A stretch of DNA of 64,000 nt from Gordonibacter sp. Marseille-P4307 (GCF_900604965.1 NZ_UWPD01000001.1:310001-374000), one strand, 5' to 3'; shown: positions 1 to 64,000, numbered from the stretch's first letter. Notes: a model not told the origin generated them from the sequence alone. A program made the numbers and translations.

Positions 1-11
1 ACGCAGATGCC

Positions 12-440
12 TTAATCCGGTTGCCCCGCATCGGCTGTGGTAAGCACCAAGCCGCCGTTTTTCACGCCCTTAGTTCCCAGAATGCGGTGCGCGATATCCT
101 GCACGTCGGTCGTCTCGCCGCGCAGGATGATCACCTCGAGGCAATTATCCTCATCCATGTGAACGTGCGTGGTTGAAACCACCGATCCGTAGGAATGGTG
201 TTGCACATGATGCAGCTTTTCCTGCACGTCGCTTGCATGGTGGTTGTACACGATGGTAAGCGTGCCCACCACCTCGACCCCCGGATCGGCCACGCGATCT
301 TCGACGAGAGCTTCGCGCACCAGGTCGCGCACCACTTCGCTGCGGTTTTTCGCCAGTCCGCGCTTCGCCACCAGCGCATCGAAGCGCATCAGCAGGTCTT
401 CGGGCATGGCGACGGAAAATCGAACCAGCTCGTTTCCCAT
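12..440 (-). CDS. nikR: Nickel-responsive transcriptional regulator NikR
   Basis: A 142-residue protein with the NikR layout: an N-terminal ribbon-helix-helix DNA-binding region (starting MGNELVRFSVAMPEDLL) and a C-terminal ACT-like metal-binding domain. The metal-site residues of the family are visible in the stretch HHVQHHSYG and in THVHMDEDNCLEV, which holds the HxH and Cys ligands. NikR normally represses nickel uptake genes when nickel is plentiful. It starts 7 bp after the stop of the 84-residue gene upstream and has no good ribosome binding site of its own, so it is probably translated by coupling. No nickel transporter gene is adjacent; the only nik-like sequence in the window is a pseudogene near 50 kb. 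Family assignment is firm. Confidence 0.95.
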   Translation of the reverse strand: MGNELVRFSVAMPEDLLMRFDALVAKRGLAKNRSEVVRDLVREALVEDRVADPGVEVVGTLTIVYNHHASDVQEKLHHVQHHSYGSVVSTTHVHMDEDNCLEVIILRGETTDVQDIAHRILGTKGVKNGGLVLTTADAGQPD

Positions 441-447
441 AGCGGCG

Positions 448-702
448 CTACACCAGGCTCACGGTTACGTTGGAAATGGCCTCGGCATCGTCTTCCAGCG
501 CGTCTTTCGCGTCGCCCAACAGGGCGCGAACCTCGTCGAGCTTGTGCTGGACCTCGTGCAGCTTCTCTCCGGTAAGGGCGAAGCCGCCGTCGGCCGCCCT
601 ATGCGCAAGCGTATGCGACCAGCGGCGCTCGATTTTGATGTGGTCGTCGATTTGCTCGATCATCTGCTCGAACTGACCCGTGTTCACTCCGTTGGTGCAC
701 AT
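448..702 (-). CDS. Small conserved-looking helical protein upstream of nikR
   Basis: An 84-residue protein, not recognised. It is charged, predicted mostly helical, and has one histidine-rich stretch (RRWSHTLAHRA) but no cysteine beyond residue 2. The gene is likely real: its ATG follows a strong AGGAGG site, a good promoter lies upstream (762-790), and nikR starts 7 bp after its stop. The operon arrangement suggests a role tied to nickel sensing or storage, but that is inference only. Confidence 0.7.
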   Translation of the reverse strand: MCTNGVNTGQFEQMIEQIDDHIKIERRWSHTLAHRAADGGFALTGEKLHEVQHKLDEVRALLGDAKDALEDDAEAISNVTVSLV

Positions 703-720
703 AAGAACCTCCTGGAATCA

Positions 721-790
721 TCCCGTGCGGCCGCAACGACCGCATCTGATTGCTATCATCAGTTATACGGGCGCACGGGATTCCGATCAA
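721..790 (-). promoter_or_regulatory. Promoter and long-range inverted repeat controlling the 84-aa gene and nikR
   Basis: On the minus strand TTGATC (790-785) and TATAAC (767-762) are separated by exactly 17 bp, a near-consensus sigma-70-type promoter for the 84-aa gene and nikR. A perfect 8-bp inverted repeat, TCCCGTGC (721-728) and GCACGGGA (773-780), has one arm in the promoter spacer and the other about 30 bp downstream of the expected start of transcription. It does not match the E. coli NikR box. It could be a site for NikR autoregulation, and it also faces the divergent gene at 799. Confidence 0.55.
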
Positions 791-798
791 GACTTGGT

Positions 799-1326
799 GT
801 GATATTAAAATTGACCAGTAACATTTACAACATAAACCAGCGCGCGGCATGGGATGCCTTCTCCGCGCACCTTGCCGGGAGCGAGGCGGGCCTTCTGCTT
901 GCGATAAGCGAAACCGAACTGAGCCCGACCGCTCGGCAAGCGCTGGACAACTCGGCGAAAGCGCTGGGATACGGCAAGGGGGCCTGCACGTTCGCATGCG
1001 TGCAACCTGCATCAGCATCGCAAGATACGCCCGGGGAAACAGCCGCCCCGAGCCTCGACGCCCATTCGCTGAAGCTTCTGGTGGAAGGAATCGACCCTTT
1101 AGCGCTGGTGGCTTCCGACGCCGCAGCGCTCCAGCTTGTGCAGCAAGCCTACCCCGATTCCACGTTCAGTCCGCGACAAGCGAACGCAAAGCGCGGTGCA
1201 TGCTGGTTCGGGAGCGCCCTCGGAAGAACCGTCGTGGCCTTCGAGCGTTTCGAGGGGATGCTGGGCGACGCTGGCGACAAGCAGCACGCCTGGGCGCTTC
1301 TGAAGAAACTGCCGCACCTGGATTAA
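799..1326 (+). CDS. Hypothetical protein divergent from the nikR operon
   Basis: A protein of about 175 residues, not recognised. The frame is open further upstream, but that part overlaps the nikR operon antisense, so the real start is likely GTG at 799 or TTG at 811; neither has a clear ribosome binding site. The body has no membrane segments and reads like a soluble alpha/beta protein (segments such as LLVEGIDPLALVASD and ALGRTVVAFERFEGML). It ends in a strong hairpin at 1344-1375. Function unknown. Confidence 0.6.
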   Translation: MILKLTSNIYNINQRAAWDAFSAHLAGSEAGLLLAISETELSPTARQALDNSAKALGYGKGACTFACVQPASASQDTPGETAAPSLDAHSLKLLVEGIDPLALVASDAAALQLVQQAYPDSTFSPRQANAKRGACWFGSALGRTVVAFERFEGMLGDAGDKQHAWALLKKLPHLD

Positions 1327-1343
1327 CGCCAAGCGAAAGATAA

Positions 1344-1375
1344 AGGCGCCCCGAAGCTTCCTGTTCGGGGCGCCT
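1344..1375 (+). terminator. Strong hairpin after the hypothetical gene
   Basis: A perfect 12-bp stem (AGGCGCCCCGAA / TTCGGGGCGCCT) with an 8-nt loop lies 17 bp after the stop codon. There is no T tract on the plus strand; the T-rich side faces the minus strand. It probably ends transcription of the gene before it. Confidence 0.6.
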
Positions 1376-1694
1376 CGCATTCGAGAGAGAGAACCGAAGC
1401 CCTGAGAGAGGGATGGGGCTGCGGCTAAGACAGGCGAATGCGGAATGGAGCGAGGGAGGGGGCCTCATCTCCAACTCTGCAACCCAGTATACGCTCTAAT
1501 TATTCTTAGTCAAGAATAATTTAATCCAAGGAGCACCGAAGCATCGACCGAAAACTGGCCCCTCCTTGCAAACCCATTCCCACGACACCTATTTTCAACC
1601 GGTCGCCGGCAACGAACGCTCACGGCAGAACAAACCCGTCGTCGGCGCAGCGAGCTTCCCCCCCATCGTCGGTCGCATGCCTTACACTGGCTGC
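1376..1694. other. Intergenic region before a TetR gene
   Basis: Apart from the AT-rich palindrome listed at 1498-1521 nothing convincing is seen. The TetR reading frame is open back to 1566, but that extension lacks family similarity and a ribosome binding site. Confidence 0.5.
1498..1521. promoter_or_regulatory. AT-rich perfect palindrome, candidate operator
   Basis: AATTATTCTT (1498-1507) and AAGAATAATT (1512-1521) form a perfect 10-bp inverted repeat around 4 bp, in an AT island within GC-rich DNA. It resembles operators of Fur- or TetR-type repressors more than a terminator, since no gene ends just before it. It may control the TetR gene at 1695. Confidence 0.5.
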
Positions 1695-2240
1695 ATGGAT
1701 AAAACCGCCCGCACAAAGCAGAAGATCGAACGCGCATTCTGGGATCTGTACGCCCGCAAACCCGTCGAACGCATCTCCGTTCGCGAGATCACCGAAGCGG
1801 CCGGCTTCGCGCGCGGAACGTTTTACCTGCACTACCTGGATATCTACGACTTGCTGGACCAAGCCGAGCAGGCTCTTCTCGACGATATGGAGCGCTGCAT
1901 CGATCGCTGTCCCTCGAATCCGGGAAAGACCGATCTTATCGGCCTCATGACGCGCCTTTTAACGCTGTACGAGCGCAACCGCACGCAAATCGTTTTGCTG
2001 CTGGGCGACCGCGGCGATGCGGCGTTTCGAAGAAAGCTGAAAGATCAGATGAAGCGTATGCCCATCTGGAAAGCGCACGATCCCGCACTCGATCTCTCGA
2101 CGGGCGAGCGAGATCTCATGCTGGGTCAAACCGCCTCGGGCGTCATCTCGCTCATATCGGACTGGCTGGAAGACCAGCGCGGCGTATCGGCGGCAGAACT
2201 TCTGCATCTGATCTACGAATCGGCCATCAAGCGCGGGTAG
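1695..2240 (+). CDS. TetR family transcriptional regulator
   Basis: A protein of 181 residues when started at the ATG at 1695 (MDKTARTKQKIERAFW), which places the TetR helix-turn-helix at its usual N-terminal position (ISVREITEAAGFARGTFYLH). The C-terminal part is the variable ligand and dimer region. An in-frame ATG at 1677 is an alternative start. It is convergent with the ABC importer operon that ends at 2273, only 32 bp away, so it may control that importer, but this is inference. Confidence 0.9.
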   Translation: MDKTARTKQKIERAFWDLYARKPVERISVREITEAAGFARGTFYLHYLDIYDLLDQAEQALLDDMERCIDRCPSNPGKTDLIGLMTRLLTLYERNRTQIVLLLGDRGDAAFRRKLKDQMKRMPIWKAHDPALDLSTGERDLMLGQTASGVISLISDWLEDQRGVSAAELLHLIYESAIKRG

Positions 2241-2272
2241 CGAAAACCGCACGCCACGAATGCCGCGCGGTG

Positions 2273-3016
2273 CTACTTCCAGCGAAGAAGCCGCCTCTCC
2301 GCGATATCGAACAGCGCATACAGAACAACGCCGAGCGCCGCGAGCGCGATGATGCCCGCAAACATGCGCGGATAGTTCACCATCCCCCACGACTGCATGA
2401 TGAAGTACCCCAGACCCGTCGATCCCGCGATGGCTTCGGCGAAGAACAGCACCGCGATAGCCGTGCCCGCGCTGATGCGCAGCGAGGTGAACACGGCGGG
2501 AAGCGTCGCGGGAACCACCACGTGGCGATACTCATCGAGGCGCCCCGCACCAAGCACGCGAATGGAGACGAGGGCATCTTCGGGGAGGGCCCGCACCGCG
2601 TCGCGCACGGCAACCAGAACCTGGAAAAACACGGTGAGGGAGACGAGCGCGATCTTGGGCGCATCGGCAAGCCCCAGCAGCACCAGCAAAATAGGCAGCA
2701 CAACCACCTTGGGGATGGGGTACAGCAGGTACAGAACCGGAGCGAACAGCGCATCGATTCGCTCTGAGCGCGAGCAGACGAGCGCTACCGGAACAGCCAG
2801 CGCCGTGCCAAGCGCAACCGAAACCGCCACCCGATAGGCGCTTGTTGCGAAATCGGGGCCGAGCGCAGGCAGGTACCGTCCCAAAACCGGCACCGTCTGA
2901 AACGGAGTGGGAAGCGCGGGCGACTGGATGATGAGCGCCGATATCCACCACCCCGCAACGATGAAGACCAGAGCGGCCAGGTATCCGCCCACCTTGCGCA
3001 AGACGCTAGCCCTCAT
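2273..3016 (-). CDS. ABC importer permease, nitrate/sulfonate/taurine type
   Basis: A 247-residue integral membrane protein with about six TM helices and the inner-membrane-component motif typical of the SsuC/TauC family (ending in FAEAIAGSTGLGYFI). The chosen ATG at 3016 overlaps the end of the ATPase gene by 11 bp, a sign of translational coupling; the frame is open further upstream but that part is antisense-like filler. It forms an importer with the ATPase and the binding lipoprotein upstream. Substrate unknown: sulfonates, nitrate or thiamine precursors are all possible for this family. Confidence 0.9.
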   Translation of the reverse strand: MRASVLRKVGGYLAALVFIVAGWWISALIIQSPALPTPFQTVPVLGRYLPALGPDFATSAYRVAVSVALGTALAVPVALVCSRSERIDALFAPVLYLLYPIPKVVVLPILLVLLGLADAPKIALVSLTVFFQVLVAVRDAVRALPEDALVSIRVLGAGRLDEYRHVVVPATLPAVFTSLRISAGTAIAVLFFAEAIAGSTGLGYFIMQSWGMVNYPRMFAGIIALAALGVVLYALFDIAERRLLRWK

Positions 3017-3854
3017 GCGAGCACCCGCCCTTTTCGTTAGCGGGACCCCCCGAAACCTCATGAAGCACAGAATCAGACGGAGCATCCGCACCGCTGCGCG
3101 GCCCGTCCAGCGCCGCGCGCACCTTTCTGCACACGGCGGCGAACTCCGAGCTGTCGCGATGCGACCGCGTCCCCGCACCCGAGTTGGCGATGTCTGCCAC
3201 CAGGCGCCCCGGATGCCCCGACAGCACGAGAATGCGCTGCCCCAGGTACACCGCTTCTTCGATTGAATGCGTAACCAGCACCTGCGTATGCCCCGAACTA
3301 GCCCAAAGATCCAAAAGCGCGTCCTGCAGCTGCTCGCGCAAAAGCGCGTCGATGGCCGACAGGGGTTCGTCCATCAGAAGGACGTCCATATCGAGCGCAA
3401 TCGCACGGGCGAACGCCAGACGCTGCTGCATGCCGCCCGAAAGTTCGCGCGGATACGCCGCCTCGAACCCCTCGAGCCCCACCTCGCGCATGGCCTCGCG
3501 ACCGCGACGACGAGCTTCGGATCGAGCGACCTTGCGGATGGACAGGCCGACGGTCACGTTGTCAAGCGCCGTCTTCCAGGGAAAAAGACCCAGGTTCTGG
3601 GGAATCAGCGCCGTCGATCGGCGCGGTTTCGCCACAGGCCGCCCGCCCACCAAAACCTCGCCTGCCGTCGGGCTTGTCAGTCCGGCGATCATGCGCAGCG
3701 CGCTTGATTTTCCGCAACCGGAAGGTCCGATAAGCGCGACGGAAGCGCCCGCCTCGACGGAAAACCTCAAACCCGAAAGGGCTTCGGTTCCGTCAGACGG
3801 GCGCCCATAGGAAAGCGAGACGTCGTTGAACTCGATCCGAGGTGCTGAAGGCAC
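3006..3854 (-). CDS. ABC importer ATPase, nitrate/sulfonate/taurine type
   Basis: A 282-residue nucleotide-binding protein with Walker A GPSGCGKSS, signature LSGGMQQR, Walker B LLMDEPLSAID and the H-loop VTHSIEEA, matching SsuB/TauB-type ATPases. It has a longer C-terminal tail than usual (about 40 residues, polar). It lies 3 bp after the binding-protein gene and overlaps the permease gene, so the three are one operon transcribed from about 4.9 kb. Confidence 0.93.
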   Translation of the reverse strand: MPSAPRIEFNDVSLSYGRPSDGTEALSGLRFSVEAGASVALIGPSGCGKSSALRMIAGLTSPTAGEVLVGGRPVAKPRRSTALIPQNLGLFPWKTALDNVTVGLSIRKVARSEARRRGREAMREVGLEGFEAAYPRELSGGMQQRLAFARAIALDMDVLLMDEPLSAIDALLREQLQDALLDLWASSGHTQVLVTHSIEEAVYLGQRILVLSGHPGRLVADIANSGAGTRSHRDSSEFAAVCRKVRAALDGPRSGADAPSDSVLHEVSGGPANEKGGCSHEG

Positions 3855-3857
3855 GCG

Positions 3858-4859
3858 CTACTCCTTGGAAAACTTGCCCGTGTTCTCGTCGTAGGACAAC
3901 GGGGAGGTCAGATAGCCCTTTTTCGTCATCCAAGCCAAAACGGGATCGATCATCGCACCCGTCGGCTTCTTCGCCATAGGATACTCGCTTATCGGATACG
4001 TGCGAGCCACAGACTCGGGAAGGTTCGCATTCGCTGCGAGCAGCGAACGATACTTCTCCGGGTCGCGGTTCACCAAAGCGGCACCGCCATCCCACACATC
4101 CTGCAGGGCGGCCAGAGCCATCGCCCCCGATTCGGCCGAAACGAAATCGGAGCGAACCGCCATGACGGACTGGGAGATGTTGTCGCCTTCGGTATCGTCG
4201 GCCAGGCACACGCACCCCGAAGCCTCGCCCAGCGCCAGCAGGGCGCCCGGCAGGGCCGCCGCCTTCACGTCGCCCGACATCATGGACTGAAAGCGAACGG
4301 GAAGCTTCTGAAGCTCCTCGACCTTGACCTGATCCTCGGGGATGCCCGCGCACTCCATCAGCTTGTCCATCACGTATTCCAGAATGGTGTTGGACCCAAC
4401 CCCCACGGGAACCCCCGCCAGCTCGGACAGCGAGGTGATGCCGGTGTTCGGGCCGGTCATAATGCCGAATCGGCCCTGCTTGGCGGTCTCTCCCAACGTA
4501 ACCCATGCAAGCTCGAGCCCCGTTCCGCTAGCGAACACGCTCGCCGAGACCATCGGATCGGTCATGGCGACGTTCACCGCTCCCGACGAGATACCGGCGA
4601 TGAGCTCGGTGGCGGACTGGAACGCAACGACCTCGAACTCCACCTTATCGGCCGCAAGATCCTCTTGCTGGGCCACCCATAAAGGCAGGATGTCCTCGGT
4701 GGCCAGGGTACCCACCATCACCTTCGAGGGCGCAGAAGAAGCGCCGCCGTCGAAAGACGGCGCATCCTGCGGACTCGAACAGCCCGCAAACGCAGCAGCG
4801 CCCAAAGCCGCAGCTCCGATAACGAACGAACGGCGGGACAGCGCAGTTTCGATTCTCAT
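3858..4859 (-). CDS. ABC importer substrate-binding lipoprotein (Tat-type signal)
   Basis: A 333-residue protein of the NMT1/SsuA-like periplasmic binding family. The N-terminus has a twin-arginine motif (SRRSFV), a hydrophobic stretch and a lipobox (AFAGC), so it is probably exported folded and lipid-anchored at the outer face of the membrane. The mature part follows the family pattern, with segments such as GTLATEDILPLWVAQQE and GVPVGVGSNTILEYVMDK. It is the first gene of the importer operon, and its promoter must lie in 4860-4992. Ligand not predictable. Confidence 0.88.
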   Translation of the reverse strand: MRIETALSRRSFVIGAAALGAAAFAGCSSPQDAPSFDGGASSAPSKVMVGTLATEDILPLWVAQQEDLAADKVEFEVVAFQSATELIAGISSGAVNVAMTDPMVSASVFASGTGLELAWVTLGETAKQGRFGIMTGPNTGITSLSELAGVPVGVGSNTILEYVMDKLMECAGIPEDQVKVEELQKLPVRFQSMMSGDVKAAALPGALLALGEASGCVCLADDTEGDNISQSVMAVRSDFVSAESGAMALAALQDVWDGGAALVNRDPEKYRSLLAANANLPESVARTYPISEYPMAKKPTGAMIDPVLAWMTKKGYLTSPLSYDENTGKFSKE

Positions 4860-4945
4860 GTAGGTTCCCTTCGGTACGTGCGCAGGCGCGCGGGATCGAA
4901 AAAGTCACGCACGTCCATGCTACCGAGGGACAACGGGCAACTCAA

Positions 4946-4970
4946 TGAACAATCGGCACCCGAGTGTTCA
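4946..4970. repeat. Hairpin between the orphan ATPase gene and the importer operon
   Basis: TGAACA (4946-4951) and TGTTCA (4965-4970) enclose CGG cac CCG, giving an interrupted palindrome of 25 bp. No T tract follows on either strand. It could be a weak terminator for the gene ending at 4993 or an operator for the importer operon starting at 4859. Confidence 0.4.
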
Positions 4971-4992
4971 GCGCCGTTGCGCCGCGCCCGGA

Positions 4993-5733
4993 CTATTTGA
5001 TATGTCCGATAAAATCGCGGGTACGCTCGGACGAGGGGTTGTCGAACACCTGCTGGGGGGTGCCCTCCTCGACGATGACGCCATCCTCCATGAAGATGAC
5101 GCGATCGGCCACTTCGCGCGCAAAGCCCATCTCGTGCGTGACCACCACCATGGTCATGCCGGCATCGGCCAGGTTGCGCATAACATCAAGCACGCCGCGC
5201 ACCAGCTCGGGATCGAGGGCGCTGGTGGCCTCGTCGAACAGCATGACGTGCGGATCCATCGCCAAAGCCCGCGCGATGGCAACGCGCTGCTGCTGACCGC
5301 CCGACAGCTGGGCGGGCAGGAAATCGGCGCGATCGGCCAGCCCCACGCGTTCGAGCTGCTGCAGGGCAACGCGCTCTGCCTCTTCCTTCGAGCGGCGCAA
5401 AACGCGCTGCTGGGCCAACATCACGTTCTTCTTGGCGGAAAGGTGCGGAAACAGGTTGAACTGCTGGAACACCATCCCCACGCGTTCGCGAAGCTTGTTC
5501 ACGTCGGTCTTCGCGTCGGTGATCTCCTGCCCCTCGATGAAGATGCGGCCGCCGGTAGGCGCCTCGAGCAGGTTGATGCAGCGCAGCATAGTGGACTTGC
5601 CCGATCCGGAGGGACCGAGGACAACCACCACTTCCCCACGCTTCACATCGATGTTCACGTCGCGCAGAACCTGCGTCTCGCCGAACGATTTGGACAGATG
5701 CTGAATGCTAATCATGATTTCGGCGTCGGACAC
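4993..5733 (-). CDS. Polar amino acid ABC transporter ATPase (GlnQ-like), orphan
   Basis: A 246-residue ATPase with Walker [10 protein letters not shown], signature LSGGQQQR, Walker [15 protein letters not shown] and the H-loop VVTHEMGFA, the pattern of polar amino acid importers (GlnQ, ArtP, HisP). The GTG start at 5733 was chosen because AAGGGG sits 6-7 bp before it; ATG at 5715 is an alternative. No permease or binding-protein gene is adjacent, so it must work with subunits encoded elsewhere or be left over from a broken operon. Confidence 0.9.
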
Positions 5734-6043
5734 GACACACCCCTTCGAAAGCGACCCTCCCCTTCTGGGGAGCACCGAGATATTGTAAACCGACGCACTC
5801 CCCGAGCCAACCTCTGCGCGCGTATCGGCGGATAAAACGTCGGCGGCGCACGCATGCGCACCCGCCGTCAGATGAAAAGCAAACGGAACCGTGATTCCCC
5901 TTCATGCAAGAATCAGCCTACAAAGCGCTAAACTTCTGCTATTCTCTAGGCGATTATTCATTATTGCCTTACTCGCAGATTCAACGAACCGCTTGACGAT
6001 CGGAATCGAACGCATACGAGAGGATCGGTTCAAAGGAGGCACC
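5734..6043. other. Divergent intergenic region
   Basis: This 310-bp region lies between the orphan ATPase gene and a TetR gene pointing away from it. It contains an AT-rich patch at about 5930-5970 and a TTGACG box (5993-5998) that could be the -35 element for the TetR gene, without a good -10. No gene is seen. Confidence 0.4.
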
Positions 6044-6742
6044 ATGACTCGACGGGCCGGAGTCAACAGCGACGAGACGCGCGCGAACCTTATTCGGGCT
6101 GCAATCGAGGAATTCCGCGAAAAGGGCTACTCGAATTCTTCCCTACGTCGCATCTGCAACAAGGCCGGCGTCACGACCGGAGCTCTGTATTTCTTCTTCG
6201 ATAGCAAAAACGATCTGTTCGAAAAGGCGATCGAACCCACCACATCGAAGCTCGTCCAAACTATCCAGGAAGGTTACGACAGCGAGTTCAACTCGGACGA
6301 TATCGATCCGAGCATCGTGGGGAAGACCGCCGTTTCGCGGCGCGTTCTGGATATCTGCTACGAGAATCGAGAAGTGACCGACATCATCCTGGCCCATCAG
6401 GACCACCCCGCCGTCATCAAGTTGCACAAAGCCCTGTCTGACGTGCTGTCCACGCGCCTCGAAATACTCACCCGCCTTCTATACGACGAGGTTCCCGAAA
6501 CCTCGATCCTCAACCACAACACCTTCTCGTGGTTCACCCAGACCGAAACCTTCCTCGGGCGCTACGTCTTGCAGCTCAACCTTCCCAAAGAAGAGGCCCT
6601 TCACCAGATCGACGCCATCATCCGCGTGCTGCGGTGCAGCATGGGCGCGCTCATCGAAACCGACGAACGCGCCGGATTGCTAAGCCCGAATAAGGCGCAA
6701 CCCATCTACAAGGCTCTTGGTTACGCGAAGCGGGTCGACTAG
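6044..6742 (+). CDS. TetR family transcriptional regulator
   Basis: A 232-residue TetR protein. ATG at 6044 follows AAGGAGG (6032-6038) and puts the HTH (SSLRRICNKAGVTTGALYFF) at the expected position. The C-terminal ligand domain is not recognisable. The gene is followed after one base by tcdA and tatD on the same strand, but these are housekeeping genes; its target is more likely the divergent ATPase gene or unlinked genes. Confidence 0.9.
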   Translation: MTRRAGVNSDETRANLIRAAIEEFREKGYSNSSLRRICNKAGVTTGALYFFFDSKNDLFEKAIEPTTSKLVQTIQEGYDSEFNSDDIDPSIVGKTAVSRRVLDICYENREVTDIILAHQDHPAVIKLHKALSDVLSTRLEILTRLLYDEVPETSILNHNTFSWFTQTETFLGRYVLQLNLPKEEALHQIDAIIRVLRCSMGALIETDERAGLLSPNKAQPIYKALGYAKRVD

Positions 6743-6743
6743 C

Positions 6744-7490
6744 GTGACGGCGCGCCCACAGTCCGAACGCACCGAAAAACTGCGGGTCATCCTGGGGCAA
6801 GACGGCGTGTCCGCACTCGAAGCGGCCACCGTGCTGGTCTTGGGCTGCGGAGGCGTCGGATCGAACTGCATCGAATCGCTCGCGCGCGGCGGCGTGGGCG
6901 GCTTCGTCATCGTCGACCGCGACATCGTTTCCGCCAGCAACATCAACCGCCAGGCCATCGCGTTTCACTCAACCCTCGGGCAGAAGAAAGTGGACGTGAT
7001 GAAGCGCATGATCCTCGACATCAACCCCGATGCGCACGTTGAAACCTACGACGACTTCCTTGTCGAAGAGAACATCCCCTCGTTCCTCGATCGCTTCAAC
7101 GGCAACGTCGATTGGGTGATCGACGCCATCGACACCGTCTCGGCGAAGCTCGCCGTGGCACGGTACGCCTACGAAACCGGCATGCCGCTTATCAGCAGCA
7201 TGGGCGGCGGGAACAAGCTGAACCCCGAGATGCTGCGGTTCGCCGACATCGGGGAAACGGTGAACTGCCCCTTGTGCCGCGTCATGCGAAAAGAATGCCG
7301 CAAGCGCGGCATCGGAAACCTGCAGGTTCTGTTCTCGGCCGAGCACCCCGCTGAAACCAGCGCCGCCGAAGGGGCCTCCCGCCGCGACCGGTCGGATCTG
7401 GGAACCATGTCCTACATGCCGCCGATCATGGGCCAGATGCTGGCGGGATGGGTGATGCGCCGCATCGTCGGCCTCGGCGAGAGCCGATGA
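6744..7490 (+). CDS. tcdA: tRNA threonylcarbamoyladenosine dehydratase (TcdA-like, E1/ThiF fold)
   Basis: An E1-like protein of about 248 residues with an ATP-binding Rossmann motif (VLVLGCGGVGSNCIESLARGG), the VDRDIVSASNINRQA segment and the DAIDTVSAK loop. Length and the C-terminal RKRGIGNLQVLFSAE segment fit TcdA/CsdL, which cyclises the threonylcarbamoyl group of t6A at tRNA position 37, rather than MoeB or ThiF. Two cysteines flank the CPLCRVMRKEC segment. The GTG start at 6744 directly follows the TetR stop; a TTG at 6717 inside the TetR gene is less likely. Its TGA overlaps the tatD ATG. Confidence 0.85.
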   Translation: MTARPQSERTEKLRVILGQDGVSALEAATVLVLGCGGVGSNCIESLARGGVGGFVIVDRDIVSASNINRQAIAFHSTLGQKKVDVMKRMILDINPDAHVETYDDFLVEENIPSFLDRFNGNVDWVIDAIDTVSAKLAVARYAYETGMPLISSMGGGNKLNPEMLRFADIGETVNCPLCRVMRKECRKRGIGNLQVLFSAEHPAETSAAEGASRRDRSDLGTMSYMPPIMGQMLAGWVMRRIVGLGESR

Positions 7491-8260
7491 GCGCCGAACA
7501 TCGCGGCATGGAAAGCGATCGCCCGATTTTCCACGACGCGCACTGCCACCTCAACTCCATCGCCAACGCCGAACAGGTGGCCCGGCAGGCCCAGAGCGCA
7601 GGGGCGGGCATCTTCTGCAACTGCACGACTCCCGAAGAATACGAGATCGCCCGCGCGCGGTTCTCCCCCTACCCGGCAATCCGCGTTGGCCTGGGGCTGC
7701 ATCCGTGGTGGGTGGACGACCCGGTTGAAAGCCAACTCGAACGGTTCGGGGTCCTTCTTCGGGACGCGCCCTACGTGGGAGAGGTGGGATTGGATTTCTC
7801 GATGCGGCATCGCGGCACCGCGCAAGCGCAGCGTCGCGCATTCGCGCGCATAGCCCGGCTTTGCGCCGAGGCCGGAGGGAAGACCCTGTCGATCCACGCC
7901 GTGAAGTCGGCCGGCGAAGCGCTCGACACCCTATGCGCCTGCGGGGCCGTCGAATCGTGCACCTGCGTATTCCATTGGTTCTCGGGAACGTCTGACGATC
8001 TGAATCGCGCCGTTGATCTGGGATGCAGATTCTCTATCGGGTCTCGCATGATGGAAACGAAACGGGGGCGCGCCTATGCGCGGTCCATTCCCCGCCACCT
8101 TGTTCTGCTTGAAACCGACTGGCCCATCCATGAGGGCGACGAGCGCACGTTCGACCAGCTGCAGGAAAATCTGGCATGCACTGCCGCACATATCGCGGAG
8201 ATCAGACGGGAGCCGAGAATGGTGCCCCCAGGAGGATTCGAATCTCCGTTTCCGGCTTGA
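7487..8260 (+). CDS. TatD family metal-dependent hydrolase (DNase)
   Basis: A 257-residue TatD-type protein with the metal-site motifs in order: HDAHCHLNS (HxH), GLGLHPW, GEVGLDFS, SIHAVK, VFHWFSG and LLETDWP. It starts with an ATGA overlap on tcdA, so the two are coupled. The 3' end is odd: the last 13 or so codons run into a tRNA-Glu gene on the opposite strand (8220-8295), and the stop codon lies inside it. The tail MVPPGGFESPFPA is thus encoded by antisense tRNA sequence. The enzyme domain is complete before that point. Confidence 0.88.
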   Translation: MSAEHRGMESDRPIFHDAHCHLNSIANAEQVARQAQSAGAGIFCNCTTPEEYEIARARFSPYPAIRVGLGLHPWWVDDPVESQLERFGVLLRDAPYVGEVGLDFSMRHRGTAQAQRRAFARIARLCAEAGGKTLSIHAVKSAGEALDTLCACGAVESCTCVFHWFSGTSDDLNRAVDLGCRFSIGSRMMETKRGRAYARSIPRHLVLLETDWPIHEGDERTFDQLQENLACTAAHIAEIRREPRMVPPGGFESPFPA

Positions 8261-8295
8261 GAAGCCGGCGTCCTTGGCCGCTAGACGATGGGGGC
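8220..8295 (-). tRNA. tRNA-Glu(CTC)
   Basis: The minus strand shows a complete cloverleaf: acceptor stem GCCCCCA / TGGGGGC, anticodon stem CCGGC / GCCGG around the loop TTCTCAA (anticodon CTC), a GGTTC-type T loop in the form GATTCGAATC, and an encoded CCA end. It is 81 bp downstream of hemL on the same strand. Glu-tRNA is the substrate of HemA in the same operon, so the placement is functionally meaningful, though it could also have its own promoter: TATACT lies 6 bp before its 5' end (8302-8307), with no clear -35. Confidence 0.93.
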
Positions 8296-8313
8296 CTGAA
8301 GAGTATAGCCAAC

Positions 8314-8357
8314 CGGCTCGGCGGCGCGCGCGTGCCCGCGCACGCAACACCGAGCCG
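8314..8357 (-). repeat. Hairpin between hemL and tRNA-Glu
   Basis: CGGCTCGG (8314-8321) and CCGAGCCG (8350-8357) form a perfect 8-bp stem, and the sequence between them (GCGCGCGCGTG / CGCGCACGC) can extend it. There is no T tract, so it may be a processing or partial termination site between hemL and the tRNA. Confidence 0.5.
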
Positions 8358-8376
8358 TCATAAAGTCGATTGAAAA

Positions 8377-9681
8377 CTAGCGCGCCGCCGCCACGCGGAA
8401 GCCCTCGCGCGCCGCATCGACAAGCGCGCAAACCTGCTCGTCGGTGTGAGCCGCCGAAAGGAACAGCGCCTCGAACTGGCTGGGCGCTATGAGCATGCCC
8501 GCATCCAGCACCGCACGGAAGTACGCCGCGAACGCCTCGCGGTCGCTTCGGGCAGCCGTCTTCCAGTTGACAACCGGCCCCTCGGTGAAAAACACCGTGG
8601 TCACGCTGCCGAAGTTGTTAACGCACGCAGCGATGCCAACCTCGCGCGCCGCCGCGCGCAGGCCCTCCGTCAGAAGCGCTCCCTTGCGCTCGAGCTCGGG
8701 ATACAGCGTCGCGGCATGGGCCTGCAGCTTGGTAAGCTGGGCCAGACCGGCCTCCATCGCAACCGGATTGCCCGACAGCGTACCGGCCTGGTACACCGGA
8801 CCGGCAGGGGCAAGCTTCTGCATGAAGCGCTCCTTGCCGGCCACGCACCCCACCGGGAATCCGCCGCCGATGATCTTGCCGAACGTGCACAGGTCCGCAT
8901 CGATGCCCAGCTTCTCCTGAGCACCGCCCAAGGCAACCCTGAACCCGGTAATGACCTCGTCGAATATGAGAAGCGCACCGAACTCGTCGCATAGGGCGCG
9001 CAAACCCTCGTGGAAGCCGGCGGCGGGAGGAACCACGCCCATGTTTCCGCTCACGGGTTCGACGATCACGCAGGCAACCTGATCGGGGGCCGCCTCGAAC
9101 AACGCGCGCACGGAATCGAGATCGTTGTACGTGGCGATCATGGTGTCGCCGGCGGTTGCGGCCGTCACGCCCGGCGTGTCGGGAATGCCCAGCGTCGCCA
9201 CTCCGCTTCCCGCGCTCACCAGCAGCGAGTCGCTGTGTCCATGGTAGTTGCCCTCGAACTTGACGATCTTGTCGCGTCCCGTGCAGCCTCGCGCGAGGCG
9301 GATGGCCGTCATGGTGGCCTCGGTGCCCGACGACACCATGCGCACTTCCTCGACGCCGGGAACCAGCTCGCATATCTTGTCGGCAAGCTTCAGCTCGGCC
9401 TCGCAGGGAGCGCCGAACGACACGCCCCTCTCAAGCTGCGCCCGCACCGCCCCGATAACGTCCTCGTCACCGTGACCGAAGATCATAGGACCCCACGAGC
9501 AGATGAAATCGACGTACTCGTTGCCGTCGATATCCCACACCAGGCTTCCCTTGGCACGATCGTAGAACACCGGATCGCAGCCCACGCTTCCGAAAGCGCG
9601 CACCGGAGAGTTCACCCCTCCGGGAATGACCTGCGATGCGCGGGCAAACGCCTGAGAAGACTTCGAATGATCAAGTGACAT
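8377..9681 (-). CDS. hemL: Glutamate-1-semialdehyde 2,1-aminomutase
   Basis: A 434-residue class III PLP enzyme that converts glutamate 1-semialdehyde into 5-aminolevulinate, step two of the C5 route. Visible family motifs are [27 protein letters not shown], the PLP-binding FDEVITGFR and the catalytic lysine in [13 protein letters not shown]. Length is standard. ATG at 9681 has GAAAGGA before it. It is the last protein gene of the haem operon, 38 bp after the AhbD fusion gene. Confidence 0.97.
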
Positions 9682-9719
9682 ATCGTTCCTTTCGCGTCAT
9701 CCACGGGTTCGATTAACCG

Positions 9720-12137
9720 TTACCCCTCAAAATACCTCATCGAAACTTTCTTGTACTCCCCCGTCGTCAAAAGAGCCTCGGACGCGTCGACGGAGATCCC
9801 CGCCTCGTCAAGCGCCCGCCTCATATCGGCGATCTGCCGGCTGAGATCCTCGGGCGTGCGCGCGTGGGTCATAGCGTACAGGTTGTAGCGCCACGTGTCG
9901 GCCTTCCTGCGAGCATAGCAATGGGTAACGTGCTCGGACTGCGCCAAGATGCGCCCTGCGGCATCGGTCTGGTCGTCCGGGACGTCCCATACCGTCATGG
10001 AATTATGCGACACGCCCATGACCTGGTGGCGAACCATCGCACCCACGCGCCTGATGGTCTTGGAGGCCAGCCACCCCCCCATCCGCGCGGCAACGTCTTG
10101 CTCGGTAATGTCGGTGCGCCCCAGATTCCGGGCGATACGCTTGACGATGGTGGAAAGCGGACGTTCGTCGAGGGCTCCGTCAACCGTGTGCAGGATGTCT
10201 CCTTGGGCCCATCGAACGATCTCGATGTTCACCGGATCGTCCGCATCAAACGGAAGGGGGTCGCACACCGGGACGGTCAAGACAGGGGCCTCTTTCTTGG
10301 GGGCAAGCCCTTCACGCAGCTCGCCCTGGGGAAGGGAGCCGGCCGGACCGTCGCCTTGCCGCCCGTCGTGCAGCAGTTTGGCATCCGCGAACCGCGTGGG
10401 CTTGCGCCGCACACGCGCATTGCCGTCCGACGACTTGAAGTTCACGCGGATCTTGTATTTTTTCGTGGACGGCAGATCCAGCACGTCGGCAACGCCGGTG
10501 CGCTGCGAGATCTCGACCAGCATGCGCTGGCGCTCTTCGACCGAACGAGCGATGACCGTAAACCACAGGTTGTAGTGGTTATCCCGACCGTAATTATGGG
10601 TGACCTGAGGATATTCGGACACGATAGCGGCGGCGGTCGCAAGCTCCCGCTCGCCCCCGGGCACCGAAAGAGCGCAAAGAGACGAGGCGTATCCCAGTTT
10701 GGGCGAGTTGAACGACGCGCCGACGCGTCGGATCTTCCCCGACTTGTACAGAGACGACACGGCTTCGATCACGCCGTCTCGCCTCAATTCAAGCGCCTTC
10801 GCCAGATCCCCCAAAGGATCGTCCGTCAACGGAAAGCCCTCCTGGATCGCATCGAGCACGCGATCCTGCACGTACTTTTTCGGCTCGTAGGCGCAATAGG
10901 GCTCTTCTTCCAGGTAGTCGCCGTACAGAGCCAAGGCGCGCGCACGGCACCCGCCGCACACCCCCTTGTATTCGCAGGCGCCGCACTTGCCCTTCAGCCG
11001 ATCGTAATGACGCAGGTCGTCGAACACCGGAGAATGGGTCCAGATCTCGGAGAAGGGCGTTTCTTTGACGTTTCCAAGGTTCATGTCAAAATATCCGCAC
11101 GGCTGCACCTCGCCCGTATGGCTGATGAACACGAAGGTGATGCCGCCCAGGCAACCGCGCGTCATGGCCTCCATGCCATAGGTCTCGGGCGTCACCTTGA
11201 TGCCCTGCTTGGCAGCCTGTTGGCGCAAAATGCGATAGTACTGCGGCGAGTCGGTGGGCTTGAAGTGCAGAGGAGAGGTCTGCTGGCGCTCGAAGGCCCA
11301 CAGCAGCACCTCCTCGTACTCGTCGGGCGTGAGCTCGACATCGATAAGGTCTTCTCCGCGTCCCGTGGGAACCAGAAGGAACGGATGGAACGCGACGGCG
11401 CCGGTTTCAAGCGCCAGGTCGTGCAACTCGTCGACCATCTCGTTGTTCATCTTGGTGACGGTGGTGTTGATCTGGACCCCCACCCCGTACTTCTGCATGT
11501 TCTTGATGCCCTCGAGGGTTTCCCGGAAAGCCCCCTCTTTGCCGCGGAACCTGTCCTGACCCTCGGCGTCGGGGAAGTCCAGCGACACCGACACGCGCGG
11601 AATGCCGTGCCGGGCCATCTGAGCCGCCACCTCCTCGGTGATGAGGGTTCCGTTCGTGCCGATTACCGGATGGAGGCCCTTCTCGTTCGCGTAATCAATG
11701 ATGTCCCAGATATCGGGGCGCATAAGGGGCTCTCCGCCCGTCACGATGAGAATGGGATCGGTGATGCTGGCGATGTCGTCGATAACCGCCTTGCATTCGT
11801 CCAACGTCAACTCGCCGGGATACGGTTCGCAATGCGCAGCGGCGCGGCAGTGGTCGCACGCCAGGTTGCACGAACGGGTGATCTCCCAAGCCACGATGCG
11901 CGGCGCCTTGATGCCCGTACGCTCTTCGTACGCGCGAGCCGCCGGACCCGCTCCCGGTCGGTAGCTGCGGCGCGCCGTGTTGTCGCCCGGAGCCGCTGCT
12001 CCGGGATGCCCGCCGGGATGGCCTCCCGGACGTCCCGTCGGATGCCCCCCGGGATGACCCGAGACATGCGCCCTTTCGGCCCCCCGGGCCAAAGGGGCGT
12101 GGGCGCCGCAGCACGCGGCGCTGTGTTCGTGGGCCAT
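9720..12137 (-). CDS. Three-activity fusion: haem b synthase (AhbD, radical SAM) plus two siroheme decarboxylase domains
   Basis: An 805-residue protein with four parts. Residues 1-60: a His/Gly/Pro-rich tail with GHPGGHP repeats and a CC pair. Residues about 78-420: a radical SAM enzyme with the cluster motif C90-NLA-C94-DH-C97 and a C-terminal cysteine set (C329, C347, C385, C388, C394, C397, C415) for auxiliary Fe-S clusters, matching AhbD, which converts Fe-coproporphyrin III to haem b. Residues about 426-568 and 635-805: two AsnC/Lrp-like siroheme decarboxylase domains of the AhbA/AhbB (NirD-like) family, each with an HTH-like start and a THNYGR or THCYAR motif. In characterised systems these are three separate proteins. 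It lies 1 bp after hemB. Confidence 0.88.
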   Translation of the reverse strand: MAHEHSAACCGAHAPLARGAERAHVSGHPGGHPTGRPGGHPGGHPGAAAPGDNTARRSYRPGAGPAARAYEERTGIKAPRIVAWEITRSCNLACDHCRAAAHCEPYPGELTLDECKAVIDDIASITDPILIVTGGEPLMRPDIWDIIDYANEKGLHPVIGTNGTLITEEVAAQMARHGIPRVSVSLDFPDAEGQDRFRGKEGAFRETLEGIKNMQKYGVGVQINTTVTKMNNEMVDELHDLALETGAVAFHPFLLVPTGRGEDLIDVELTPDEYEEVLLWAFERQQTSPLHFKPTDSPQYYRILRQQAAKQGIKVTPETYGMEAMTRGCLGGITFVFISHTGEVQPCGYFDMNLGNVKETPFSEIWTHSPVFDDLRHYDRLKGKCGACEYKGVCGGCRARALALYGDYLEEEPYCAYEPKKYVQDRVLDAIQEGFPLTDDPLGDLAKALELRRDGVIEAVSSLYKSGKIRRVGASFNSPKLGYASSLCALSVPGGERELATAAAIVSEYPQVTHNYGRDNHYNLWFTVIARSVEERQRMLVEISQRTGVADVLDLPSTKKYKIRVNFKSSDGNARVRRKPTRFADAKLLHDGRQGDGPAGSLPQGELREGLAPKKEAPVLTVPVCDPLPFDADDPVNIEIVRWAQGDILHTVDGALDERPLSTIVKRIARNLGRTDITEQDVAARMGGWLASKTIRRVGAMVRHQVMGVSHNSMTVWDVPDDQTDAAGRILAQSEHVTHCYARRKADTWRYNLYAMTHARTPEDLSRQIADMRRALDEAGISVDASEALLTTGEYKKVSMRYFEG

Positions 12138-12138
12138 A

Positions 12139-13131
12139 TCAGTTCCCCTCCGCCAGCCAGCGAGCCGCCTCTTTGGCGTGATACGTGATGATCATGTCGG
12201 CTCCCGCCCGCTTCATCGAAGTCAGAAGCTCGAGCACGACGCGCTTTTCGTCGATCCATCCGTTTGCCGCCGCCGCCTTCACCATCGAGTACTCCCCCGA
12301 CACGTTGTAGGCAACCGTGGGGAAGCGAAGCTCGGATTTCACGCGGCGCAGCACATCCAGATACGACAGCGCCGGCTTGACCATGACGAGGTCGGCGCCT
12401 TCGGCGATGTCGTAAGCTGCCTCTCGAACGCCTTCCTGGGCATTTGCGGGATCCATCTGATATGCGCGACGATCCCCGAACGCAGGCGTCGAGTCGGCCG
12501 CGTCGCGAAACGGGCCGTAGAACCCGCTGGCATACTTCGTAGAGTACGACATGATGGGCACCTGGGAAAAACCCGCCTGATCAAGCGCGCGGCGCATATG
12601 AGCCACGCGGCCATCCATCATGTCGGACGGAGCCACCATGTGCGCACCGGCGCGCGCGTGGCTGACGGCCTCGGCAGCCAGCCATTCGAGCGTGGCATCG
12701 TTATCCACCTCGCCCGCCTCGGTAAGCTTCCCGCAATGCCCGTGGCTGGTGTATTCGCACATGCACACATCGGTGATGATGTGCATGTCGGGCGCCTCGG
12801 CGCGGATGACGCGAACCGCCTCCTGCACGATACCGTGGTCGTCGTAGGCCTCGCTTCCGCACTCGTCCTTATGCGAGGGAAGGCCGAACAGCAGAACCGA
12901 CCGTACGCCCAGACCAAGAAGCTCATCCATCTCGGGCTTCAGCATGTCGAGCGAAAGCTGGTGCACCCCGGGCATCGATGAGATCTCATCGCGCAGGCCT
13001 TTGCCCGGTTTGACGAACAGCGGATAGATGAAGTCGCGCACAGACAGCTCGGTTTCGCGAATGAACTGGCGAACCGTCTCGTCGGCCCTCATGCGGCGCG
13101 CGCGATAGGCGGGAAACCTGCCGTATTCCAT
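12139..13131 (-). CDS. hemB: Porphobilinogen synthase (5-aminolevulinate dehydratase)
   Basis: A 330-residue enzyme condensing two 5-aminolevulinate molecules to porphobilinogen. It has the cysteine-rich zinc-site segment DVCMCEYTSHGHCGK, and the two active-site lysines in SYSTKYASGFYGPFR and LVMVKPALSYLD. The ATG at 13131 (MEYGRFPAYRARRMR) shares one base with the TAA stop of ahbC, so the genes are coupled. The frame is open further upstream, but that is inside ahbC. Confidence 0.96.
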   Translation of the reverse strand: MEYGRFPAYRARRMRADETVRQFIRETELSVRDFIYPLFVKPGKGLRDEISSMPGVHQLSLDMLKPEMDELLGLGVRSVLLFGLPSHKDECGSEAYDDHGIVQEAVRVIRAEAPDMHIITDVCMCEYTSHGHCGKLTEAGEVDNDATLEWLAAEAVSHARAGAHMVAPSDMMDGRVAHMRRALDQAGFSQVPIMSYSTKYASGFYGPFRDAADSTPAFGDRRAYQMDPANAQEGVREAAYDIAEGADLVMVKPALSYLDVLRRVKSELRFPTVAYNVSGEYSMVKAAAANGWIDEKRVVLELLTSMKRAGADMIITYHAKEAARWLAEGN

Positions 13132-14387
13132 TATCGGACACCCCCTTCGGCAACCGCCTCGCAGGCGCATCCGGCCTTCGATCCTGCGCCTTCGGGCCAC
13201 GCGATCTCCTCGTCGGTGAGGTAGCACGCGGGATCCGACGCCCACAGGTCGCCCGTGGCGGCTTCGGCGCGCACGCGGAAGTTCCCGTTGCAGATGTCCA
13301 ACCAGCGACAGGTCGCGCAGCGGCCCTTCACGAACGGACGCTTGTTCTTCAGGCGATACATCAGCTCGCTTTCAGGCGTGGTGCGACTCACGTCGGTCCA
13401 GATCTCGGAGAACGGGCGATCCTTCACATTGCCGAACGGGAAGTGGCGCCAGAATTGATCGGCGTACACCTCGCCATCCCAGCTCACGCTCGCAATACCC
13501 GCACCGGTCGAGTTGCCCTGGTTCCACTGGAGAAGCTGCAGCACCTCGGCCGCGCGCTGGGGATCTTCCTTCAAAAGCTCCAGATACACGAAAGGACCGT
13601 CGGCATGGTTGTCCACCGTAAGGATCTCGGGGCGGCCGCCGCGATCGAACCACGCGCGCGTGCGATCCATGATGAGTCGCACGGCCTGACGCGTTTCCTC
13701 GTGGCTGAGGTCTTCCTCCATAAGCTCCGAGCCGCGCCCCGTATACACCAGATGGTAGAAGCAGGCGCGGTTGATGCTGTGCTCTTCCATGATGTCGAAC
13801 ACGTCGTCGATCTCGCGCCAATTCAGCTTGTTGATGGTCATGCGCAGGCCCACCTTGATGCCGGCCTCCTGCGCATTGTTCAGACCCTCCATAGACTTGG
13901 CGAACGACCCGGGAACGCCGCGGAACCTATCGTGGGTTTCAGGGCCGCCGTCAAGGGAAACGCCCACGTACGACAAACCCACCTCGGCGAATTCGCGCGC
14001 CAGCTCGGGAGTGATGAGCGTACCGTTGGTCGAGATGACCACGCGCATACCGCGATCCTTCGCATAATGCATGAGCTCGGTAAGATCGTGGCGCACGCAG
14101 GGCTCGCCGCCCGAGAACAGCAGCACCGGCGCGCCGAACGCAGCCAGATCGTCGATCATGGCCTTGGCCTCTTCGGTGGACAGCTCGTCGTAGCGCTGCG
14201 CGTCGGATCCCGCGTAGCAGTGAACGCACTTCAGGTTGCACGTGCGCGTGCAGTTCCACACGACTACCGGCTTCTTGTCCTTGGAAAACTGCAGGAGCTC
14301 GCTGGGGAGCTTCGCCGACATGCGCTGATAGCGCAAGACGTCGGCGGGCTCGACCGCCCCGCAGTACAGTTTGGAAACTCCGATCAT
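13131..14387 (-). CDS. ahbC: 12,18-didecarboxysiroheme deacetylase, radical SAM (AhbC)
   Basis: A 418-residue radical SAM protein starting MIGVSKLYCGAVEPADVLRY, the hallmark start of AhbC. The cluster motif is C50-NLK-C54-VH-C57, followed by FSGGEPCVRHDL and the C-terminal SPASM-like cysteines (GRCATCRWLDICNGN). AhbC removes the two acetate side chains of didecarboxysiroheme to give Fe-coproporphyrin III. It sits between cobA-hemD (1-bp gap) and hemB. NirJ of haem d1 synthesis is a related family, but no other nir genes are here and the operon makes haem, so AhbC is preferred. Confidence 0.9.
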   Translation of the reverse strand: MIGVSKLYCGAVEPADVLRYQRMSAKLPSELLQFSKDKKPVVVWNCTRTCNLKCVHCYAGSDAQRYDELSTEEAKAMIDDLAAFGAPVLLFSGGEPCVRHDLTELMHYAKDRGMRVVISTNGTLITPELAREFAEVGLSYVGVSLDGGPETHDRFRGVPGSFAKSMEGLNNAQEAGIKVGLRMTINKLNWREIDDVFDIMEEHSINRACFYHLVYTGRGSELMEEDLSHEETRQAVRLIMDRTRAWFDRGGRPEILTVDNHADGPFVYLELLKEDPQRAAEVLQLLQWNQGNSTGAGIASVSWDGEVYADQFWRHFPFGNVKDRPFSEIWTDVSRTTPESELMYRLKNKRPFVKGRCATCRWLDICNGNFRVRAEAATGDLWASDPACYLTDEEIAWPEGAGSKAGCACEAVAEGGVR

Positions 14388-14388
14388 G

Positions 14389-16062
14389 CTATACCCCCTT
14401 CGGGCTCGCGCCCGCTCTCTGTTCTTCACCCGGCCGATCGTCGGATGTGAAATGCTCGCACAACGCATCGACCAGGCCCGGGATGGTGAACTCGGCCGCC
14501 TGAGCCGCCACCGTGAGACCCGCCTGCTCGATTGTGTCGCTGGTAATGGGACCGATCGAGAAGATCTCGACACGCCTCAGCAGCGCCCCCGCCGCATCGC
14601 CAAGCGCCTCCACCAGATTGCGCACCGCCGAAGACGATGCGAACGTCACGCCGTCGATGGAGCCCGCTTCGACCAGCGAGGCGAATTCGCGCAGATGCTC
14701 TGGATCCGCCGCCACGGTTCTATACGAGGGAACCACGTCGACCTCGCCGCCGTCTGCGGAAAGCAGCTGCGGAAGCACTTCGCGCGCCTCGAGGGCCCGC
14801 GGTATGAGAACGCGTTGGCCCGAAGCGAACCCCGCGTCGCGCAACGCCCCATGCACCGCCTCGGCACGGTATTCTGCAGGAACCACATCGGCTGCGATGC
14901 CATGCGAACGCAGCTTCGCCGCCGTTGCCGGCCCGATGGCCGCCACGCGGCACCCCGCCAGCGCGCGAGCATCCCGGAAACGAAGCTCCGAACCGCTCAG
15001 TCGATCGAAGAACCGCTCGACCCCGTTTACGCTGGTGAAGATCAGCCAATCGTACGAGTCGAGGCGAGAGAGCGCGTCGTCGAGCGGCTCGAAGCTTTCC
15101 GGGTCCACGATGCTGATGGTGGGCAGCTCGAACACCTCGGCTCCTTGCTCGCGCAGAAGGGAACCGAGGGAGCCGGCCTGTTCGCGCGAACGTGTAACCA
15201 CCAGGCGCTTGCCGAACAGGGGCCGGTCCTCGAACCAGGCGATGCGCTCGCGCAGGGCGGCGACAGAGCCCACGACGATGATCGCCGGAGCTTCGATCCC
15301 CTCTTCACGGGCGCGCCGAGCCGCAGTTTCAAGCGTCGCGACGCAGGTCCTCTGGCGCGTGGTGGTTCCCCACTGAACCAGCGCGACCGGTATATCGGAT
15401 GGAGCACCGCATTCCGCAAGCTTCTCGGATATCAGGGAAAGATTGCGCACGCCCATGTAAAAGCACACGGTGGCCCCCCGCTTCACCAGCCCCGCCAGCG
15501 AGGGCCAATCCAGCGTCGAGGCATCCTTGGAAGGATCCTCGTTTCCCGTAACCAGCGTGACAGACGTGGAGACACCGCGATGAGTGACCGGAATACCCGC
15601 ATAGGCGCAAGCGGCGATTCCGCTGGTCACACCGGGTACGACCTCGAAGGGAATACCGGCCTCGGCAAGAGCCAGAGCCTCTTCCCCGCCGCGTCCGAAC
15701 ACAAACGGATCGCCGCCCTTCAACCGAACGACGGACGGCACCGCCTGAGCACAGCGCCCCTCGGCCCTGCGGGGAACGCCCCGGACGGCCTCGTCCCGCA
15801 TGCGGCGCTCCAGCTCGCGCGCCTTCTCGACGAGGATACGGTTGATGTCGTCCTGACCGATGTGCTTCTCGAAGCCCTTCTTGCCGACAAACACCAGCTC
15901 GGCATCGGGGCGGACGTGCTCGAGCAGCCGATCGCTGGATAGATAGTCGTACACCACCACGTCGGCGCCCTGAAGCAGCGAAAGTCCGCGCACGCTCATG
16001 AGGCCCGGATCTCCCGGACCCGCGCCGACAAGGTACACGCAAACGGATTCCGGCTTGCTCAC
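14389..16062 (-). CDS. Fused uroporphyrinogen-III C-methyltransferase and uroporphyrinogen-III synthase
   Basis: A 557-residue two-domain protein (CobA-HemD). The N-terminal half is a SUMT with VYLVGAGPGDPGLMSVRG, VVRLKGGDPFVFGRGGEE and PGVTSGIAACAYAGIPVTHR; it makes precorrin-2. There is an insertion of about a dozen residues before VVRLKGGDP. The C-terminal half (from about residue 265, RPLFGKRLVVTRSREQA) is HemD, closing the tetrapyrrole ring, with FTSVNGVERFF and the terminal TFASSSAVRNL segment. Start is GTG at 16062, which overlaps the hemC stop as GTGA. Such fusions are common in Gram-positive bacteria. Confidence 0.94.
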   Translation of the reverse strand: MSKPESVCVYLVGAGPGDPGLMSVRGLSLLQGADVVVYDYLSSDRLLEHVRPDAELVFVGKKGFEKHIGQDDINRILVEKARELERRMRDEAVRGVPRRAEGRCAQAVPSVVRLKGGDPFVFGRGGEEALALAEAGIPFEVVPGVTSGIAACAYAGIPVTHRGVSTSVTLVTGNEDPSKDASTLDWPSLAGLVKRGATVCFYMGVRNLSLISEKLAECGAPSDIPVALVQWGTTTRQRTCVATLETAARRAREEGIEAPAIIVVGSVAALRERIAWFEDRPLFGKRLVVTRSREQAGSLGSLLREQGAEVFELPTISIVDPESFEPLDDALSRLDSYDWLIFTSVNGVERFFDRLSGSELRFRDARALAGCRVAAIGPATAAKLRSHGIAADVVPAEYRAEAVHGALRDAGFASGQRVLIPRALEAREVLPQLLSADGGEVDVVPSYRTVAADPEHLREFASLVEAGSIDGVTFASSSAVRNLVEALGDAAGALLRRVEIFSIGPITSDTIEQAGLTVAAQAAEFTIPGLVDALCEHFTSDDRPGEEQRAGASPKGV

Positions 16063-17027
16063 AGACCCACGCTCGCTTTGACGCGATCCATGATCTCGCA
16101 AGCGCCCTGTTCGCACAGCGCTTCGAGTGCCATCTCCGCCAGCTCGGCGGGATCGCTCCGGCTGATGATGCCCGCGCGCTCCATATGAACGCGCGCCATC
16201 TCCGAACCGTCGAGCGAAGAGACGAAGGCGTCCAGCACAAGGGTCTGCTGGTCGGCCGGACCCTCCCAACGGATGTAGGCGCCCAGCGGAACCTGGCAGC
16301 CCCCCTCGAGACGGGAAAGGATGATGCGCTCGGCATCGACGCAGGCCATCGTGGGCTCATGCGAGATATCGGCAAGCGCCGCGAGGGTGCGTTCGTCGTC
16401 GGCGCGCGCCTCTATGCCGACGGCCCCCTGCCCCACCGCGGGAATCATGTCCTCGATCGGAATATAGGAGCGAATGCGGTCTTCCCAGCCCATGCGCACG
16501 ATACCCGAAACAGCCAGAACCGCGCCCTCGTAATGGGAGCCTTCGGCCTTGGCGAGGCGGGTGTCGAGGTTGCCGCGGATCTCGCTGGGAACCAACTGCG
16601 GATACCGCGCGCGCAGCTGAGCGGCACGACGCAGCGACCCGGTTCCGATGCGCGCGCCCTCGGGAACGTCGGCCAAACATCCAACCTGCGCCAACCGGGG
16701 ACCGCACACCAGCGCGTCGCGAGCATCGGCACGCGGCAGCATCGCCGCCAGAACGCACCCTTCGGGAAGCGCGCTGGGAACGTCTTTCATGGAATGGACG
16801 CACATATCGATATCGCCCGCCAGAAGCTGGGTTTCGATCTCTTTAGTGAACAGGCCTTTATCGCCAATCTTGGACAAAGGGACATCCAGAATGCGATCGC
16901 CCGTCGTCTTGATGACCCGCACATCGACCTCGCGTGCGGGATCCTGCGCTCGCAGCGCATCGGCAACCGCATGCGCTTGCCACAGCGCCAAACCGCTGCC
17001 GCGGGTTCCGATCACGAAATCAGCCAC
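16059..17027 (-). CDS. hemC: Hydroxymethylbilane synthase
   Basis: A 322-residue porphobilinogen deaminase with IGTRGSGLALWQA at the start, VHSMKDVPSALP, GTGSLRRAAQLRA, and the cysteine that carries the dipyrromethane cofactor in LEGGCQVPLGAY. It links four porphobilinogens. The GTG start at 17027 overlaps the hemA TAG by one base (TAGTG). Length and motifs are standard. Confidence 0.96.
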   Translation of the reverse strand: MADFVIGTRGSGLALWQAHAVADALRAQDPAREVDVRVIKTTGDRILDVPLSKIGDKGLFTKEIETQLLAGDIDMCVHSMKDVPSALPEGCVLAAMLPRADARDALVCGPRLAQVGCLADVPEGARIGTGSLRRAAQLRARYPQLVPSEIRGNLDTRLAKAEGSHYEGAVLAVSGIVRMGWEDRIRSYIPIEDMIPAVGQGAVGIEARADDERTLAALADISHEPTMACVDAERIILSRLEGGCQVPLGAYIRWEGPADQQTLVLDAFVSSLDGSEMARVHMERAGIISRSDPAELAEMALEALCEQGACEIMDRVKASVGL

Positions 17028-18454
17028 TATTCCCCCGTTCTCTTCCCGATATTCTCGACCATGCGATAGCGCTCGTCGGGCTCGCCGTCGCGGCGACGCT
17101 CGTGCATCGAGCACCCTTCCCCCCGAAAGCACGAGGGATCCTTGCAGTGGCCGCACGCCGTCCCGGGAGGCATGGAGTCGAGACCGAACAGGTATCGCGC
17201 GGAACTGGTGTAGTAAAACGACTCGCCCGTCTTCGCCTCCTTGCGCAACCGGATGATCGGGCCATGGAGAATCTTGTTGGCGATAGCGGAGCCGAACGCC
17301 TCGAACATGGCGGCCTCGTCGGCGGACACCGATTCTCCACGGGCGCTCGCAAGGGCCTTGCAGAGACGCTTGAGCTCCTTCTGCACGGCAATGTCGCCCT
17401 TTTCGTGCATCTCCTTGATGGTGGGCGTCACGCTGCGCTCCTGCATCCACGAGAAGAACTCTTCCCCGGCTTCCTGCACCATGCGCTCGACCTCGCCCAC
17501 AGCCGCCATCCGGCGGGACAGTCCCTCGTCCACGATGGAGGACAGGCGCTCGAGATCGTACAGAAGCACGCCAGGCACATCGCTGCATGCGGGATCGACG
17601 TCGCGCGGAACCGATTCGTCGATAACGACCAGCGGATCGCCTTCGCGCTTGGCCGCGGCGCGCGCCTGGGCAAGGCGGTCGGACTCGACGACGCAGCGCG
17701 GAGCCGACGTCATGCTGAACACCACGTCCGCCGATCCGAGATGCGCATAGCGCTCTGAAAAGGCGCAGTGGCCGATTCCCATCTCTTCGGCCAGATCGCG
17801 GGCGTGCTCGGTCGTGCGCGTCGCAACGGTGATGTCGCGCGCGCCCGCGTCGAGCAGGTAGCCCAAAGCCAAGCGGGCCATCTCGCCTGCGCCCAGCACC
17901 ACGATCTTTCGGTTCTCCAGATCGGGAAACCTCTGCGAGGCCGCCCGGAAGGCGGTTGTGGAAAGGGACACCGAATCAGACCCGATCGCCGTTTCGGTGC
18001 GCACGCGCTTGCCAAGCGATATAGCACCTTTGAACAGGCGCGACAAAACGTCGCCGCACGCGCCGGACGCGACGGCGGCCTCGAAGGCCCGCTTGGTCTG
18101 GCCGAGGATCTGAGCTTCCCCCAGAACCATCGACTCCAGCGAGCACACCACGCGGAACAGATGTCGCGCCGCATCCATGCTGCGCTCGAGGTAGAACGAG
18201 CCCCGATCGAGCTCGGTCACGCCAAGGCGGGCCTTGACGAACGCCTCGAGCGACTCGAGGCCCATACGATCGGTTTTGGCGTCGACGTAGATCTCGGTTC
18301 GGTTGCACGTCGAGAGGATGACCGCCTCGCTGACGCCTTTCAGCGCTGTGATCTCGGACAGGGCTCCGGGTATCTCCCCCGCCGAAAAAGCGATCCTCTC
18401 GCGCGCTTCGATAGGGGCGCTCTTATAGCTTGCACCCACGACTACCAGGCTCAT
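17027..18454 (-). CDS. hemA: Glutamyl-tRNA reductase with Cys-rich C-terminal extension
   Basis: A 475-residue enzyme that reduces Glu-tRNA to glutamate 1-semialdehyde. The catalytic Cys50 lies in STCNRTE; GLGEAQI-type sequence (MVLGEAQILGQ) and the NADPH Rossmann motif VVLGAGEMARLA follow, then the dimerisation helix. The protein is about 50 residues longer than usual: the tail has C434, C437, C442 and C448 (CGHCKDPSC then C), a possible metal, Fe-S or haem-sensing site. ATG at 18454 overlaps the upstream gene stop as ATGA. Confidence 0.95.
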   Translation of the reverse strand: MSLVVVGASYKSAPIEARERIAFSAGEIPGALSEITALKGVSEAVILSTCNRTEIYVDAKTDRMGLESLEAFVKARLGVTELDRGSFYLERSMDAARHLFRVVCSLESMVLGEAQILGQTKRAFEAAVASGACGDVLSRLFKGAISLGKRVRTETAIGSDSVSLSTTAFRAASQRFPDLENRKIVVLGAGEMARLALGYLLDAGARDITVATRTTEHARDLAEEMGIGHCAFSERYAHLGSADVVFSMTSAPRCVVESDRLAQARAAAKREGDPLVVIDESVPRDVDPACSDVPGVLLYDLERLSSIVDEGLSRRMAAVGEVERMVQEAGEEFFSWMQERSVTPTIKEMHEKGDIAVQKELKRLCKALASARGESVSADEAAMFEAFGSAIANKILHGPIIRLRKEAKTGESFYYTSSARYLFGLDSMPPGTACGHCKDPSCFRGEGCSMHERRRDGEPDERYRMVENIGKRTGE

Positions 18455-19122
18455 AGGCCCCGCTCCTCCGCAAGCGGTGCGACCACTTCGTCGTACACCT
18501 GCTCGGGCGTGATCCGCTCGCCTGCGGCGAGGCGATGTTCGATACCTGCCGATCCCACGGCCTCGAACAGCGGCGTGCGCACCGACGCCTCGCCGGGAAT
18601 GCGCTGCTTCACCAGAGAGCGCACCTGGCCGAGCAGGTCGATGTAGTCCTCCCAGTACGCCGGGAACTGGGATTCGAGCGATCGGCGTATCTCGCGCGCG
18701 ACACTGGGGGCCGCCCCTACCGTCGATACGGCGATCTGCAGTTGCCCGCGCCTCATGATGGACGGCACGATGCAGTTGCACAGCGACGGAACGTCCACCA
18801 CGTTCACCAGGATATGGAGCCTGGACGCTTCCTGGAACACCCGTTCGTTCACGCTTTGGCTGGACGTTGCGACAACGGCCAACAGGGCCCCTTCGAGGTC
18901 TCCCTCCTCGTAGGGACGCTCGACAAGCTCGATATCGCCATTCCGGACGAACGATCTGACGAGGTCGGTCGCCTCGGGTGCGATTGCCGTGACGCGCGCG
19001 CCGTACTCGAGCAGCGTTTCGATCTTGCGCTGCGCGACCGCGCCTGCGCCCACGACGACCACCCGCTCTCCATCGAGATGGATGAACAGCGGGTACGGAG
19101 GCTTTGCGCCTTCATATGCCAT
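18451..19122 (-). CDS. Precorrin-2 dehydrogenase / sirohydrochlorin ferrochelatase (Met8/SirC family)
   Basis: A 223-residue protein with the Rossmann motif VVVGAGAVAQRKIETLL, the catalytic-Asp segment ILVNVVDVPSLCN and RRGQLQIAVSTVGAAPSVAREIR, the standard CysG N-terminal/Met8 pattern. It oxidises precorrin-2 to sirohydrochlorin. No separate chelatase gene (SirB/CbiK) is in the operon, so it may also insert iron, as yeast Met8 does; this is inference. It is the first gene of the haem operon, with an ATG at 19122 preceded by AAGGAGAT. Confidence 0.92.
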   Translation of the reverse strand: MAYEGAKPPYPLFIHLDGERVVVVGAGAVAQRKIETLLEYGARVTAIAPEATDLVRSFVRNGDIELVERPYEEGDLEGALLAVVATSSQSVNERVFQEASRLHILVNVVDVPSLCNCIVPSIMRRGQLQIAVSTVGAAPSVAREIRRSLESQFPAYWEDYIDLLGQVRSLVKQRIPGEASVRTPLFEAVGSAGIEHRLAAGERITPEQVYDEVVAPLAEERGL

Positions 19123-19138
19123 GCGGTATCTCCTTCAT

Positions 19139-19160
19139 CCGCGCGCTGCGAGGCGCGCGG
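19139..19160 (-). repeat. GC hairpin in the haem operon leader, next to the ribosome binding site
   Basis: CCGCGCGC and GCGCGCGG form an 8-bp perfect stem with a 6-nt loop. On the transcript it ends a few bases before the ribosome binding site of the first haem gene, so it could influence translation of the operon. Confidence 0.5.
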
Positions 19161-19214
19161 GCGTCCCACCCCGTATGCGCGCGCAAGGCGTACCGACTGC
19201 GCACGAATACGGCA

Positions 19215-19240
19215 CTCTCGGCAACGTATACTACCGAGAG
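19215..19240 (-). promoter_or_regulatory. Inverted repeat over the likely haem operon promoter
   Basis: CTCTCGG (19215-19221) and CCGAGAG (19234-19240) flank GTATAC. On the minus strand this centre gives a plausible -10 (TATACG) with TTGCTT 18 bp upstream. A repressor bound to the repeat would cover the -10. The rest of the 280-bp gap (19123-19402) shows no gene. Confidence 0.45.
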
Positions 19241-19402
19241 CCCCCTCGAAGCAAAACTGCCAAAACTAACAGGATCGACGACAAGCCACTCTACAGCCTC
19301 CCATCAGGCGAAGCTGGTAAAAACAACAGGGTGCGCCCAAATGCGGGAGAGAAGGATTCATCCATGCCGGCACCTGCTTCGGCCGCCTTTGGAGCAGTGC
19401 GG

Positions 19403-21052
19403 CTAATCTTCGCTCACACGGTTCACGAACTCGATCAGTTCGTTGCGCGAGTGAACCCCTAATTTGCGGTAGGCGTTTTGCTGGTGATAGCGCACCGTCG
19501 AATTCGACACAACCAGCTTCCCCGAAATATAGGCGCACGAAAAACCCTGCGCGGTAAGGAGGGCCACCTCGGACTCCCGAGCCGTCAGGCCGTAGCGCTC
19601 CGACACGTCGTCGACGCGCTGCTTCAGCTGATCGGCGATCGAGCTCTGGGCATCTTCCTCCCGCCGCTGCGCCGCCTCGATTGCCGGCGTATCCGACAAA
19701 GCCGGATCCACCTTCTTCGGACCCGCCTCTTCCGAAGAGGGGGTCTTGGGCGCCGCAGCCGGAACCTCGCCGGAAAGCGGCTCGACCGCCTGCGAACCCG
19801 CTGCTGCCGGAGCGGATGCAAGCCGATCGGCATCCGGTTCCGCGCCCGCCGCCCGCACACGGGATACGGAGGAAGGCGAAGCGCCATCCTCGTCCTCGAT
19901 CTCGTAGGGACGCAGGTTCACCTCGCGGTTAAGCGTCATGGCGCCGGCGAGCACGAGCGCCGAAACCGCAGCGATAACGCACCCCGCATTGCTGATGACC
20001 TGAATGTTCATCGGCAAGAGCGCCCCGATGTTCGCCCCGACGAAATTGGCGAGCGACCCGTTGACCGCCACCAGCAGCAATCCCGCCAAAAACGCACGCG
20101 GCACCTTCAGCAGGGAGAACATGGACGGGAACACCATCCAGTACAGGAACCGGAAGCAGAAAACGGCCGCCAGAAGAAAGCCGAGGAAGGCCTGAGACGA
20201 CGCGTCCGATACGAAGCAGGAGAACACGATGGCCACCGAGAGCAGCACGAACGGAGGAACCCACACGATATGGATCCAATCGCGGCGCTTCAGCATTATG
20301 AAGGCGACGGAGCCTATGGTGAGAACCGCCCCCACCGCGAACACGGCGTAATTCGCCCCATCCGTCACCAAGGACAGGCGACGGTTCGCAATGGTGTACA
20401 GCATAGCGCCCAGCATGCCGTTCGCAAGAATGAGCAGCACGCTGAACCAGGGGATGCGGGGAAGGACCCCGGCCGGCATTCCGTCGGCTTTCGCCGATTC
20501 GAGGCGGGGATCGAGGTTCAGCGCCAAAGAACCGGCCGAAAATGCGCAGAGCACGGCTACGACCAAACAGGTTTCCTCACCGAGTCTTGGCGACCCTTCG
20601 ATGATCGCACCCGCGATAACGAGTCCGACAAGGGTGGACGCCATGATCTGGAGCATGGAAAAGCGGCTGAGCAGCAGCAGCCATACGTACATGACCACGG
20701 CGTTGGCCGCCCCCGCCGCGAAGAACAGCGAAGCGCCCGCCGATCCGAGGTCGTCGGTTGCGGCCACCGCGATGGTAGCGGCGGTCATAACCGCCGTGCA
20801 GATGAAGAAAACGCCGGTGGTCACCGAAAACTTACGCAGGTAGCCCCCGATCGCCAAAACCAGCAGCACCGCCACCTCGGCAACCAGGCGCACAGCGTAG
20901 AAGGGGTCGGCGATCGCCGCCCCTCCTTGGGTAAGGTAACCCACGAAGCCCTGGGAAAGCATGCGGCTGTACGCGATCATGCACGCGAAGCCCAGCGCCA
21001 GCTTCAACGTCGTTTTCAGGTCGAGCCCGTTCCTGCGGATTCCGGCACCCAC
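19403..21052 (-). CDS. Membrane-bound LuxR family regulator (12-TM type)
   Basis: A 549-residue protein with about 12 hydrophobic segments in residues 1-390, a low-complexity Ala/Pro/Glu linker (about 395-465) and a C-terminal LuxR HTH (YGLTARESEVALLTAQGFS ... SNSTVRYHQQNAYRKLG). This architecture is typical of Eggerthella relatives and is thought to couple a membrane-sensed signal to transcription. Neighbours are the haem operon downstream and a shikimate-kinase-like gene upstream, both on the same strand, so its target is not obvious; the haem operon promoter lies just beyond its 3' end. Confidence 0.9.
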   Translation of the reverse strand: MGAGIRRNGLDLKTTLKLALGFACMIAYSRMLSQGFVGYLTQGGAAIADPFYAVRLVAEVAVLLVLAIGGYLRKFSVTTGVFFICTAVMTAATIAVAATDDLGSAGASLFFAAGAANAVVMYVWLLLLSRFSMLQIMASTLVGLVIAGAIIEGSPRLGEETCLVVAVLCAFSAGSLALNLDPRLESAKADGMPAGVLPRIPWFSVLLILANGMLGAMLYTIANRRLSLVTDGANYAVFAVGAVLTIGSVAFIMLKRRDWIHIVWVPPFVLLSVAIVFSCFVSDASSQAFLGFLLAAVFCFRFLYWMVFPSMFSLLKVPRAFLAGLLLVAVNGSLANFVGANIGALLPMNIQVISNAGCVIAAVSALVLAGAMTLNREVNLRPYEIEDEDGASPSSVSRVRAAGAEPDADRLASAPAAAGSQAVEPLSGEVPAAAPKTPSSEEAGPKKVDPALSDTPAIEAAQRREEDAQSSIADQLKQRVDDVSERYGLTARESEVALLTAQGFSCAYISGKLVVSNSTVRYHQQNAYRKLGVHSRNELIEFVNRVSED

Positions 21053-21067
21053 GCTTCGTCGGCCCCG

Positions 21068-21577
21068 CTACTCCACCGCGGAAGCGACCTTGCGAGCCGC
21101 GGCGGTGATAGTCAGATCGTCAACGTTGACGGTTATCTGGGCGTACTTCTCGTACAGGGGCTTACGCTCGTCGTAGAGGTCGTGAAGGCTCATGCTCACG
21201 CCGTTCTTGAGCACCACGCCGCGCTCCTGCAGATCGCCCAGGCGCGTTTTGAGCGAGTCGTAAGAGATCTGGAGGTACACGATGGTGCCGATTTCCGCCA
21301 GATGCCTCATGGCCTCGTCGGAATAGATGGCCGAACCCCCCGTGGAGATAACGGAGTTCGTGGCCGAAATCCCACTGAGAACGGCATTCTCGACCTCGAT
21401 GAACCCTTCGGGGCCCAGCGCGTCGATGATCTTTTGCAGCGTCTTGTCTGATTGGTTCTGGATCAGAAGGTCGGCATCGACGAAATCCTTGTTCAGGATC
21501 TTGGCGAGAACGATGCCCAGCGTCGATTTGCCAGCGCCCGGCATGCCGATAAGGACGATATTGCTTTTGTCGGTCAT
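21068..21577 (-). CDS. Shikimate-kinase-like P-loop kinase
   Basis: A 169-residue kinase of the shikimate kinase superfamily with Walker A GMPGAGKST, DADLLIQ and STGGSAIYS. The ATG at 21577 follows AAGGAG at good spacing. It departs from true AroK: the shikimate-binding FR..E segment reads FIEVENAV (Arg missing), the GGG loop is GGS, and the lid reads RGVVLKNGVS rather than RPLL. The conserved ERKPLYEKYA segment is kept. It may be a paralogue with another substrate. It stands between a LuxR gene and tRNA-Ser, away from other aromatic genes. Confidence 0.75.
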   Translation of the reverse strand: MTDKSNIVLIGMPGAGKSTLGIVLAKILNKDFVDADLLIQNQSDKTLQKIIDALGPEGFIEVENAVLSGISATNSVISTGGSAIYSDEAMRHLAEIGTIVYLQISYDSLKTRLGDLQERGVVLKNGVSMSLHDLYDERKPLYEKYAQITVNVDDLTITAAARKVASAVE

Positions 21578-21751
21578 GACAACTCCTTGCTCTTTGAGCA
21601 GCGATGAAATACGCGCATCGCCCATGATTCTACGCTATGCGAACGGATCTCGAGCGCGGGGATGGCCCATTTCACGCCTAATGGAGAACCTGTTGTCAAA
21701 TTGATCGAATCGAGACGGGCACAGCCGAATCCTGCGCGAAACCCGGCCTGG

Positions 21752-21785
21752 AAAAAAGAAACGCGCCCCCGACAACGGGAGCGCG
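21752..21785 (-). terminator. Rho-independent terminator of tRNA-Ser(GCT)
   Basis: On the minus strand CGCGCTCCCG / CGGGGGCGCG forms a 10-bp stem with one mismatch and a TTGT loop, followed by TTTCTTTTTT. It begins 9 bp after the tRNA 3' end. Confidence 0.85.
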
Positions 21786-21794
21786 AAAACACGC

Positions 21795-21885
21795 TGGCGG
21801 AGAAGTAGGGATTCGAACCCTAGAATCGCTTGTGGCGATTACTCACTTAGCAGGCGAGCACCTTCGGCCTCTCGGTCACTTCTCC
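21795..21885 (-). tRNA. tRNA-Ser(GCT)
   Basis: A 91-nt serine tRNA on the minus strand: acceptor stem GGAGAAG / CTTCTCC, anticodon loop CTGCTAA (GCT), a long variable arm and an encoded CCA end. A terminator follows. Confidence 0.93.
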
Positions 21886-21981
21886 ATGAGCAAAGCAGAA
21901 TGATACCCGACTTGCATCTGCCGCGCAACGCAAAAACATAACCGGAACCCGAACGAGGTGGCCTGCGCGAAACCCGGCGGT

Positions 21982-22971
21982 TCAGCGAACGACCGCCGCC
22001 TTCAGCGACCCCAGAGAAGTCGCGCACGACCACCATCCGCGTCTGCGCGCCTCGATCGAAATCGCATCCGCCTCGTCGAACCCCTCGCACAGGGCGAACG
22101 TGCACGAGCCGCTCCCGCACAGAAGCACGCGCCCCTCGCCGCACCGGACCTCCAGCCACCGGCGAACTTCGGCAAGCTCGGGTTCCAGCGCCTCGGACGC
22201 AGCGGCGAGGTTGTTCAGCAGCACCGCATCGTCAGCCGATTCCATCCGATCGAGGACCCTCCGATGGACATGGTGCGCCGATGCGGAACTTTTATCGAAC
22301 TCCCGATAGGCGGCAGCCGTTGAAACCCCTCGATCGGGCTTCACCAGCACCACCGGGCACTTCGACGGGCGCAGGGATCGCACGAACCGATCGCCCTTCC
22401 CCGAAAACGCAGCGCAACCGCCTTGCAGGAAGAACGCAACGTCGCTTCCCACTTCGCAAGCCGCGTCCAAAACCGCGCGCGATCCGGCATCGACGTCCCA
22501 CAGCGCGCAAGCGCCCGCAAGCGCCGCCGCCGCATCGGACGACCCGCCGCCAAGTCCCGCCTGAACGGGGATGCTTTTATCGATCAGAATCTCGATGCGC
22601 TCGTCTTCCGCACGACCCAGCCTGCGCGCAAGCGACATTACCGCCCTCGCAGCCAGATTGTCGGCAGGCGCGATGGCGGGAACCTCGACATCATTGCTCG
22701 CCCTCACCTCGGCGATCGCAGACAGCCCCCCGCCCTCGAAGCCAACCGTGCGGCGCATGCGCACCGTATCGTGAAGGTTCAGCGCGTGAAGTATCGTAGA
22801 CACCCGATGGAAACCCGATTCGAGCCGATCGCCCACGTCGAGCACTAAATTCACCTTCGCGGGAGCAACCAGCTCGATCCATCCCGAATCTCCCGATTCG
22901 GACGGCTCCCGGGCCGATCCGGCCCCGGACGGCGAGCCGACGCTCCCCTCCGATTGGTCTACCCTAGCCAC
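21982..22971 (-). CDS. ispE: 4-diphosphocytidyl-2-C-methyl-D-erythritol kinase
   Basis: A 329-residue GHMP kinase of the MEP isoprenoid pathway. The core begins at IELVAPAKVNLVLDVG after an unusual polar N-terminal extension of about 30 residues rich in Ser and Gly; the ATP motif VQAGLGGGSSDAAAAL and the C-terminal LCGSGSCTFAL are clear. GTG at 22971 follows GGGGGAGA and overlaps the tadA stop by 8 bp, so the two are coupled. Confidence 0.93.
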   Translation of the reverse strand: MARVDQSEGSVGSPSGAGSAREPSESGDSGWIELVAPAKVNLVLDVGDRLESGFHRVSTILHALNLHDTVRMRRTVGFEGGGLSAIAEVRASNDVEVPAIAPADNLAARAVMSLARRLGRAEDERIEILIDKSIPVQAGLGGGSSDAAAALAGACALWDVDAGSRAVLDAACEVGSDVAFFLQGGCAAFSGKGDRFVRSLRPSKCPVVLVKPDRGVSTAAAYREFDKSSASAHHVHRRVLDRMESADDAVLLNNLAAASEALEPELAEVRRWLEVRCGEGRVLLCGSGSCTFALCEGFDEADAISIEARRRGWWSCATSLGSLKAAVVR

Positions 22972-23470
22972 GTTGTCTCCCCCGCTTCTCCCGCCGTTCA
23001 GCGAAAAACCTGGTAAGCAGCTCGGCGCACTCTTCTCCCAGCACGCCGGAAACCACTTCGAAGTTATGATTGAGCCGTTCGTCGGCATGCACCCGATAAA
23101 GCGATCCCAGGGCGCCGGCCTTCGGATCGGATGCCCCGAATACGCATCGATCGACGCGCGACTGATGCATAAGGCCCGCGCACATGATGCACGGCTCCAG
23201 CGTAACGTACACGGTACAGCCCGACAGCCGCCACGCATCAAGCTGGCGCGCGGCTTCCATCAGGGCCTTGAACTCGGCGTGCCCCGACGGGTCCCTGTCG
23301 GCCTCCCGGCAGTTGCGCGCACGGGCGACCACCCGAGGCTCGGCCAACGGCCGCCTCGTTCCTTTGTCGATGGGCGCATACACCACCACGGCCCCGATGG
23401 GAACCTCGCCGCATTCGGCGGCTTTCCGAGCCTCTTCGATTGCAAGGCGCATATAGTCTTCATCGGTCAT
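22964..23470 (-). CDS. tadA: tRNA-specific adenosine deaminase
   Basis: A 168-residue zinc deaminase with GHAEFKAL (His and catalytic Glu) and VTLEPCIMCAG (two Cys ligands). TadA converts A34 to inosine in tRNA-Arg(ACG), which is encoded at 28035 in this window. There is a short insertion (YAPIDKGTRRPLAEP) after the first strand. No ribosome binding site precedes the ATG; instead TATAAT ends 6 bp before it, suggesting a leaderless transcript. Confidence 0.93.
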   Translation of the reverse strand: MTDEDYMRLAIEEARKAAECGEVPIGAVVVYAPIDKGTRRPLAEPRVVARARNCREADRDPSGHAEFKALMEAARQLDAWRLSGCTVYVTLEPCIMCAGLMHQSRVDRCVFGASDPKAGALGSLYRVHADERLNHNFEVVSGVLGEECAELLTRFFAERREKRGRQRG

Positions 23471-23476
23471 GGCGCC

Positions 23477-23482
23477 ATTATA
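23477..23482 (-). promoter_or_regulatory. -10 box for leaderless tadA transcription
   Basis: On the minus strand the consensus TATAAT is followed by GGCGCC and then the tadA ATG, so transcription would begin at or next to the start codon. No strong -35 is seen. Confidence 0.5.
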
Positions 23483-23566
23483 TATGGTATTCTTTGACAC
23501 GCTTTCGAAGGGTTGGCGGCGCACCGCTCACCGATCCGCCCGTCGCATCGAATGCATCTGTTATCT

Positions 23567-23654
23567 GGAGGAATGGCCGAGCGGTTTAAGGCGGCAGTCT
23601 TGAAAACTGTTATGCCGAAAGGTATCGTGGGTTCGAATCCTACTTCCTCCGCCA
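23567..23654 (+). tRNA. tRNA-Ser(TGA)
   Basis: An 88-nt serine tRNA: acceptor GGAGGAA / TTCCTCC, anticodon stem GCAGT / ACTGT around CTTGAAA (anticodon TGA), a long variable arm and an encoded CCA. Confidence 0.94.
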
Positions 23655-23661
23655 GAATTGC

Positions 23662-23689
23662 AAGCGTCCCTGGTCGGGGCGCTTTTTTT
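23662..23689 (+). terminator. Rho-independent terminator of tRNA-Ser(TGA)
   Basis: AAGCGTCCC / GGGGCGCTT stem with one mismatch, loop TGGTC, followed by a run of T. It ends 20 bp before the next start codon. Confidence 0.88.
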
Positions 23690-23709
23690 ATGATCGAAAG
23701 GATACGCCT

Positions 23710-24564
23710 GTGGAAAACCTCGCTTACTACGACGGCAACATCGGAACCGTCGACGAAGTGACCGTTCCGTTCAACGACCGATCCCATTTCTTCGGCGACG
23801 GCGTGTACGAAGCGACGATGGGCGCCAACGGCGTACCCTACCTCGTCGAAGACCACCTCGATCGCTTCTACTCAAGCGCACGGGCCCTCGGCATCGCCAT
23901 CCCCTCGGGCAAAGACGAGCTGAAACAGCTGCTGTTCGATCTTCTGGCGAAGGTAGACGGCGACACCCATTTTGTATACTGGCAGGTCACGCGTGGAGTA
24001 GCCATGCGCGATCATGTATACGATCCCGCTATGAAGGGCAAGCTGTGGGTGCTCATCCGCCCTCAGAGTCTAGGGAGCATCCGCACTCCCGTGAACGTGA
24101 CCGTCACCGAAGACAAGCGCTTCGAGTACGGCAACGTGAAAACGCTCAACCTGCTTCCCGCCGTCCTGTACAGCCAAATGGCCCGCGAACGAGATGCCGC
24201 CGAAACCATCCTGCACCGCAATGGCGTGGTCACCGAATGCTCCCACTCAAACGTATCCATCCTCAAAAACGGTGTGTTCTACTCGCACCCCAACGACGAG
24301 CACATCCTGCGCGGCATAGCCAAAACCCACATGATCCAAGCCTGCTACCGTCTGGGCATCCCCGTCATCGAGCGGGCCTTCACGCTCGATAGGCTCTACG
24401 ACGCCGACGAGATCCTGATCAGCTCGTCGTCCAAGTTCTGCCTACCCGTGCGCTCGATCGACGGGCAGAAGGCGGGCGGGCGCGATCCTGAAAACCTTGG
24501 GGCGCTGCAAGACGAACTGATCCACGAGTTCCGCGCCTATACCGGCTCCGACGCCCTCAGCTGA
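23710..24564 (+). CDS. dat: D-amino acid aminotransferase (class IV PLP)
   Basis: A 284-residue fold-type IV aminotransferase. It has the N-terminal DRSHFFGDGVYEA segment, the PLP-binding lysine in GNVKTLNLLPAVL, TECSHSNVSILKNG and the C-terminal DEILISSSSKFCLPV. This pattern fits D-alanine aminotransferase (making D-Glu for peptidoglycan) better than the branched-chain enzyme. GTG at 23710 follows GAAAGGA. The next gene is an alanine/glycine symporter, which fits amino acid metabolism. Confidence 0.88.
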   Translation: MENLAYYDGNIGTVDEVTVPFNDRSHFFGDGVYEATMGANGVPYLVEDHLDRFYSSARALGIAIPSGKDELKQLLFDLLAKVDGDTHFVYWQVTRGVAMRDHVYDPAMKGKLWVLIRPQSLGSIRTPVNVTVTEDKRFEYGNVKTLNLLPAVLYSQMARERDAAETILHRNGVVTECSHSNVSILKNGVFYSHPNDEHILRGIAKTHMIQACYRLGIPVIERAFTLDRLYDADEILISSSSKFCLPVRSIDGQKAGGRDPENLGALQDELIHEFRAYTGSDALS

Positions 24565-24690
24565 CGCAAGATCGCCGCCGGGCTAAAAACCGCCGTTCGG
24601 CAAAATGAGGTATTGCAACCCCGAAGCGGCGCAATCATAATTGCCATCCATAAGTTCAGTGAAGCTTCTTGAATCGACGTCGCCGAAACT

Positions 24691-24787
24691 GGAAGCGGAG
24701 AACACTCTGGAAAATTCTTAAATGAATGCCGAAGGTGCAAGGCTGCATCCGCAGCTGAATCTCTCAGGCAAACCGACGGAGACTTTT
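24691..24787 (+). promoter_or_regulatory. Glycine riboswitch (single aptamer seen)
   Basis: The leader of the symporter gene carries the conserved glycine aptamer elements in order: GCGGAGAACACTCTGGA, GCCGAAGGTGCAAG, a GCTGC/GCAGC hairpin, then AATCTCTCAGGCAAA and GACGGAGA, followed by TTTTTT. A second aptamer was not recognised. The other part of the 24565-24882 gap holds no gene. In this family glycine binding usually turns on glycine use or export, or, before symporters, controls uptake or efflux. Confidence 0.9.
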
Positions 24788-24882
24788 TTGCAGCCGTGCC
24801 TACGCACATCCAGCGCCGCATACTCGTCTTCATCTTCATTAGGAATCTCCCTCGAGTGTTCGCGATCTCGAAGGGGGCAACC

Positions 24883-26292
24883 TTGGAAGCAGTGCTTCTC
24901 CCGGTCGTTCAAACGATCAATTCGTACCTATCGAACTACGTCCTTGTGTTTCTTCTGGTAGGGGCCGGCCTGTTCTTCACCATTCGCACCGGCGGCATTC
25001 AGTTCCGCCGCTTCGGCGAAGGCTTGTCCCGCATGTTCAGCGGGTTCTCTTTGCGCGGAGGTAAGCAAGAGGGGGGAATCAGCTCGTTCCAGGCGCTTGC
25101 CACCGCCGTCGCCGCCCAGGTGGGAACCGGAAACATCGTCGGTGCCTGCGGCGCCATCATCGTGGGCGGCCCGGGCGCCATCTTCTGGATGTGGCTCATC
25201 GCCATCCTGGGTATGGCAACCAACTACGCCGAGGCCGTTTTGGCGCAGAAGACCCGCGTGGTAGACGCCGACGGATCGGTGCACGGCGGCCCCGCGTACT
25301 ACATCACCACCGCTTTCACGGGTAGGCTCGGCCGGTTTTTGGCCGGGTTCTTCGCCATCGCCATCATCTTGGCGCTGGGCTTCATGGGCTGCATGGTTCA
25401 GTCCAACTCCATCGCCGAAACCATGAACAACGCCTTCCACATCCCCACCTGGATCATCGGCTTGGTCGTTGTGGTGCTGGCCGGATTCGTGTTCTTGGGC
25501 GGCATCCAGCGACTCGCCTCGGTGACCGAAAAGATCGTGCCCGTCATGGCTATCATCTACATCTTGTGCGGCATCGTCGTCCTTATCGCCAACTGGCAAA
25601 ACGTTGGGCCGGCGTTCGCTCTGATCTTCCAGTCCGCCTTCAATCCCGCCGCCGAGGTAGGCGGTATGACCTTCGGCTTGATCGCAGCGTTGTCTCAGGG
25701 CGCTAAGCGCGGCCTGTTCTCCAACGAGGCGGGCATGGGCTCGACCCCGCACGCTCACGCTATGGCGAAGGTTTCCGAACCTCACGAGCAGGGCGTCATC
25801 GCCATGGTGGGCGTATTCATCGACACCATCGTGGTCGTCTCCATCACCGCCCTGGTCGTCATCTCCACCATGTTCGTCGGTGACGGAGCTTTCGCCCAGG
25901 ATTACGCCGCCGCCGTGGCGGGCGGTCTGAGCAAGACCAACCTCGCCCAAGCCGCATTCGGTACGCTGTTGGGAGCGCAGGGGGGCAATATCTTCGTCGC
26001 CATCTGCCTGTTCATGTTCGCTTTCTCCACCATTCTGGGATGGAATCTGTTTGCGAAGCTGAACGTGCAATACCTGTTCCCCAAGGCCGGCAAAAAAGCC
26101 GTGAACGTGTTCTCGGTCGTTGCGCTGATGTTCATCTTCCTGGGTTCGCTCGCTTCCAACGAACTGGTCTGGGAGCTTGCCGACCTGTTCAATCAGCTGA
26201 TGGTTCTTCCCAACGTAATCGCCCTCGTCGCGATGTCGGGCGTCGTCGCCGCAATCGCCAAGGAACACAAGGGAACGCGCAGAAACGACTAG
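24883..26292 (+). CDS. Sodium:alanine/glycine symporter (AgcS family)
   Basis: A 469-residue membrane protein with about 11 TM helices and the family motifs AAQVGTGNIVGACGAI, FWMWLIAILGMATNYAE and GLFSNEAGMGSTPHAHA. The TTG at 24883 is preferred because AAGGGGG (24871-24877) lies at good spacing; earlier in-frame starts fall in the riboswitch expression platform. A glycine riboswitch in the leader supports glycine (or alanine) as the substrate. Confidence 0.93.
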   Translation: MEAVLLPVVQTINSYLSNYVLVFLLVGAGLFFTIRTGGIQFRRFGEGLSRMFSGFSLRGGKQEGGISSFQALATAVAAQVGTGNIVGACGAIIVGGPGAIFWMWLIAILGMATNYAEAVLAQKTRVVDADGSVHGGPAYYITTAFTGRLGRFLAGFFAIAIILALGFMGCMVQSNSIAETMNNAFHIPTWIIGLVVVVLAGFVFLGGIQRLASVTEKIVPVMAIIYILCGIVVLIANWQNVGPAFALIFQSAFNPAAEVGGMTFGLIAALSQGAKRGLFSNEAGMGSTPHAHAMAKVSEPHEQGVIAMVGVFIDTIVVVSITALVVISTMFVGDGAFAQDYAAAVAGGLSKTNLAQAAFGTLLGAQGGNIFVAICLFMFAFSTILGWNLFAKLNVQYLFPKAGKKAVNVFSVVALMFIFLGSLASNELVWELADLFNQLMVLPNVIALVAMSGVVAAIAKEHKGTRRND

Positions 26293-26294
26293 CG

Positions 26295-26318
26295 TTTGCT
26301 CGATCCCGATCGAGCAAA
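26295..26318 (+). repeat. Hairpin directly after the symporter gene
   Basis: TTTGCTCGA / TCGAGCAAA, a perfect 9-bp stem with a 6-nt loop starting 3 bp after the stop codon; it stands just before a second, stronger hairpin. Confidence 0.6.
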
Positions 26319-26332
26319 ATACCGACCCCCAA

Positions 26333-26370
26333 AAACGCCCCCGCTTTCTTTCCAGGAAGCGGGGGCGTTT
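26333..26370. terminator. Bidirectional terminator between symporter and citrate synthase genes
   Basis: A perfect 14-bp stem (AAACGCCCCCGCTT / AAGCGGGGGCGTTT) with A-rich and T-rich flanks on both sides, placed between converging genes. Confidence 0.88.
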
Positions 26371-26411
26371 CGCGTTCGCGCAGCGCCTTCAAAACGGCTG
26401 CGATCCGGTCG

Positions 26412-27770
26412 TTATCGCCGATCGATAGGAAGGTAGAGGCGTTTTGCCGCATGCGTGGACTTGTACGCCGGACGTATGATGCGCTTGCCCGACACGATCT
26501 CTTCGAATCGATGGGCGGCCCAGCCCGCCATGCGCGCGCAAGCGAACAGCGGCGTGTACAGCTCTTCGGGGATACCCATCATCGAGTACACGAACCCGGA
26601 ATACATATCGACGTTTGCGCACATGGCCTTCTTGGAGTTTCGTTCGGTTCGCATGACTTCGGGCGTGAGACGCTCGATAGACTTCAGCAGCTCGAGCTCG
26701 GCCTCGAACCGGGTACCGCGCGCCAGCTGCTCGGCGAACCGCTTGCACACCACCGCACGGGGATCCGACTTGGTGTACACCGCATGACCCATACCGTACA
26801 CCAGGCCCGTTCGGTCGTATGCGTCTCGATTCACGATCTTGCGCAGATAGTCGGCTACCTCCCCTTCGTCGTCCCAATGAGCGACGTTCTTTTTGATCTC
26901 GTTTTGCATGGCGCGCACCTGGTGGTTCGCACCCCCGTGGCGCCGTCCCTTCAAAGAACCCATCGCCGCGCCGTATGCGGAATACGCATCGGTATCGGCC
27001 GAGGTCAGCACACGCGTGGTGAACGTGGAGTTATTGCCTCCCCCGTGCTCGGCATGAAGGCTCATCATGATGTCGAGCATGCGCGCCTCGTCGGCGGTGA
27101 ACGAGCGATCGGGACGCAGCATCGAAAGCACGGTTTCGGCCGTGGACTGACCGGGAACGAACCGATGCATGATCATCGACCCGTTATGGTAGCGCGCCTG
27201 CTGAGCGTGGTAGGTAAGCACCATGATGCGCGGAAGACGCGAGATAAGCGAAACAGCCGTCGCGATCTCGTGCATGGGAGATCGGTCTTCAGCCTGATCG
27301 TCATAGGCATACAGCAGCAGCACCGACCGCGACATCACGTTCATAATGTCGGGAGGCGTGTTGCGCATGATCATCGAAGCGGTGAAGCCATCGGGGAGCT
27401 CGCGCTGCCCGTCGAGAACCGCCCGATACGCATCAAGCTGCTCGCGCGTGGGCAGATCGCCAAGGAGAAGCAGATAGGAGATCTCTTCGAAGCGAAAGCG
27501 CCGATCGTCGTCCCCACTTTCCTCCGCGCTGCCCAGCAAGTCGTAGATGTCGAAGCCTCGATAGCACAGCGAGCCCTCGTCGGGAACGCGCGAACCGTCC
27601 GAAACCAGGTAGCCGTGAACGTTCGAGATGTTCGTCACGCCGGCCAGCACCCCGGTCCCGTCAGCGTTGCGCAGCCCGCGCTTGATGTCGAGATGCGAGA
27701 ATGCCTCGAGATCGATGCCGTTAACCTCGTTGAATCGATCGTAAAGCTCGAATGCGCGCTGCTGGTCCAT
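26412..27770 (-). CDS. gltA: Citrate synthase
   Basis: A 452-residue citrate synthase of the longer type II-like group. Active-site regions are visible: SLHAEHGGGNNSTFTTRV (first His), GLVYGMGHAVYTKSDPRA (second His) and the C-terminal arginine region (MYSGFVYSMMGIPEELYT). It condenses oxaloacetate and acetyl-CoA, probably for glutamate synthesis in an anaerobe. It stands alone, with no other TCA genes next to it. Confidence 0.93.
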   Translation of the reverse strand: MDQQRAFELYDRFNEVNGIDLEAFSHLDIKRGLRNADGTGVLAGVTNISNVHGYLVSDGSRVPDEGSLCYRGFDIYDLLGSAEESGDDDRRFRFEEISYLLLLGDLPTREQLDAYRAVLDGQRELPDGFTASMIMRNTPPDIMNVMSRSVLLLYAYDDQAEDRSPMHEIATAVSLISRLPRIMVLTYHAQQARYHNGSMIMHRFVPGQSTAETVLSMLRPDRSFTADEARMLDIMMSLHAEHGGGNNSTFTTRVLTSADTDAYSAYGAAMGSLKGRRHGGANHQVRAMQNEIKKNVAHWDDEGEVADYLRKIVNRDAYDRTGLVYGMGHAVYTKSDPRAVVCKRFAEQLARGTRFEAELELLKSIERLTPEVMRTERNSKKAMCANVDMYSGFVYSMMGIPEELYTPLFACARMAGWAAHRFEEIVSGKRIIRPAYKSTHAAKRLYLPIDRR

Positions 27771-28034
27771 AACGATTCCCCTTAGCTCAGAGGGACGGGA
27801 CGAAAAAGACAGGCGCCCCGTTCCGATATAGCATCATGCTATCAGACCAGGGTATCGATCAGACCTCGATCGCCATCCCGGTCGGTAAGGAGCCCAGCGA
27901 ACCGCTTCACCACGTCGGCGCGTTGCGTTCGGCGAAAACGTTATGCACCGCCCATGCGGCTGAATTCAAAAAATACAAATGGCATGTTGACTCCCGGTTC
28001 GTTACGGGTATAATAGCTTTCGCTGTTTCGATGT

Positions 28035-28111
28035 GCGCCGTTACCTCAGCTGGATAGAGGGACTGACTACGAATCAGTACGTCGGGGGTTCGAATCCCTC
28101 ACGGCGCACCA
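28035..28111 (+). tRNA. tRNA-Arg(ACG)
   Basis: A 77-nt tRNA with acceptor GCGCCGT / ACGGCGC, anticodon stem ACTGA / TCAGT around CTACGAA (anticodon ACG) and an encoded CCA. A34 is the target of TadA encoded at 22964-23470. The 264-bp gap before it shows no gene. Confidence 0.94.
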
Positions 28112-28124
28112 CCAAAAACCGCAG

Positions 28125-28149
28125 GCCAAACGTTTGTTTGGCTTTTTTT
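28125..28149 (+). terminator. Rho-independent terminator of tRNA-Arg
   Basis: GCCAAAC / GTTTGGC stem with loop GTTT, followed by TTTTTTT. Confidence 0.9.
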
Positions 28150-28258
28150 ATACTCTATCGACAATGCTCTATACCCGCACGCCGAGCAAAGGCCATCGAT
28201 CTTCGTGTTCACAGAACTGCTCAATATCGCGGAGGGTATTGAGGTTTAACGCTCATCT

Positions 28259-28286
28259 GTGTCCCACAAACTATTTTGTGGGACAC
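28259..28286. repeat. Long perfect hairpin at the end of the Rrf2 gene
   Basis: GTGTCCCACAAA / TTTGTGGGACAC, a perfect 12-bp stem with a 4-nt loop, 10 bp beyond the stop of the minus-strand Rrf2 gene. Without a T tract it is a weak terminator candidate; it may act as an mRNA 3' end stabiliser. Confidence 0.55.
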
Positions 28287-28296
28287 CTAAGGCAGC

Positions 28297-28743
28297 CTAT
28301 TCGCTTTGGATGCGCTCGAAGAACGCCCGTTTGTCTTCCTTCGTCTCTCCCGCATCCAAAAGATCTTGAATGGTCACCCGATCAAGGAACATATCGACGC
28401 TCGACGAGATAAGCGCATAGGCGTTCGCCACCTTGCCCCCGATAATGTCTTCAACATGCTTGCCCGTCAAAGGATGGCGCGGGTCTTTGTATGTCTCTTC
28501 GAATGCGGCGACGATCTGGTGAATAGAGACCTCGGCAGGATCTTTGACCAGAGTATATCCGCCGTTCTTCCCAGGACGAGCGTTAATGAGCCCGGCGTTG
28601 CGCAGCTTCAAACCAAGCTGTATAAGATAATCGCGCGGAATATCCATGTGCTCGGCAATCTCTTTGGAAGAGCAGATGCCGCCCTTTATCGCAAGATACA
28701 TCATGGCGCGAACGCCGTAATCGATAGAAGCCTTGAGCTTCAT
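28297..28743 (-). CDS. Rrf2 family transcriptional regulator
   Basis: A 148-residue Rrf2 protein with the winged helix at the N-terminus (KLKASIDYGVRAMMYLA ... SSKEIAEHMDIPRDYLIQLG) and the GLINARPGKNGGYTL wing. The three cysteines that hold the Fe-S cluster in IscR/NsrR are missing; the only cysteine is in GGICSSKE. It is thus more like the cluster-free CymR group. ATG at 28743 follows GGAAGGTGG. Target unknown; no iron-sulfur or cysteine genes are adjacent. Confidence 0.88.
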   Translation of the reverse strand: MKLKASIDYGVRAMMYLAIKGGICSSKEIAEHMDIPRDYLIQLGLKLRNAGLINARPGKNGGYTLVKDPAEVSIHQIVAAFEETYKDPRHPLTGKHVEDIIGGKVANAYALISSSVDMFLDRVTIQDLLDAGETKEDKRAFFERIQSE

Positions 28744-29108
28744 CAGCTGCCACCTTCCACATCTATCGCCAACCGGAAGTCCCCTTTCGGGAAACCCGAG
28801 GCATCCCCTAGCGCGGATCGCGCAGACCCTCACCGCATTGCGCGCATACCGCTTCTCGTCTCGATCGCCTTTGGACCATCAGGGAATCATAATGCACCGT
28901 ATGTCTTGTTACGTTTCCATTAAATGAAATGGCCGATCGATTCTCCGATAATCTCCATAATGCGCCACGCAAACACGCCGAAAGCCGTATGATCCAACAC
29001 CCCTCAGCCTTCATTGGGCTTAAAATAGGAAGCGGGCCCTGGTTAAAAATGAACGCCGCGTCCCCTTCGCATGACGCGACCCTTATTTCACCGAAACGAG
29101 AAACCCTT
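28744..29108. other. Divergent intergenic region (Rrf2 / 5-formyl-THF cyclo-ligase)
   Basis: No gene seen in these 365 bp. The patch at about 28910-28935 has a small palindrome (CCATTAAATGAAATGG) and several TATAAT-like boxes (for example CATAAT near 28970 and TAAAAT near 29024) that could drive the plus-strand gene. Confidence 0.4.
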
Positions 29109-29777
29109 ATGGAAAGCGATACCAGCGCCGAAGAACCACCGCGCAGTTCCGAAAAAACCACCCTGCGCCGCATGCTGATAGACCGTCGCAATCGCATCGA
29201 CGAAGCGGATCGCGCCACACGCAGCATCTCGATGTGCGGGCGGCTTTCCGCCTACCTCCTGGAACGCCTCGGTGAGCTCGGTCCGCTCGAAGGGTGCCAC
29301 GCGCCTTCGGTAGCCCTGTATGCGGCCATGGGAAGCGAGCCGTCGCTGGACCGGTTCGCGTTCGAAGCGATGGAACGGGGGTGGCGCTGCTTTTTCCCCG
29401 TCATGGTGAAAGACGCGCCGGAACCGTCGGGATCCCCTCGCATCCGTATGGAATTCGTTCGGCTGATGGCGGAACCGTATCGGAACAGAAGCCTGCCCTT
29501 CCTTACCTCTCCGGCAAAATCGATCGCACGGGATCAACTTGTCCGGCTGGGATTGCAGTCAGCCGAAGCAAAAGACCTCGATGCCGTGGTCGTCCCCTTG
29601 GTTGGATTCGACCAGAAGAACAACCGCCTGGGATACGGTGGCGGAAACTACGACCGCCTCCTCGCCGAAACCCGCCCCAATGCCGTTGTGGTCGGATTCG
29701 CGTTCGTCGAACAGCGCTGCTCCAGCCTGCCCGTCGAGCCCCACGACATCCCGCTGCCTCGTATCATCACCGGCTAG
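29109..29777 (+). CDS. 5-formyltetrahydrofolate cyclo-ligase
   Basis: A 222-residue enzyme that returns 5-formyl-THF to the folate pool as 5,10-methenyl-THF. The family signature is clear near the C-terminus: VVPLVGFDQKNNRLGYGGG followed by NYDR; the N-terminal basic segment (KTTLRRMLIDRRNRI) is the ATP-binding region. ATG at 29109 is chosen; an ATG 60 bp upstream is possible. Its stop overlaps the stop of the znuB remnant on the other strand as CTAG. Confidence 0.9.
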   Translation: MESDTSAEEPPRSSEKTTLRRMLIDRRNRIDEADRATRSISMCGRLSAYLLERLGELGPLEGCHAPSVALYAAMGSEPSLDRFAFEAMERGWRCFFPVMVKDAPEPSGSPRIRMEFVRLMAEPYRNRSLPFLTSPAKSIARDQLVRLGLQSAEAKDLDAVVVPLVGFDQKNNRLGYGGGNYDRLLAETRPNAVVVGFAFVEQRCSSLPVEPHDIPLPRIITG

Positions 29778-30122
29778 CGGCCCTGTCCAAGACGCCGGCT
29801 GCCACCTTGGCCGATCGGCGCCTTTCTTCCTACCGCCGCTGGCCGCAAGCGAGAAAGCACGGCCTTCGCCACCAGGACAACCAACAACAGAGCCACCGCC
29901 ATCAGCACGATGGTTCCACCGGGCTTCAGCCCGAACGCGTACGACACGACGATGCCCGCGACGGTGGTGACCACACCCACCAGGGCGGAAACGGCATACA
30001 TCTGATGCCAGCTGCGGGCAACCTGCAATGCGCATGCCACCGGAACCACCATCATGGACGAAACGATGAGCGAACCGATGAACTCCTTGCGCGTGATGAG
30101 ACCGAATCCCCTGTTTTCTCCT
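29774..30122 (-). pseudogene. Remnant of a zinc/metal ABC permease (ZnuB-like), 3' part only
   Basis: The frame after the fur stop codon encodes the last 90 or so residues of a ZnuB/ABC-3 permease: SLIVSSMMVVPVACALQVAR, then a helix (YAVSALVGVVTTVAGIVVSY) and GLKPGGTIVLMAV. The first two thirds of the gene, and any znuA or znuC, are absent. The frame has no ATG, GTG or TTG before SSMM, so it is probably not made as a protein. Directly upstream is a Fur-family gene, as in many zinc operons, so a deletion seems to have removed most of a former import operon. Confidence 0.8.
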
Positions 30123-30554
30123 CTAACGCTCGATCGAAGAATCGGACCGTCGGCTTCGACAGCCCGAGCACAGCCCGTACAGAACCGTGCGAGACGTGTC
30201 GATCTCGAAACCATGGTGGTTCTGCACATGCCGGGAGAAATCGTCCAGCATGCCGCAATCGAGGGGAAGTGCGCGACCGCAATCGAGGCAAAGCAGCTGA
30301 CCTGCGGCTCGAGGAGCCTGAGGAGCAAGCCGATAGCGCGCCTCGCCGCCAGCCGGCCCGAACACCTTCACCGCAAAGCCGTCGTCGGCCAGCGCCTCGA
30401 GCGCCCGGTACACCGTGGTCCTGCCTACCGACTCTCCGGCTTCCACGAGGTTGAAATGAGCCTCATCGACCGAAAAGTACCGATCGGGAGCCTGGGTGAG
30501 CACCGAGCGCACCAGCCGCTTCTGCTTCGTATCGTATGTACGCCTGCGTTCCAT
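30123..30554 (-). CDS. Fur family metalloregulator (Zur/Fur type)
   Basis: A 143-residue Fur-family repressor with the winged helix (RYFSVDEAHFNLVEAGES then VGRTTVYRALEAL), the metal region HHGFEID and the structural zinc site made of two CxxC pairs (CLDCG and CSGC). The znuB remnant just downstream suggests a zinc-sensing (Zur-like) role, but iron sensing cannot be excluded. A Fur-box-like repeat lies in front of the gene. Confidence 0.9.
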   Translation of the reverse strand: MERRRTYDTKQKRLVRSVLTQAPDRYFSVDEAHFNLVEAGESVGRTTVYRALEALADDGFAVKVFGPAGGEARYRLAPQAPRAAGQLLCLDCGRALPLDCGMLDDFSRHVQNHHGFEIDTSRTVLYGLCSGCRSRRSDSSIER

Positions 30555-30569
30555 CGTTGCGATCCAAAC

Positions 30570-30595
30570 TGAAAACGAATTCCAATTCTTATCAT
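30570..30595 (-). promoter_or_regulatory. Fur-box-like repeat upstream of the fur-family gene
   Basis: An AT-rich stretch with GAATT-CC-AATTC (30577-30588) at its centre and flanks that read TGATAAG on one side and TTTTC on the other on the minus strand. It lies 20-40 bp before the start codon and is probably an autoregulatory operator. Confidence 0.5.
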
Positions 30596-30723
30596 AGAAC
30601 CGCGTTTCCTCATGTCAATAGAAAGAAGCGCGACCCCGTTAAAGGCAATCACCGTGTATCGGAAGGCAAACGGCTCCGTGAGTCCGCCGAAGCAAGTCTC
30701 ACCGTCCTTATAAATCGCCGAAT

Positions 30724-31278
30724 CTAAGACAGCTTGCGGGCAGGAGATGCCCCGCGCTGTCCCTGATAGTGGCTTCCCAGCCCCGCGCTGCCGTAGGGAC
30801 GCTCGACCGGTGAGCTCATGCGCTCGAACGACATCTGCCCGATACGCATTCCGGGATGAAGCACGATGGGCAGGGTTGCCACGTTGGAGAGTTCGAGCGT
30901 GATCTCGCCCACCCAGCCGGGATCGACGTAACCGGCCGTCGAATGGATCATGAGGCCCATGCGACCCAGCGAGCTTTTGCCCTCGAGTTTGCCCAGAATG
31001 TCGTCGGGCACCGAAATGCACTCGAACGTCGTGCCCAAAGCAAACTGCCCCGGCTGGAGAATGAACGCACCGCCCGGTTCAACCTCGATTTCCTCGGTAA
31101 GTCCAGGCTGATCGACAAGGGGGTCGATGAACGCGTGAGACGAGTTGCGAAAGATCCGAAAATTCGATCCCAGGCGCACATCGACCGACGCCGGTTGAAT
31201 GTTTTCGGGAGCGAGCGGATCGATGCCGATGCGCCCGGCGGCGATCTGGGCTTTGATGTCGCGATCGGAGAGAACCAT
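30724..31278 (-). CDS. dcd: dCTP deaminase
   Basis: A 184-residue trimeric enzyme of the dCTP deaminase/dUTPase fold. Motifs: IQPASVDVRLGSNFRIF, GKSSLGRMGLMIHSTAGYVD with the nucleotide-binding residues, and the catalytic glutamate region ITLELSNVATLPIVLHPGMR. It converts dCTP to dUTP (or to dUMP in bifunctional forms, which cannot be told apart here). ATG at 31278 (MVLSDRDIKAQI). Confidence 0.93.
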   Translation of the reverse strand: MVLSDRDIKAQIAAGRIGIDPLAPENIQPASVDVRLGSNFRIFRNSSHAFIDPLVDQPGLTEEIEVEPGGAFILQPGQFALGTTFECISVPDDILGKLEGKSSLGRMGLMIHSTAGYVDPGWVGEITLELSNVATLPIVLHPGMRIGQMSFERMSSPVERPYGSAGLGSHYQGQRGASPARKLS

Positions 31279-31365
31279 GAAAAGCCTTTCGTCGTGCGGC
31301 GAGCGCAAAGCCCGCGCGGTATTATCCGCAGTCTACCAGCAAACCGAACCGCAGGAGGCGACGAT

Positions 31366-32850
31366 TCACTTGACGGGTGCCACGTCCGACCATCGCTCGA
31401 TCAGCTCGTCTCGGGAGTGGATTCCCATTTTTCGATAAATGTGCTTGACGTGCGTCTTCACCGTGTCTTTCGAGATGAACAGCTCGCTTTGCACCTGCGG
31501 CCCGGTCTTTCCCTCCGCGAGAAGCTGGGCCACTTCAAGCTCGCGGGGAGATAGGCCGTAACACTGGGCCATCTCCCCCGAACGAACGCGTCGCTCCTGA
31601 TGGGCATTAGATTCATCAGGCTCAGGATCCTCGTCTTTGAAAGACACGCCCCACCGCGCGAAGAAGTCCTTCTCACTCATGAACAGCACCGTTCCCACCA
31701 CCACCATCGCAACGGTTATAGAGCCTATCACCAAGCTGTACGCATCGGAGCCACCGCTGAGCGACATGATGCCCTCGGATACCTGCCGCCCGCCCAGCGC
31801 CACCGCCGCCCGCACACCACGCTCGATGCCAAACAGCCAGAGCGCCGATATCCCGTAGCGATACGACATCGAGGCCATAAGCATCATGATGAGCACCGAG
31901 AACGCCGTGTAACTTGCCGTCGCGCAGAAATCCGACACCTGAGCATTAAACCAACCGAACGCGGGAACCACCAAAAACGCGCCGGTCATCAGCGGTAATG
32001 CGAAGCGGTACAGCGTGGCGAACTGAAAGTCCCTGCCTTGGCGGTGAATCATCACGAACAAAAGGATGCCCATGAACAGCGTCCCGAACGCCGAATGGGG
32101 CCCGAACGAGCTTGCGTACTGGCTTTCCTCCCGAAGACTGTACGCAAACGCATACACCGCCATAAGCAGGGTCGGCTTCCAGGGAAACGAGAACGATCGC
32201 GAGGATATGTGGTTGCGCTCCTCGGACGTAAGCGACATAGAGCCGATCGCCAACAGCAGCAAAGACACTATCGGGATCAGGGCCGATGTACCGAACAACC
32301 ACGGGTAGGCCAATCCGCGGCAGAAATAAATGACGAACGCCGCCACGATTATGGATGCGCAGTAGTACAGCCCCACGCGAAACGGGCTGAGGCATCCGTA
32401 CAGCTCGGACCACAGGAGAATGATGAACGCGGTTCCGATACCGCCCAGCACCGTGGCCGGAAAGGCAACCGATGATGCCGACGACGGCATCGCCACACTC
32501 AGCCATGCCAGGCATGTGCTGGACACCATGGACACGGCCACCACCGCGAACGCCGCGCTTCGCTCGATGAGAGGTTCGAGCGCCCTGTGAAACGCCGCAC
32601 TCAAAACAAGCACGACGATCATCGCAAGGTCGTACACGTCATGTCCGGCAAACGCCTCGAACGGGAACTCCACGAACGAGCCCACGAACACAAGCTCGAT
32701 CCATGCCCGATACAAGCCCAACCCAACGAACGCCAAGGGCACGTAGGGAATCGTATCGAGCAGGCGGCTCCCCGGAAGACGTGCGCCTTCGGACGAGGGA
32801 GGCGAGATCAAAAGATCCGGATCCCAAACCTCCGCCACGTGCTTATCCAT
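31366..32850 (-). CDS. Membrane-bound LuxR family regulator, paired with a flavoprotein
   Basis: A 494-residue protein with about 12 TM helices (residues 35-400), a charged linker and a C-terminal LuxR HTH (YGLSPRELEVAQLLAEGKT ... SKDTVKTHVKHIYRKMG). It is divergent from the Tat flavoprotein gene at 33069 across a 218-bp shared control region and is the likely regulator of that gene. ATG at 32850 starts MDKHVAEVWDPD. Confidence 0.9.
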   Translation of the reverse strand: MDKHVAEVWDPDLLISPPSSEGARLPGSRLLDTIPYVPLAFVGLGLYRAWIELVFVGSFVEFPFEAFAGHDVYDLAMIVVLVLSAAFHRALEPLIERSAAFAVVAVSMVSSTCLAWLSVAMPSSASSVAFPATVLGGIGTAFIILLWSELYGCLSPFRVGLYYCASIIVAAFVIYFCRGLAYPWLFGTSALIPIVSLLLLAIGSMSLTSEERNHISSRSFSFPWKPTLLMAVYAFAYSLREESQYASSFGPHSAFGTLFMGILLFVMIHRQGRDFQFATLYRFALPLMTGAFLVVPAFGWFNAQVSDFCATASYTAFSVLIMMLMASMSYRYGISALWLFGIERGVRAAVALGGRQVSEGIMSLSGGSDAYSLVIGSITVAMVVVGTVLFMSEKDFFARWGVSFKDEDPEPDESNAHQERRVRSGEMAQCYGLSPRELEVAQLLAEGKTGPQVQSELFISKDTVKTHVKHIYRKMGIHSRDELIERWSDVAPVK

Positions 32851-33068
32851 CGCACCGCTCCTTCTTCTTCCCCATATCCGTGTCATTGTACGTTTTCGAG
32901 CGCATTATCGCACGTCGGAAGGGGGTGATTGCAGCAGGGTGATGCAAATACCCCCCTTGGGATTCATATGGGGGAAAGACGATCGCGGCACAGGGTCATA
33001 GAGTTGCGGGCATGGAAGCCCTGGCGAAGGGGACGAAGTAGCCGGGCGGTTTGAAGGAGGATCACAGC

Positions 33069-34718
33069 ATGTCAGAGGGAATCAGCAGACGCGATCTACT
33101 CAAGTTCGGAGGTATTGCAGCCGCAGGCGTAGCCGGAGCCGGGGCGCTGAATGGGTGCAGCCCCAAATCCACAGGCGGCAAATCGAAAAACGCGGCGGGC
33201 GATGCAGCGACGGAAAAGACCGTCTCGGCCGGACACGACCGCACCGGCCTCCCCCGTTTCTTCGAGAAGCCCGCAGCCATCGCCGATATCAAGGAAACCA
33301 AGGACTACGACGTGGTCGTAATCGGCGCCGGGGCACCAGGAGTTCCCTGCGCCCTCGCCGCTGCCGAAAAGGGAGCGAGGGTCGCTCTCATCCAGAAGGA
33401 GCCCACCGCTTCGGCGTACGGCAATTCGGGATCGGGCATCGACCTGGCCAACAGCGATCCCGCCGACGTCGCCAGCCTCATCGACCTCATGATGCACGAA
33501 TCCCAGCACCGCCCCAACCGCAAGCTCCTGCAAATGTGGGCAGAGAAATCGGGCGAAGCCGTGAAGTGGGTTATCGAGCGCTCCGCCGAGGGAGGGGCGC
33601 AGGTTGTCGACCAGGGCAACATCCAACACAAGCCCATGTTGGCGAAGTTCGGATACAACCTGTCGTTTGTCACCTCGTACTTCGGCCCCAAACCCTACAC
33701 CGTGGGGGACGGAATGATCGCTTTGTGCGCCGTGGCCGAAAAGGCCGGGGTCGAGATCTTCTACAGCTGCGCAGCCGAGCAGCTGGTCGTTGACGATAGC
33801 GGCAAGGTTACCGGGGTGATCGCGAAAAGCGGCAAGACCTACCTTCAGTTTAATGCGAATAACGGCGTGGTGGTAGCAACGGGAGACTACCAAAACGACA
33901 CCGACATGCTGAACTACTACCTGCCCGATATGCGCCATATGGGACCCAAGCAGTCTGGGCGCACCGGTGACGGACAGAAGATGATCGTGTGGGCAGGCGG
34001 CTGCATGGAAAACATCGCACACACCAAGATGCTGCACGACTTCGACGCCGGCCCCGCGTCGATGTGCGATATGCCGTTTTTGCGCATGAAAATGAACGGA
34101 GAGCGCTTCTGCTGCGAAACCACCGAGATGTCCCTGATGAACTGCTACCTCCAAAGCGAAGAAGACCAGGGGAACTACGTCGAGATCTACGACAGCGAAT
34201 ACATGTCCAAGGCAGCGGAATTCCCCGGCAAGCTGATCGACCCCGAGGAACTGAAGAACTGGATGCCCGAAGAGAAGATCGAGCGCAAAGGCGTTCTGGA
34301 AAGCTTCATCGGCACGTTCAAAGCCGACACCCTCGAAGAGCTCGCCAAAAAGCTTGAGATCACCGATGTGGCTCGGTTCGTTGAAACGATCAAGCGCTTC
34401 AACGAACTGTGCGATGAGGGGTCGGACGCCGATTTCGGGCTTCCCGCCAAATACCTCAAGAAGATCGACGTACCGCCTTATTACGGCACCCACCGTCACG
34501 TGCGCATGAGCTCCATCGCTTCGGGCGGGGTGCGCGTGAACGACAACCTGCAGTGCGTTACCCCCGAGGGCGAGGCCATCGAAGGGCTCTACGCCATCGG
34601 CAACGTGTCGGGCGGTTTCTACGGTGGCATCGACTACCCGCTCACCGTGTTCGGGATCAATCTTGGACACAACTACACTCAAGGCTACGTAGTCGGTCAG
34701 ACCCTGGGGTCGAAATAA
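33069..34718 (+). CDS. Exported FAD-binding oxidoreductase (fumarate reductase/urocanate reductase type)
   Basis: A 549-residue flavoprotein. The N-terminus is a twin-arginine signal (SRRDLLKFGG) with a Cys after GALNG that could be lipidated. The FAD Rossmann motif DVVVIGAGAPGVPCALAAAE and the C-terminal FAD motif YAIGNVSGGFYGGIDYPL are clear. It lacks an N-terminal FMN-binding domain, so electrons must come from another carrier. The substrate is unknown; relatives reduce fumarate, urocanate or unsaturated side chains in anaerobic respiration. AAGGAGG lies 8 bp before the ATG. The divergent LuxR gene probably controls it. Confidence 0.88.
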   Translation: MSEGISRRDLLKFGGIAAAGVAGAGALNGCSPKSTGGKSKNAAGDAATEKTVSAGHDRTGLPRFFEKPAAIADIKETKDYDVVVIGAGAPGVPCALAAAEKGARVALIQKEPTASAYGNSGSGIDLANSDPADVASLIDLMMHESQHRPNRKLLQMWAEKSGEAVKWVIERSAEGGAQVVDQGNIQHKPMLAKFGYNLSFVTSYFGPKPYTVGDGMIALCAVAEKAGVEIFYSCAAEQLVVDDSGKVTGVIAKSGKTYLQFNANNGVVVATGDYQNDTDMLNYYLPDMRHMGPKQSGRTGDGQKMIVWAGGCMENIAHTKMLHDFDAGPASMCDMPFLRMKMNGERFCCETTEMSLMNCYLQSEEDQGNYVEIYDSEYMSKAAEFPGKLIDPEELKNWMPEEKIERKGVLESFIGTFKADTLEELAKKLEITDVARFVETIKRFNELCDEGSDADFGLPAKYLKKIDVPPYYGTHRHVRMSSIASGGVRVNDNLQCVTPEGEAIEGLYAIGNVSGGFYGGIDYPLTVFGINLGHNYTQGYVVGQTLGSK

Positions 34719-34787
34719 GATCCCACCGCTGGAAGCGGCACTCATCCCGGCGCGCTTTTCTCGTGGCCTCGGAAAGCCCTCTCTGTG

Positions 34788-34826
34788 CTCCGGGTTTCTT
34801 CCGTTCATCGGCAGAAACCCGGAGCG
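34788..34826. terminator. Hairpin between converging flavoprotein and oxidoreductase genes
   Basis: GCTCCGGGTTTC / GAAACCCGGAGC, a perfect 12-bp stem with a 15-nt loop, placed between the two converging genes. Confidence 0.7.
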
Positions 34827-34857
34827 CGCGACCCCAACGCCCGCAAAAAGAGAGAAA

Positions 34858-35406
34858 CTACAGCGTCTCGATCAAGCGGGCCAAACGCTCCGCATGATCG
34901 GCACCCAGCGCCTTGGCCTGCTCGAACGCAGCCTCGCTCCCTCCGGGAATAGAGAAGATCCCTCCCGTTGCAACGAACCCCGCCCACAGCATGCCCGCAT
35001 AGCGTGCGATGCGCTTCTGGGTGTCGATCAGCTGGCCGGGCTCAAAGCCCTGGGCCTCGCATTGCGATTCGCTCGCCGCCATGGTAAACGACGCCACCAG
35101 CTTCTTTCCCCGCAGCTTCCCGCCTGTGCGGCCGTGCGAAAAACCGTGCTGGAACACCGTCTCCAGCCAGCGCTGCAAGATCGAGGGCATGCCGTACCAG
35201 TACAGCGGATACTGCAGCACCACCACATCGGCCTGTAAAAGCTTCCGCTGCTCGGCCTGCACATCGATCATGCCGTCGGGGTACAGGTCGGCAATGCGAT
35301 CCAGGACGACGCCCGTAATGCGCGCCTGCGCTTCTTCGAGAACGGTTTTGTTGGCTGCGGAGCTCTGCAGATCGGGATGACCGCAGACAATCAGTACATT
35401 ATTCAT
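34858..35406 (-). CDS. NAD(P)H oxidoreductase, flavodoxin-like fold (KefF/MdaB family)
   Basis: A 182-residue FMN/FAD enzyme of the NQO1-like group. Motifs: VLIVCGHPDLQSSAANK at the start (flavin phosphate loop), VVVLQYPLYWYGMPSILQRW and a KLRGKKLVASF strand. These enzymes do two-electron quinone or azo reduction. ATG at 35406 follows AAGGAGT. A palindrome about 90 bp upstream (35496-35514) is a likely operator. Confidence 0.88.
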   Translation of the reverse strand: MNNVLIVCGHPDLQSSAANKTVLEEAQARITGVVLDRIADLYPDGMIDVQAEQRKLLQADVVVLQYPLYWYGMPSILQRWLETVFQHGFSHGRTGGKLRGKKLVASFTMAASESQCEAQGFEPGQLIDTQKRIARYAGMLWAGFVATGGIFSIPGGSEAAFEQAKALGADHAERLARLIETL

Positions 35407-35495
35407 CGATACTCCTTGAAAGAGATCGTTCAGATTCGGATAACGCAATCGATTATCCCCGCTTCCTCGACCCTCCCCCGACCGCAAAACCGACC

Positions 35496-35514
35496 CCTTG
35501 ACAATAAGTTAAGG
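35496..35514. promoter_or_regulatory. Palindrome upstream of the oxidoreductase gene
   Basis: CCTTGAC-AATAA-GTTAAGG, an inverted repeat of 7-bp arms with one mismatch. Quinone-reductase genes are often repressed by MarR/HxlR-type redox sensors, and this looks like such a site; no regulator gene is adjacent. Confidence 0.45.
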
Positions 35515-35668
35515 TACTGAAACCTGTTCGGCATCTTTTCGGAAGGCATCGTTTCCGAAACGCTCGACCGACGAAGCGATGCGCACGTCGAAACCGCGCG
35601 CCGCAGCCGTGCGTTCTGACTTTTCGATAACGCCCATGCGATTATTCGCAGAGGCTGAAGGAGACGGT

Positions 35669-35685
35669 GCTTCCTATAATGAAGC
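35669..35685 (+). promoter_or_regulatory. metY promoter -10 flanked by a short inverted repeat
   Basis: A perfect TATAAT (35675-35680) lies 37 bp before the metY start and is framed by GCTTC and GAAGC, so a repressor bound there would hide the -10. The -35 is weak. Confidence 0.55.
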
Positions 35686-35716
35686 GGTCGGATCCAACCG
35701 AAAATCAGGAGAACCC

Positions 35717-36997
35717 ATGAGCCAAAGCATAGAAACAACCTGCGTGCAGGGCGGATACCAGCCCGAAAACGGACAGCCCCGCCAGGTTCCCGTCTACCAG
35801 TCGACCACCTGGAAATACGATACGTCCGAGCATATGGCCAGGCTGTTCGACCTCGCCGAAGCCGGCTACTTCTACACGCGCCTGGCAAACCCCACCAACG
35901 ATGCCGTGGCCGCCAAGATCACCCAGCTCGAAGGCGGAGCGGCCGGAATGCTTACCAGCTCGGGACAGGCCGCCAACTTTTTCGCCCTGTTCAACATCGC
36001 GAGCGCAGGAGATCACATAGTCGCCAGCAGCGCCATTTACGGAGGAACGTACAACCTGATCAAAGTGACGATGGCGCGCATGGGGGTATCCGTCACGTTC
36101 GTCGATGCACATTGCACGCGCAAGCAGCTGGACGCCGCGTTCCAAAAGAACACCAAGTGCGTATTCGGAGAAACCATCGCGAACCCGGCGCTCGACGTTC
36201 TGGACATCGAGCTGTTCGCTGAAGCAGCCCACGCCCACGGAGTGCCGCTGATCGTAGACAATACCTTCGCCACGCCCGTGAACTGCCGCCCCATAGAGTG
36301 GGGTGCCGATATTGTCACGCACTCGACCACCAAATACATGGACGGACACGCCTCCACGGTGGGCGGAGCCGTGATCGACGCTGGAAAGTTTGACTGGAAC
36401 GCCCATAGCGACAAGTTTCCCGGGCTCACCGAACCCGACGAGAGCTACCACGGCATCGTGTACACCGAGCAGTTCGGGCTGGCCGGAGCCTTCATCACGA
36501 AGGCGACGGCTCAGCTGATGCGCGATCTGGGCAGCATCCAGTCGCCGCAGCACGCATCGTTTTTGAATTCCAGCCTTGAGAGCCTGCATGTGCGGATGGC
36601 TCAGCATTGCAGAAACGGCCAGGCTGCTGCCGAGTTTTTGGAAAAGCACCCCAAGATCCGCTTCGTGCGCTACTGCGGCCTGCCCTCCGATCCGAACTAT
36701 CCGCTGGCACAGAAATACCTGCCCAACGGCAGCTGCGGCGTGGTGAGCTTCGGATTCGAGGGTGGGCGCGAGGCCGCCGAGAGGTTCATGAGCGCGCTGA
36801 AAATCGCCGCCATAGCAACCCACGTAGCCGACTCCCGTTCATGCATCCTGCATCCCGCGAACGCAACGCACCGCCAGATGAACGATGCGGAACTCGAAGC
36901 CTGCGGCATCACGCCCGATCTGGTGCGCCTCTCGTGCGGCATCGAGGGAACCGGCGACCTTATCGCCGATATCGCCCAAGCGCTCGAGGCCGTCTAG
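35717..36997 (+). CDS. metY: O-acetylhomoserine sulfhydrylase (Cys/Met PLP family)
   Basis: A 426-residue PLP enzyme with QVPVYQSTTWKY, the YTRLANPTNDAVAAKI segment and the PLP lysine in THSTTKYMDGHAST. The length above 400 and the long insertion after the lysine (DKFPGLTEPDESYHGIVY) mark the O-acetylhomoserine sulfhydrylase subgroup rather than MetB or MetC. It would make homocysteine directly from sulfide. ATG at 35717 follows CAGGAGA. Confidence 0.92.
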   Translation: MSQSIETTCVQGGYQPENGQPRQVPVYQSTTWKYDTSEHMARLFDLAEAGYFYTRLANPTNDAVAAKITQLEGGAAGMLTSSGQAANFFALFNIASAGDHIVASSAIYGGTYNLIKVTMARMGVSVTFVDAHCTRKQLDAAFQKNTKCVFGETIANPALDVLDIELFAEAAHAHGVPLIVDNTFATPVNCRPIEWGADIVTHSTTKYMDGHASTVGGAVIDAGKFDWNAHSDKFPGLTEPDESYHGIVYTEQFGLAGAFITKATAQLMRDLGSIQSPQHASFLNSSLESLHVRMAQHCRNGQAAAEFLEKHPKIRFVRYCGLPSDPNYPLAQKYLPNGSCGVVSFGFEGGREAAERFMSALKIAAIATHVADSRSCILHPANATHRQMNDAELEACGITPDLVRLSCGIEGTGDLIADIAQALEAV

Positions 36998-37021
36998 CAT
37001 CATCAGGCAAGCTCGAACGAC

Positions 37022-37054
37022 CCCGCCGGCACAGCTTTCGCACTCGTCGGCGGG
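37022..37054. terminator. Hairpin between metY and the dms operon 3' end
   Basis: CCCGCCGGC / GTCGGCGGG, a 9-bp stem (one G-T pair) with a 15-nt loop, between two converging transcripts. Confidence 0.55.
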
Positions 37055-37074
37055 AGCGGGGACGGTAAGCCTCT

Positions 37075-37968
37075 CTAGAACCCCAGCCCCACCGTAAGAT
37101 GGCTCATATAGAACATGAAGCGCATCACCAGAATGCCCGCATACGAAGAAACGATCGCAACGATCATCCGCGCTCTTTTCCGCGTAAGCGACGAAACGCC
37201 GCCCAACGTTCGCACCGCGATCACCGCAGCAGAGCACTCGAGCGCCACAAACGCGCACAGACCCCAGCCGTACAGGGGAACCAGCTGATATGCCGTCCCA
37301 TACGCATTCCTCATTTCCGGGTACGCCATGCCCTGCATCGCGTACACTGCCACGCACAAGGCCCCCGCAACGCCCAGCATCGCTCCCACGGCCACGGGGC
37401 TGCGAAACGCCCCGACGGGGCGCACCTCGAACAAGCCAAGCGCGCCCTCGGCTACGATCACGCCGCCCACAAGGGCGTTAAGCGCTATAGAGGCAGGCAC
37501 GTGCCACATCGCCCAGGTAAGCACCGTATCGACGCGGTAAGCGTACCCGATCAGCGCAATCACGATAACCGCCGCCACTGCGATCAGGGCATACAGCAAC
37601 GTCATGGCAACCCTATGGGGCTCTACCGCAAACTGGAGCATCCAAAACACTCCCGACAGCATGAGAAACGCGATGACGGCCACAACCTCGTTGGACAGAG
37701 GGGAGCGCCCCACGCCCGCGAACACGTACAGGGCGTTTGCCGGATTGCCCAGATGAAGGGCCGCCGCGATCAGGCCGACCGACGCAAGGACCAGCGTAAC
37801 CACCAGCGCGTTGCGCAGCTTCGCCCGCGCAGGATCATCCGCGCCGCCCAGGCCGCGCGCAAGCGTTCCGATGGCCACGATGAGGTACGCCACCACCGCA
37901 GACGGCGTCAGCGTGGTGAACAGCACCAGCGGAAACTCTTCGATCGCATTTGCCCAGCCGTAATCCAT
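37075..37968 (-). CDS. DMSO reductase anchor subunit (DmsC family), second copy
   Basis: A 297-residue membrane protein with about eight TM helices and DmsC-like segments (EEFPLVLFTTLTPSAVVAYL, LHLGNPANALYVFAGVGRS, PLSNEV). It is homologous to the DmsC encoded at 38781-39629 in the same operon but not a recent copy. It follows torD after 8 bp. DmsC anchors the catalytic pair to the membrane and passes electrons from quinol. Two anchors in one operon are unusual. Confidence 0.87.
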   Translation of the reverse strand: MDYGWANAIEEFPLVLFTTLTPSAVVAYLIVAIGTLARGLGGADDPARAKLRNALVVTLVLASVGLIAAALHLGNPANALYVFAGVGRSPLSNEVVAVIAFLMLSGVFWMLQFAVEPHRVAMTLLYALIAVAAVIVIALIGYAYRVDTVLTWAMWHVPASIALNALVGGVIVAEGALGLFEVRPVGAFRSPVAVGAMLGVAGALCVAVYAMQGMAYPEMRNAYGTAYQLVPLYGWGLCAFVALECSAAVIAVRTLGGVSSLTRKRARMIVAIVSSYAGILVMRFMFYMSHLTVGLGF

Positions 37969-37976
37969 GCGAACCC

Positions 37977-38648
37977 CTAGCGGTATAGGCGAACCGGGCG
38001 CGCCTCGATACGCAACTCGCGGCGCATCCCCTCAAGCGATGCATGCGTGATCTGCGCCAACCCCCGGAAAAAATCGCCGTCCGTTTCCGTCTCCAGCCTA
38101 TCAAGAAACCTCGGCGCCCACGGCAGAAGATGCTGTCCTAAAAACTCGCCCAGGCAGCCAGGACGGTTTCGGGCAATCCACGACAGCATCGCCAGCATGC
38201 ACCCGAAGTGATCTTCGGGCATGTTCCGTTCAACGAAAACGGGTGCGCCGTGCTCCCGCAGCCACCCTCGAAGCTCGCCGGTAGTCCGGCCGAACAGCGC
38301 CCCGTCCCGATCGGTGTATACCGATCCCCATTGAGGAGCGGCCTTCACCTGGGGCCCCACGAACAACCGGCGAAATTCGTCAAGCAGGGCAGCGCGACGG
38401 GCAGCCCCCTTCTGCATTGCGGAAAGAGGACCCCGCGCATCCTTTCCCTCCACGAAAGGCCATTGGTCGGCGGCATCTCCCACCTCCAGATGGGCGAACG
38501 CATCGTAAAGAGCTTCGACCGCAGCCGACCCCGGCTCCAAGGTGAAGAACGGAGACAGCGATTCGGATACGAACGAAACGTCGGCCAGCATGTCTTCATT
38601 GAGGACAGCCTGCCCATCGATATCTTTCGTCTCGCACATGTCAGTCAT
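37977..38648 (-). CDS. TorD/DmsD family molybdoenzyme chaperone
   Basis: A 223-residue all-helical protein of the TorD family, with FRRLFVGPQ near residue 90 and the EDHFGCMLAMLSWI segment typical of the family. Such chaperones bind the Tat signal of the catalytic subunit and help insert the molybdenum cofactor; the client here is the DmsA-type protein encoded upstream. ATG at 38648 is preceded by GGGGGTGATGACTGAC. Confidence 0.88.
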   Translation of the reverse strand: MTDMCETKDIDGQAVLNEDMLADVSFVSESLSPFFTLEPGSAAVEALYDAFAHLEVGDAADQWPFVEGKDARGPLSAMQKGAARRAALLDEFRRLFVGPQVKAAPQWGSVYTDRDGALFGRTTGELRGWLREHGAPVFVERNMPEDHFGCMLAMLSWIARNRPGCLGEFLGQHLLPWAPRFLDRLETETDGDFFRGLAQITHASLEGMRRELRIEARPVRLYR

Positions 38649-38661
38649 CACCCCCGAATAT

Positions 38662-38698
38662 GAAGGTGGCCCGACGGAAGATCCGCCAAGCCACCTTC
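38662..38698 (-). repeat. Hairpin inside the dms operon, between dmsC and torD
   Basis: GAAGGTGGC / GCCACCTTC, a perfect 9-bp stem with an inner CGG/CCG pairing, in the 132-bp gap. No T tract. It may reduce transcription into torD and the second anchor gene or protect the mRNA. Confidence 0.55.
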
Positions 38699-38780
38699 GA
38701 CATACGTGCATTGTACCCGCCCCGCAGCACTCATGCGCATCGGCGCGAGAAAAGCAAAGCGCTGCGTGCGGCAGAAAACC

Positions 38781-39629
38781 CTACATCAGTGAAATGCCAA
38801 CCGACATCTGCAGCGCATAGAAGGCGAATCGCGCAAGCAGAACCCCGATCACAGCCAGCAGCAAGGACAGATACGCCGCCGACGGCTTGCCGGGACGGGA
38901 TGCGGCTATCATCGACAGAACGGACGCCGCTGCGATCAGCGCCAAACCGAGCACGATCATCGGGAGAGCTCCCGCCACCAGATCGGACCCTGCCGCGATC
39001 GGACTCGTCAAGCCCGAAGCGAACGCAGCCACGCCGATCACGCCGATGAACGCCAGGACGCAGCCGATCAGCGCAAGGGCGCTGAGAACGCGGCCGAACG
39101 GACGATCGTCGCCATCCAACATGATCAGCCCCAGTGCCGCGCCGCCAACCAGGGCGTATCCAATCATCGCAACGATGTTGAGGGGGGAATTCCACGTGGG
39201 AATGGTTTCCATCATGTAGGCCAAACCGGTAAACACCGCAAACACGACCCCCAGCGCACCCGCCGCGATGCCGAAAGCCTTGAGCGCCGCGTCGCCAAGC
39301 TTGCCCGACGACGCCGCGATCCAATACGCAGCGGCCACGACGAAGAACAAACCGCCCGCAGTCACCTCGTTCGACAGCGGGGATCGCCCGATGCCTTCGG
39401 CTACGTGCAGCATGTTCCCCGGTGCGGCAAGATGGAACGCCGACGCGATGAAGCCGGCCAGAACCAACGCCAAAGGAACCCACATAAGCTTCAGTGCGCG
39501 CGTTCCCTGTTCCTGAGCGGGAAATGCGCCTGCGCACTGCACGGCAGCCAGCGCGATGAACGCACCCGCCCCGACGGGAGCCAACGTGGTAAAGATTGCC
39601 AGAGGCAATTCGGAAAGCATCGCGGTCAT
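38781..39629 (-). CDS. dmsC: DMSO reductase anchor subunit (DmsC family)
   Basis: A 282-residue membrane protein with about eight TM helices, starting MTAMLSELPLAIFTTLAPVG and carrying FHLAAPGNMLHVAEGIGRS and PLSNEVT as in DmsC. It follows dmsB after 1 bp, so it is the canonical anchor of the dmsABC set. Confidence 0.9.
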   Translation of the reverse strand: MTAMLSELPLAIFTTLAPVGAGAFIALAAVQCAGAFPAQEQGTRALKLMWVPLALVLAGFIASAFHLAAPGNMLHVAEGIGRSPLSNEVTAGGLFFVVAAAYWIAASSGKLGDAALKAFGIAAGALGVVFAVFTGLAYMMETIPTWNSPLNIVAMIGYALVGGAALGLIMLDGDDRPFGRVLSALALIGCVLAFIGVIGVAAFASGLTSPIAAGSDLVAGALPMIVLGLALIAAASVLSMIAASRPGKPSAAYLSLLLAVIGVLLARFAFYALQMSVGISLM

Positions 39630-39630
39630 C

Positions 39631-40251
39631 CTACATTACCTCCTTGATGTTCTTGACTTCCCCACCAAACGTTCCCGCCGGCTGCGCGTCATCGGATTCG
39701 AGCACGTACAGGTTGGGATCGGTGTAGCTCGGCTCGGGCAAGGGAGCGATGTTGGCACGCTTGCCCAGCTTCGCCATCTCTTCCACAGGACCGAAATCAA
39801 GCGCGCGCAGCGGGCAGGCCTCCACGCAGATGGGGCTCTTCCCCTCGGCCACGCGCTCGGCGCACCCGTTGCACTTCACCGAACGCCCCAGCTGACGATC
39901 GACCTTGGGCGCGTTGTAGGGGCAGGCCATATGGCAGTAGCCGCAGCCGATGCATTTGCCTGCGTCCACATCGACCAGGCCGCTGTCCGCATCCTTGTGC
40001 ATGGCGCCCGTCGGGCACACATGAACGCAAGCGGGGTTGTCGCAATGGTTGCAGGAGACGGACGCATGGTAGGCGAACATGGAAGCCACGCGGGGGCCGT
40101 CTTCGCCGTCGATCCACTCGCCGCCCTCGTAGTCGTACACTTTGCGATACGCGAAGTCGACCGACAGATCCTTGTAGTCCTTGCAGGCCAGCGCGCAGGT
40201 CTTGCAGCCCGTGCAGCGCGAGCTATCGAAATAAAATCCGTATTGAGTCAT
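39631..40251 (-). CDS. dmsB: DMSO reductase electron-transfer subunit, 4x[4Fe-4S]
   Basis: A 206-residue ferredoxin-like protein with four cysteine groups (CTGCKTCALAC, CDNPACVHVC, CIGCGYCHMAC, and CNGC with CVEAC), ligating four [4Fe-4S] clusters. It carries electrons from the DmsC anchor to DmsA. It starts 11 bp after dmsA and has no signal peptide, so it is exported together with DmsA by the Tat system. Confidence 0.94.
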   Translation of the reverse strand: MTQYGFYFDSSRCTGCKTCALACKDYKDLSVDFAYRKVYDYEGGEWIDGEDGPRVASMFAYHASVSCNHCDNPACVHVCPTGAMHKDADSGLVDVDAGKCIGCGYCHMACPYNAPKVDRQLGRSVKCNGCAERVAEGKSPICVEACPLRALDFGPVEEMAKLGKRANIAPLPEPSYTDPNLYVLESDDAQPAGTFGGEVKNIKEVM

Positions 40252-40262
40252 CTTGCATTCAC

Positions 40263-42692
40263 CTAAGCCTTGGTAATCTGGACGATGATCGAATGAGAGG
40301 GACCGTTGCCCTTTGCAAGCGGGGTGGGCCTATAGGCGGTCAGCGTATTCACACATCCGCCCTTGTCCACGCGGTCTCCGTTCATGTCGGCATCGTGCCA
40401 GGCACCCTGCGGTATACCCACCGTTCCGGGAATGATTCGAGGCGTGACCTTGGCTTCTATCTCGATTTCGCCCACGGGGCTCTTAACGCGGCACTTGTCC
40501 CCGTTTTCGATGCTGCGAAGCTTGGCGTCGATGGGGTTGATCCATGCCTGCTGGCGGTTCATCTCGTCGAGCTCCTTGATGAAGCCGAACGACGAATGGG
40601 TGCGCGATTTGTAATGGAATCCGCTGCAGTACAGGGGGAACTCGTCGGTAACCTCCCCATACCCCTCGGGACCGGGCCAAAACACCGGGATAGCGTGAAT
40701 CTCCTCGCCCTTTTCCAGCTCCCAGGAATCGTTGAGCTTGTCGAGGCTTTCGGAGTAGATCTCGATCTTGCCCGAAGGGGTGCCCAGGGGGTGGGCCACC
40801 GGATCGTCCCGGAAATCCTTCAGGCCGATCGAGGGAGGCAGCTCCTTCTTGTACACGCCCTGCTTGAGAATCTCGTCCCACGTGGGCATTTCGGGATGCT
40901 TCTTGCGACCTTCGTTGTACAGGAACTCGATCCACTGCTCCTGGGTTCTACCCTCGGTGAACTGCTCGCGGATGCCGAAGGTCTCGGCGATGTCGGCGCA
41001 CACATCGTAGTGGCTCCTGCACTCGCCCGGAGCCTCCTGGGCAGGCCCGCCCACCGTCACGCCCGTGTAGTACTCGGAATAGCCCTGCGTCTGCATGTTC
41101 ATCTGCTCTGCTCGCATCGCATCGGGCAGCAGCAGATCGGCGTATTTGCCCGAATCGGTGAGAACCGTATCCCACACCAAGATGAACTCGCACTTGGTTT
41201 CGTCCGACAGAACCTCGTGAACCTTGTTGATGTCGCCGTGCTGATTGGTGAAGCAGTTTCCCGCATAGCTGATAAGCAACTTGATGTCGCTTCCCAGCTT
41301 ATCGGCGCCCACGATACCAGCATTGGTGGCCGTCATCGTGCTGCCGTGATCGATGGCATTCAGCCACTGGTACACGGGAAGCTTCGTTTTGATGGGGTTT
41401 TTGAACGGAAGGGCGCCCACCAGATACGTGGGGGGCTCGGCCTCTCGCTGGCCCGTGTTCGTTCCGGGAAGGCCGATCTGCCCCAACGCGATCGGAACCA
41501 TGGAGATGGCGCGCGCGGTGTCTTCTCCGTTGGAGTGGCGCTGAGGGCCCCAGCCCTGGCATACGAACGGCGCCTTCGCGCTCTCCAGGTCCTTTGCCAG
41601 CTGGCGGATCTTCTCTGCGGGGATCTGGGTGATCTTGGAAGCCCATTCCGGAGTCTTCTCGATCTTGTCGTACCCGGTACCCATCAGATAATCCTTGTAC
41701 GACTTGCCCTTCCCCTTGGCGGATTCGGGCATGGTGGACTCATCCCAGCCCACGCAGTACGTCGAGAGGAAGTCCTCGTCGGTTTTCCCGTCCACGACAA
41801 ACTCGTGGCACAGGGCTGCGCACAAGGCGGCGTCGGTTCCCGTGCGGATGGGCAGCCACTCATCGGAGTGTCCCGCCGACGTCTCGTTCAGTCGGTAATC
41901 GATATTGACGATCTTTCCACCGCGCTCGTTTACCGCCTCGCGCACGCGCGCGAAATCCCATACGGCGTTGGCGCCGCCCATGCGCGTGTCCGCAGGACTG
42001 TTGCCGAACATAACCACCAGATCGGAATGGGCCTCGGCCTCGCTGAACGACGACGCGTTCACGTTGTCGTACGGAGAATAGACGCTGCCCTTCTTCTTGT
42101 CGCTGCCGAACATGTACGGCATCGAGGCGGACATCATATGGGTCGAGTAATCGTAGAGCTGGTTGACGAAGCCGCCCAGCATACCCAGCAGGCGCTTGCT
42201 TGGATTGCGTCCCGTCGTGGAATACATGCCGGTGCCGTAGTTGAAGTAGATGGCTTCGTTGCCGTAGGTGTCTATCGTGTACTGGATCTTGTCGTGGATC
42301 AGCTGGATCGCCTCTTCCCAGCTGATACGCTCGAACTTCCCCTCACCACGCTTGCCGACGCGCTTCATCGGGTACAGCAGGCGATCGGGGCTGTTCACCC
42401 AGCGACGCATCGAGCGGCCGCGCAAGCAGGCGCGCGCCTGGAAGTCCCTATCCCCTATGTTGTCGGTCTCCATGTAGGCGATCTTTCCGTCTTTGACGTG
42501 CCACTGGAAGATGCAGTTGCCTCCGCAGTTGACGTTGCACATGCTCCAGGCGATCGCGTCTTCTTCCCGCTTCGAGCCCAAAGCCTCGGTTGGCTGGGTC
42601 AGAGCAGACGCAGCTCCGCCCGCTGCCGCGACGGCAGCAAGAGCCCCCGCCGACTTCATGAAAGTACGGCGCGACTGGTTCAGCTGTGGCAT
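40263..42692 (-). CDS. dmsA: DMSO-reductase-family molybdopterin catalytic subunit
   Basis: An 809-residue molybdo-bis-MGD enzyme with a Tat signal (SRRTFMKSAG), an N-terminal [4Fe-4S] motif (C52, C56, C60 in CNVNCGGNC, then the ACLRGRS cysteine) and the MGD-binding segments FGNSPADTRMGG and VCQGWGPQRH. The best match by architecture is DmsA/TMAO-type reductase, but the true oxidant (DMSO, TMAO or another S/N-oxide or catechol) is not predictable. ATG at 42692 is preferred over a start 27 bp upstream. First gene of the dms operon; the divergent LuxR gene is the likely regulator. Confidence 0.9.
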   Translation of the reverse strand: MPQLNQSRRTFMKSAGALAAVAAAGGAASALTQPTEALGSKREEDAIAWSMCNVNCGGNCIFQWHVKDGKIAYMETDNIGDRDFQARACLRGRSMRRWVNSPDRLLYPMKRVGKRGEGKFERISWEEAIQLIHDKIQYTIDTYGNEAIYFNYGTGMYSTTGRNPSKRLLGMLGGFVNQLYDYSTHMMSASMPYMFGSDKKKGSVYSPYDNVNASSFSEAEAHSDLVVMFGNSPADTRMGGANAVWDFARVREAVNERGGKIVNIDYRLNETSAGHSDEWLPIRTGTDAALCAALCHEFVVDGKTDEDFLSTYCVGWDESTMPESAKGKGKSYKDYLMGTGYDKIEKTPEWASKITQIPAEKIRQLAKDLESAKAPFVCQGWGPQRHSNGEDTARAISMVPIALGQIGLPGTNTGQREAEPPTYLVGALPFKNPIKTKLPVYQWLNAIDHGSTMTATNAGIVGADKLGSDIKLLISYAGNCFTNQHGDINKVHEVLSDETKCEFILVWDTVLTDSGKYADLLLPDAMRAEQMNMQTQGYSEYYTGVTVGGPAQEAPGECRSHYDVCADIAETFGIREQFTEGRTQEQWIEFLYNEGRKKHPEMPTWDEILKQGVYKKELPPSIGLKDFRDDPVAHPLGTPSGKIEIYSESLDKLNDSWELEKGEEIHAIPVFWPGPEGYGEVTDEFPLYCSGFHYKSRTHSSFGFIKELDEMNRQQAWINPIDAKLRSIENGDKCRVKSPVGEIEIEAKVTPRIIPGTVGIPQGAWHDADMNGDRVDKGGCVNTLTAYRPTPLAKGNGPSHSIIVQITKA

Positions 42693-42753
42693 ATTTTCTC
42701 CCCTCTCGTCGAAAACCACGATCTCATCCTATCGAGACGGGTCTTCCCCCGTG

Positions 42754-42770
42754 TCACATAAATCATGTGA
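42754..42770. promoter_or_regulatory. Palindrome between dmsA and the divergent luxR
   Basis: TCACAT-AAATC-ATGTGA, a perfect 6-bp inverted repeat about 60 bp before the dmsA start. It resembles a dimer site of the CRP/FNR or LuxR kind and is placed to control the dms operon. Confidence 0.5.
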
Positions 42771-42861
42771 ATTGCGAGGTCAGAGAGTGTAACATGCCCT
42801 GGTTCCCCGCATATGGAACGCACCCGCGCTGCAAGCGTCCCGTCGCATCCCCGTTTTCACC

Positions 42862-42890
42862 TTGAACTGAACACGGTTTGCCCTTAGCCT
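42862..42890 (+). promoter_or_regulatory. Candidate promoter of the membrane LuxR gene
   Basis: TTGAAC (42862-42867) and TAGCCT (42885-42890) with a 17-bp spacer, about 20 bp before the start codon at 42911. Confidence 0.4.
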
Positions 42891-42910
42891 AGGCACTCGA
42901 GAGGAATGCC

Positions 42911-44458
42911 ATGAAGACACTGCAGCTTCTTTTGAAGCCGAACATAGCCGCACTGGCCTACGCCATGTTCATGGCCACCAATGCGGCGGGCATATGGGGC
43001 GGCGTCTTTCCGTTCCTTCCCTTCGACATGCAGTCCAACGCGTTGCTGTTCTGGTTCTTCCTCGCCCAAGCCACCCTGTTTTTCACCACGTTTCTCTTCG
43101 TGGCCGCACTATCGTATTTCTTGCCCCCCATCACCGCCCGCCCCCTCGTAGTCGGAGCCGGCGCTCCCTATTTCCTGGGATGGACGCTGATCATCGGAGC
43201 CATGTACTTCCCCGAAGCGAGAATGCCCCTGCTCGTCTTCGGGGGAGCCTCGCTGGGCGCGGGGTCGGCCGGGTTCTACCTGCTGTGGCAGCGACTGTTC
43301 ATGTCCAAGGAAACCAACCGCGGCGTGGCGGATCTGATGATGGGCACCGTATATTCGGCGCTCATCTACTTCGCCCTGTACCTTATCCCCCGCGCGATCA
43401 CCGTCTATCTCATCCCCTTCGCATTCATGCCCCTGTTTGCGCTGGCGCTGGTGGTCAGTTCGAGGGAAATCGACCTCTCTCAGCCGATGTTTTCCGACGA
43501 GCCGCGCAAGAACCGTCGCGTTTACCGCAACACCCTGCGCGTTTTGTATCGAAGCGGTCTGGGCGTCGCGGCGCTGGGGTTCTGTACAGGCTGCATGAGG
43601 GCCGCCGCCATCGAGCAGCCCGAAATAGGATCGTATGTGAACATCCTGTCGATGGCCGCCCTGCTGGCAGCGGCCTGCTCGATCCTCGTCATATGGCGCT
43701 CGCGCGACGTCAAGTTCAACCCGCTGGCTATTTTTCGGGCGCTCGCTCCGGCCGCGCTCACCTCGCTGGCGCTGATGCCGTTTCTTCCCGCAACCTACAC
43801 GCAGTGGCTCTCCGCGGTATTCTATTCCATCTACGGCATCGCGCTTTTGCTGATGATGATCCAAACCGGCCAGATCAGCCGTGATCTGGGCGTGCATCCC
43901 TTCTTCGCCTACGGCCTGATGGGCGGCATCGTGTACCTCATGCACGACCTGGGGTTCGTTGTCGGAAGCGCCGTCGAGCTGTGGGGAATCTACCGCCCGG
44001 TGCGAATCCTTCTGGCGCTGATGATGGTATACGTTTTGGCCATAGTGTATTTCCTATGCAACACCAGCTTGAAGACGACCATCGCCAAGGCGTTCAGCGA
44101 CGACAGCATCGAGCTGCTTGCCCTCGCCCTTACGAGAAGGCAGCGCCCCGACAAGGCGGCGATCCGGTCGGTCTCGCAAGAGCCCTCGCCCCCGAAGCCA
44201 AAGCCCGACACGCGGGAACACATCTTCACCGACCGCCTTTCGAAGCAGATGGATGCGGTGCGCCGCGCCTACGGGCTGAGCGCGCGAGAGACCGAAGTGG
44301 CCGAGGCCGTCGCGCGCGGAAAGACCGTCAAGCGGATCGCAGAAGAGCTTTTCGTGTCCGAGAACACCGTGCGCACCCATACGAGGCGCATTTACGCCAA
44401 ACTGGGTATACACAAGAAGTCGGAGCTGATCGACCTCGCCCAGTCCACGTTGCGCTAA
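42911..44458 (+). CDS. Membrane-bound LuxR family regulator next to the dms operon
   Basis: A 515-residue protein with about 12 TM helices in the first 390 residues and a C-terminal LuxR HTH (YGLSARETEVAEAVARGKT ... SENTVRTHTRRIYAKLG). It is divergent from dmsA and co-directional with the BASS transporter gene 20 bp downstream. Its likely targets are the dms operon and the transporter. A GAGAGGA site precedes the ATG. Confidence 0.9.
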   Translation: MKTLQLLLKPNIAALAYAMFMATNAAGIWGGVFPFLPFDMQSNALLFWFFLAQATLFFTTFLFVAALSYFLPPITARPLVVGAGAPYFLGWTLIIGAMYFPEARMPLLVFGGASLGAGSAGFYLLWQRLFMSKETNRGVADLMMGTVYSALIYFALYLIPRAITVYLIPFAFMPLFALALVVSSREIDLSQPMFSDEPRKNRRVYRNTLRVLYRSGLGVAALGFCTGCMRAAAIEQPEIGSYVNILSMAALLAAACSILVIWRSRDVKFNPLAIFRALAPAALTSLALMPFLPATYTQWLSAVFYSIYGIALLLMMIQTGQISRDLGVHPFFAYGLMGGIVYLMHDLGFVVGSAVELWGIYRPVRILLALMMVYVLAIVYFLCNTSLKTTIAKAFSDDSIELLALALTRRQRPDKAAIRSVSQEPSPPKPKPDTREHIFTDRLSKQMDAVRRAYGLSARETEVAEAVARGKTVKRIAEELFVSENTVRTHTRRIYAKLGIHKKSELIDLAQSTLR

Positions 44459-44478
44459 CCAAGGAAGTCCCGAAAACC

Positions 44479-45462
44479 ATGAACCCGCAAGAGGCGCACA
44501 GCATCTGGCTGCATATCGGCAGATTCATAGGACGTCGCATGCCGATCGTCATCCTGCTGTCCCTTGCGGCAGGCATAGCCTTTCCCGACCAGATCGGGCG
44601 CCTCAGATCCCTCGTCCCCGTCCTGTTCGCCATCATGACGTTCCAGAACTCCCTCACCATCAGCCTCTCGAAACTTAAACGGGCCATCACCAGTCCCGCT
44701 CCCGTCGTGATGGTTTTGCTGTTCGCCCATGCGGTTATGCCCGTAGCCGCATATTGCGCGGGAAGCCTGCTGTTCGCCGGTGAAAGCGACGTCATCGCGG
44801 GTCTGGTGCTGGAATACTCGGTACCCGTCGCCACCTCCATGGTGATGTGGGTGTCGCTGAGCCGCGGCAACACGGCAACCTCTCTGGCGATCCTGCTGGC
44901 CTCGACGCTTATCTGCCCCTTCTCCATCCCCTTCACGCTCAACACCCTCCTTGGCGCATCGATCGAGGTGAACGCCGCCGGTATGATCGGCGATATGCTG
45001 TTCATGGTGGCGATTCCCGCACTCGCGGGCTTCGGGCTGAACGAACTGACGCACGGATGGGCGGGAAAGAAGCTTGCGCTCGAGCTCTCCCCGATCGCGC
45101 GCCTGATCGTCCCCCTCATCGTCTCGGCCAACACAACGGGCATCGCCGTCTACGTGCGCAACCCCACCCCCCAGCTGGCCGCGATCGTGGCGTTCGTGGG
45201 ACTGTTCACCGCAGGGGCGTTCGTTGCGGGAATCGGTCTGGCGAAAGCCTCCCGTCAAAAACGCGACGAGCTTGCGCCCATCGCCTTCGGTTGCGGGATG
45301 CGCAACATCTCCGCCGGTTCTGTGATCGCCGCTTCGTACTTTCCTGCGGAAACGGTGTTTCCCGTGATGGCGGGCGTTTTGTTCCAACAGCTTCTGGCTG
45401 CGGCCTTCGGAAAGATCATCGCGCGCATGACGGATTCGGACAAAGAGGAAGCGAGCGCCTAG
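44479..45462 (+). CDS. Bile acid:sodium symporter family transporter (BASS)
   Basis: A 327-residue membrane protein with about ten TM helices. Family-like segments are LVPVLFAIMTFQNSLT, VPVATSMVMWVSLSRGN and the late FGCGMRNISAGSVIAASYF, which matches the sodium/substrate site region of BASS proteins. Substrates in the family include bile acids, pyruvate and other organic anions. ATG at 44479 lies 20 bp after the LuxR gene, with AAGGAAG before it. Confidence 0.82.
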   Translation: MNPQEAHSIWLHIGRFIGRRMPIVILLSLAAGIAFPDQIGRLRSLVPVLFAIMTFQNSLTISLSKLKRAITSPAPVVMVLLFAHAVMPVAAYCAGSLLFAGESDVIAGLVLEYSVPVATSMVMWVSLSRGNTATSLAILLASTLICPFSIPFTLNTLLGASIEVNAAGMIGDMLFMVAIPALAGFGLNELTHGWAGKKLALELSPIARLIVPLIVSANTTGIAVYVRNPTPQLAAIVAFVGLFTAGAFVAGIGLAKASRQKRDELAPIAFGCGMRNISAGSVIAASYFPAETVFPVMAGVLFQQLLAAAFGKIIARMTDSDKEEASA

Positions 45463-45509
45463 GCATACCGCCCAAACGCCCGCTTTCCGCAGATGAAACG
45501 CATATCAGG

Positions 45510-46724
45510 TTACATGGCGCGGATGCGCGCCACCGCCTCGACCGTCGCGGCGGCATCGCCGAACGCGGTGAGGCGCACGTACCCCTCGCCGTGCGGACCG
45601 AATCCGGCGCCGGGCGTGGTGATGACGTTCGCCTCTTCCAGAAGCTTGGTGAAAAATTCCCACGAGCCTGCGCCCTCGGGCGTCTTGCACCAAACATACG
45701 GGCTGTTCACCGCTCCATATACTTCAAATCCCGCAGCCTCCAGACCCTCTTTGATCACGCCTGCGTTCCGACGGTAGTACTCCAGCGTCTCCTCGATCTG
45801 ACGGGCGCCCTCGGTCGTGTAGATCGCAGCCGCACCGCGCTGGATCACATACGACGCCCCGTTGAACTTGGTGGTCTGACGGCGATTCCACAGGGCGTTC
45901 AGGCTCTGGCCGTCTCGCTCGAGCTCCTTGGGCACCACCGTGTAACCGCAGCGCGCACCGGTAAAGCCGGCGGTCTTGGAGAACGAGCGGAACTCGATCG
46001 CGCAGGTTTTCGCGCCGGGAATCTCGAAGATCGAATGAGGAACGCCCTCTTCGACGATGAAGCGCTCGTAGGCTGCGTCGAACATGATGATCGAGCCGTT
46101 TTCGTTCGCATAATCGACCCAAGCGGACAGCTGTTCGCGGTTCAGCACCGTGCCGGTCGGGTTATTCGGCGAACACAGATAGATGACGTCGGCTTTCCGG
46201 GCGGGAAACTCGGGGCAGAAGCCGTTTTCCGCGGTAGTGGGCATGTAGACGATATCCGTCCAGCGCTCGGCCGCCGCGTCGTAGTCGCCCGCTCGGCCGC
46301 TCATGGCATTGGAATCGACATAGACGGGATACACCGGATCGCACACGGCAACGACGTTGTCCAGAGCCAGGATGTCGCCGATGTTGCCGCAGTCGCTTTT
46401 CGCGCCATCGGACACGAAGATCTCGTCCACGGCGATCTCGACGCCGCGCGCACGGAAATCGTGCTGGGCGATGGCCTCGCGCAGGAAGTCGTAACCCTGC
46501 TCGGGGCCGTATCCATGGAAGCGCTCGCTGGTGGCAAGGTCGTCAACCGCAGCATGCATCGCCTCGACGACGGCGGGGGCCAGCGGACGAGTGACGTCCC
46601 CGATGCCCATCTTGATCAACTTCGCTTCGGGGTGGGCTTCGGCATACGCCGACGTGCGCCGGGCTATTTCGGCGAATAGATAGCTGCCGGGAAGTTTGGC
46701 GTAGTTCTCGTTGACCCTGGCCAT
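45510..46724 (-). CDS. dapL: LL-diaminopimelate aminotransferase
   Basis: A 404-residue class I PLP aminotransferase with [14 protein letters not shown] at the start, the [10 protein letters not shown] segment, [12 protein letters not shown] and the PLP lysine in [15 protein letters not shown]. These are the hallmarks of DapL, which makes LL-diaminopimelate in one step for lysine and cell wall. ATG at 46724 is preceded by AAAGGA at good spacing. It stands alone. Confidence 0.94.
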
Positions 46725-46842
46725 TAAGAGTCCTTTCACGTGCGGTTCGATGATGCCCCTATGGTATATCGAACCCCCGATCCCTTGGTTTCCATTTGCG
46801 AACGACGATGAAAACTCCGAACGGAGGGACTCGGATGCCGCC

Positions 46843-47556
46843 CTAGGCCCCGGACCCGCCGCCAAGCAACGTAGACTCGATACCGTTAAGGATAGAGCGC
46901 ATGATCAGCCCGAAATACCGATCGCTCATCTCGTAGGGGCCGCCCGTCCTATCTTCTATGGACAGCGGCACGATGAACCCCTCCAGCAGCTCCAAGACGG
47001 CGGGCGAGCCATGCGCGCAGGAGCCGAGGCCGGCCGCCGTGTCGTCAAGGCTTACCCGCCGGTCTCGCTCGTTGGCGGAACGGTAGTCGCGAGCGGCAAT
47101 CGCGCCGAGGGCAGTGTTGAAGATCATGGAGTACGCGAACGGGGTCATGTCGGCGAAACCCGCCTCGTGAAGCTTCTCGAAACCCACCTCGACCACGAAC
47201 AGCAGCGACCGGGGAAAGCGCGTCATCTGCATGAGGCTGGCCACTCCGTTGTGGGCAAGCAGCACGCGGCGCAGGCTCACCGCAACCTCTATGTACCATT
47301 CCTTCCAGGGCAGCTGCGGATCGGGGCGCTCCACCAGACGACCCACCTCCTCAAGCACCCTCGACACCACGGCGTCCCTGTTCGGAAAATAGTGGTACGC
47401 AACCGACGGGGAAACGTCCAGCGCGGCGGCAAGGTCGCGCATGCTCCAGCCGTTTAAACCCCGCTCGGCGGTCAAGCCCAGCGCCGCAACCGCCACCTTG
47501 TCCTCGTCCAACCCTGCGCGCCGCCCCGTAGTCCCATCCCCCACTGCCACGTCCAT
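46843..47556 (-). CDS. TetR family repressor of the adjacent MFS gene
   Basis: A 237-residue TetR protein with an N-terminal HTH ([21 protein letters not shown]) and the longer C-terminal domain of the TetR_C type seen in drug-exporter regulators. The ATG at 47556 was chosen because earlier in-frame starts fall inside the operators (47585-47620). It is divergent from an MFS gene, the classic repressor/exporter layout. Confidence 0.88.
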
Positions 47557-47575
47557 CCCCCCCGGCAATTCCTTA

Positions 47576-47620
47576 TTGACATCATAGAACATTGTTCTAC
47601 TATACACTCGAACGCTGTTC
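47576..47620 (+). promoter_or_regulatory. MFS promoter overlapped by TetR operators
   Basis: TTGACA (47576-47581) and TACTAT (47598-47603) are 16 bp apart. The perfect 15-bp palindrome TAGAACATTGTTCTA (47585-47599) fills the spacer, and a second, shorter site GAACGCTGTTC (47610-47620) lies 23 bp further, both sharing GAAC...GTTC halves. Repressor bound there would block the MFS promoter and the divergent tetR promoter. Confidence 0.75.
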
Positions 47621-47641
47621 TATACATACAAGGAGACCTCG

Positions 47642-48880
47642 ATGAGCACCGAAACCGCAAGCCCCTCGAAACCCCCTGCCGCCGATGCGCGCACGTCGAA
47701 CGCAGGACAGACCAAGATTCTGTTCGCCGTGGTGATCTTGGCCTATACGGGCCAGATGATCCTCAACCCCATCCTTGCCCCTCTTGCCAGAACCTTGGGA
47801 ATGCAGGAATGGAGCGTCGGAGCCATCATATCGACGGCTGCGTTGATGTTCACCCTGTTCAGTCGCTTCTGGGGTCCGTATGCCCAGAAAGCGGGCGTCA
47901 AGCGCGTTTTGGCGATCTCGATGATGGGAGCCTGCATCGCTCTGGGAAGCTTCGCCGCGGTGGCGATCGCGGCCAACCGGGCGCTTATAGCCGGGTTCTG
48001 GCTTGTGTTCGGAGCCCTCGCGACCAGGGGCTTCCTTTACGGATGCTCGATCTCGGGCGTGATGCCGGCCGCACAGTACTATCTGGTGTCGAACTCCCAC
48101 ACCGAAGAGGAACGCGTCAAATCGGTAGGGGCCCTAGGGGCCATGAACGGATTCTCCGGAATCCTGGGATCTATCGCGGGCGGCATCCTGTCGATGATCG
48201 GAGGGCTGATGCTTCCCTTGGTCGTGATGCCGTTCATGATGCTGGCCGCCTTCGCCGTGGTGGTTCTGGCATTCAACCCCGAAGCAACCCGGGCGCAGGA
48301 AAACCGTCCCCGCAAAGTGCGCTACTTCGACCGACGCGTGCTGCCCTTCCTGCTTGTGGGCTTCACCCTGCTCCTGACGTTTTCCTCCATCCAATCCGTG
48401 TTCGGCTTCATGATCCAGGACCAGCTGGAACTCGATGCCGCCCAGACCGCCGCCTACACGGCGGCCTTGATGATTCTCACCTCCGTGATCATGATCCTGT
48501 TCCAGGGAGTTATAGCGCCGCGCTTGAAGCTATCCGCCCGCAGCATGCTGCGCACGGGTATGGGCCTGGTCACCGCCGGTTGCGCGCTGTTTCTTGCGGC
48601 GTCCACGCTTCCCCTGATCGTCGCGGCGTGCACCTTGATGGGAGCCGGATGCGGGTTCGCCATGCCCGGATACAACGTCGGTCCCACCCTCAACGTCGAA
48701 CCCGAAGAGCAGGGAGGGCTTGCGGGACTGATCATGTCGAACAACGGCCTTACCTACATCATCGCACCGCTGCTTTCCACGTCTCTGTACGGCCTGAGTT
48801 CCGCAGCGCCTTTCGCGCTGAGCCTCGCGCTGGTTGCCGCAGGATTCGTCTTGTGCCTGGTGCATCCAAGGCTGCGCTAG
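47642..48880 (+). CDS. MFS transporter
   Basis: A 412-residue major facilitator with 12 TM helices and a polar N-terminal tail (residues 1-22). The loop after helix 2 reads RFWGPYAQKAGVKRV, the usual MFS signature. Divergent to a TetR gene with strong operators, so it is probably an inducible exporter of a toxic compound. ATG at 47642 follows AAGGAGA. Its TAG stop overlaps the stop of the MATE remnant on the other strand as CTAG. Confidence 0.9.
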   Translation: MSTETASPSKPPAADARTSNAGQTKILFAVVILAYTGQMILNPILAPLARTLGMQEWSVGAIISTAALMFTLFSRFWGPYAQKAGVKRVLAISMMGACIALGSFAAVAIAANRALIAGFWLVFGALATRGFLYGCSISGVMPAAQYYLVSNSHTEEERVKSVGALGAMNGFSGILGSIAGGILSMIGGLMLPLVVMPFMMLAAFAVVVLAFNPEATRAQENRPRKVRYFDRRVLPFLLVGFTLLLTFSSIQSVFGFMIQDQLELDAAQTAAYTAALMILTSVIMILFQGVIAPRLKLSARSMLRTGMGLVTAGCALFLAASTLPLIVAACTLMGAGCGFAMPGYNVGPTLNVEPEEQGGLAGLIMSNNGLTYIIAPLLSTSLYGLSSAAPFALSLALVAAGFVLCLVHPRLR

Positions 48881-49771
48881 ACGCAGTTTCGGGTACGCCG
48901 CTTCCTGTGAAGCGCGTACAGCACCGCCATGCACGCCGAGGTGGCCGCCCAGGTGATCGGGTACACGGCGGCCACCGCCTCAACCGAAACGGCGCGCCGT
49001 CAACAGCGCAAGCAAGACTGTGCGAACCACGCAGATGTTGGCCACCACGACGACCATCGGCCCGAACGTCGTGCCGTAACCGCGCAGCGCATCCCCCAGC
49101 ACCTGATGGAACACGTACAGAACGTAGAAGGGAAACGTCACGCCGATGATGCGCAGCCCCGTCTCGATGACTGCGGGGTTCTCGTCGAACACCCAGAACG
49201 CCCAGCGTCCAACCGACAGCATCAGGGCGGAAAGACCCAAAGTCGCCGCAAGGGCCAAAGCCAAAGAGATGCGGATCCCCTGCCTGCATCGGCCCTCGCG
49301 GCCCGCTCCGTGGTTTTGGGCGACAAAGGTGGTTGTGGTCTGGCCCAATGCCACGATCAGATAGAACATGGGCAGCTCGACCTTGAAGTACGTTGCGAAC
49401 GCCGCAACGGTATCGACTCCCATGAGGTTGATCTGGTACTGCACGAACACGTTGGAAAGCGAGATGGCGAACGCCTGGATCCCGATGGGAAAGCCGACCG
49501 CCAACATGGAGCGGATCTGCCCGAAATCGATGCAGGAGGCAGCCTTGCCCACCGCGCCGAACCCGCCCTCGTCGAACAACCTTTTCGCAACCAGCCCCGC
49601 CGCAACCAGGTTCGACAGCAGCGTGGCCAGCGCCACGCCTTCGACCCCGGTTCCCAGCACACAAAGAAACAGCCAGTTGGCAGCGATATTCATCGCCTCG
49701 CCAACCGCCTGGGCGATCATGGGCGTGGACGAGTCCCCCAACGCGCGGGAGGCGCCTGCGCACAGGTTGTA
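48877..49771 (-). pseudogene. MATE efflux pump remnant, 5'-truncated and frameshifted near its end
   Basis: The frame from about 49771 encodes the later two thirds of a MATE exporter: YNLCAGASRALGDSSTPMIA, GVEGVALATLLSNLVAA, VGFPIGIQAFAISLSN and GLRIIGVTFPFYVLYVFHQV. The first 130 or so residues are missing; upstream the frame continues into a nikB-like permease. Near 48985-49000 the frame shifts: the expected C-terminus (EAVAAVYPITWAATSACMAV) continues in another frame to a stop at 48877-48879. So the gene is damaged at both ends. Confidence 0.85.
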
Positions 49772-50123
49772 CAGCGGCACCGCGATAAGCACCGTGCAGA
49801 CCACCGACGAGAGCGTCAGGAGAAGCGTCGCCGGAAGCTTGGAGGCAAACGTGGAGAACGCGGGCTTTCCGACACGTAGCTATCGCCCATATCGCCGGTC
49901 AGAAGCCCTCCCAGCCAGTTTGCGTACTGCACGAGAAAGGGCTTGTCAAGGCCCAGCTGGGCCTTCCTCTGGTCGATCTCGGCCCGGGAAATCGCAGCGC
50001 CCTGGTTTTCAATTAAAGCCGTAACCGCATCGCCTCCGGCCAGATGCATCATGCCGAACGACAGCAGGGTGATTCCCAGCAGAATGGGGATCAGCTGCAG
50101 CAACCTTCGCGCAACGTATCTTT
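49772..50123 (-). pseudogene. Nickel/peptide ABC permease remnant (NikB/DppB-like), frameshifted and fused to MATE
   Basis: The frame encodes the N-terminal 120 or so residues of a NikB/DppB-type permease: RYVARRLLQLIPILLGITLL, HLAGGDAVTALIENQG and LGLDKPFLVQYANWLGGLLT. One G seems lost near 49870 (GGAAAG), after which the expected sequence (STFASKLPATLLLTLSS then VVCTVLIAVPL) continues in the next frame and runs straight into the MATE remnant. The C-terminal half and partner genes are missing. NikR at the window start may once have controlled such a system. Confidence 0.82.
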
Positions 50124-50323
50124 TTCCAGGCGCGGCGCTCGAAGCCCGCCATCTCGTCGCGAATCCCGTTGGAATAGCTGGGAGCGCGCACGTCCCAGTA
50201 CCTCGATATCTCCTGCGTATCGATGGCCGCAGAATGCGCTTGCCGGTCGCGCCCCGTAGGCAATCCCTGATTGCAGGCCATATATTGGCGCCTTCCCCAT
50301 GATACGAAACTACGTTTCATCAC
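50124..50323 (-). pseudogene. N-terminal fragment of a SAM-dependent methyltransferase
   Basis: The frame holds a short piece that looks like the start of a class I methyltransferase (ISRYWDVRAPSYSNGIRDEM), then stops resembling anything where the nikB-like sequence begins. Only about 35 recognisable residues remain. It is in a different frame from the nikB remnant. The identification rests on the W.RA..YS pattern and is tentative. Confidence 0.5.
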
Positions 50324-50324
50324 A

Positions 50325-51305
50325 CTAGCAGAGCGGCGGCCTCTCGTCCAGAACGCCGTCGTCCGGAGACGACGAGCCGAACGACGGTCCGCGCATCAGC
50401 CTGCGCGGCCTATCGGGAAGCGCGACCACGGCAAGCATGACCACGATGAAAAACGCACCGGCCGCATCGAAGCCCGTCACCGCCGTACCCAGCAAAAGCG
50501 TGGTGAACACCAGGGCGGCTACGGGCTCTATGCCGGTAAGCAGCCCGGCCACCACCGGACCGGCCTCGCGCAGACCCCGTAAAAACAGCGGATAGGGCAG
50601 CACCACGCCCAAAAGCACCGACCCCAGGATACCCGCGATAGCGCCCATGTCGGCGGGAACGATAGAGCCAACCGGATGCAGGAAGATAAGCGCGGCCACC
50701 GCGCCCACCATGATGCTGGGGGCCGTTACCGCAACCCCGTTCCATTTCTTCATAAGGTAGGTGGGAAGCAGCACGTAGGCGGCAAGGGTCACCATGCTCA
50801 AAACCCCCCAGAACAGACCCTGCGGACTAAGCGCCAGGCCGCTAAGATCGCCCTGCGTGCAGATGAGGGTCATGCCCACCGTACCCAGAACAATGGCCGT
50901 CAGCTCGCGCTTGCGCGGAAGGCGGCGCTCCATCAGACAGGCGTATCCGATGACCACCACGCTTCCCAGCTGCTCCATGAGCGTGGCGATGCCCGCCGTG
51001 TTGATCGCGATGGACATGATATAGGTGAACTGGCATCCGAAGCAGCCGAACACCCCGTACAGCACCAGGTCGATGACGGCGTTGCGGTTCGTAAGGATGC
51101 TCTTCAGCTGATCGCGCATGGTGACCAGGCACACCGCCATGAGGATGGCCGCGCTCAGCACCAGGCGAACGCACACAACCAGATGGGGATCCATGCCGTG
51201 CTCCTGCGTGAGGTACTGCACGCAGGTACCCGAGAACGCCCAGCACAGCGCTCCCGCCAGAATGCACGCCACGCCCAGCGCCTTGTTGCTTCCCGCTGCC
51301 TCCAT
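50325..51305 (-). CDS. DMT superfamily (EamA) transporter
   Basis: A 326-residue membrane protein with ten TM helices in two EamA repeats (ILAGALCWAFSGTCVQYL ... and LFWGVLSMVTLAAYVLLPTY ...). ATG at 51305 (MEAAGSNKALG) follows GGAGG with 8-bp spacing. Substrate unknown: amino acids or drug-like compounds are typical. The pseudogene chain lies directly downstream on the same strand, so this gene may be the surviving head of a former operon. Confidence 0.87.
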   Translation of the reverse strand: MEAAGSNKALGVACILAGALCWAFSGTCVQYLTQEHGMDPHLVVCVRLVLSAAILMAVCLVTMRDQLKSILTNRNAVIDLVLYGVFGCFGCQFTYIMSIAINTAGIATLMEQLGSVVVIGYACLMERRLPRKRELTAIVLGTVGMTLICTQGDLSGLALSPQGLFWGVLSMVTLAAYVLLPTYLMKKWNGVAVTAPSIMVGAVAALIFLHPVGSIVPADMGAIAGILGSVLLGVVLPYPLFLRGLREAGPVVAGLLTGIEPVAALVFTTLLLGTAVTGFDAAGAFFIVVMLAVVALPDRPRRLMRGPSFGSSSPDDGVLDERPPLC

Positions 51306-51384
51306 GCCTCGCACCTCCGCTCTCGTAAAGCCGATCATCCCCGTTTCGCGCCTTTTGCGACGCACGCGGTCGAACCGCGTAACG

Positions 51385-52878
51385 CTACGATCCCATCTCC
51401 AGCAGGCGCATGATCTCGGCCCTGCTGTGCACGCCGCACTTCTCGTAGATGTGCCGCACGTGAGTTTTCACCGTTGAAGAGCTGATGACCAGGGATTCCT
51501 GGATGTACTTCGACCCATGGCCCGTCACCCACAGCAAGAAGATCTCCTTTTCCCGCTGGGTGAGGCCGTAGATCTCAGCCATCTCCTCAAGATGGTCTCC
51601 CATCGAGCGGCCCAGCCTGCGCTCGGCACGCTCGCGCTCAACCTTGCTGGGAGCCTCGAACACCAGAAGCGTGTCTTGGCTTTCGAACATAAAACCCGTC
51701 ACCAGCATAAGCGCGAAAATCCCCGCCACCGCGAACGGCACCACCATATCGACCAGCAGCCACGCCGACAGCTGCCCGGCGAACATACCGCCCTGCACGG
51801 CCAGCCGCCCGATGGCAAACACCAGAAACGCCGGGGTGCGCGTAGTCCGCGCGATGTCGGCCAGCAGAATCCATGAGAGGATTTCGATAACCACCTGGAT
51901 GCCCGTCATCAAAGGGGCGATGAGGGCCACGTACTCGTGACCGAAAATGGCCACCATCAGAAGAGCGCTGCCCAGAAGCGGCAGCGTTATCTTGTAGGCC
52001 GTCCCCAAACTGGCGTTCTCCCCTTGGAAAAGCGCCCCCCACACCACGAACGCCGCCACCACCGCGATGGTCAGACCCGCCGTCCACTCGAATCCGAAAA
52101 CGCCCGATCGATCGAACGAGGCCACGTACACGCGCGCACCGCCGTACACGAACATGACCGCCGCCAAGCCAAGCGCAACCCTCCACGGCAAGCCCGAAAG
52201 CGGCATGAGCGAAAAGCGGGAGGCCCGCTGGCTTTGCGACGCGACGGCGCCGTCCGCCCCCTCCCCATCGGCTTCGACGGGACCCAGATAACTGCAGATC
52301 TTCTGGGGCTCTGGATACAGCACGGCCGCCAACAGGGGAAGCGCCGTGGTGACGGCGCCCGTCGCAGCCTCGGGCATAAGCAGCCCCGCATAGTAGATAA
52401 CGTGCGCGAATCCGAACGAAGCGGCGGTCGCGAACACGATGTTGCGCGCCGACAGCGTGCTGAACAGCCGACCCCAAAAGATTACCAGCCACACCGAAGC
52501 GACCCCCGAAACGACGGCGCCGACCAGCATCAACGGCAGGGGCACGCGATCGCCGAACGCATAGCACGCCGTTCCCGCCGCCATCAGCGCCCCCGCAACC
52601 GCCAACTGCGCGCGCCTCTCGAACAGCCTGCGAGAGCGCCGCGAGAACGCGATGACGACTCCGTAAAGCGCAACGCCCGCGATCATGGATGCCAGGTGCA
52701 CGTACACCAGGTTCAGATGCGTGGAGAGCACGGGGTTGACGGACGACGACGCGTTGAAGGACAGGTACACCCATGCCCAGTAGAAGCAGAAACCGAACAC
52801 CTGGGTGGCCGGAAGCAGCGACCGCACCGGCGCGCGATCGCCCCTTCCCCGCTCCTCGATGATTTCCCGCGACGCCAT
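51385..52878 (-). CDS. Membrane-bound LuxR family regulator, next to the second flavoprotein
   Basis: A 497-residue protein with about 12 TM helices and a C-terminal LuxR HTH (YGLTQREKEIFLLWVTGHG ... SSSTVKTHVRHIYEKCG). It lies downstream of the Tat flavoprotein gene at 53038 on the same strand, separated by a terminator, and is the likely regulator of that gene. A TATGAT/GATAAT box about 35 bp before the ATG may be its own promoter. Confidence 0.9.
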   Translation of the reverse strand: MASREIIEERGRGDRAPVRSLLPATQVFGFCFYWAWVYLSFNASSSVNPVLSTHLNLVYVHLASMIAGVALYGVVIAFSRRSRRLFERRAQLAVAGALMAAGTACYAFGDRVPLPLMLVGAVVSGVASVWLVIFWGRLFSTLSARNIVFATAASFGFAHVIYYAGLLMPEAATGAVTTALPLLAAVLYPEPQKICSYLGPVEADGEGADGAVASQSQRASRFSLMPLSGLPWRVALGLAAVMFVYGGARVYVASFDRSGVFGFEWTAGLTIAVVAAFVVWGALFQGENASLGTAYKITLPLLGSALLMVAIFGHEYVALIAPLMTGIQVVIEILSWILLADIARTTRTPAFLVFAIGRLAVQGGMFAGQLSAWLLVDMVVPFAVAGIFALMLVTGFMFESQDTLLVFEAPSKVERERAERRLGRSMGDHLEEMAEIYGLTQREKEIFLLWVTGHGSKYIQESLVISSSTVKTHVRHIYEKCGVHSRAEIMRLLEMGS

Positions 52879-52931
52879 ACCTTCTCTTCCATGCGTATTT
52901 CAGACAAATTCTGCCATCATTATCATAACGC

Positions 52932-52960
52932 AGGACGGCCCCGTCAAACGGGGCCGTCCT
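52932..52960 (-). terminator. Terminator after the second flavoprotein gene
   Basis: AGGACGGCCCCGT / ACGGGGCCGTCCT, a perfect 13-bp stem with a 3-nt loop, between the flavoprotein stop and the luxR start. Confidence 0.8.
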
Positions 52961-53037
52961 CGCCAGACCGGGGGGCTAACGCCCGGTTCGATGGGAGCGT
53001 CGCTTCAGGGAGGGGAGAAGCGCGCGTCCGGGAAAAG

Positions 53038-54822
53038 CTACTTGCGCGCTGCGGCGTTTTCCCCCGCGATGCGGCCGAAGGTGATGCACATGCCCATGCT
53101 AAGCCCCTTCATGGAAATGGGGTATTCCACCGCGAAGCGTCCGCCCTGCGGGCCTCCGGCTACGTACAGGCCCTCGATCTGCTGGCCCTCCTTGGTGAAC
53201 ACGTGGCAGTCCTCGTCGGACACCACGCCGCCCAAAGCGCCCAGGTTCAGCGCCGGCGTGCACTTGGCCGCATAGAACGGGGCCTTGTCCAAGGCGAACA
53301 GGCGCTGGGAAGACTTGCCGAAGTCGGTATCCTTGCCGGCGGCGGCCAGCTCGTTGTAGCGCTGAATGGACTTCTTGGCTGTCTGGGCGTCCATGCCGGA
53401 GATCTTCGACAGCAGCTCGTCGATGGTATCGGCCTTGATGCAGCGGCCGTCGGCCACGGCGGCCTCCAGATCGGCGGGGGTGCGCACGTTGATCTTCAGG
53501 CCGTTGGCGGTATAGGCGGGAAGCTCGTCCTCGCGGTAAATGCAGGCGATGCCGTGAGCTGCGGGGAAGTACTTCAGCTGCTCGGGCCAGGCGGAGTCGA
53601 ACAGCTGGTAGCACTCGCGACCGGGCTGCAGCTCAACCTGGTTCTCCAACTGCTGGCCGGGCAGATCCTCGTTCATGAAGCGCTTGCCGTGCAGGTTCAG
53701 CCATAGATAGCCGTTGGCGCCCATAACGCCGCGCCCGTCAGCTCCGGCGCCTCCGCCCATATGGTGGATCATGGGCGCGTGCCACTGCTCGATAGCCGCC
53801 CCGGCCCAGGCCGCCATCTTATGTCCGTCGCCCACGTTCACCGGCTTGCCCTGGGAATCCATGGTGATGCAGAGGGTTCCCACGCCGTTTTCCACCGTCT
53901 CGGGCGCATAGAACCTCATCATATCCTCGTTGCCCAGGTAGTCCCCCGTGGTGAGCACGACACTTCGAGCCGTTGCCTTCACGTACTTGCCGGACGCGTC
54001 GTCTTTGGCGTACACGCCGGTGACCTTGCCGTTTTCAGAGATCAGCTTGACCGCGGGACACGAATAGCGAACCTCGGCGCCCTTATCCAGCGCAACCTGA
54101 AGGTTGTCTTCCTGAACCTTCTTCAAATTGCTGAACGTGATGGACGTGGGATAGCACGGAAGGTCCTCGCGGGTCCAGTCGTAGGTTTCGGGCATGGGGT
54201 AGAAGAAGGGAGCGATGTAGTTCGCCTGCTTGTCGGCCGGAATCTCGGACCAGGTCTCGTCGGCGATGTAGGCATCCTTGCTGGCCTCGATGAACCAGTC
54301 CAGGGTCGCCCCCGACTCGTTCGCCCAGCGCTCGATGACGCCGAAGCGCGTATGGTAGCTGCCTTCGGCCATGTGGCGGTTCACGATCATGGTCTTGTCG
54401 AGGAAACCGTCGCCGCGACCCCACTTGCCCATCGTGCTGCCGCCCAAAGCGGCGATGTCGCTGGCGACCGAGGTGAGGGCGGGGGCCTTTTCGAAGCACA
54501 GGACCTTGGCGCCCGCCTCGGCGGCGGCACGTGCGGCGGCCGGTCCCGAAGCGCCCAGACCCACCACGATCACGTCGGCTTCAAGCGTCTCGGAAACTTC
54601 GGAGTCGCTTATGGAGGGAGCTTCGCCCAGCCACGTGAGGTTGCCGGTTCCGTCAAATCCGGCGGTTCCGCCGGCCACAGACGAGGCCGACTCGGCCGCA
54701 GCCTTCTCGCCCTTTGCCTTCGGAGTGCAACCCGCAAGCCCCCATGCCGCAGCGCCGGCCGCCGCTACGCCGGATGCCGCCAGAAATCCGCGACGGCTGA
54801 TGCCCTTTGAAAACTCTGCCAT
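53038..54822 (-). CDS. Exported FAD-binding oxidoreductase (fumarate reductase/ketosteroid dehydrogenase-like)
   Basis: A 594-residue flavoprotein with a Tat signal (SRRGFLAASG) and a possible lipobox (GLAGC). The FAD motif DVIVVGLGASGPAAARAAAE, HMGGGAGADGRGVMGANG and the C-terminal LYVAGGPQGGRFAVEYPI segment fit the FAD_binding_2 family. No FMN domain is attached. It is a paralogue of the protein at 33069 but not a close copy. Substrate unknown; likely a periplasm-facing reductase in anaerobic respiration. Confidence 0.87.
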   Translation of the reverse strand: MAEFSKGISRRGFLAASGVAAAGAAAWGLAGCTPKAKGEKAAAESASSVAGGTAGFDGTGNLTWLGEAPSISDSEVSETLEADVIVVGLGASGPAAARAAAEAGAKVLCFEKAPALTSVASDIAALGGSTMGKWGRGDGFLDKTMIVNRHMAEGSYHTRFGVIERWANESGATLDWFIEASKDAYIADETWSEIPADKQANYIAPFFYPMPETYDWTREDLPCYPTSITFSNLKKVQEDNLQVALDKGAEVRYSCPAVKLISENGKVTGVYAKDDASGKYVKATARSVVLTTGDYLGNEDMMRFYAPETVENGVGTLCITMDSQGKPVNVGDGHKMAAWAGAAIEQWHAPMIHHMGGGAGADGRGVMGANGYLWLNLHGKRFMNEDLPGQQLENQVELQPGRECYQLFDSAWPEQLKYFPAAHGIACIYREDELPAYTANGLKINVRTPADLEAAVADGRCIKADTIDELLSKISGMDAQTAKKSIQRYNELAAAGKDTDFGKSSQRLFALDKAPFYAAKCTPALNLGALGGVVSDEDCHVFTKEGQQIEGLYVAGGPQGGRFAVEYPISMKGLSMGMCITFGRIAGENAAARK

Positions 54823-55060
54823 GTTCGCACGTCCCTTCCCTAGGAATCCCGCAGCGCCGCCGAATCCGCGTGTTCGCGTTTGCGGTGCCGCCCGTCCGGC
54901 CGAACCCGGATCGGTTACTCATGAGGCCATCATGCCCGTCCCGCACCGCTGCGCCACCGACCCAAAAGGCTTAATTTGCGCAGCCGAGCCCTCGACCAAA
55001 AGGGGTGAGGTATGCTTTCATCTGGTTCGTTACCCAAATTCGACGAAGAAACGAGAGCAC

Positions 55061-55975
55061 ATGCCCATCCCCGCTTTCCTGGAACCGCTTCTTGCGCGGC
55101 AATACGGAGCCAACATCGCTTCGGCCATCATCGAGGGTTATTCCGCAAGGCGGGCGGTAACGCTGCGCGCCAACACCCTGCTGTCCGATCGCAGCGCCGT
55201 CGTCGCGGCGCTCGATGAGGCGGGCATCGAATGGGAGCCCCTTACGTGGTACGGCGACGCCTTCGTTCTTCCCCGGGCACGAGAGCGCGACGTATGGGAT
55301 CTTCCGGCCTACGGGGAGGGGCGCCTGTATCTGCAAAGCCTCTCGTCGATGATCCCCCCGCTGGTCCTCGCAGCGCGCGCAGGAGAAGATATCTGCGACA
55401 TGTGTGCCGCCCCCGGAGGCAAGACCACGCAGATCGCGGCGCTCACCGGCACCGGCGCCCGCATCACCGCCTGCGAGCTGCATGCGCCGCGCGCCGACAA
55501 GCTGGAGTTCAACCTGAACCGCCAGAAAGCGCGCAACGTCACGGTTATGCGCACCGATGCGCGGCAGATGGACGACTTCTTTTCGTTCGACCGCATTCTG
55601 CTTGACGCCCCCTGTTCGGGGTCGGGGACGCTCAGCACCGCCGATCCGCGCGCCGAAGATCGCTTCACGCCGCACCTCATCGAAAAGTCGCGCAAGTCGC
55701 AGCGGGCCCTGTTCGACAAAGCGCTGAAGCTGCTGAAACCAGGCGGCACGCTGGTGTATTCCACCTGCTCTGTTCTACGGGAGGAAAACGAGGCGATCGT
55801 GGAGGCGGGGCTGCAACGCGCGCCGCGCGACCGCGCCTTCGCCGTCAAACCCATCGAACTGCCCGAATCCGGCGACATGCCCCGGCTGCCCGTCGGCATA
55901 GAAGGTGCCCTGTGCCTTGCGCCCACCGATCGGTACGAGGGGTTCTTCGTAGCGAAGATCGTCCGCACGCACTGA
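55061..55975 (+). CDS. RNA m5C methyltransferase (NSUN/RsmF-like)
   Basis: A 304-residue SAM enzyme with motif I (CDMCAAPGGKTTQIAAL) and both cysteines of the m5C family (DAPCSGSG and YSTCSVLREENE). It is shorter than RsmB, with no NusB domain. Probably modifies 16S rRNA or a tRNA. ATG at 55061 (MPIPAFLEPLLAR) is chosen; the open frame further upstream overlaps the flavoprotein gene antisense and is not coding. The 238-bp gap before it shows no other gene. Confidence 0.9.
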   Translation: MPIPAFLEPLLARQYGANIASAIIEGYSARRAVTLRANTLLSDRSAVVAALDEAGIEWEPLTWYGDAFVLPRARERDVWDLPAYGEGRLYLQSLSSMIPPLVLAARAGEDICDMCAAPGGKTTQIAALTGTGARITACELHAPRADKLEFNLNRQKARNVTVMRTDARQMDDFFSFDRILLDAPCSGSGTLSTADPRAEDRFTPHLIEKSRKSQRALFDKALKLLKPGGTLVYSTCSVLREENEAIVEAGLQRAPRDRAFAVKPIELPESGDMPRLPVGIEGALCLAPTDRYEGFFVAKIVRTH

Positions 55976-55994
55976 GTGAGAAGGCGGCGGAGCC

Positions 55995-56609
55995 TTAGTG
56001 GAACAACCCCAGAACCGAGGATCCATCGGGCACGTACTGGTCGAGCTGAAGCGCCCTGAACAGACGGTCGGGAACGAGACTGACCAGGTCGTCGGTCCAT
56101 CGAACCAGATCGGTGGGCTGGTCCGACCTGAACCAGTCGTTTAAGACCTCGCACTCGAGCTTCGAGAAGATCTCCACGATGAAGCGCATATTGTCGTTCA
56201 CCTCGACGTGGCGGTAGTTCTCGAGGGTGTCCATCAGCACGACCTTGCGGTTCTCGGGCATCACCGTCTGTCCGAACGGCGTGTTGATGCTGTACTGAAT
56301 GGACTTGCGGTAGAAGTCGCGCTCTTGGTTGATCAGGCGCAGATGGTGGTAGTACCCGGTTTTCCAGTCGATTGAGCGACCGATTTCGTTCAGGTAGAAC
56401 TGCCGGCAGAAAATGGAGTGCCACCAGGGGATGTCGTACTTGCTTTGGAAATGGCGGTAGAAGGCCTGGCGTGAGATTCCCGCGTTCTTGCATATCTCGG
56501 TAATCGTGATTCGATCGAGCGGCCTGTCCACCGCATGAAGGATGCGCATCTTCATGCGCAGCTCAGGCGAACTGAAAATGTCTTCCCCACGAGCAAGATC
56601 TGGAAGCAT
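55995..56609 (-). CDS. TetR family regulator of the creatininase locus
   Basis: A 204-residue TetR-type protein: HTH ITITEICKNAGISRQAFYRHF near residue 40, then an aromatic, helical ligand domain (WWHSIFCRQFYLNEIG). It is divergent from the transporter-creatininase gene set across 553 bp and is its most likely regulator. A TATGAT box preceded by CTGTCA 16 bp upstream (56692-56719) may be its promoter. Confidence 0.85.
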   Translation of the reverse strand: MLPDLARGEDIFSSPELRMKMRILHAVDRPLDRITITEICKNAGISRQAFYRHFQSKYDIPWWHSIFCRQFYLNEIGRSIDWKTGYYHHLRLINQERDFYRKSIQYSINTPFGQTVMPENRKVVLMDTLENYRHVEVNDNMRFIVEIFSKLECEVLNDWFRSDQPTDLVRWTDDLVSLVPDRLFRALQLDQYVPDGSSVLGLFH

Positions 56610-57162
56610 GATTCCCCCAATCTCTCCGCAACAGTCAACGTGTTCGTTACCGACAACAGCAACACTTTTCGAGCCTCGTCCATCATAGCGTTACATTCCA
56701 AATTGACAGTTCAGCGTCACGGTACTTTTGCCCCCATCTGTTCCAATTAATAGACAAATAGATACCCTATGTCCACTATTCGTAGCATTTCCCCTCCAAC
56801 GACCTTTGATGCAATGGTTTACGCACGCCATCATTGCTTTACGGAAAAGAACGGAAGGCTTCTCCCGATCGAGTCTGCAACGGTTTTTCAAGCAGCAGAC
56901 ATCGAGAAGAAAGGCGAACGAGCGACCGCGTTAGCTCTGAAAGCCTCGGATGCCTGGTGACAGTAAACCCCCTTGCCAGGCGTCCGGGCCTTTCAGAACC
57001 AGACACAGTACCTTGTGCGCACCGCGCACATCCGCCGATCTAACAGACGAATACGAAAAGATACGCACGGACACCCACTCGGGTTTATATTCCCGCACTC
57101 CTGAGGCCCTAATAGCAGCGCTGCTTTTGGCAATAGAACGGTTACCAACCAAGGAGGGATAC
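56610..57162. other. Long divergent control region of the creatininase locus
   Basis: This 553-bp stretch is more AT-rich than its surroundings. It holds the presumed tetR promoter near 56692-56719 and an imperfect repeat (GTGTTCGTT ... AACAGCAACAC) at 56640-56665 that may be a TetR operator. Short open frames within it have no ribosome binding site and no recognisable similarity. Confidence 0.45.
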
Positions 57163-58218
57163 ATGAACGAACGAGCTAAATACAAGCTCATCGGCTTTAT
57201 CATGATGTTCGGCTCATCTTCGTTGATGGGCGGTATCGGGGCTTTCGCACGGTTCATCGACGCACCAGGCGATTTCGTATCTTTCTGGCGCAACTTTGCA
57301 GGGCTCCTCGCACTTTCTTTAATTTTCCTGTTCATAGGCGGATTCAAAAAAGTCCGGGAAACCCGCTTCTCCGGCACGATGCTGCTATCGGGCATCTTCC
57401 TGGGTCTGCTGTCAGGGCTGTACTGCCTGTCCACCCAGTACACAACGCTGGCGAACGCATCGTTTCTCATCTACACCGGCCCGATCTACTCGACCGTGCT
57501 GGCGGCCATCTTCCTGAAGGAGAAGCTGAACATCAAGGGCATCCTGTGCATCGTGGCCGTGGTTGTGGGCATGCTGTTCATCGTGGGCATCATCACGCCC
57601 GAAGGCCTCACGCTCGACCTCGATCCGAAGTACTCGTTCGGCAACGCCATCGCCTTCGCATCCGGCGTCGCCTACGGCCTGTACCTGTTCTTCTCGCGCT
57701 ATCGCGAGGATTGCGACTCCAACGTTCGTTCCTGGTGGAACTTCCTGTTCGGGTCCCTGTCCATCGTCGTGCTGATGATATGGCACCATTTCTTCCTCCA
57801 GCCCCTGTCCTACACCGAGAAGATCGGCGGCGTGACCCAGTTCGACGCCGACGGCCAGATCGTCACCCATGCCTGGAACCTGTTCACCATGCCCGCCTCG
57901 TCCTGGGTCGTGCTGATCGCCGCAGCCCTCATCACGGGATTCGGCGCATTCTACCTGCTCACGCATGCTACTAAGCGCCTGAAGGCCGGCGAGCTGGCCG
58001 CCATCTCGTACCAGGAGACCATCATGGCGTCGTTCCTGGGCCTACTCATGTTCGGCGAGACCATGACCGTCTTCCAGATCATCGGCGGCACCCTGATCGT
58101 CGTCGGCGGCGTGGCGCAGATCTTCTTCTCTACCAGCGCGGCTGGAAAGGAAGGCAACGCAGAAGCCCTGCCCGACAAGCAGTCGGACGGGCAGGGGGCC
58201 GGCCCCGCGCAAGCCTAG
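57163..58218 (+). CDS. DMT superfamily (EamA) transporter, first gene of the creatininase locus
   Basis: A 351-residue membrane protein with about ten TM helices in two EamA repeats (FGSSSLMGGIGAFARFI ... and NAIAFASGVAYGLYLFFSR ...). A long periplasmic or cytoplasmic loop (SYTEKIGGVTQFDADGQIVT) interrupts the second repeat. ATG at 57163 follows AAGGAGG. Together with creatininase and the MHS transporter it suggests import of a nitrogenous metabolite or export of its product. Confidence 0.87.
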   Translation: MNERAKYKLIGFIMMFGSSSLMGGIGAFARFIDAPGDFVSFWRNFAGLLALSLIFLFIGGFKKVRETRFSGTMLLSGIFLGLLSGLYCLSTQYTTLANASFLIYTGPIYSTVLAAIFLKEKLNIKGILCIVAVVVGMLFIVGIITPEGLTLDLDPKYSFGNAIAFASGVAYGLYLFFSRYREDCDSNVRSWWNFLFGSLSIVVLMIWHHFFLQPLSYTEKIGGVTQFDADGQIVTHAWNLFTMPASSWVVLIAAALITGFGAFYLLTHATKRLKAGELAAISYQETIMASFLGLLMFGETMTVFQIIGGTLIVVGGVAQIFFSTSAAGKEGNAEALPDKQSDGQGAGPAQA

Positions 58219-58221
58219 GGC

Positions 58222-58240
58222 TCGCCCCCGAAGCGGGCGA
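58222..58240 (+). repeat. Hairpin after the DMT gene
   Basis: TCGCCC / GGGCGA, a 6-bp stem just after the stop codon; no T tract. The remaining gap to 58449 shows no gene. Confidence 0.45.
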
Positions 58241-58449
58241 TAGGCGCGAAGCGATCGCCGACCAAGAAACCCGGCGCGCCGCAACTCCCGCACCTCGCCC
58301 GCTTTCTTCAATCCTCAACCTCTCGTTTTCCCCTGTACCGAGCGATCGCGCGACTCGGCCTGGCATCGTGCACCCTTAACGGCAAGCCCGAAAGCCAAGG
58401 CCTCGGTAAACCCGCTTCAAGCGATCGCAGTTTTCCTAGGAGGTCAATC

Positions 58450-59256
58450 ATGAAAAGCACCGTCTATATGGAAGAGATGGACGCCTTCACCTACCGCGAA
58501 AAGTTCGAGCGCGACGTGGTGATGTTCGTTCCCGCCGGAGCCCTCGAGCAGCACGGTTCCCACATGGCGATGTGCGTCGATGCCGCATTGACGAAGTCGA
58601 TGGCGGGCGCAACCGCCGAGGCGTTGACGAAATCGACCGGGGGCGCTGTCCAGGGAATCGTAGCCGCACCGATCAACTACGGCTACCGATCCCAGCAGCG
58701 CTCCGGCGGCGGCTTCCACCTCACCGGAACCACCAGCCTGCGCGGCACGACCCTCATCGCACTGGCCCGCGACATCGTCTTCAGCCTCATCGCCCAGGGC
58801 GCTCGCAAAATCGTGCTGATGAACGGGCACTACGAGAACTTCCAGTTCATCTTCGAAGGAGCCGAGCTGGCCCTTGAGGACGCCCGCGCGAACGGCATCG
58901 ACGACGTGAAGATCCAGCTTCTGTCGTACTGGGATTTCATCGACGAGAAAACCATCGAACAGCTCTACCCCGAAGGATTCACGGGATGGGATCTCGAGCA
59001 TGCGGGCGTCATGGAGACGTCGCTGATGCTGCTGTTCTACCCCGACCTGGTCGACCTCGGCAAGGCGGACGATCCGCTGTATCGCGACCTTCCCGCCGTG
59101 CTGCCCAACTACGACGTGCTGCCCATCATCCCCGAGTACACGCCTCCTTCAGGATGCCTGTCCTCGCCCTCCGCGTCGTCGGTTGAAAAGGGCATCATTC
59201 TGCGCGACGTGGCCGTACGCAACATGGTAGACGCCATCAAGCGCGAATTCGCCTAA
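58450..59256 (+). CDS. Creatininase (creatinine amidohydrolase)
   Basis: A 268-residue metal-dependent enzyme that interconverts creatinine and creatine. It closely follows the Pseudomonas creatininase pattern: GALEQHG (E33, H35), VDAAL (D44), YGYRSQQRSGGG, NGHYEN (H127, E129), SYWDF (W161) and YPEGFTGWDLEH (W180). This is much closer to true creatininase than to the MftE-like or generic amidase members of the superfamily. ATG at 58450 follows AGGAGG. It is flanked by two transporters and a RidA protein; no creatinase or sarcosine gene is in the window. Confidence 0.88.
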   Translation: MKSTVYMEEMDAFTYREKFERDVVMFVPAGALEQHGSHMAMCVDAALTKSMAGATAEALTKSTGGAVQGIVAAPINYGYRSQQRSGGGFHLTGTTSLRGTTLIALARDIVFSLIAQGARKIVLMNGHYENFQFIFEGAELALEDARANGIDDVKIQLLSYWDFIDEKTIEQLYPEGFTGWDLEHAGVMETSLMLLFYPDLVDLGKADDPLYRDLPAVLPNYDVLPIIPEYTPPSGCLSSPSASSVEKGIILRDVAVRNMVDAIKREFA

Positions 59257-59272
59257 CCCGACATCCGCACAA

Positions 59273-59306
59273 GAAGGCCCTCCGACGCATGGCGCAGAGG
59301 GCCTTC
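59273..59306 (+). repeat. Hairpin between creatininase and MHS transporter genes
   Basis: GAAGGCCCTC / GAGGGCCTTC, a perfect 10-bp stem with a 14-nt loop. No T tract, so it could partly terminate or stabilise the transcript. Confidence 0.6.
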
Positions 59307-59416
59307 GTCGAAAGGAGCGACATGACCCCCATCTGCAATGCGCGTTCGGCTTCCGCGCTTAACGAAGTCGTCTGTTTTCGAGGGGATTTCCATGAAATCC
59401 CAGAAAGGAGACTGCC

Positions 59417-60715
59417 ATGAGCGACCATGAGACACCGAAAGTCCCGTTCAAGGTAGCACTATCATCGTTTTTGGGGAACTTCATCGAATGGTTCGACTAT
59501 GCCACCTACGCGTACTTCGCCATCACCATCGGTATCGTGTTCTTCCCCGAATCGGAGGTCAACTCCACGCTTCTGGCGTTCGCCGTGTTCGCCATCTCGT
59601 TCATCTTCCGGCCGTTGGGCGCGGCGTTCTGGGGAAGCCTAGGCGACAAGAAGGGCCGCAAATGGTCGCTTTCCATGTCGATCTTCCTCATGACCGGCGC
59701 CGCATTCCTCATCGGATGCCTGCCCACGTTCGAGACGCTGGGCATCCTCTCGCCCATCCTGCTGGTATGCCTACGCAGCATCCAGGGATTCTCCGCCGCA
59801 GGCGAGTATTCCGGAGCAGCCGTGTTCCTGGCCGAGTACGCTCCGCCCGAGCACCGCGGCAAATACTGCTCGCTCGTTCCCGCCTCGACCGCCTCAGGTC
59901 TGTTCGCCGGTTCGACCATGGCGCTGCTCATCAAGCTGCTGCTTCCCGAATCCGACGTGATCTCGTGGGGCTGGCGCATCCCGTTTCTCCTGGCCGGGCC
60001 CTTGGGTCTCATCGCCCACTACATCCGCACCAAACTTGAGGATTCCCCCGCCTTCGAGCATATGGCGGCCAACACCAACCGCACCGCCCAGGCGCCCCGA
60101 CCCAGCCGCCTGGTGTTCAAGAAGTACGGGAGCCGCCTGCTGTCCAGCATCGCCGCCACCATGGTGAACTCCGTCGGATTCTATCTGGTGCTCACCTATC
60201 TTCCCACCTATCTCACCAGCTATGTGGGAATCCAGGCGGCTCCCGCCCAGCTTGCCACCGATATCGCCCTGGTAGCCTACATCCTCATCGTCCTCGGCGC
60301 CGGCAAGGTGTCCGACATCGTGGGTCGCAAACGGATGCTCCTGGGTGCCTGCGTAGCCTTCATCGTGCTCAGCATTCCGGCGTTCACCCTGCTGGGAACC
60401 GGATCACTTCCCGTGATCATCGCCGCTCAGCTGGTCTTGTGCGTGACGCTTTCCATCAACGACTCCAACATCGCCTGCTACCAAGCCGAGATGTTCCCCA
60501 CCGAAGTGCGCTACACCGGCGCCGCGCTCGGATCGAACATCGCCTACGTCATCTTCGGCGGAACGGCCTCCTTCGTCGCCACCGCGCTTATCGACGCGAC
60601 CGGCGACGGCATGGCACCCGCCTACTACATGATGGGCATCTGCGTGGTCGCGGGAATCATCCTCTTGCTTACCGCACACGACTACAACGGCGTCCACCTC
60701 AACGACATCGAATAG
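59417..60715 (+). CDS. MFS transporter of the metabolite:H+ symporter (MHS) family
   Basis: A 432-residue permease with 12 TM helices and MHS-family features: FLGNFIEWFDYATYAYFA at the start, GSLGDKKGRKWSLSMSIF in the first loop, RSIQGFSAAGEYSGAAVFLAE in helix 4 and SDIVGRKRMLL in the second half. Members import betaine, proline, citrate, ketoglutarate and similar compounds with protons. Its place after creatininase suggests creatinine or creatine as substrate (inference). ATG at 59417 follows AAAGGAG. Confidence 0.9.
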   Translation: MSDHETPKVPFKVALSSFLGNFIEWFDYATYAYFAITIGIVFFPESEVNSTLLAFAVFAISFIFRPLGAAFWGSLGDKKGRKWSLSMSIFLMTGAAFLIGCLPTFETLGILSPILLVCLRSIQGFSAAGEYSGAAVFLAEYAPPEHRGKYCSLVPASTASGLFAGSTMALLIKLLLPESDVISWGWRIPFLLAGPLGLIAHYIRTKLEDSPAFEHMAANTNRTAQAPRPSRLVFKKYGSRLLSSIAATMVNSVGFYLVLTYLPTYLTSYVGIQAAPAQLATDIALVAYILIVLGAGKVSDIVGRKRMLLGACVAFIVLSIPAFTLLGTGSLPVIIAAQLVLCVTLSINDSNIACYQAEMFPTEVRYTGAALGSNIAYVIFGGTASFVATALIDATGDGMAPAYYMMGICVVAGIILLLTAHDYNGVHLNDIE

Positions 60716-60743
60716 GGCTCAAATAGGCGAAGCGACCGCTTGA

Positions 60744-60834
60744 GACGGCGGCCTCGATACGGGGCCGCCGTCCGAGTCGCAAACCCCGGCTCATGAGGTG
60801 CGATCGCGCGCGAGGCCGAAAGGCCCCGCGCGCG
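60744..60834 (+). repeat. Two strong GC hairpins after the MHS gene
   Basis: GACGGCGGCC / GGCCGCCGTC (60744-60772) is a perfect 10-bp stem; a second stem, GCGCGCGAGGCC / GGCCCCGCGCGC with a GAAA loop (60805-60834), follows. They probably end or stabilise the upstream transcript and separate it from the RidA gene. Confidence 0.6.
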
Positions 60835-61215
60835 TCGATAGGCCCTTCGATTCGCCCGCGGCGCACACAGAATGCCGCACAACCCGAAACGGCATTCAAT
60901 CGGTAAGCGGTAGTTGCCCTTTTTTGGATGTTTTTATTTCTACGCTGAATTTTTATGCATTTTTTATCTATGTTTTTCACTTATGCTTATATTCGTATCA
61001 ATGAATGCGTATACCTGCCAGGTAATTTGCAAAACGTATCAAAACCGTTTCCCGCAGACGCTACAATGATGCTCCCCCAAAAGATGCCCAGCTATCGTCC
61101 TTCGACGCTCATCGCCAGACAATAGCGGGCTTCATCTTGGGAAACGGCGCGGCACTCGCCTGAAGGCAGGTTCGCTGCGCAACGAAACGAAGGAAAACCA
61201 TCCGAAGGAGGCACC
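60835..61215. other. AT-rich leader region before the triple RidA gene
   Basis: No gene seen. The stretch 60910-61010 is strikingly T-rich (runs such as TTTTTTGGATG and TTTTTATGC) in otherwise GC-rich DNA and could carry a promoter or a curved-DNA regulatory region. GAAGGAGG stands just before the RidA ATG at 61216. Confidence 0.5.
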
Positions 61216-62484
61216 ATGAGCGGCGATAACGTAGTAGTTGCACGCAACACCCAGAATGCACCGGTCAACCCCCTGTACGCGCAGACCGCAGCATTCTCTC
61301 ATTACAACAACCTTTCGGCCCAGCTGCCCGTCGATCCGGCAACCGGCAAAGTCGTCGAGGGCGGCATCGAGGCTCAGGCCGTCCAGTGCTTCAAGAACAT
61401 CAAGGCCGTTGTCGAGAGCATCGACCATGTGATGAACGACATCGTCCGCATCACCGTGTTCGTGAAGGACCTCAAGAACATGGACGCGGTCGACGCCGTG
61501 TACCGTCAGTTCTTCCCCACCTACGTTCCCTCCCGCACCGTGGTTGCCGTCGCGGCTCTCCCGCTTGACGCCGACATCCAGGTCGAAGCGCTCGTTTCCA
61601 ACGGCGAGGGCACCATCCCCAACGCTCCTCAGGCCGGCGACCTGCTGAAGTACACCAACAACACCGCCGCTGCGCCCCTGTGCGCGCTGTCCACCCAGAG
61701 CGTGGCCTTCTCGCACTACAACAACATCACCGCGCAGCTGCCCATCGACCCCGTTACCGGCCAGATCGTCGTCGGCGGCGTGAAAGAGCAGGCGGCTCAG
61801 TGCCTCAAGAACATCAAGTCGATCTTGACCAGCATCGACGTGCCCTTCGACGATATCGTCAAGGTGAACGTGTTCCTGAAGGACCTCGCCGACCTCGATG
61901 CGGTGAACGAGTCCTACACCCGCTTCTTCCCCGACTCGGGTATCGCCCGCGCGGTGGGTTACATGCCCGCACGCACGGTCGTTGAAGTGATCGACCTTCC
62001 CCTGCATGCGCTGGTGCAGATCGAGGCCGTAGTCTCCCACGGCGACGGCACGCCTCCCCAGGCTGTCGAAGACCGCCATGGCCTCATCGTCGAAGCCAGC
62101 AGCAATGCTCAGGCCCCCGCAAGCGCGCTTTCGAGCCAGACCGTTGCCTTCTCCCACTACAACAACATCTCGGCTCAGCTGGGCATCGACCCCGCAACCG
62201 GCGCGCTTGTGAGCGGCGGCACCAAGGCCGAAGCCGAGCAGTGCTTCAAGAACATCAAGGCCATCATCGAAAGCGTCGACCATGTGATGGAAGACGCCGT
62301 GAAGGTGAACATCTTCCTGAAGGACCTTGCCGACCTCGACGCCGTTGACGAAGTATACGCCGCGTTCTTCCCCCAGGCGCAGGCAGCCCGCCGCGTTGTG
62401 GGCGTCAACGCCCTGCCGATGGATGCGCACGTCCAGATCGACGCCATCTTCGGAAACGCCGAGGGCACGCCTCCGGTGAAATAG
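61216..62484 (+). CDS. Protein with three fused RidA/YjgF domains
   Basis: A 422-residue protein made of three tandem RidA domains (about 18-135, 153-280 and 300-420). Each repeats AFSHYNN-.-AQL, DP.TG and NIK, and a KDL..-DAV segment, and they are clearly alike at DNA level as well. RidA is normally a 125-residue homotrimer that hydrolyses enamine/imine intermediates, with active sites between subunits. The key arginine is present in all three (R107, R253, R392); the partner glutamate is E124 and E270 but Asp409 in the third. It could fold as a single-chain trimer. It follows the creatininase locus on the same strand. Confidence 0.9.
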   Translation: MSGDNVVVARNTQNAPVNPLYAQTAAFSHYNNLSAQLPVDPATGKVVEGGIEAQAVQCFKNIKAVVESIDHVMNDIVRITVFVKDLKNMDAVDAVYRQFFPTYVPSRTVVAVAALPLDADIQVEALVSNGEGTIPNAPQAGDLLKYTNNTAAAPLCALSTQSVAFSHYNNITAQLPIDPVTGQIVVGGVKEQAAQCLKNIKSILTSIDVPFDDIVKVNVFLKDLADLDAVNESYTRFFPDSGIARAVGYMPARTVVEVIDLPLHALVQIEAVVSHGDGTPPQAVEDRHGLIVEASSNAQAPASALSSQTVAFSHYNNISAQLGIDPATGALVSGGTKAEAEQCFKNIKAIIESVDHVMEDAVKVNIFLKDLADLDAVDEVYAAFFPQAQAARRVVGVNALPMDAHVQIDAIFGNAEGTPPVK

Positions 62485-62510
62485 CCCGATCACGCACGCC
62501 CCCTTTTGCG

Positions 62511-62543
62511 CAAGCCCCGCTGTCGTATCGACAGCGGGGCTTG
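62511..62543. terminator. Strong bidirectional terminator between ridA and nrdB genes
   Basis: CAAGCCCCGCTGTCG / CGACAGCGGGGCTTG, a perfect 15-bp stem with a 3-nt loop, between two converging genes. Confidence 0.85.
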
Positions 62544-62589
62544 TTTCGTGCAGGGCATCCAAAGATCGAGCGGCGCGCCTCATTCTGTC

Positions 62590-63648
62590 CTACAGATCGT
62601 CCACCAACGCGGTCGATTTCGCATATGCGGTCGAGCGAGCCTCGAAGAAATCGGTCTTCACCATGTTGGCGTTCGAGTACTGCCCCACCCATTCCATATC
62701 GGCGGGCTCTTCCCTGCAATCGTCGAACAACATACCGAAACCGATCTGGCTCCAGCGCAGATTTCCCAGATAGCGCACGTAACGCTTGATCATGTCGGTG
62801 GTCAGGCCGCCTATGTCGTCGCCGATAACGTACGTCCCCCAGGCGATTTCCTGGTTCACGCCCTCGATCAGCATCTCGCGCAGATCGGCCACCATCGCCT
62901 CGTCGAATAGCTGCGGCTCTTCAACCTGAAGTTCGGTAAGGATGTTGCGGAACAGCCACAGGTGCGTGTTCTCGTCGCGGTTGATGTAGCGAATCTCCTG
63001 CGCGCTTCCGGGCATCTTGCCGTTGCGGGCCAGATTGTAGAAGAACATGAACCCCGAGTAGAAGTAGATGCCCTCCAAAATATAGTTGGCCATGCACACG
63101 CGCAGAAGCGCGCGTGGGCTGCGATCAGCCAGAAACTCGTTGTACAGATCGCCGATAAAGGTGTTGCGCGCAAGAAGATGCCGGTCGTCGCGCCATTGGT
63201 ACAGGATCTCGTTGCGCTTTTCGGGGCTGCAGATGGTATCGAGCATGTACGAGTAGCTTTGCGAATGCACGCACTCCTGAAAGGTCTGGATGTGCAGGCA
63301 CAGGTTCACCTCGTTGGCCGTCACGTACTCCGATACGTTGGGCAGGTTCGCCGACTGGAGCGAGTCCAAAAACACCAGAAACGACAGGATCTTGTCGTAG
63401 GCGACTCGTTCGGCTTGCGAGAGCCTTGGGTAGTCCTTGATATCCTGGGCGAGGTTGATCTCCTCGGGAATCCAGAAGTTGTTCATGGCCTGCCGGTACC
63501 AATCAGACACCCACGGGTACTTCAAGTTGTTGAAGTCGTTCAGGTTGGTGGTGTTGCCCCCGATCATGCGGCGAGCCCGCACCTCGGTATCGCCGTCGGG
63601 GTTGAACAGGGGGGTTCGTTTCAGCTGGTCGTCAGCACCAAGCGTCAT
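62590..63648 (-). CDS. nrdB: Ribonucleotide reductase class I, beta subunit
   Basis: A 352-residue R2-type protein. The di-iron ligands are visible in LVFLDSLQSANLP, FQECVHSQSYSYM (Glu, His) and NRDENTHLWLF (Glu, His); the tyrosine four residues after the His in VHSQSY is in the radical-Tyr position. ATG at 63648 follows GAAAGGA. It lies about 50 bp after nrdA. An oxygen- or manganese-dependent class I enzyme in a likely anaerobe suggests some air tolerance or Mn use. Confidence 0.93.
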   Translation of the reverse strand: MTLGADDQLKRTPLFNPDGDTEVRARRMIGGNTTNLNDFNNLKYPWVSDWYRQAMNNFWIPEEINLAQDIKDYPRLSQAERVAYDKILSFLVFLDSLQSANLPNVSEYVTANEVNLCLHIQTFQECVHSQSYSYMLDTICSPEKRNEILYQWRDDRHLLARNTFIGDLYNEFLADRSPRALLRVCMANYILEGIYFYSGFMFFYNLARNGKMPGSAQEIRYINRDENTHLWLFRNILTELQVEEPQLFDEAMVADLREMLIEGVNQEIAWGTYVIGDDIGGLTTDMIKRYVRYLGNLRWSQIGFGMLFDDCREEPADMEWVGQYSNANMVKTDFFEARSTAYAKSTALVDDL

Positions 63649-63699
63649 GGTCATCCTTTCTCGGAAAGTCCGCAATCGTCGCTTCGCCCGTGCTCCGCC

Positions 63700-64000
63700 C
63701 TACGCAGAGCAGCTTTCGCATTCCTCGACTTCAAGCGACTTCGACCGCACGTAGTACACGGTTTTCACTCCGGCCTCCCATGCGCTTGCGTACAGGTCGA
63801 ACACCTGGCGCATGGTGAACTCGTTGGTAATGTAGAGGTTCATCGACTGGGCCTGATCGATATGGCGCTGGCGCACGCCGGCTGCACGAATCGACCACGT
63901 CTGATCGATGAGGTGGGCGGGCTTGTAATACCAATGCGTTTCCACAGACAGCTCGGGAGCGATGCGCGGCAGCATCATGCCCTTCTTCTCTTCCAGGAAG
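63700..64000 (-). CDS. nrdA: Ribonucleotide reductase class I, alpha subunit (3' end only)
   Basis: The last 100 or so residues of an R1 subunit; the gene runs off the window end. Recognisable are PELSVETHWYYKPAHLIDQT, SMNLYITNEFTMRQ, KTVYYVRSKSLEVEECESC, and a C-terminal redox pair CESC that reloads the active site. It precedes nrdB on the same strand, forming an nrdAB operon. Confidence 0.92.
   Translation of the reverse strand, partial: FLEEKKGMMLPRIAPELSVETHWYYKPAHLIDQTWSIRAAGVRQRHIDQAQSMNLYITNEFTMRQVFDLYASAWEAGVKTVYYVRSKSLEVEECESCSA

Follow-up and report, generated by a model that had tools for sequence, protein, structure and literature searches.

Why the first and the last enzymes of the siroheme route to haem should be encoded on a single chain, with the enzyme that acts between them left apart, is the question raised by a gene in the 64,000-nucleotide stretch of Gordonibacter sp. 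Marseille-P4307 DNA analyzed here (the window). An earlier note on this DNA had placed haem b synthase (AhbD) and both siroheme decarboxylase domains (AhbA and AhbB) on one polypeptide, and domain models confirm that both steps are encoded on one chain, in the order D-A-B, with AhbC encoded separately (Table 1). The ORF opens with an ATG, located one base past the hemB stop and just 3' of a GGAGGGG stretch, and runs to 805 amino acids without internal stop. Observed here are the identity of its domains, their intact cluster and catalytic residues, the fold, the conservation and the place in an operon; AhbDAB is very probably a genuine fusion of AhbD with AhbA-AhbB that performs Ahb chemistry on both halves, as judged from homologues of each, that arose from operon neighbors, and that has a modest effect.

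Table 1. Features of the ahbDAB locus (positions counted from the first nucleotide of the window, residues from the start of AhbDAB).
Feature	Position	Strand	Basis
ahbDAB fusion gene, 805 aa	9720-12137	-	ORF, domain models, PDB sequence matches, AlphaFold model
N-terminal tail, residues 1-76, His/Gly/Pro-rich with HPGGHPG repeats, mostly predicted disordered	11910-12137	-	Sequence; pLDDT < 50 for residues 1-56
AhbD radical SAM/SPASM domain, residues 79-419	10881-11903	-	Pfam, NCBIfam, cysteine motifs
D-A junction, residues 415-428	10854-10895	-	Length comparison of fusions; dN/dS
AhbA (siroheme decarboxylase alpha) domain, residues 424-570, H514/Y516/R518 as HXYXR	10428-10868	-	NCBIfam; mapping to 4czd_A and PMC4145669
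A-B linker, residues 571-654	10176-10427	-	Alignment of fusions; AlphaFold model
AhbB (siroheme decarboxylase beta) domain, residues 655-805, H739/Y741/R743 and K797	9723-10175	-	NCBIfam; residue mapping
tRNA-Glu(CTC), haem-cluster type, A53/C61 replacing G53-C61	8220-8295	-	tRNA comparison
hemL, glutamate-1-semialdehyde aminomutase	8377-9681	-	NCBIfam
hemB, porphobilinogen synthase; ORF as listed, gene start probably later	12139-13245	-	NCBIfam
ahbC, 12,18-didecarboxysiroheme deacetylase, separate gene; probable start near 14387	13131-14573	-	TIGR04546, 674 bits (cut-off 650)
cobA-hemD fusion (uroporphyrinogen III methyltransferase/synthase)	14389-16269	-	Pfam, NCBIfam
hemC, porphobilinogen deaminase; listed ORF longer than gene	16059-17588	-	Pfam
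hemA, glutamyl-tRNA reductase	17027-18454	-	Pfam, NCBIfam
sirC/met8-like precorrin-2 dehydrogenase	18451-19122	-	NAD_binding_7 and Sirohm_synth_M

Pfam assigns to the protein a Radical_SAM domain (residues 85-241), a SPASM domain (329-388), a NirdL-like HTH (426-470) and two AsnC_trans_reg2 domains, in agreement with the AhbD-like radical SAM core and the two AsnC-like AhbA/AhbB-type domains that the earlier note had described. For the C-terminal part, the AhbB model NF040707 scores 195 bits over residues 674-802 (cut-off 125), and the AhbA model NF040708, spanning residues 425-567, reaches 159 bits with the whole protein (cut-off 140) and 133 bits with the A domain alone. For the N-terminal part, the AhbD model TIGR04545 (NCBIfam) is the top radical SAM model over residues 81-419, with 488 bits by hmmscan and 491 bits in the genome search, 9-12 bits below its curated cut-off of 500 bits. 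Because a stand-alone AhbD from a class relative also falls just short of this threshold (498.9), we attribute the score to lineage distance and consider another function less likely. The score below cut-off, together with the paralogy of AhbD, NirJ and NirJ2, could be taken to indicate a NirJ/NirJ2-type or other porphyrin radical SAM enzyme, e.g., for haem d1. This is highly improbable, as TIGR04545 scores 140 bits more on the D domain than the next family, NirJ2, and 288 bits more than NirJ, while the NirJ2 model gives 530 bits with true NirJ2 proteins from related genomes; moreover, the auxiliary cysteine motif is exactly that of Methanosarcina barkeri AhbD, and the haem operon is complete, with the enzymes of another route (UROD and ChdC) absent. 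A haem d1/NirJ2 identity of the D domain was thus rejected on the model scores and the cluster motif.

All known cluster and catalytic residues of AhbD, AhbA and AhbB are kept in AhbDAB. The radical SAM motif CX3CX2C (C90/C94/C97) is followed by late cysteines at positions 329, 347, 385, 388, 394, 397 and 415, among which C385/C388/C394/C415 form a CX2CX5CX20C motif; M. barkeri AhbD (Mbar_A1458) carries the same two motifs, the latter with exactly this spacing (PMC3942049). All ten cysteines of the cluster regions are invariant in an alignment of 19 fusions and 13 stand-alone AhbDs. Both decarboxylase halves hold an HXYXR motif, H514-N-Y-G-R518 in A and H739-C-Y-A-R743 in B. The iron-binding residues His115 and Arg119 of Desulfovibrio desulfuricans AhbA map one to one to H514 and R518, and His98, Tyr100, Arg102 and Lys152 of its AhbB to H739, Y741, R743 and K797, so that all six mechanism residues of this enzyme (4czd/4un1) are shared with AhbDAB; the R102A mutant of D. 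desulfuricans AhbB is inactive (PMC4145669). In D. desulfuricans, however, AhbA and AhbB are separate subunits of a heterodimer, whereas they form part of a single chain here.

The predicted fold agrees with these assignments. Sequence matches of AhbDAB in the PDB are to AhbA/AhbB (4czd) and NirDL (4ch7), and no solved AhbD structure was found in PDB searches. In an AlphaFold model built from an alignment of 47 family sequences (mean pLDDT 81.5, pTM 0.66), residues 50-420 align with SPASM-type radical SAM enzymes of the PDB (Z 23-25), and residues 422-805 with NirDL 4ch7 (Z 27.1, 291 residues aligned, rmsd 3.7). Since the latter fold like NirDL, the A and B halves are predicted to pack as an internal pair. 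Model scores, catalytic residues and fold all identify residues 426-805 as siroheme decarboxylase-like, and the earlier assignment of this part is upheld. NirDL (4ch7/4czc) and the fused archaeal AhbAB likewise have two AsnC/Lrp-like halves per chain with the same fold, but both lack an attached AhbD domain, and NirDL belongs to haem d1 synthesis. The auxiliary-cluster region is modeled at pLDDT < 50, both the D and the AB halves being otherwise well modeled, and therefore we claim no orientation of D relative to AB.

The gene is part of a same-strand series in the order sirC/met8, hemA, hemC, cobA-hemD, ahbC, hemB, ahbDAB, hemL, tRNA-Glu. Profile searches found neither uroporphyrinogen decarboxylase (UROD, PF01208) nor ChdC (PF06778) in the genome, and the siroheme route is therefore its likely haem pathway; a use for haem is indicated by the cytochrome c assembly proteins that the genome encodes. 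Along this route, siroheme would enter the C-terminal AhbA/AhbB pair, where two acetate carboxyls (C12 and C18) would be removed to yield didecarboxysiroheme; the separate AhbC would convert this to iron-coproporphyrin III, which would then return to the N-terminal D half for conversion to haem b by radical SAM chemistry. The link between D and AB would most likely have a modest effect, providing 1:1 production and co-location and at most aiding assembly with AhbC. Two further observations concern the haem genes of this genome. A full ferrochelatase homologue (286 bits; L187:7073-8107, + strand, around position 1183100 of C2) lies away from the haem cluster in this genome devoid of UROD and ChdC. 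Past its dimerization domain, HemA continues for about 45 C-terminal residues that include a Cys-rich stretch, CGHCKDPSCFRGEGC.

A survey of related genomes established the D-A-B architecture well beyond the window. An AhbD of the AhbDAB type was found in 31 of 138 family genomes; among the loci read in these, about 18 have a single D-A-B ORF (truncated by the end of a contig in two cases), and in about 10 ahbD and ahbAB are adjoining genes. Two more D-A-B fusions occur in another family of the same order, and a named genome collection yielded 18 fused loci among its 80 best, with the isolates Berryella wangjianweii, Slackia exigua ATCC 700122, Hugonella massiliensis and Coriobacteriales DNF00809 among the carriers. 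The fused ORF is common to about 20 Coriobacteriales genomes. This recurrence, isolates included, bears on a sequencing error of the kind the earlier note had considered, i.e., an assembly or frameshift artefact joining two genes. Such an origin is next to impossible and was ruled out by recurrence and selection: the whole ORF is under purifying selection in a codon-level analysis, and dN/dS is 0.03-0.06 at the D-A junction (residues 410-430, window compared with its nearest relatives).

Outside the order Coriobacteriales, AhbD is stand-alone in every class member read. Where ahbAB lies next to a stand-alone ahbD, the A domain starts about 60-160 bases from the D domain in nearly all class loci read. 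As class relatives keep a separate ahbD, often directly upstream of ahbAB, the fusion most likely arose by the joining of operon neighbors. Some loci depart from the usual gene content. Eggerthellaceae clusters of the form ahbC-hemB-ahbAB-hemL have no ahbD (L070:289-1293, L071-L074); a NirJ2-like gene, which scores 530 bits with TIGR04055 in L070, is located some kilobases off, and NirJ2 may perform the last haem step in these genomes. In several rumen genomes of one genus (L041, L048, also L051, L062 and L064), the locus consists of ahbC and ahbDAB alone, the stretch read being otherwise free of hem genes; L041 and L048 have, close to this locus, the cytochrome c haem delivery genes ccmE and ccmF. 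A stand-alone siroheme-to-haem pair is possible in these rumen genomes.

In a tree of the D domain, the Coriobacteriales fusions and three genomes with split genes form one clade (support 100/100), with the three split genomes nested inside the fused clade at 98/94, a pattern that reads as one gain of the fusion followed by one later fission. Close relatives, these three among them, have split genes in the same operon, which argues that the pathway can probably do without the covalent link. Since a tree that groups the fusions to the exclusion of the split three was not rejected by an AU test (p 0.165), dispensability of the fusion is likely, short of proof. One of the nested split genomes (G128) has a single in-frame TAA followed by GTG; the other two have TAATG and TGATG overlaps. 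Such tight spacing in split relatives, the nested split clade and the occurrence of fused and split forms within single genera would all be expected if the fusion were neutral, an in-frame join of close, translationally coupled genes that drifts between the two states. We regard pure drift as possible, if somewhat doubtful, given that a deep clade has retained the fused state, with a junction that is constant and under strong purifying selection. A genuine fusion of operon neighbors with a modest effect accounts for our observations better in our judgment.

The junction itself deserves attention. One D-A junction length is shared by 17 of the 18 Coriobacteriales fusions compared, while the A-B linker can be as short as 38 or as long as 205 residues; this combination hints at a structural role of the junction beyond mere tethering. 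In G123 (L055:1-2472), about 80 extra residues, with HPNGHPGHDG repeats, are inserted exactly at the otherwise fixed-length junction. Another variant was found in a rumen genome not identified as Coriobacteriia (RUG14528, L127:5905-9203), in which a D-A-B fusion directly overlaps ahbC amid glycoside hydrolase genes. Its D-A junction has 10 residues, compared to 14 in the others, and its AhbB motif is HCVLR in place of HCYxR. The tree places it with the fused Coriobacteriales (98), and placement outside was not rejected by the AU test (p 0.474), so that this gene may derive either from a separate fusion or from transfer.

The constant junction is also what could be expected if AhbDAB bound AhbC in a channeling complex, in which the iron tetrapyrrole would pass from AB to AhbC to D without release, labile intermediates would be shielded, and the fixed D-A junction would set the geometry. 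The rumen loci reduced to ahbC and ahbDAB near ccmE and ccmF, as well as the tight hold of AhbA/B on their product (PMC4145669), would fit such a complex. Still, we consider it rather unlikely: the enzyme left out of the fusion is the middle one, relatives, including the three that nest among the fused genomes, have split genes in this operon, and the structural model gives no confident arrangement of D and AB (pTM 0.66, cluster region at pLDDT < 50). Channeling of an obligate kind, in particular, is unlikely because AhbC stays separate and split relatives exist. The two effects suggested in the earlier note, shuttling of intermediates in a complex or the holding of a labile haem precursor, are possible ones. 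Alternatively, the AhbAB half could act as a feedback sensor that binds haem b made by AhbD, with product occupancy shutting off siroheme entry through the tether. Haem does copurify with AhbA/B of M. barkeri and Desulfovibrio vulgaris, and the haem redox state alters the activity of the M. barkeri enzyme (PMC4145669); the HXYXR histidines are retained in both halves of AhbDAB. Separate AhbA/B bind haem too, however, which leaves the fusion unexplained and renders a sensor improbable. We therefore favor a fusion with intact Ahb chemistry and a modest benefit.

The earlier note had contrasted the fused gene with separate AhbA, AhbB and AhbD in characterized archaea and sulfate reducers. For archaea, this holds in M. 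barkeri, where AhbD (Mbar_A1458), AhbA (A1459) and AhbB (A1460) are three separate proteins with consecutive locus numbers (PMC3942049), but not more generally: most archaea that make haem have AhbA and AhbB as a single protein (PMC3942049, PMC4145669), and a 2024 archaeal fusion survey lists, as its cluster 36.2, a fusion of ahbAB and ahbD from five Methanomicrobia assemblies (PMC11237513). Because of this record, the joining of ahbAB with ahbD is not unprecedented. By the survey's description, the Methanomicrobia proteins combine siroheme decarboxylase and AhbD in one protein as in Coriobacteriales; they differ in being archaeal, the Coriobacteriales fusion being bacterial, of the order D-A-B and found in a defined clade. 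Our scan of a contig collection for fusions returned nearly only Coriobacteriia, and the archaeal fusions were not among the recovered loci. Coriobacteriales ahbDAB is thus a new bacterial, clade-wide case of a fusion kind already recorded in archaea, and it is conserved within a single group of actinobacteria from the gut and mouth. A literature search found no paper linking Coriobacteriia, Eggerthella or Slackia with the siroheme haem pathway, and the loci described here document this route, fused and split, across gut, oral and rumen Coriobacteriales. For a pathway with oxygen-sensitive, hard-to-handle intermediates, AhbDAB provides a naturally linked enzyme pair that would allow AhbAB and AhbD to be produced jointly, and the split relatives offer a clean test of whether linking non-consecutive steps helps.

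The tRNA-Glu gene at the end of the series may be more novel than the fusion. In 20 of the clusters read, hemL is followed on its strand by a tRNA-Glu gene, at a distance of 7-170 bases in 19 of these, and the linked gene belongs to a distinct tRNA-Glu family (loci with this tRNA family: window, L038, L040, L042-L047, L052, L056, L059, L070-L074, L087 and L251-L276). When the family was searched with the linked tRNA, close matches came from 26 of 137 genomes, each with ahb genes, and the other genomes gave distant matches only. Most ahb genomes without the linked tRNA have no hem genes beside ahb or a locus at a contig end; the exceptions are G033 and G034, where hemL is present. U33, which is nearly universal in decoding tRNAs, is missing in 14 of the 26 linked copies, and A53 replaces G53 in 23, each copy departing at one or both positions. 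U33 and G53 were both kept in all 29 ordinary tRNA-Glu(TTC) genes, and the two other tRNA-Glu genes of the Gordonibacter genome (TTC and CTC) have the ordinary U33 and G53-C61. An A53-U61 pair is present in the chloroplast tRNA-Glu, which is used for 5-aminolevulinate. These features suggest that the linked tRNA-Glu is specialized for 5-aminolevulinate synthesis. As a tentative but serious possibility, the haem cluster could encode its own haem-dedicated tRNA-Glu, one that would be charged with glutamate and read by glutamyl-tRNA reductase and would be poor or inactive in decoding. Since the copy in the window keeps U33, loss of decoding is not to be assumed for it. Coxiella burnetii has a second tRNA-Glu(CUC) for which a role in haem synthesis has been proposed (PMC5423948); our literature search for hemL-linked or A53-bearing tRNA-Glu found nothing relevant. 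If such a role holds true, the cluster would be self-sufficient for haem, starting with a tRNA of its own and ending at haem b, and would join the first and the last enzymes of the siroheme route; the linked tRNA could make it testable whether bacteria reserve a tRNA for tetrapyrrole synthesis.

Finally, the His/Gly/Pro-rich N-terminal tail is a class-wide feature of Coriobacteriia AhbD, fused or split (e.g., L107, L113, L119 and L144), with HPGGHPG repeats and up to about 30 His residues in L107, and this tail is possibly involved in metal or haem binding.
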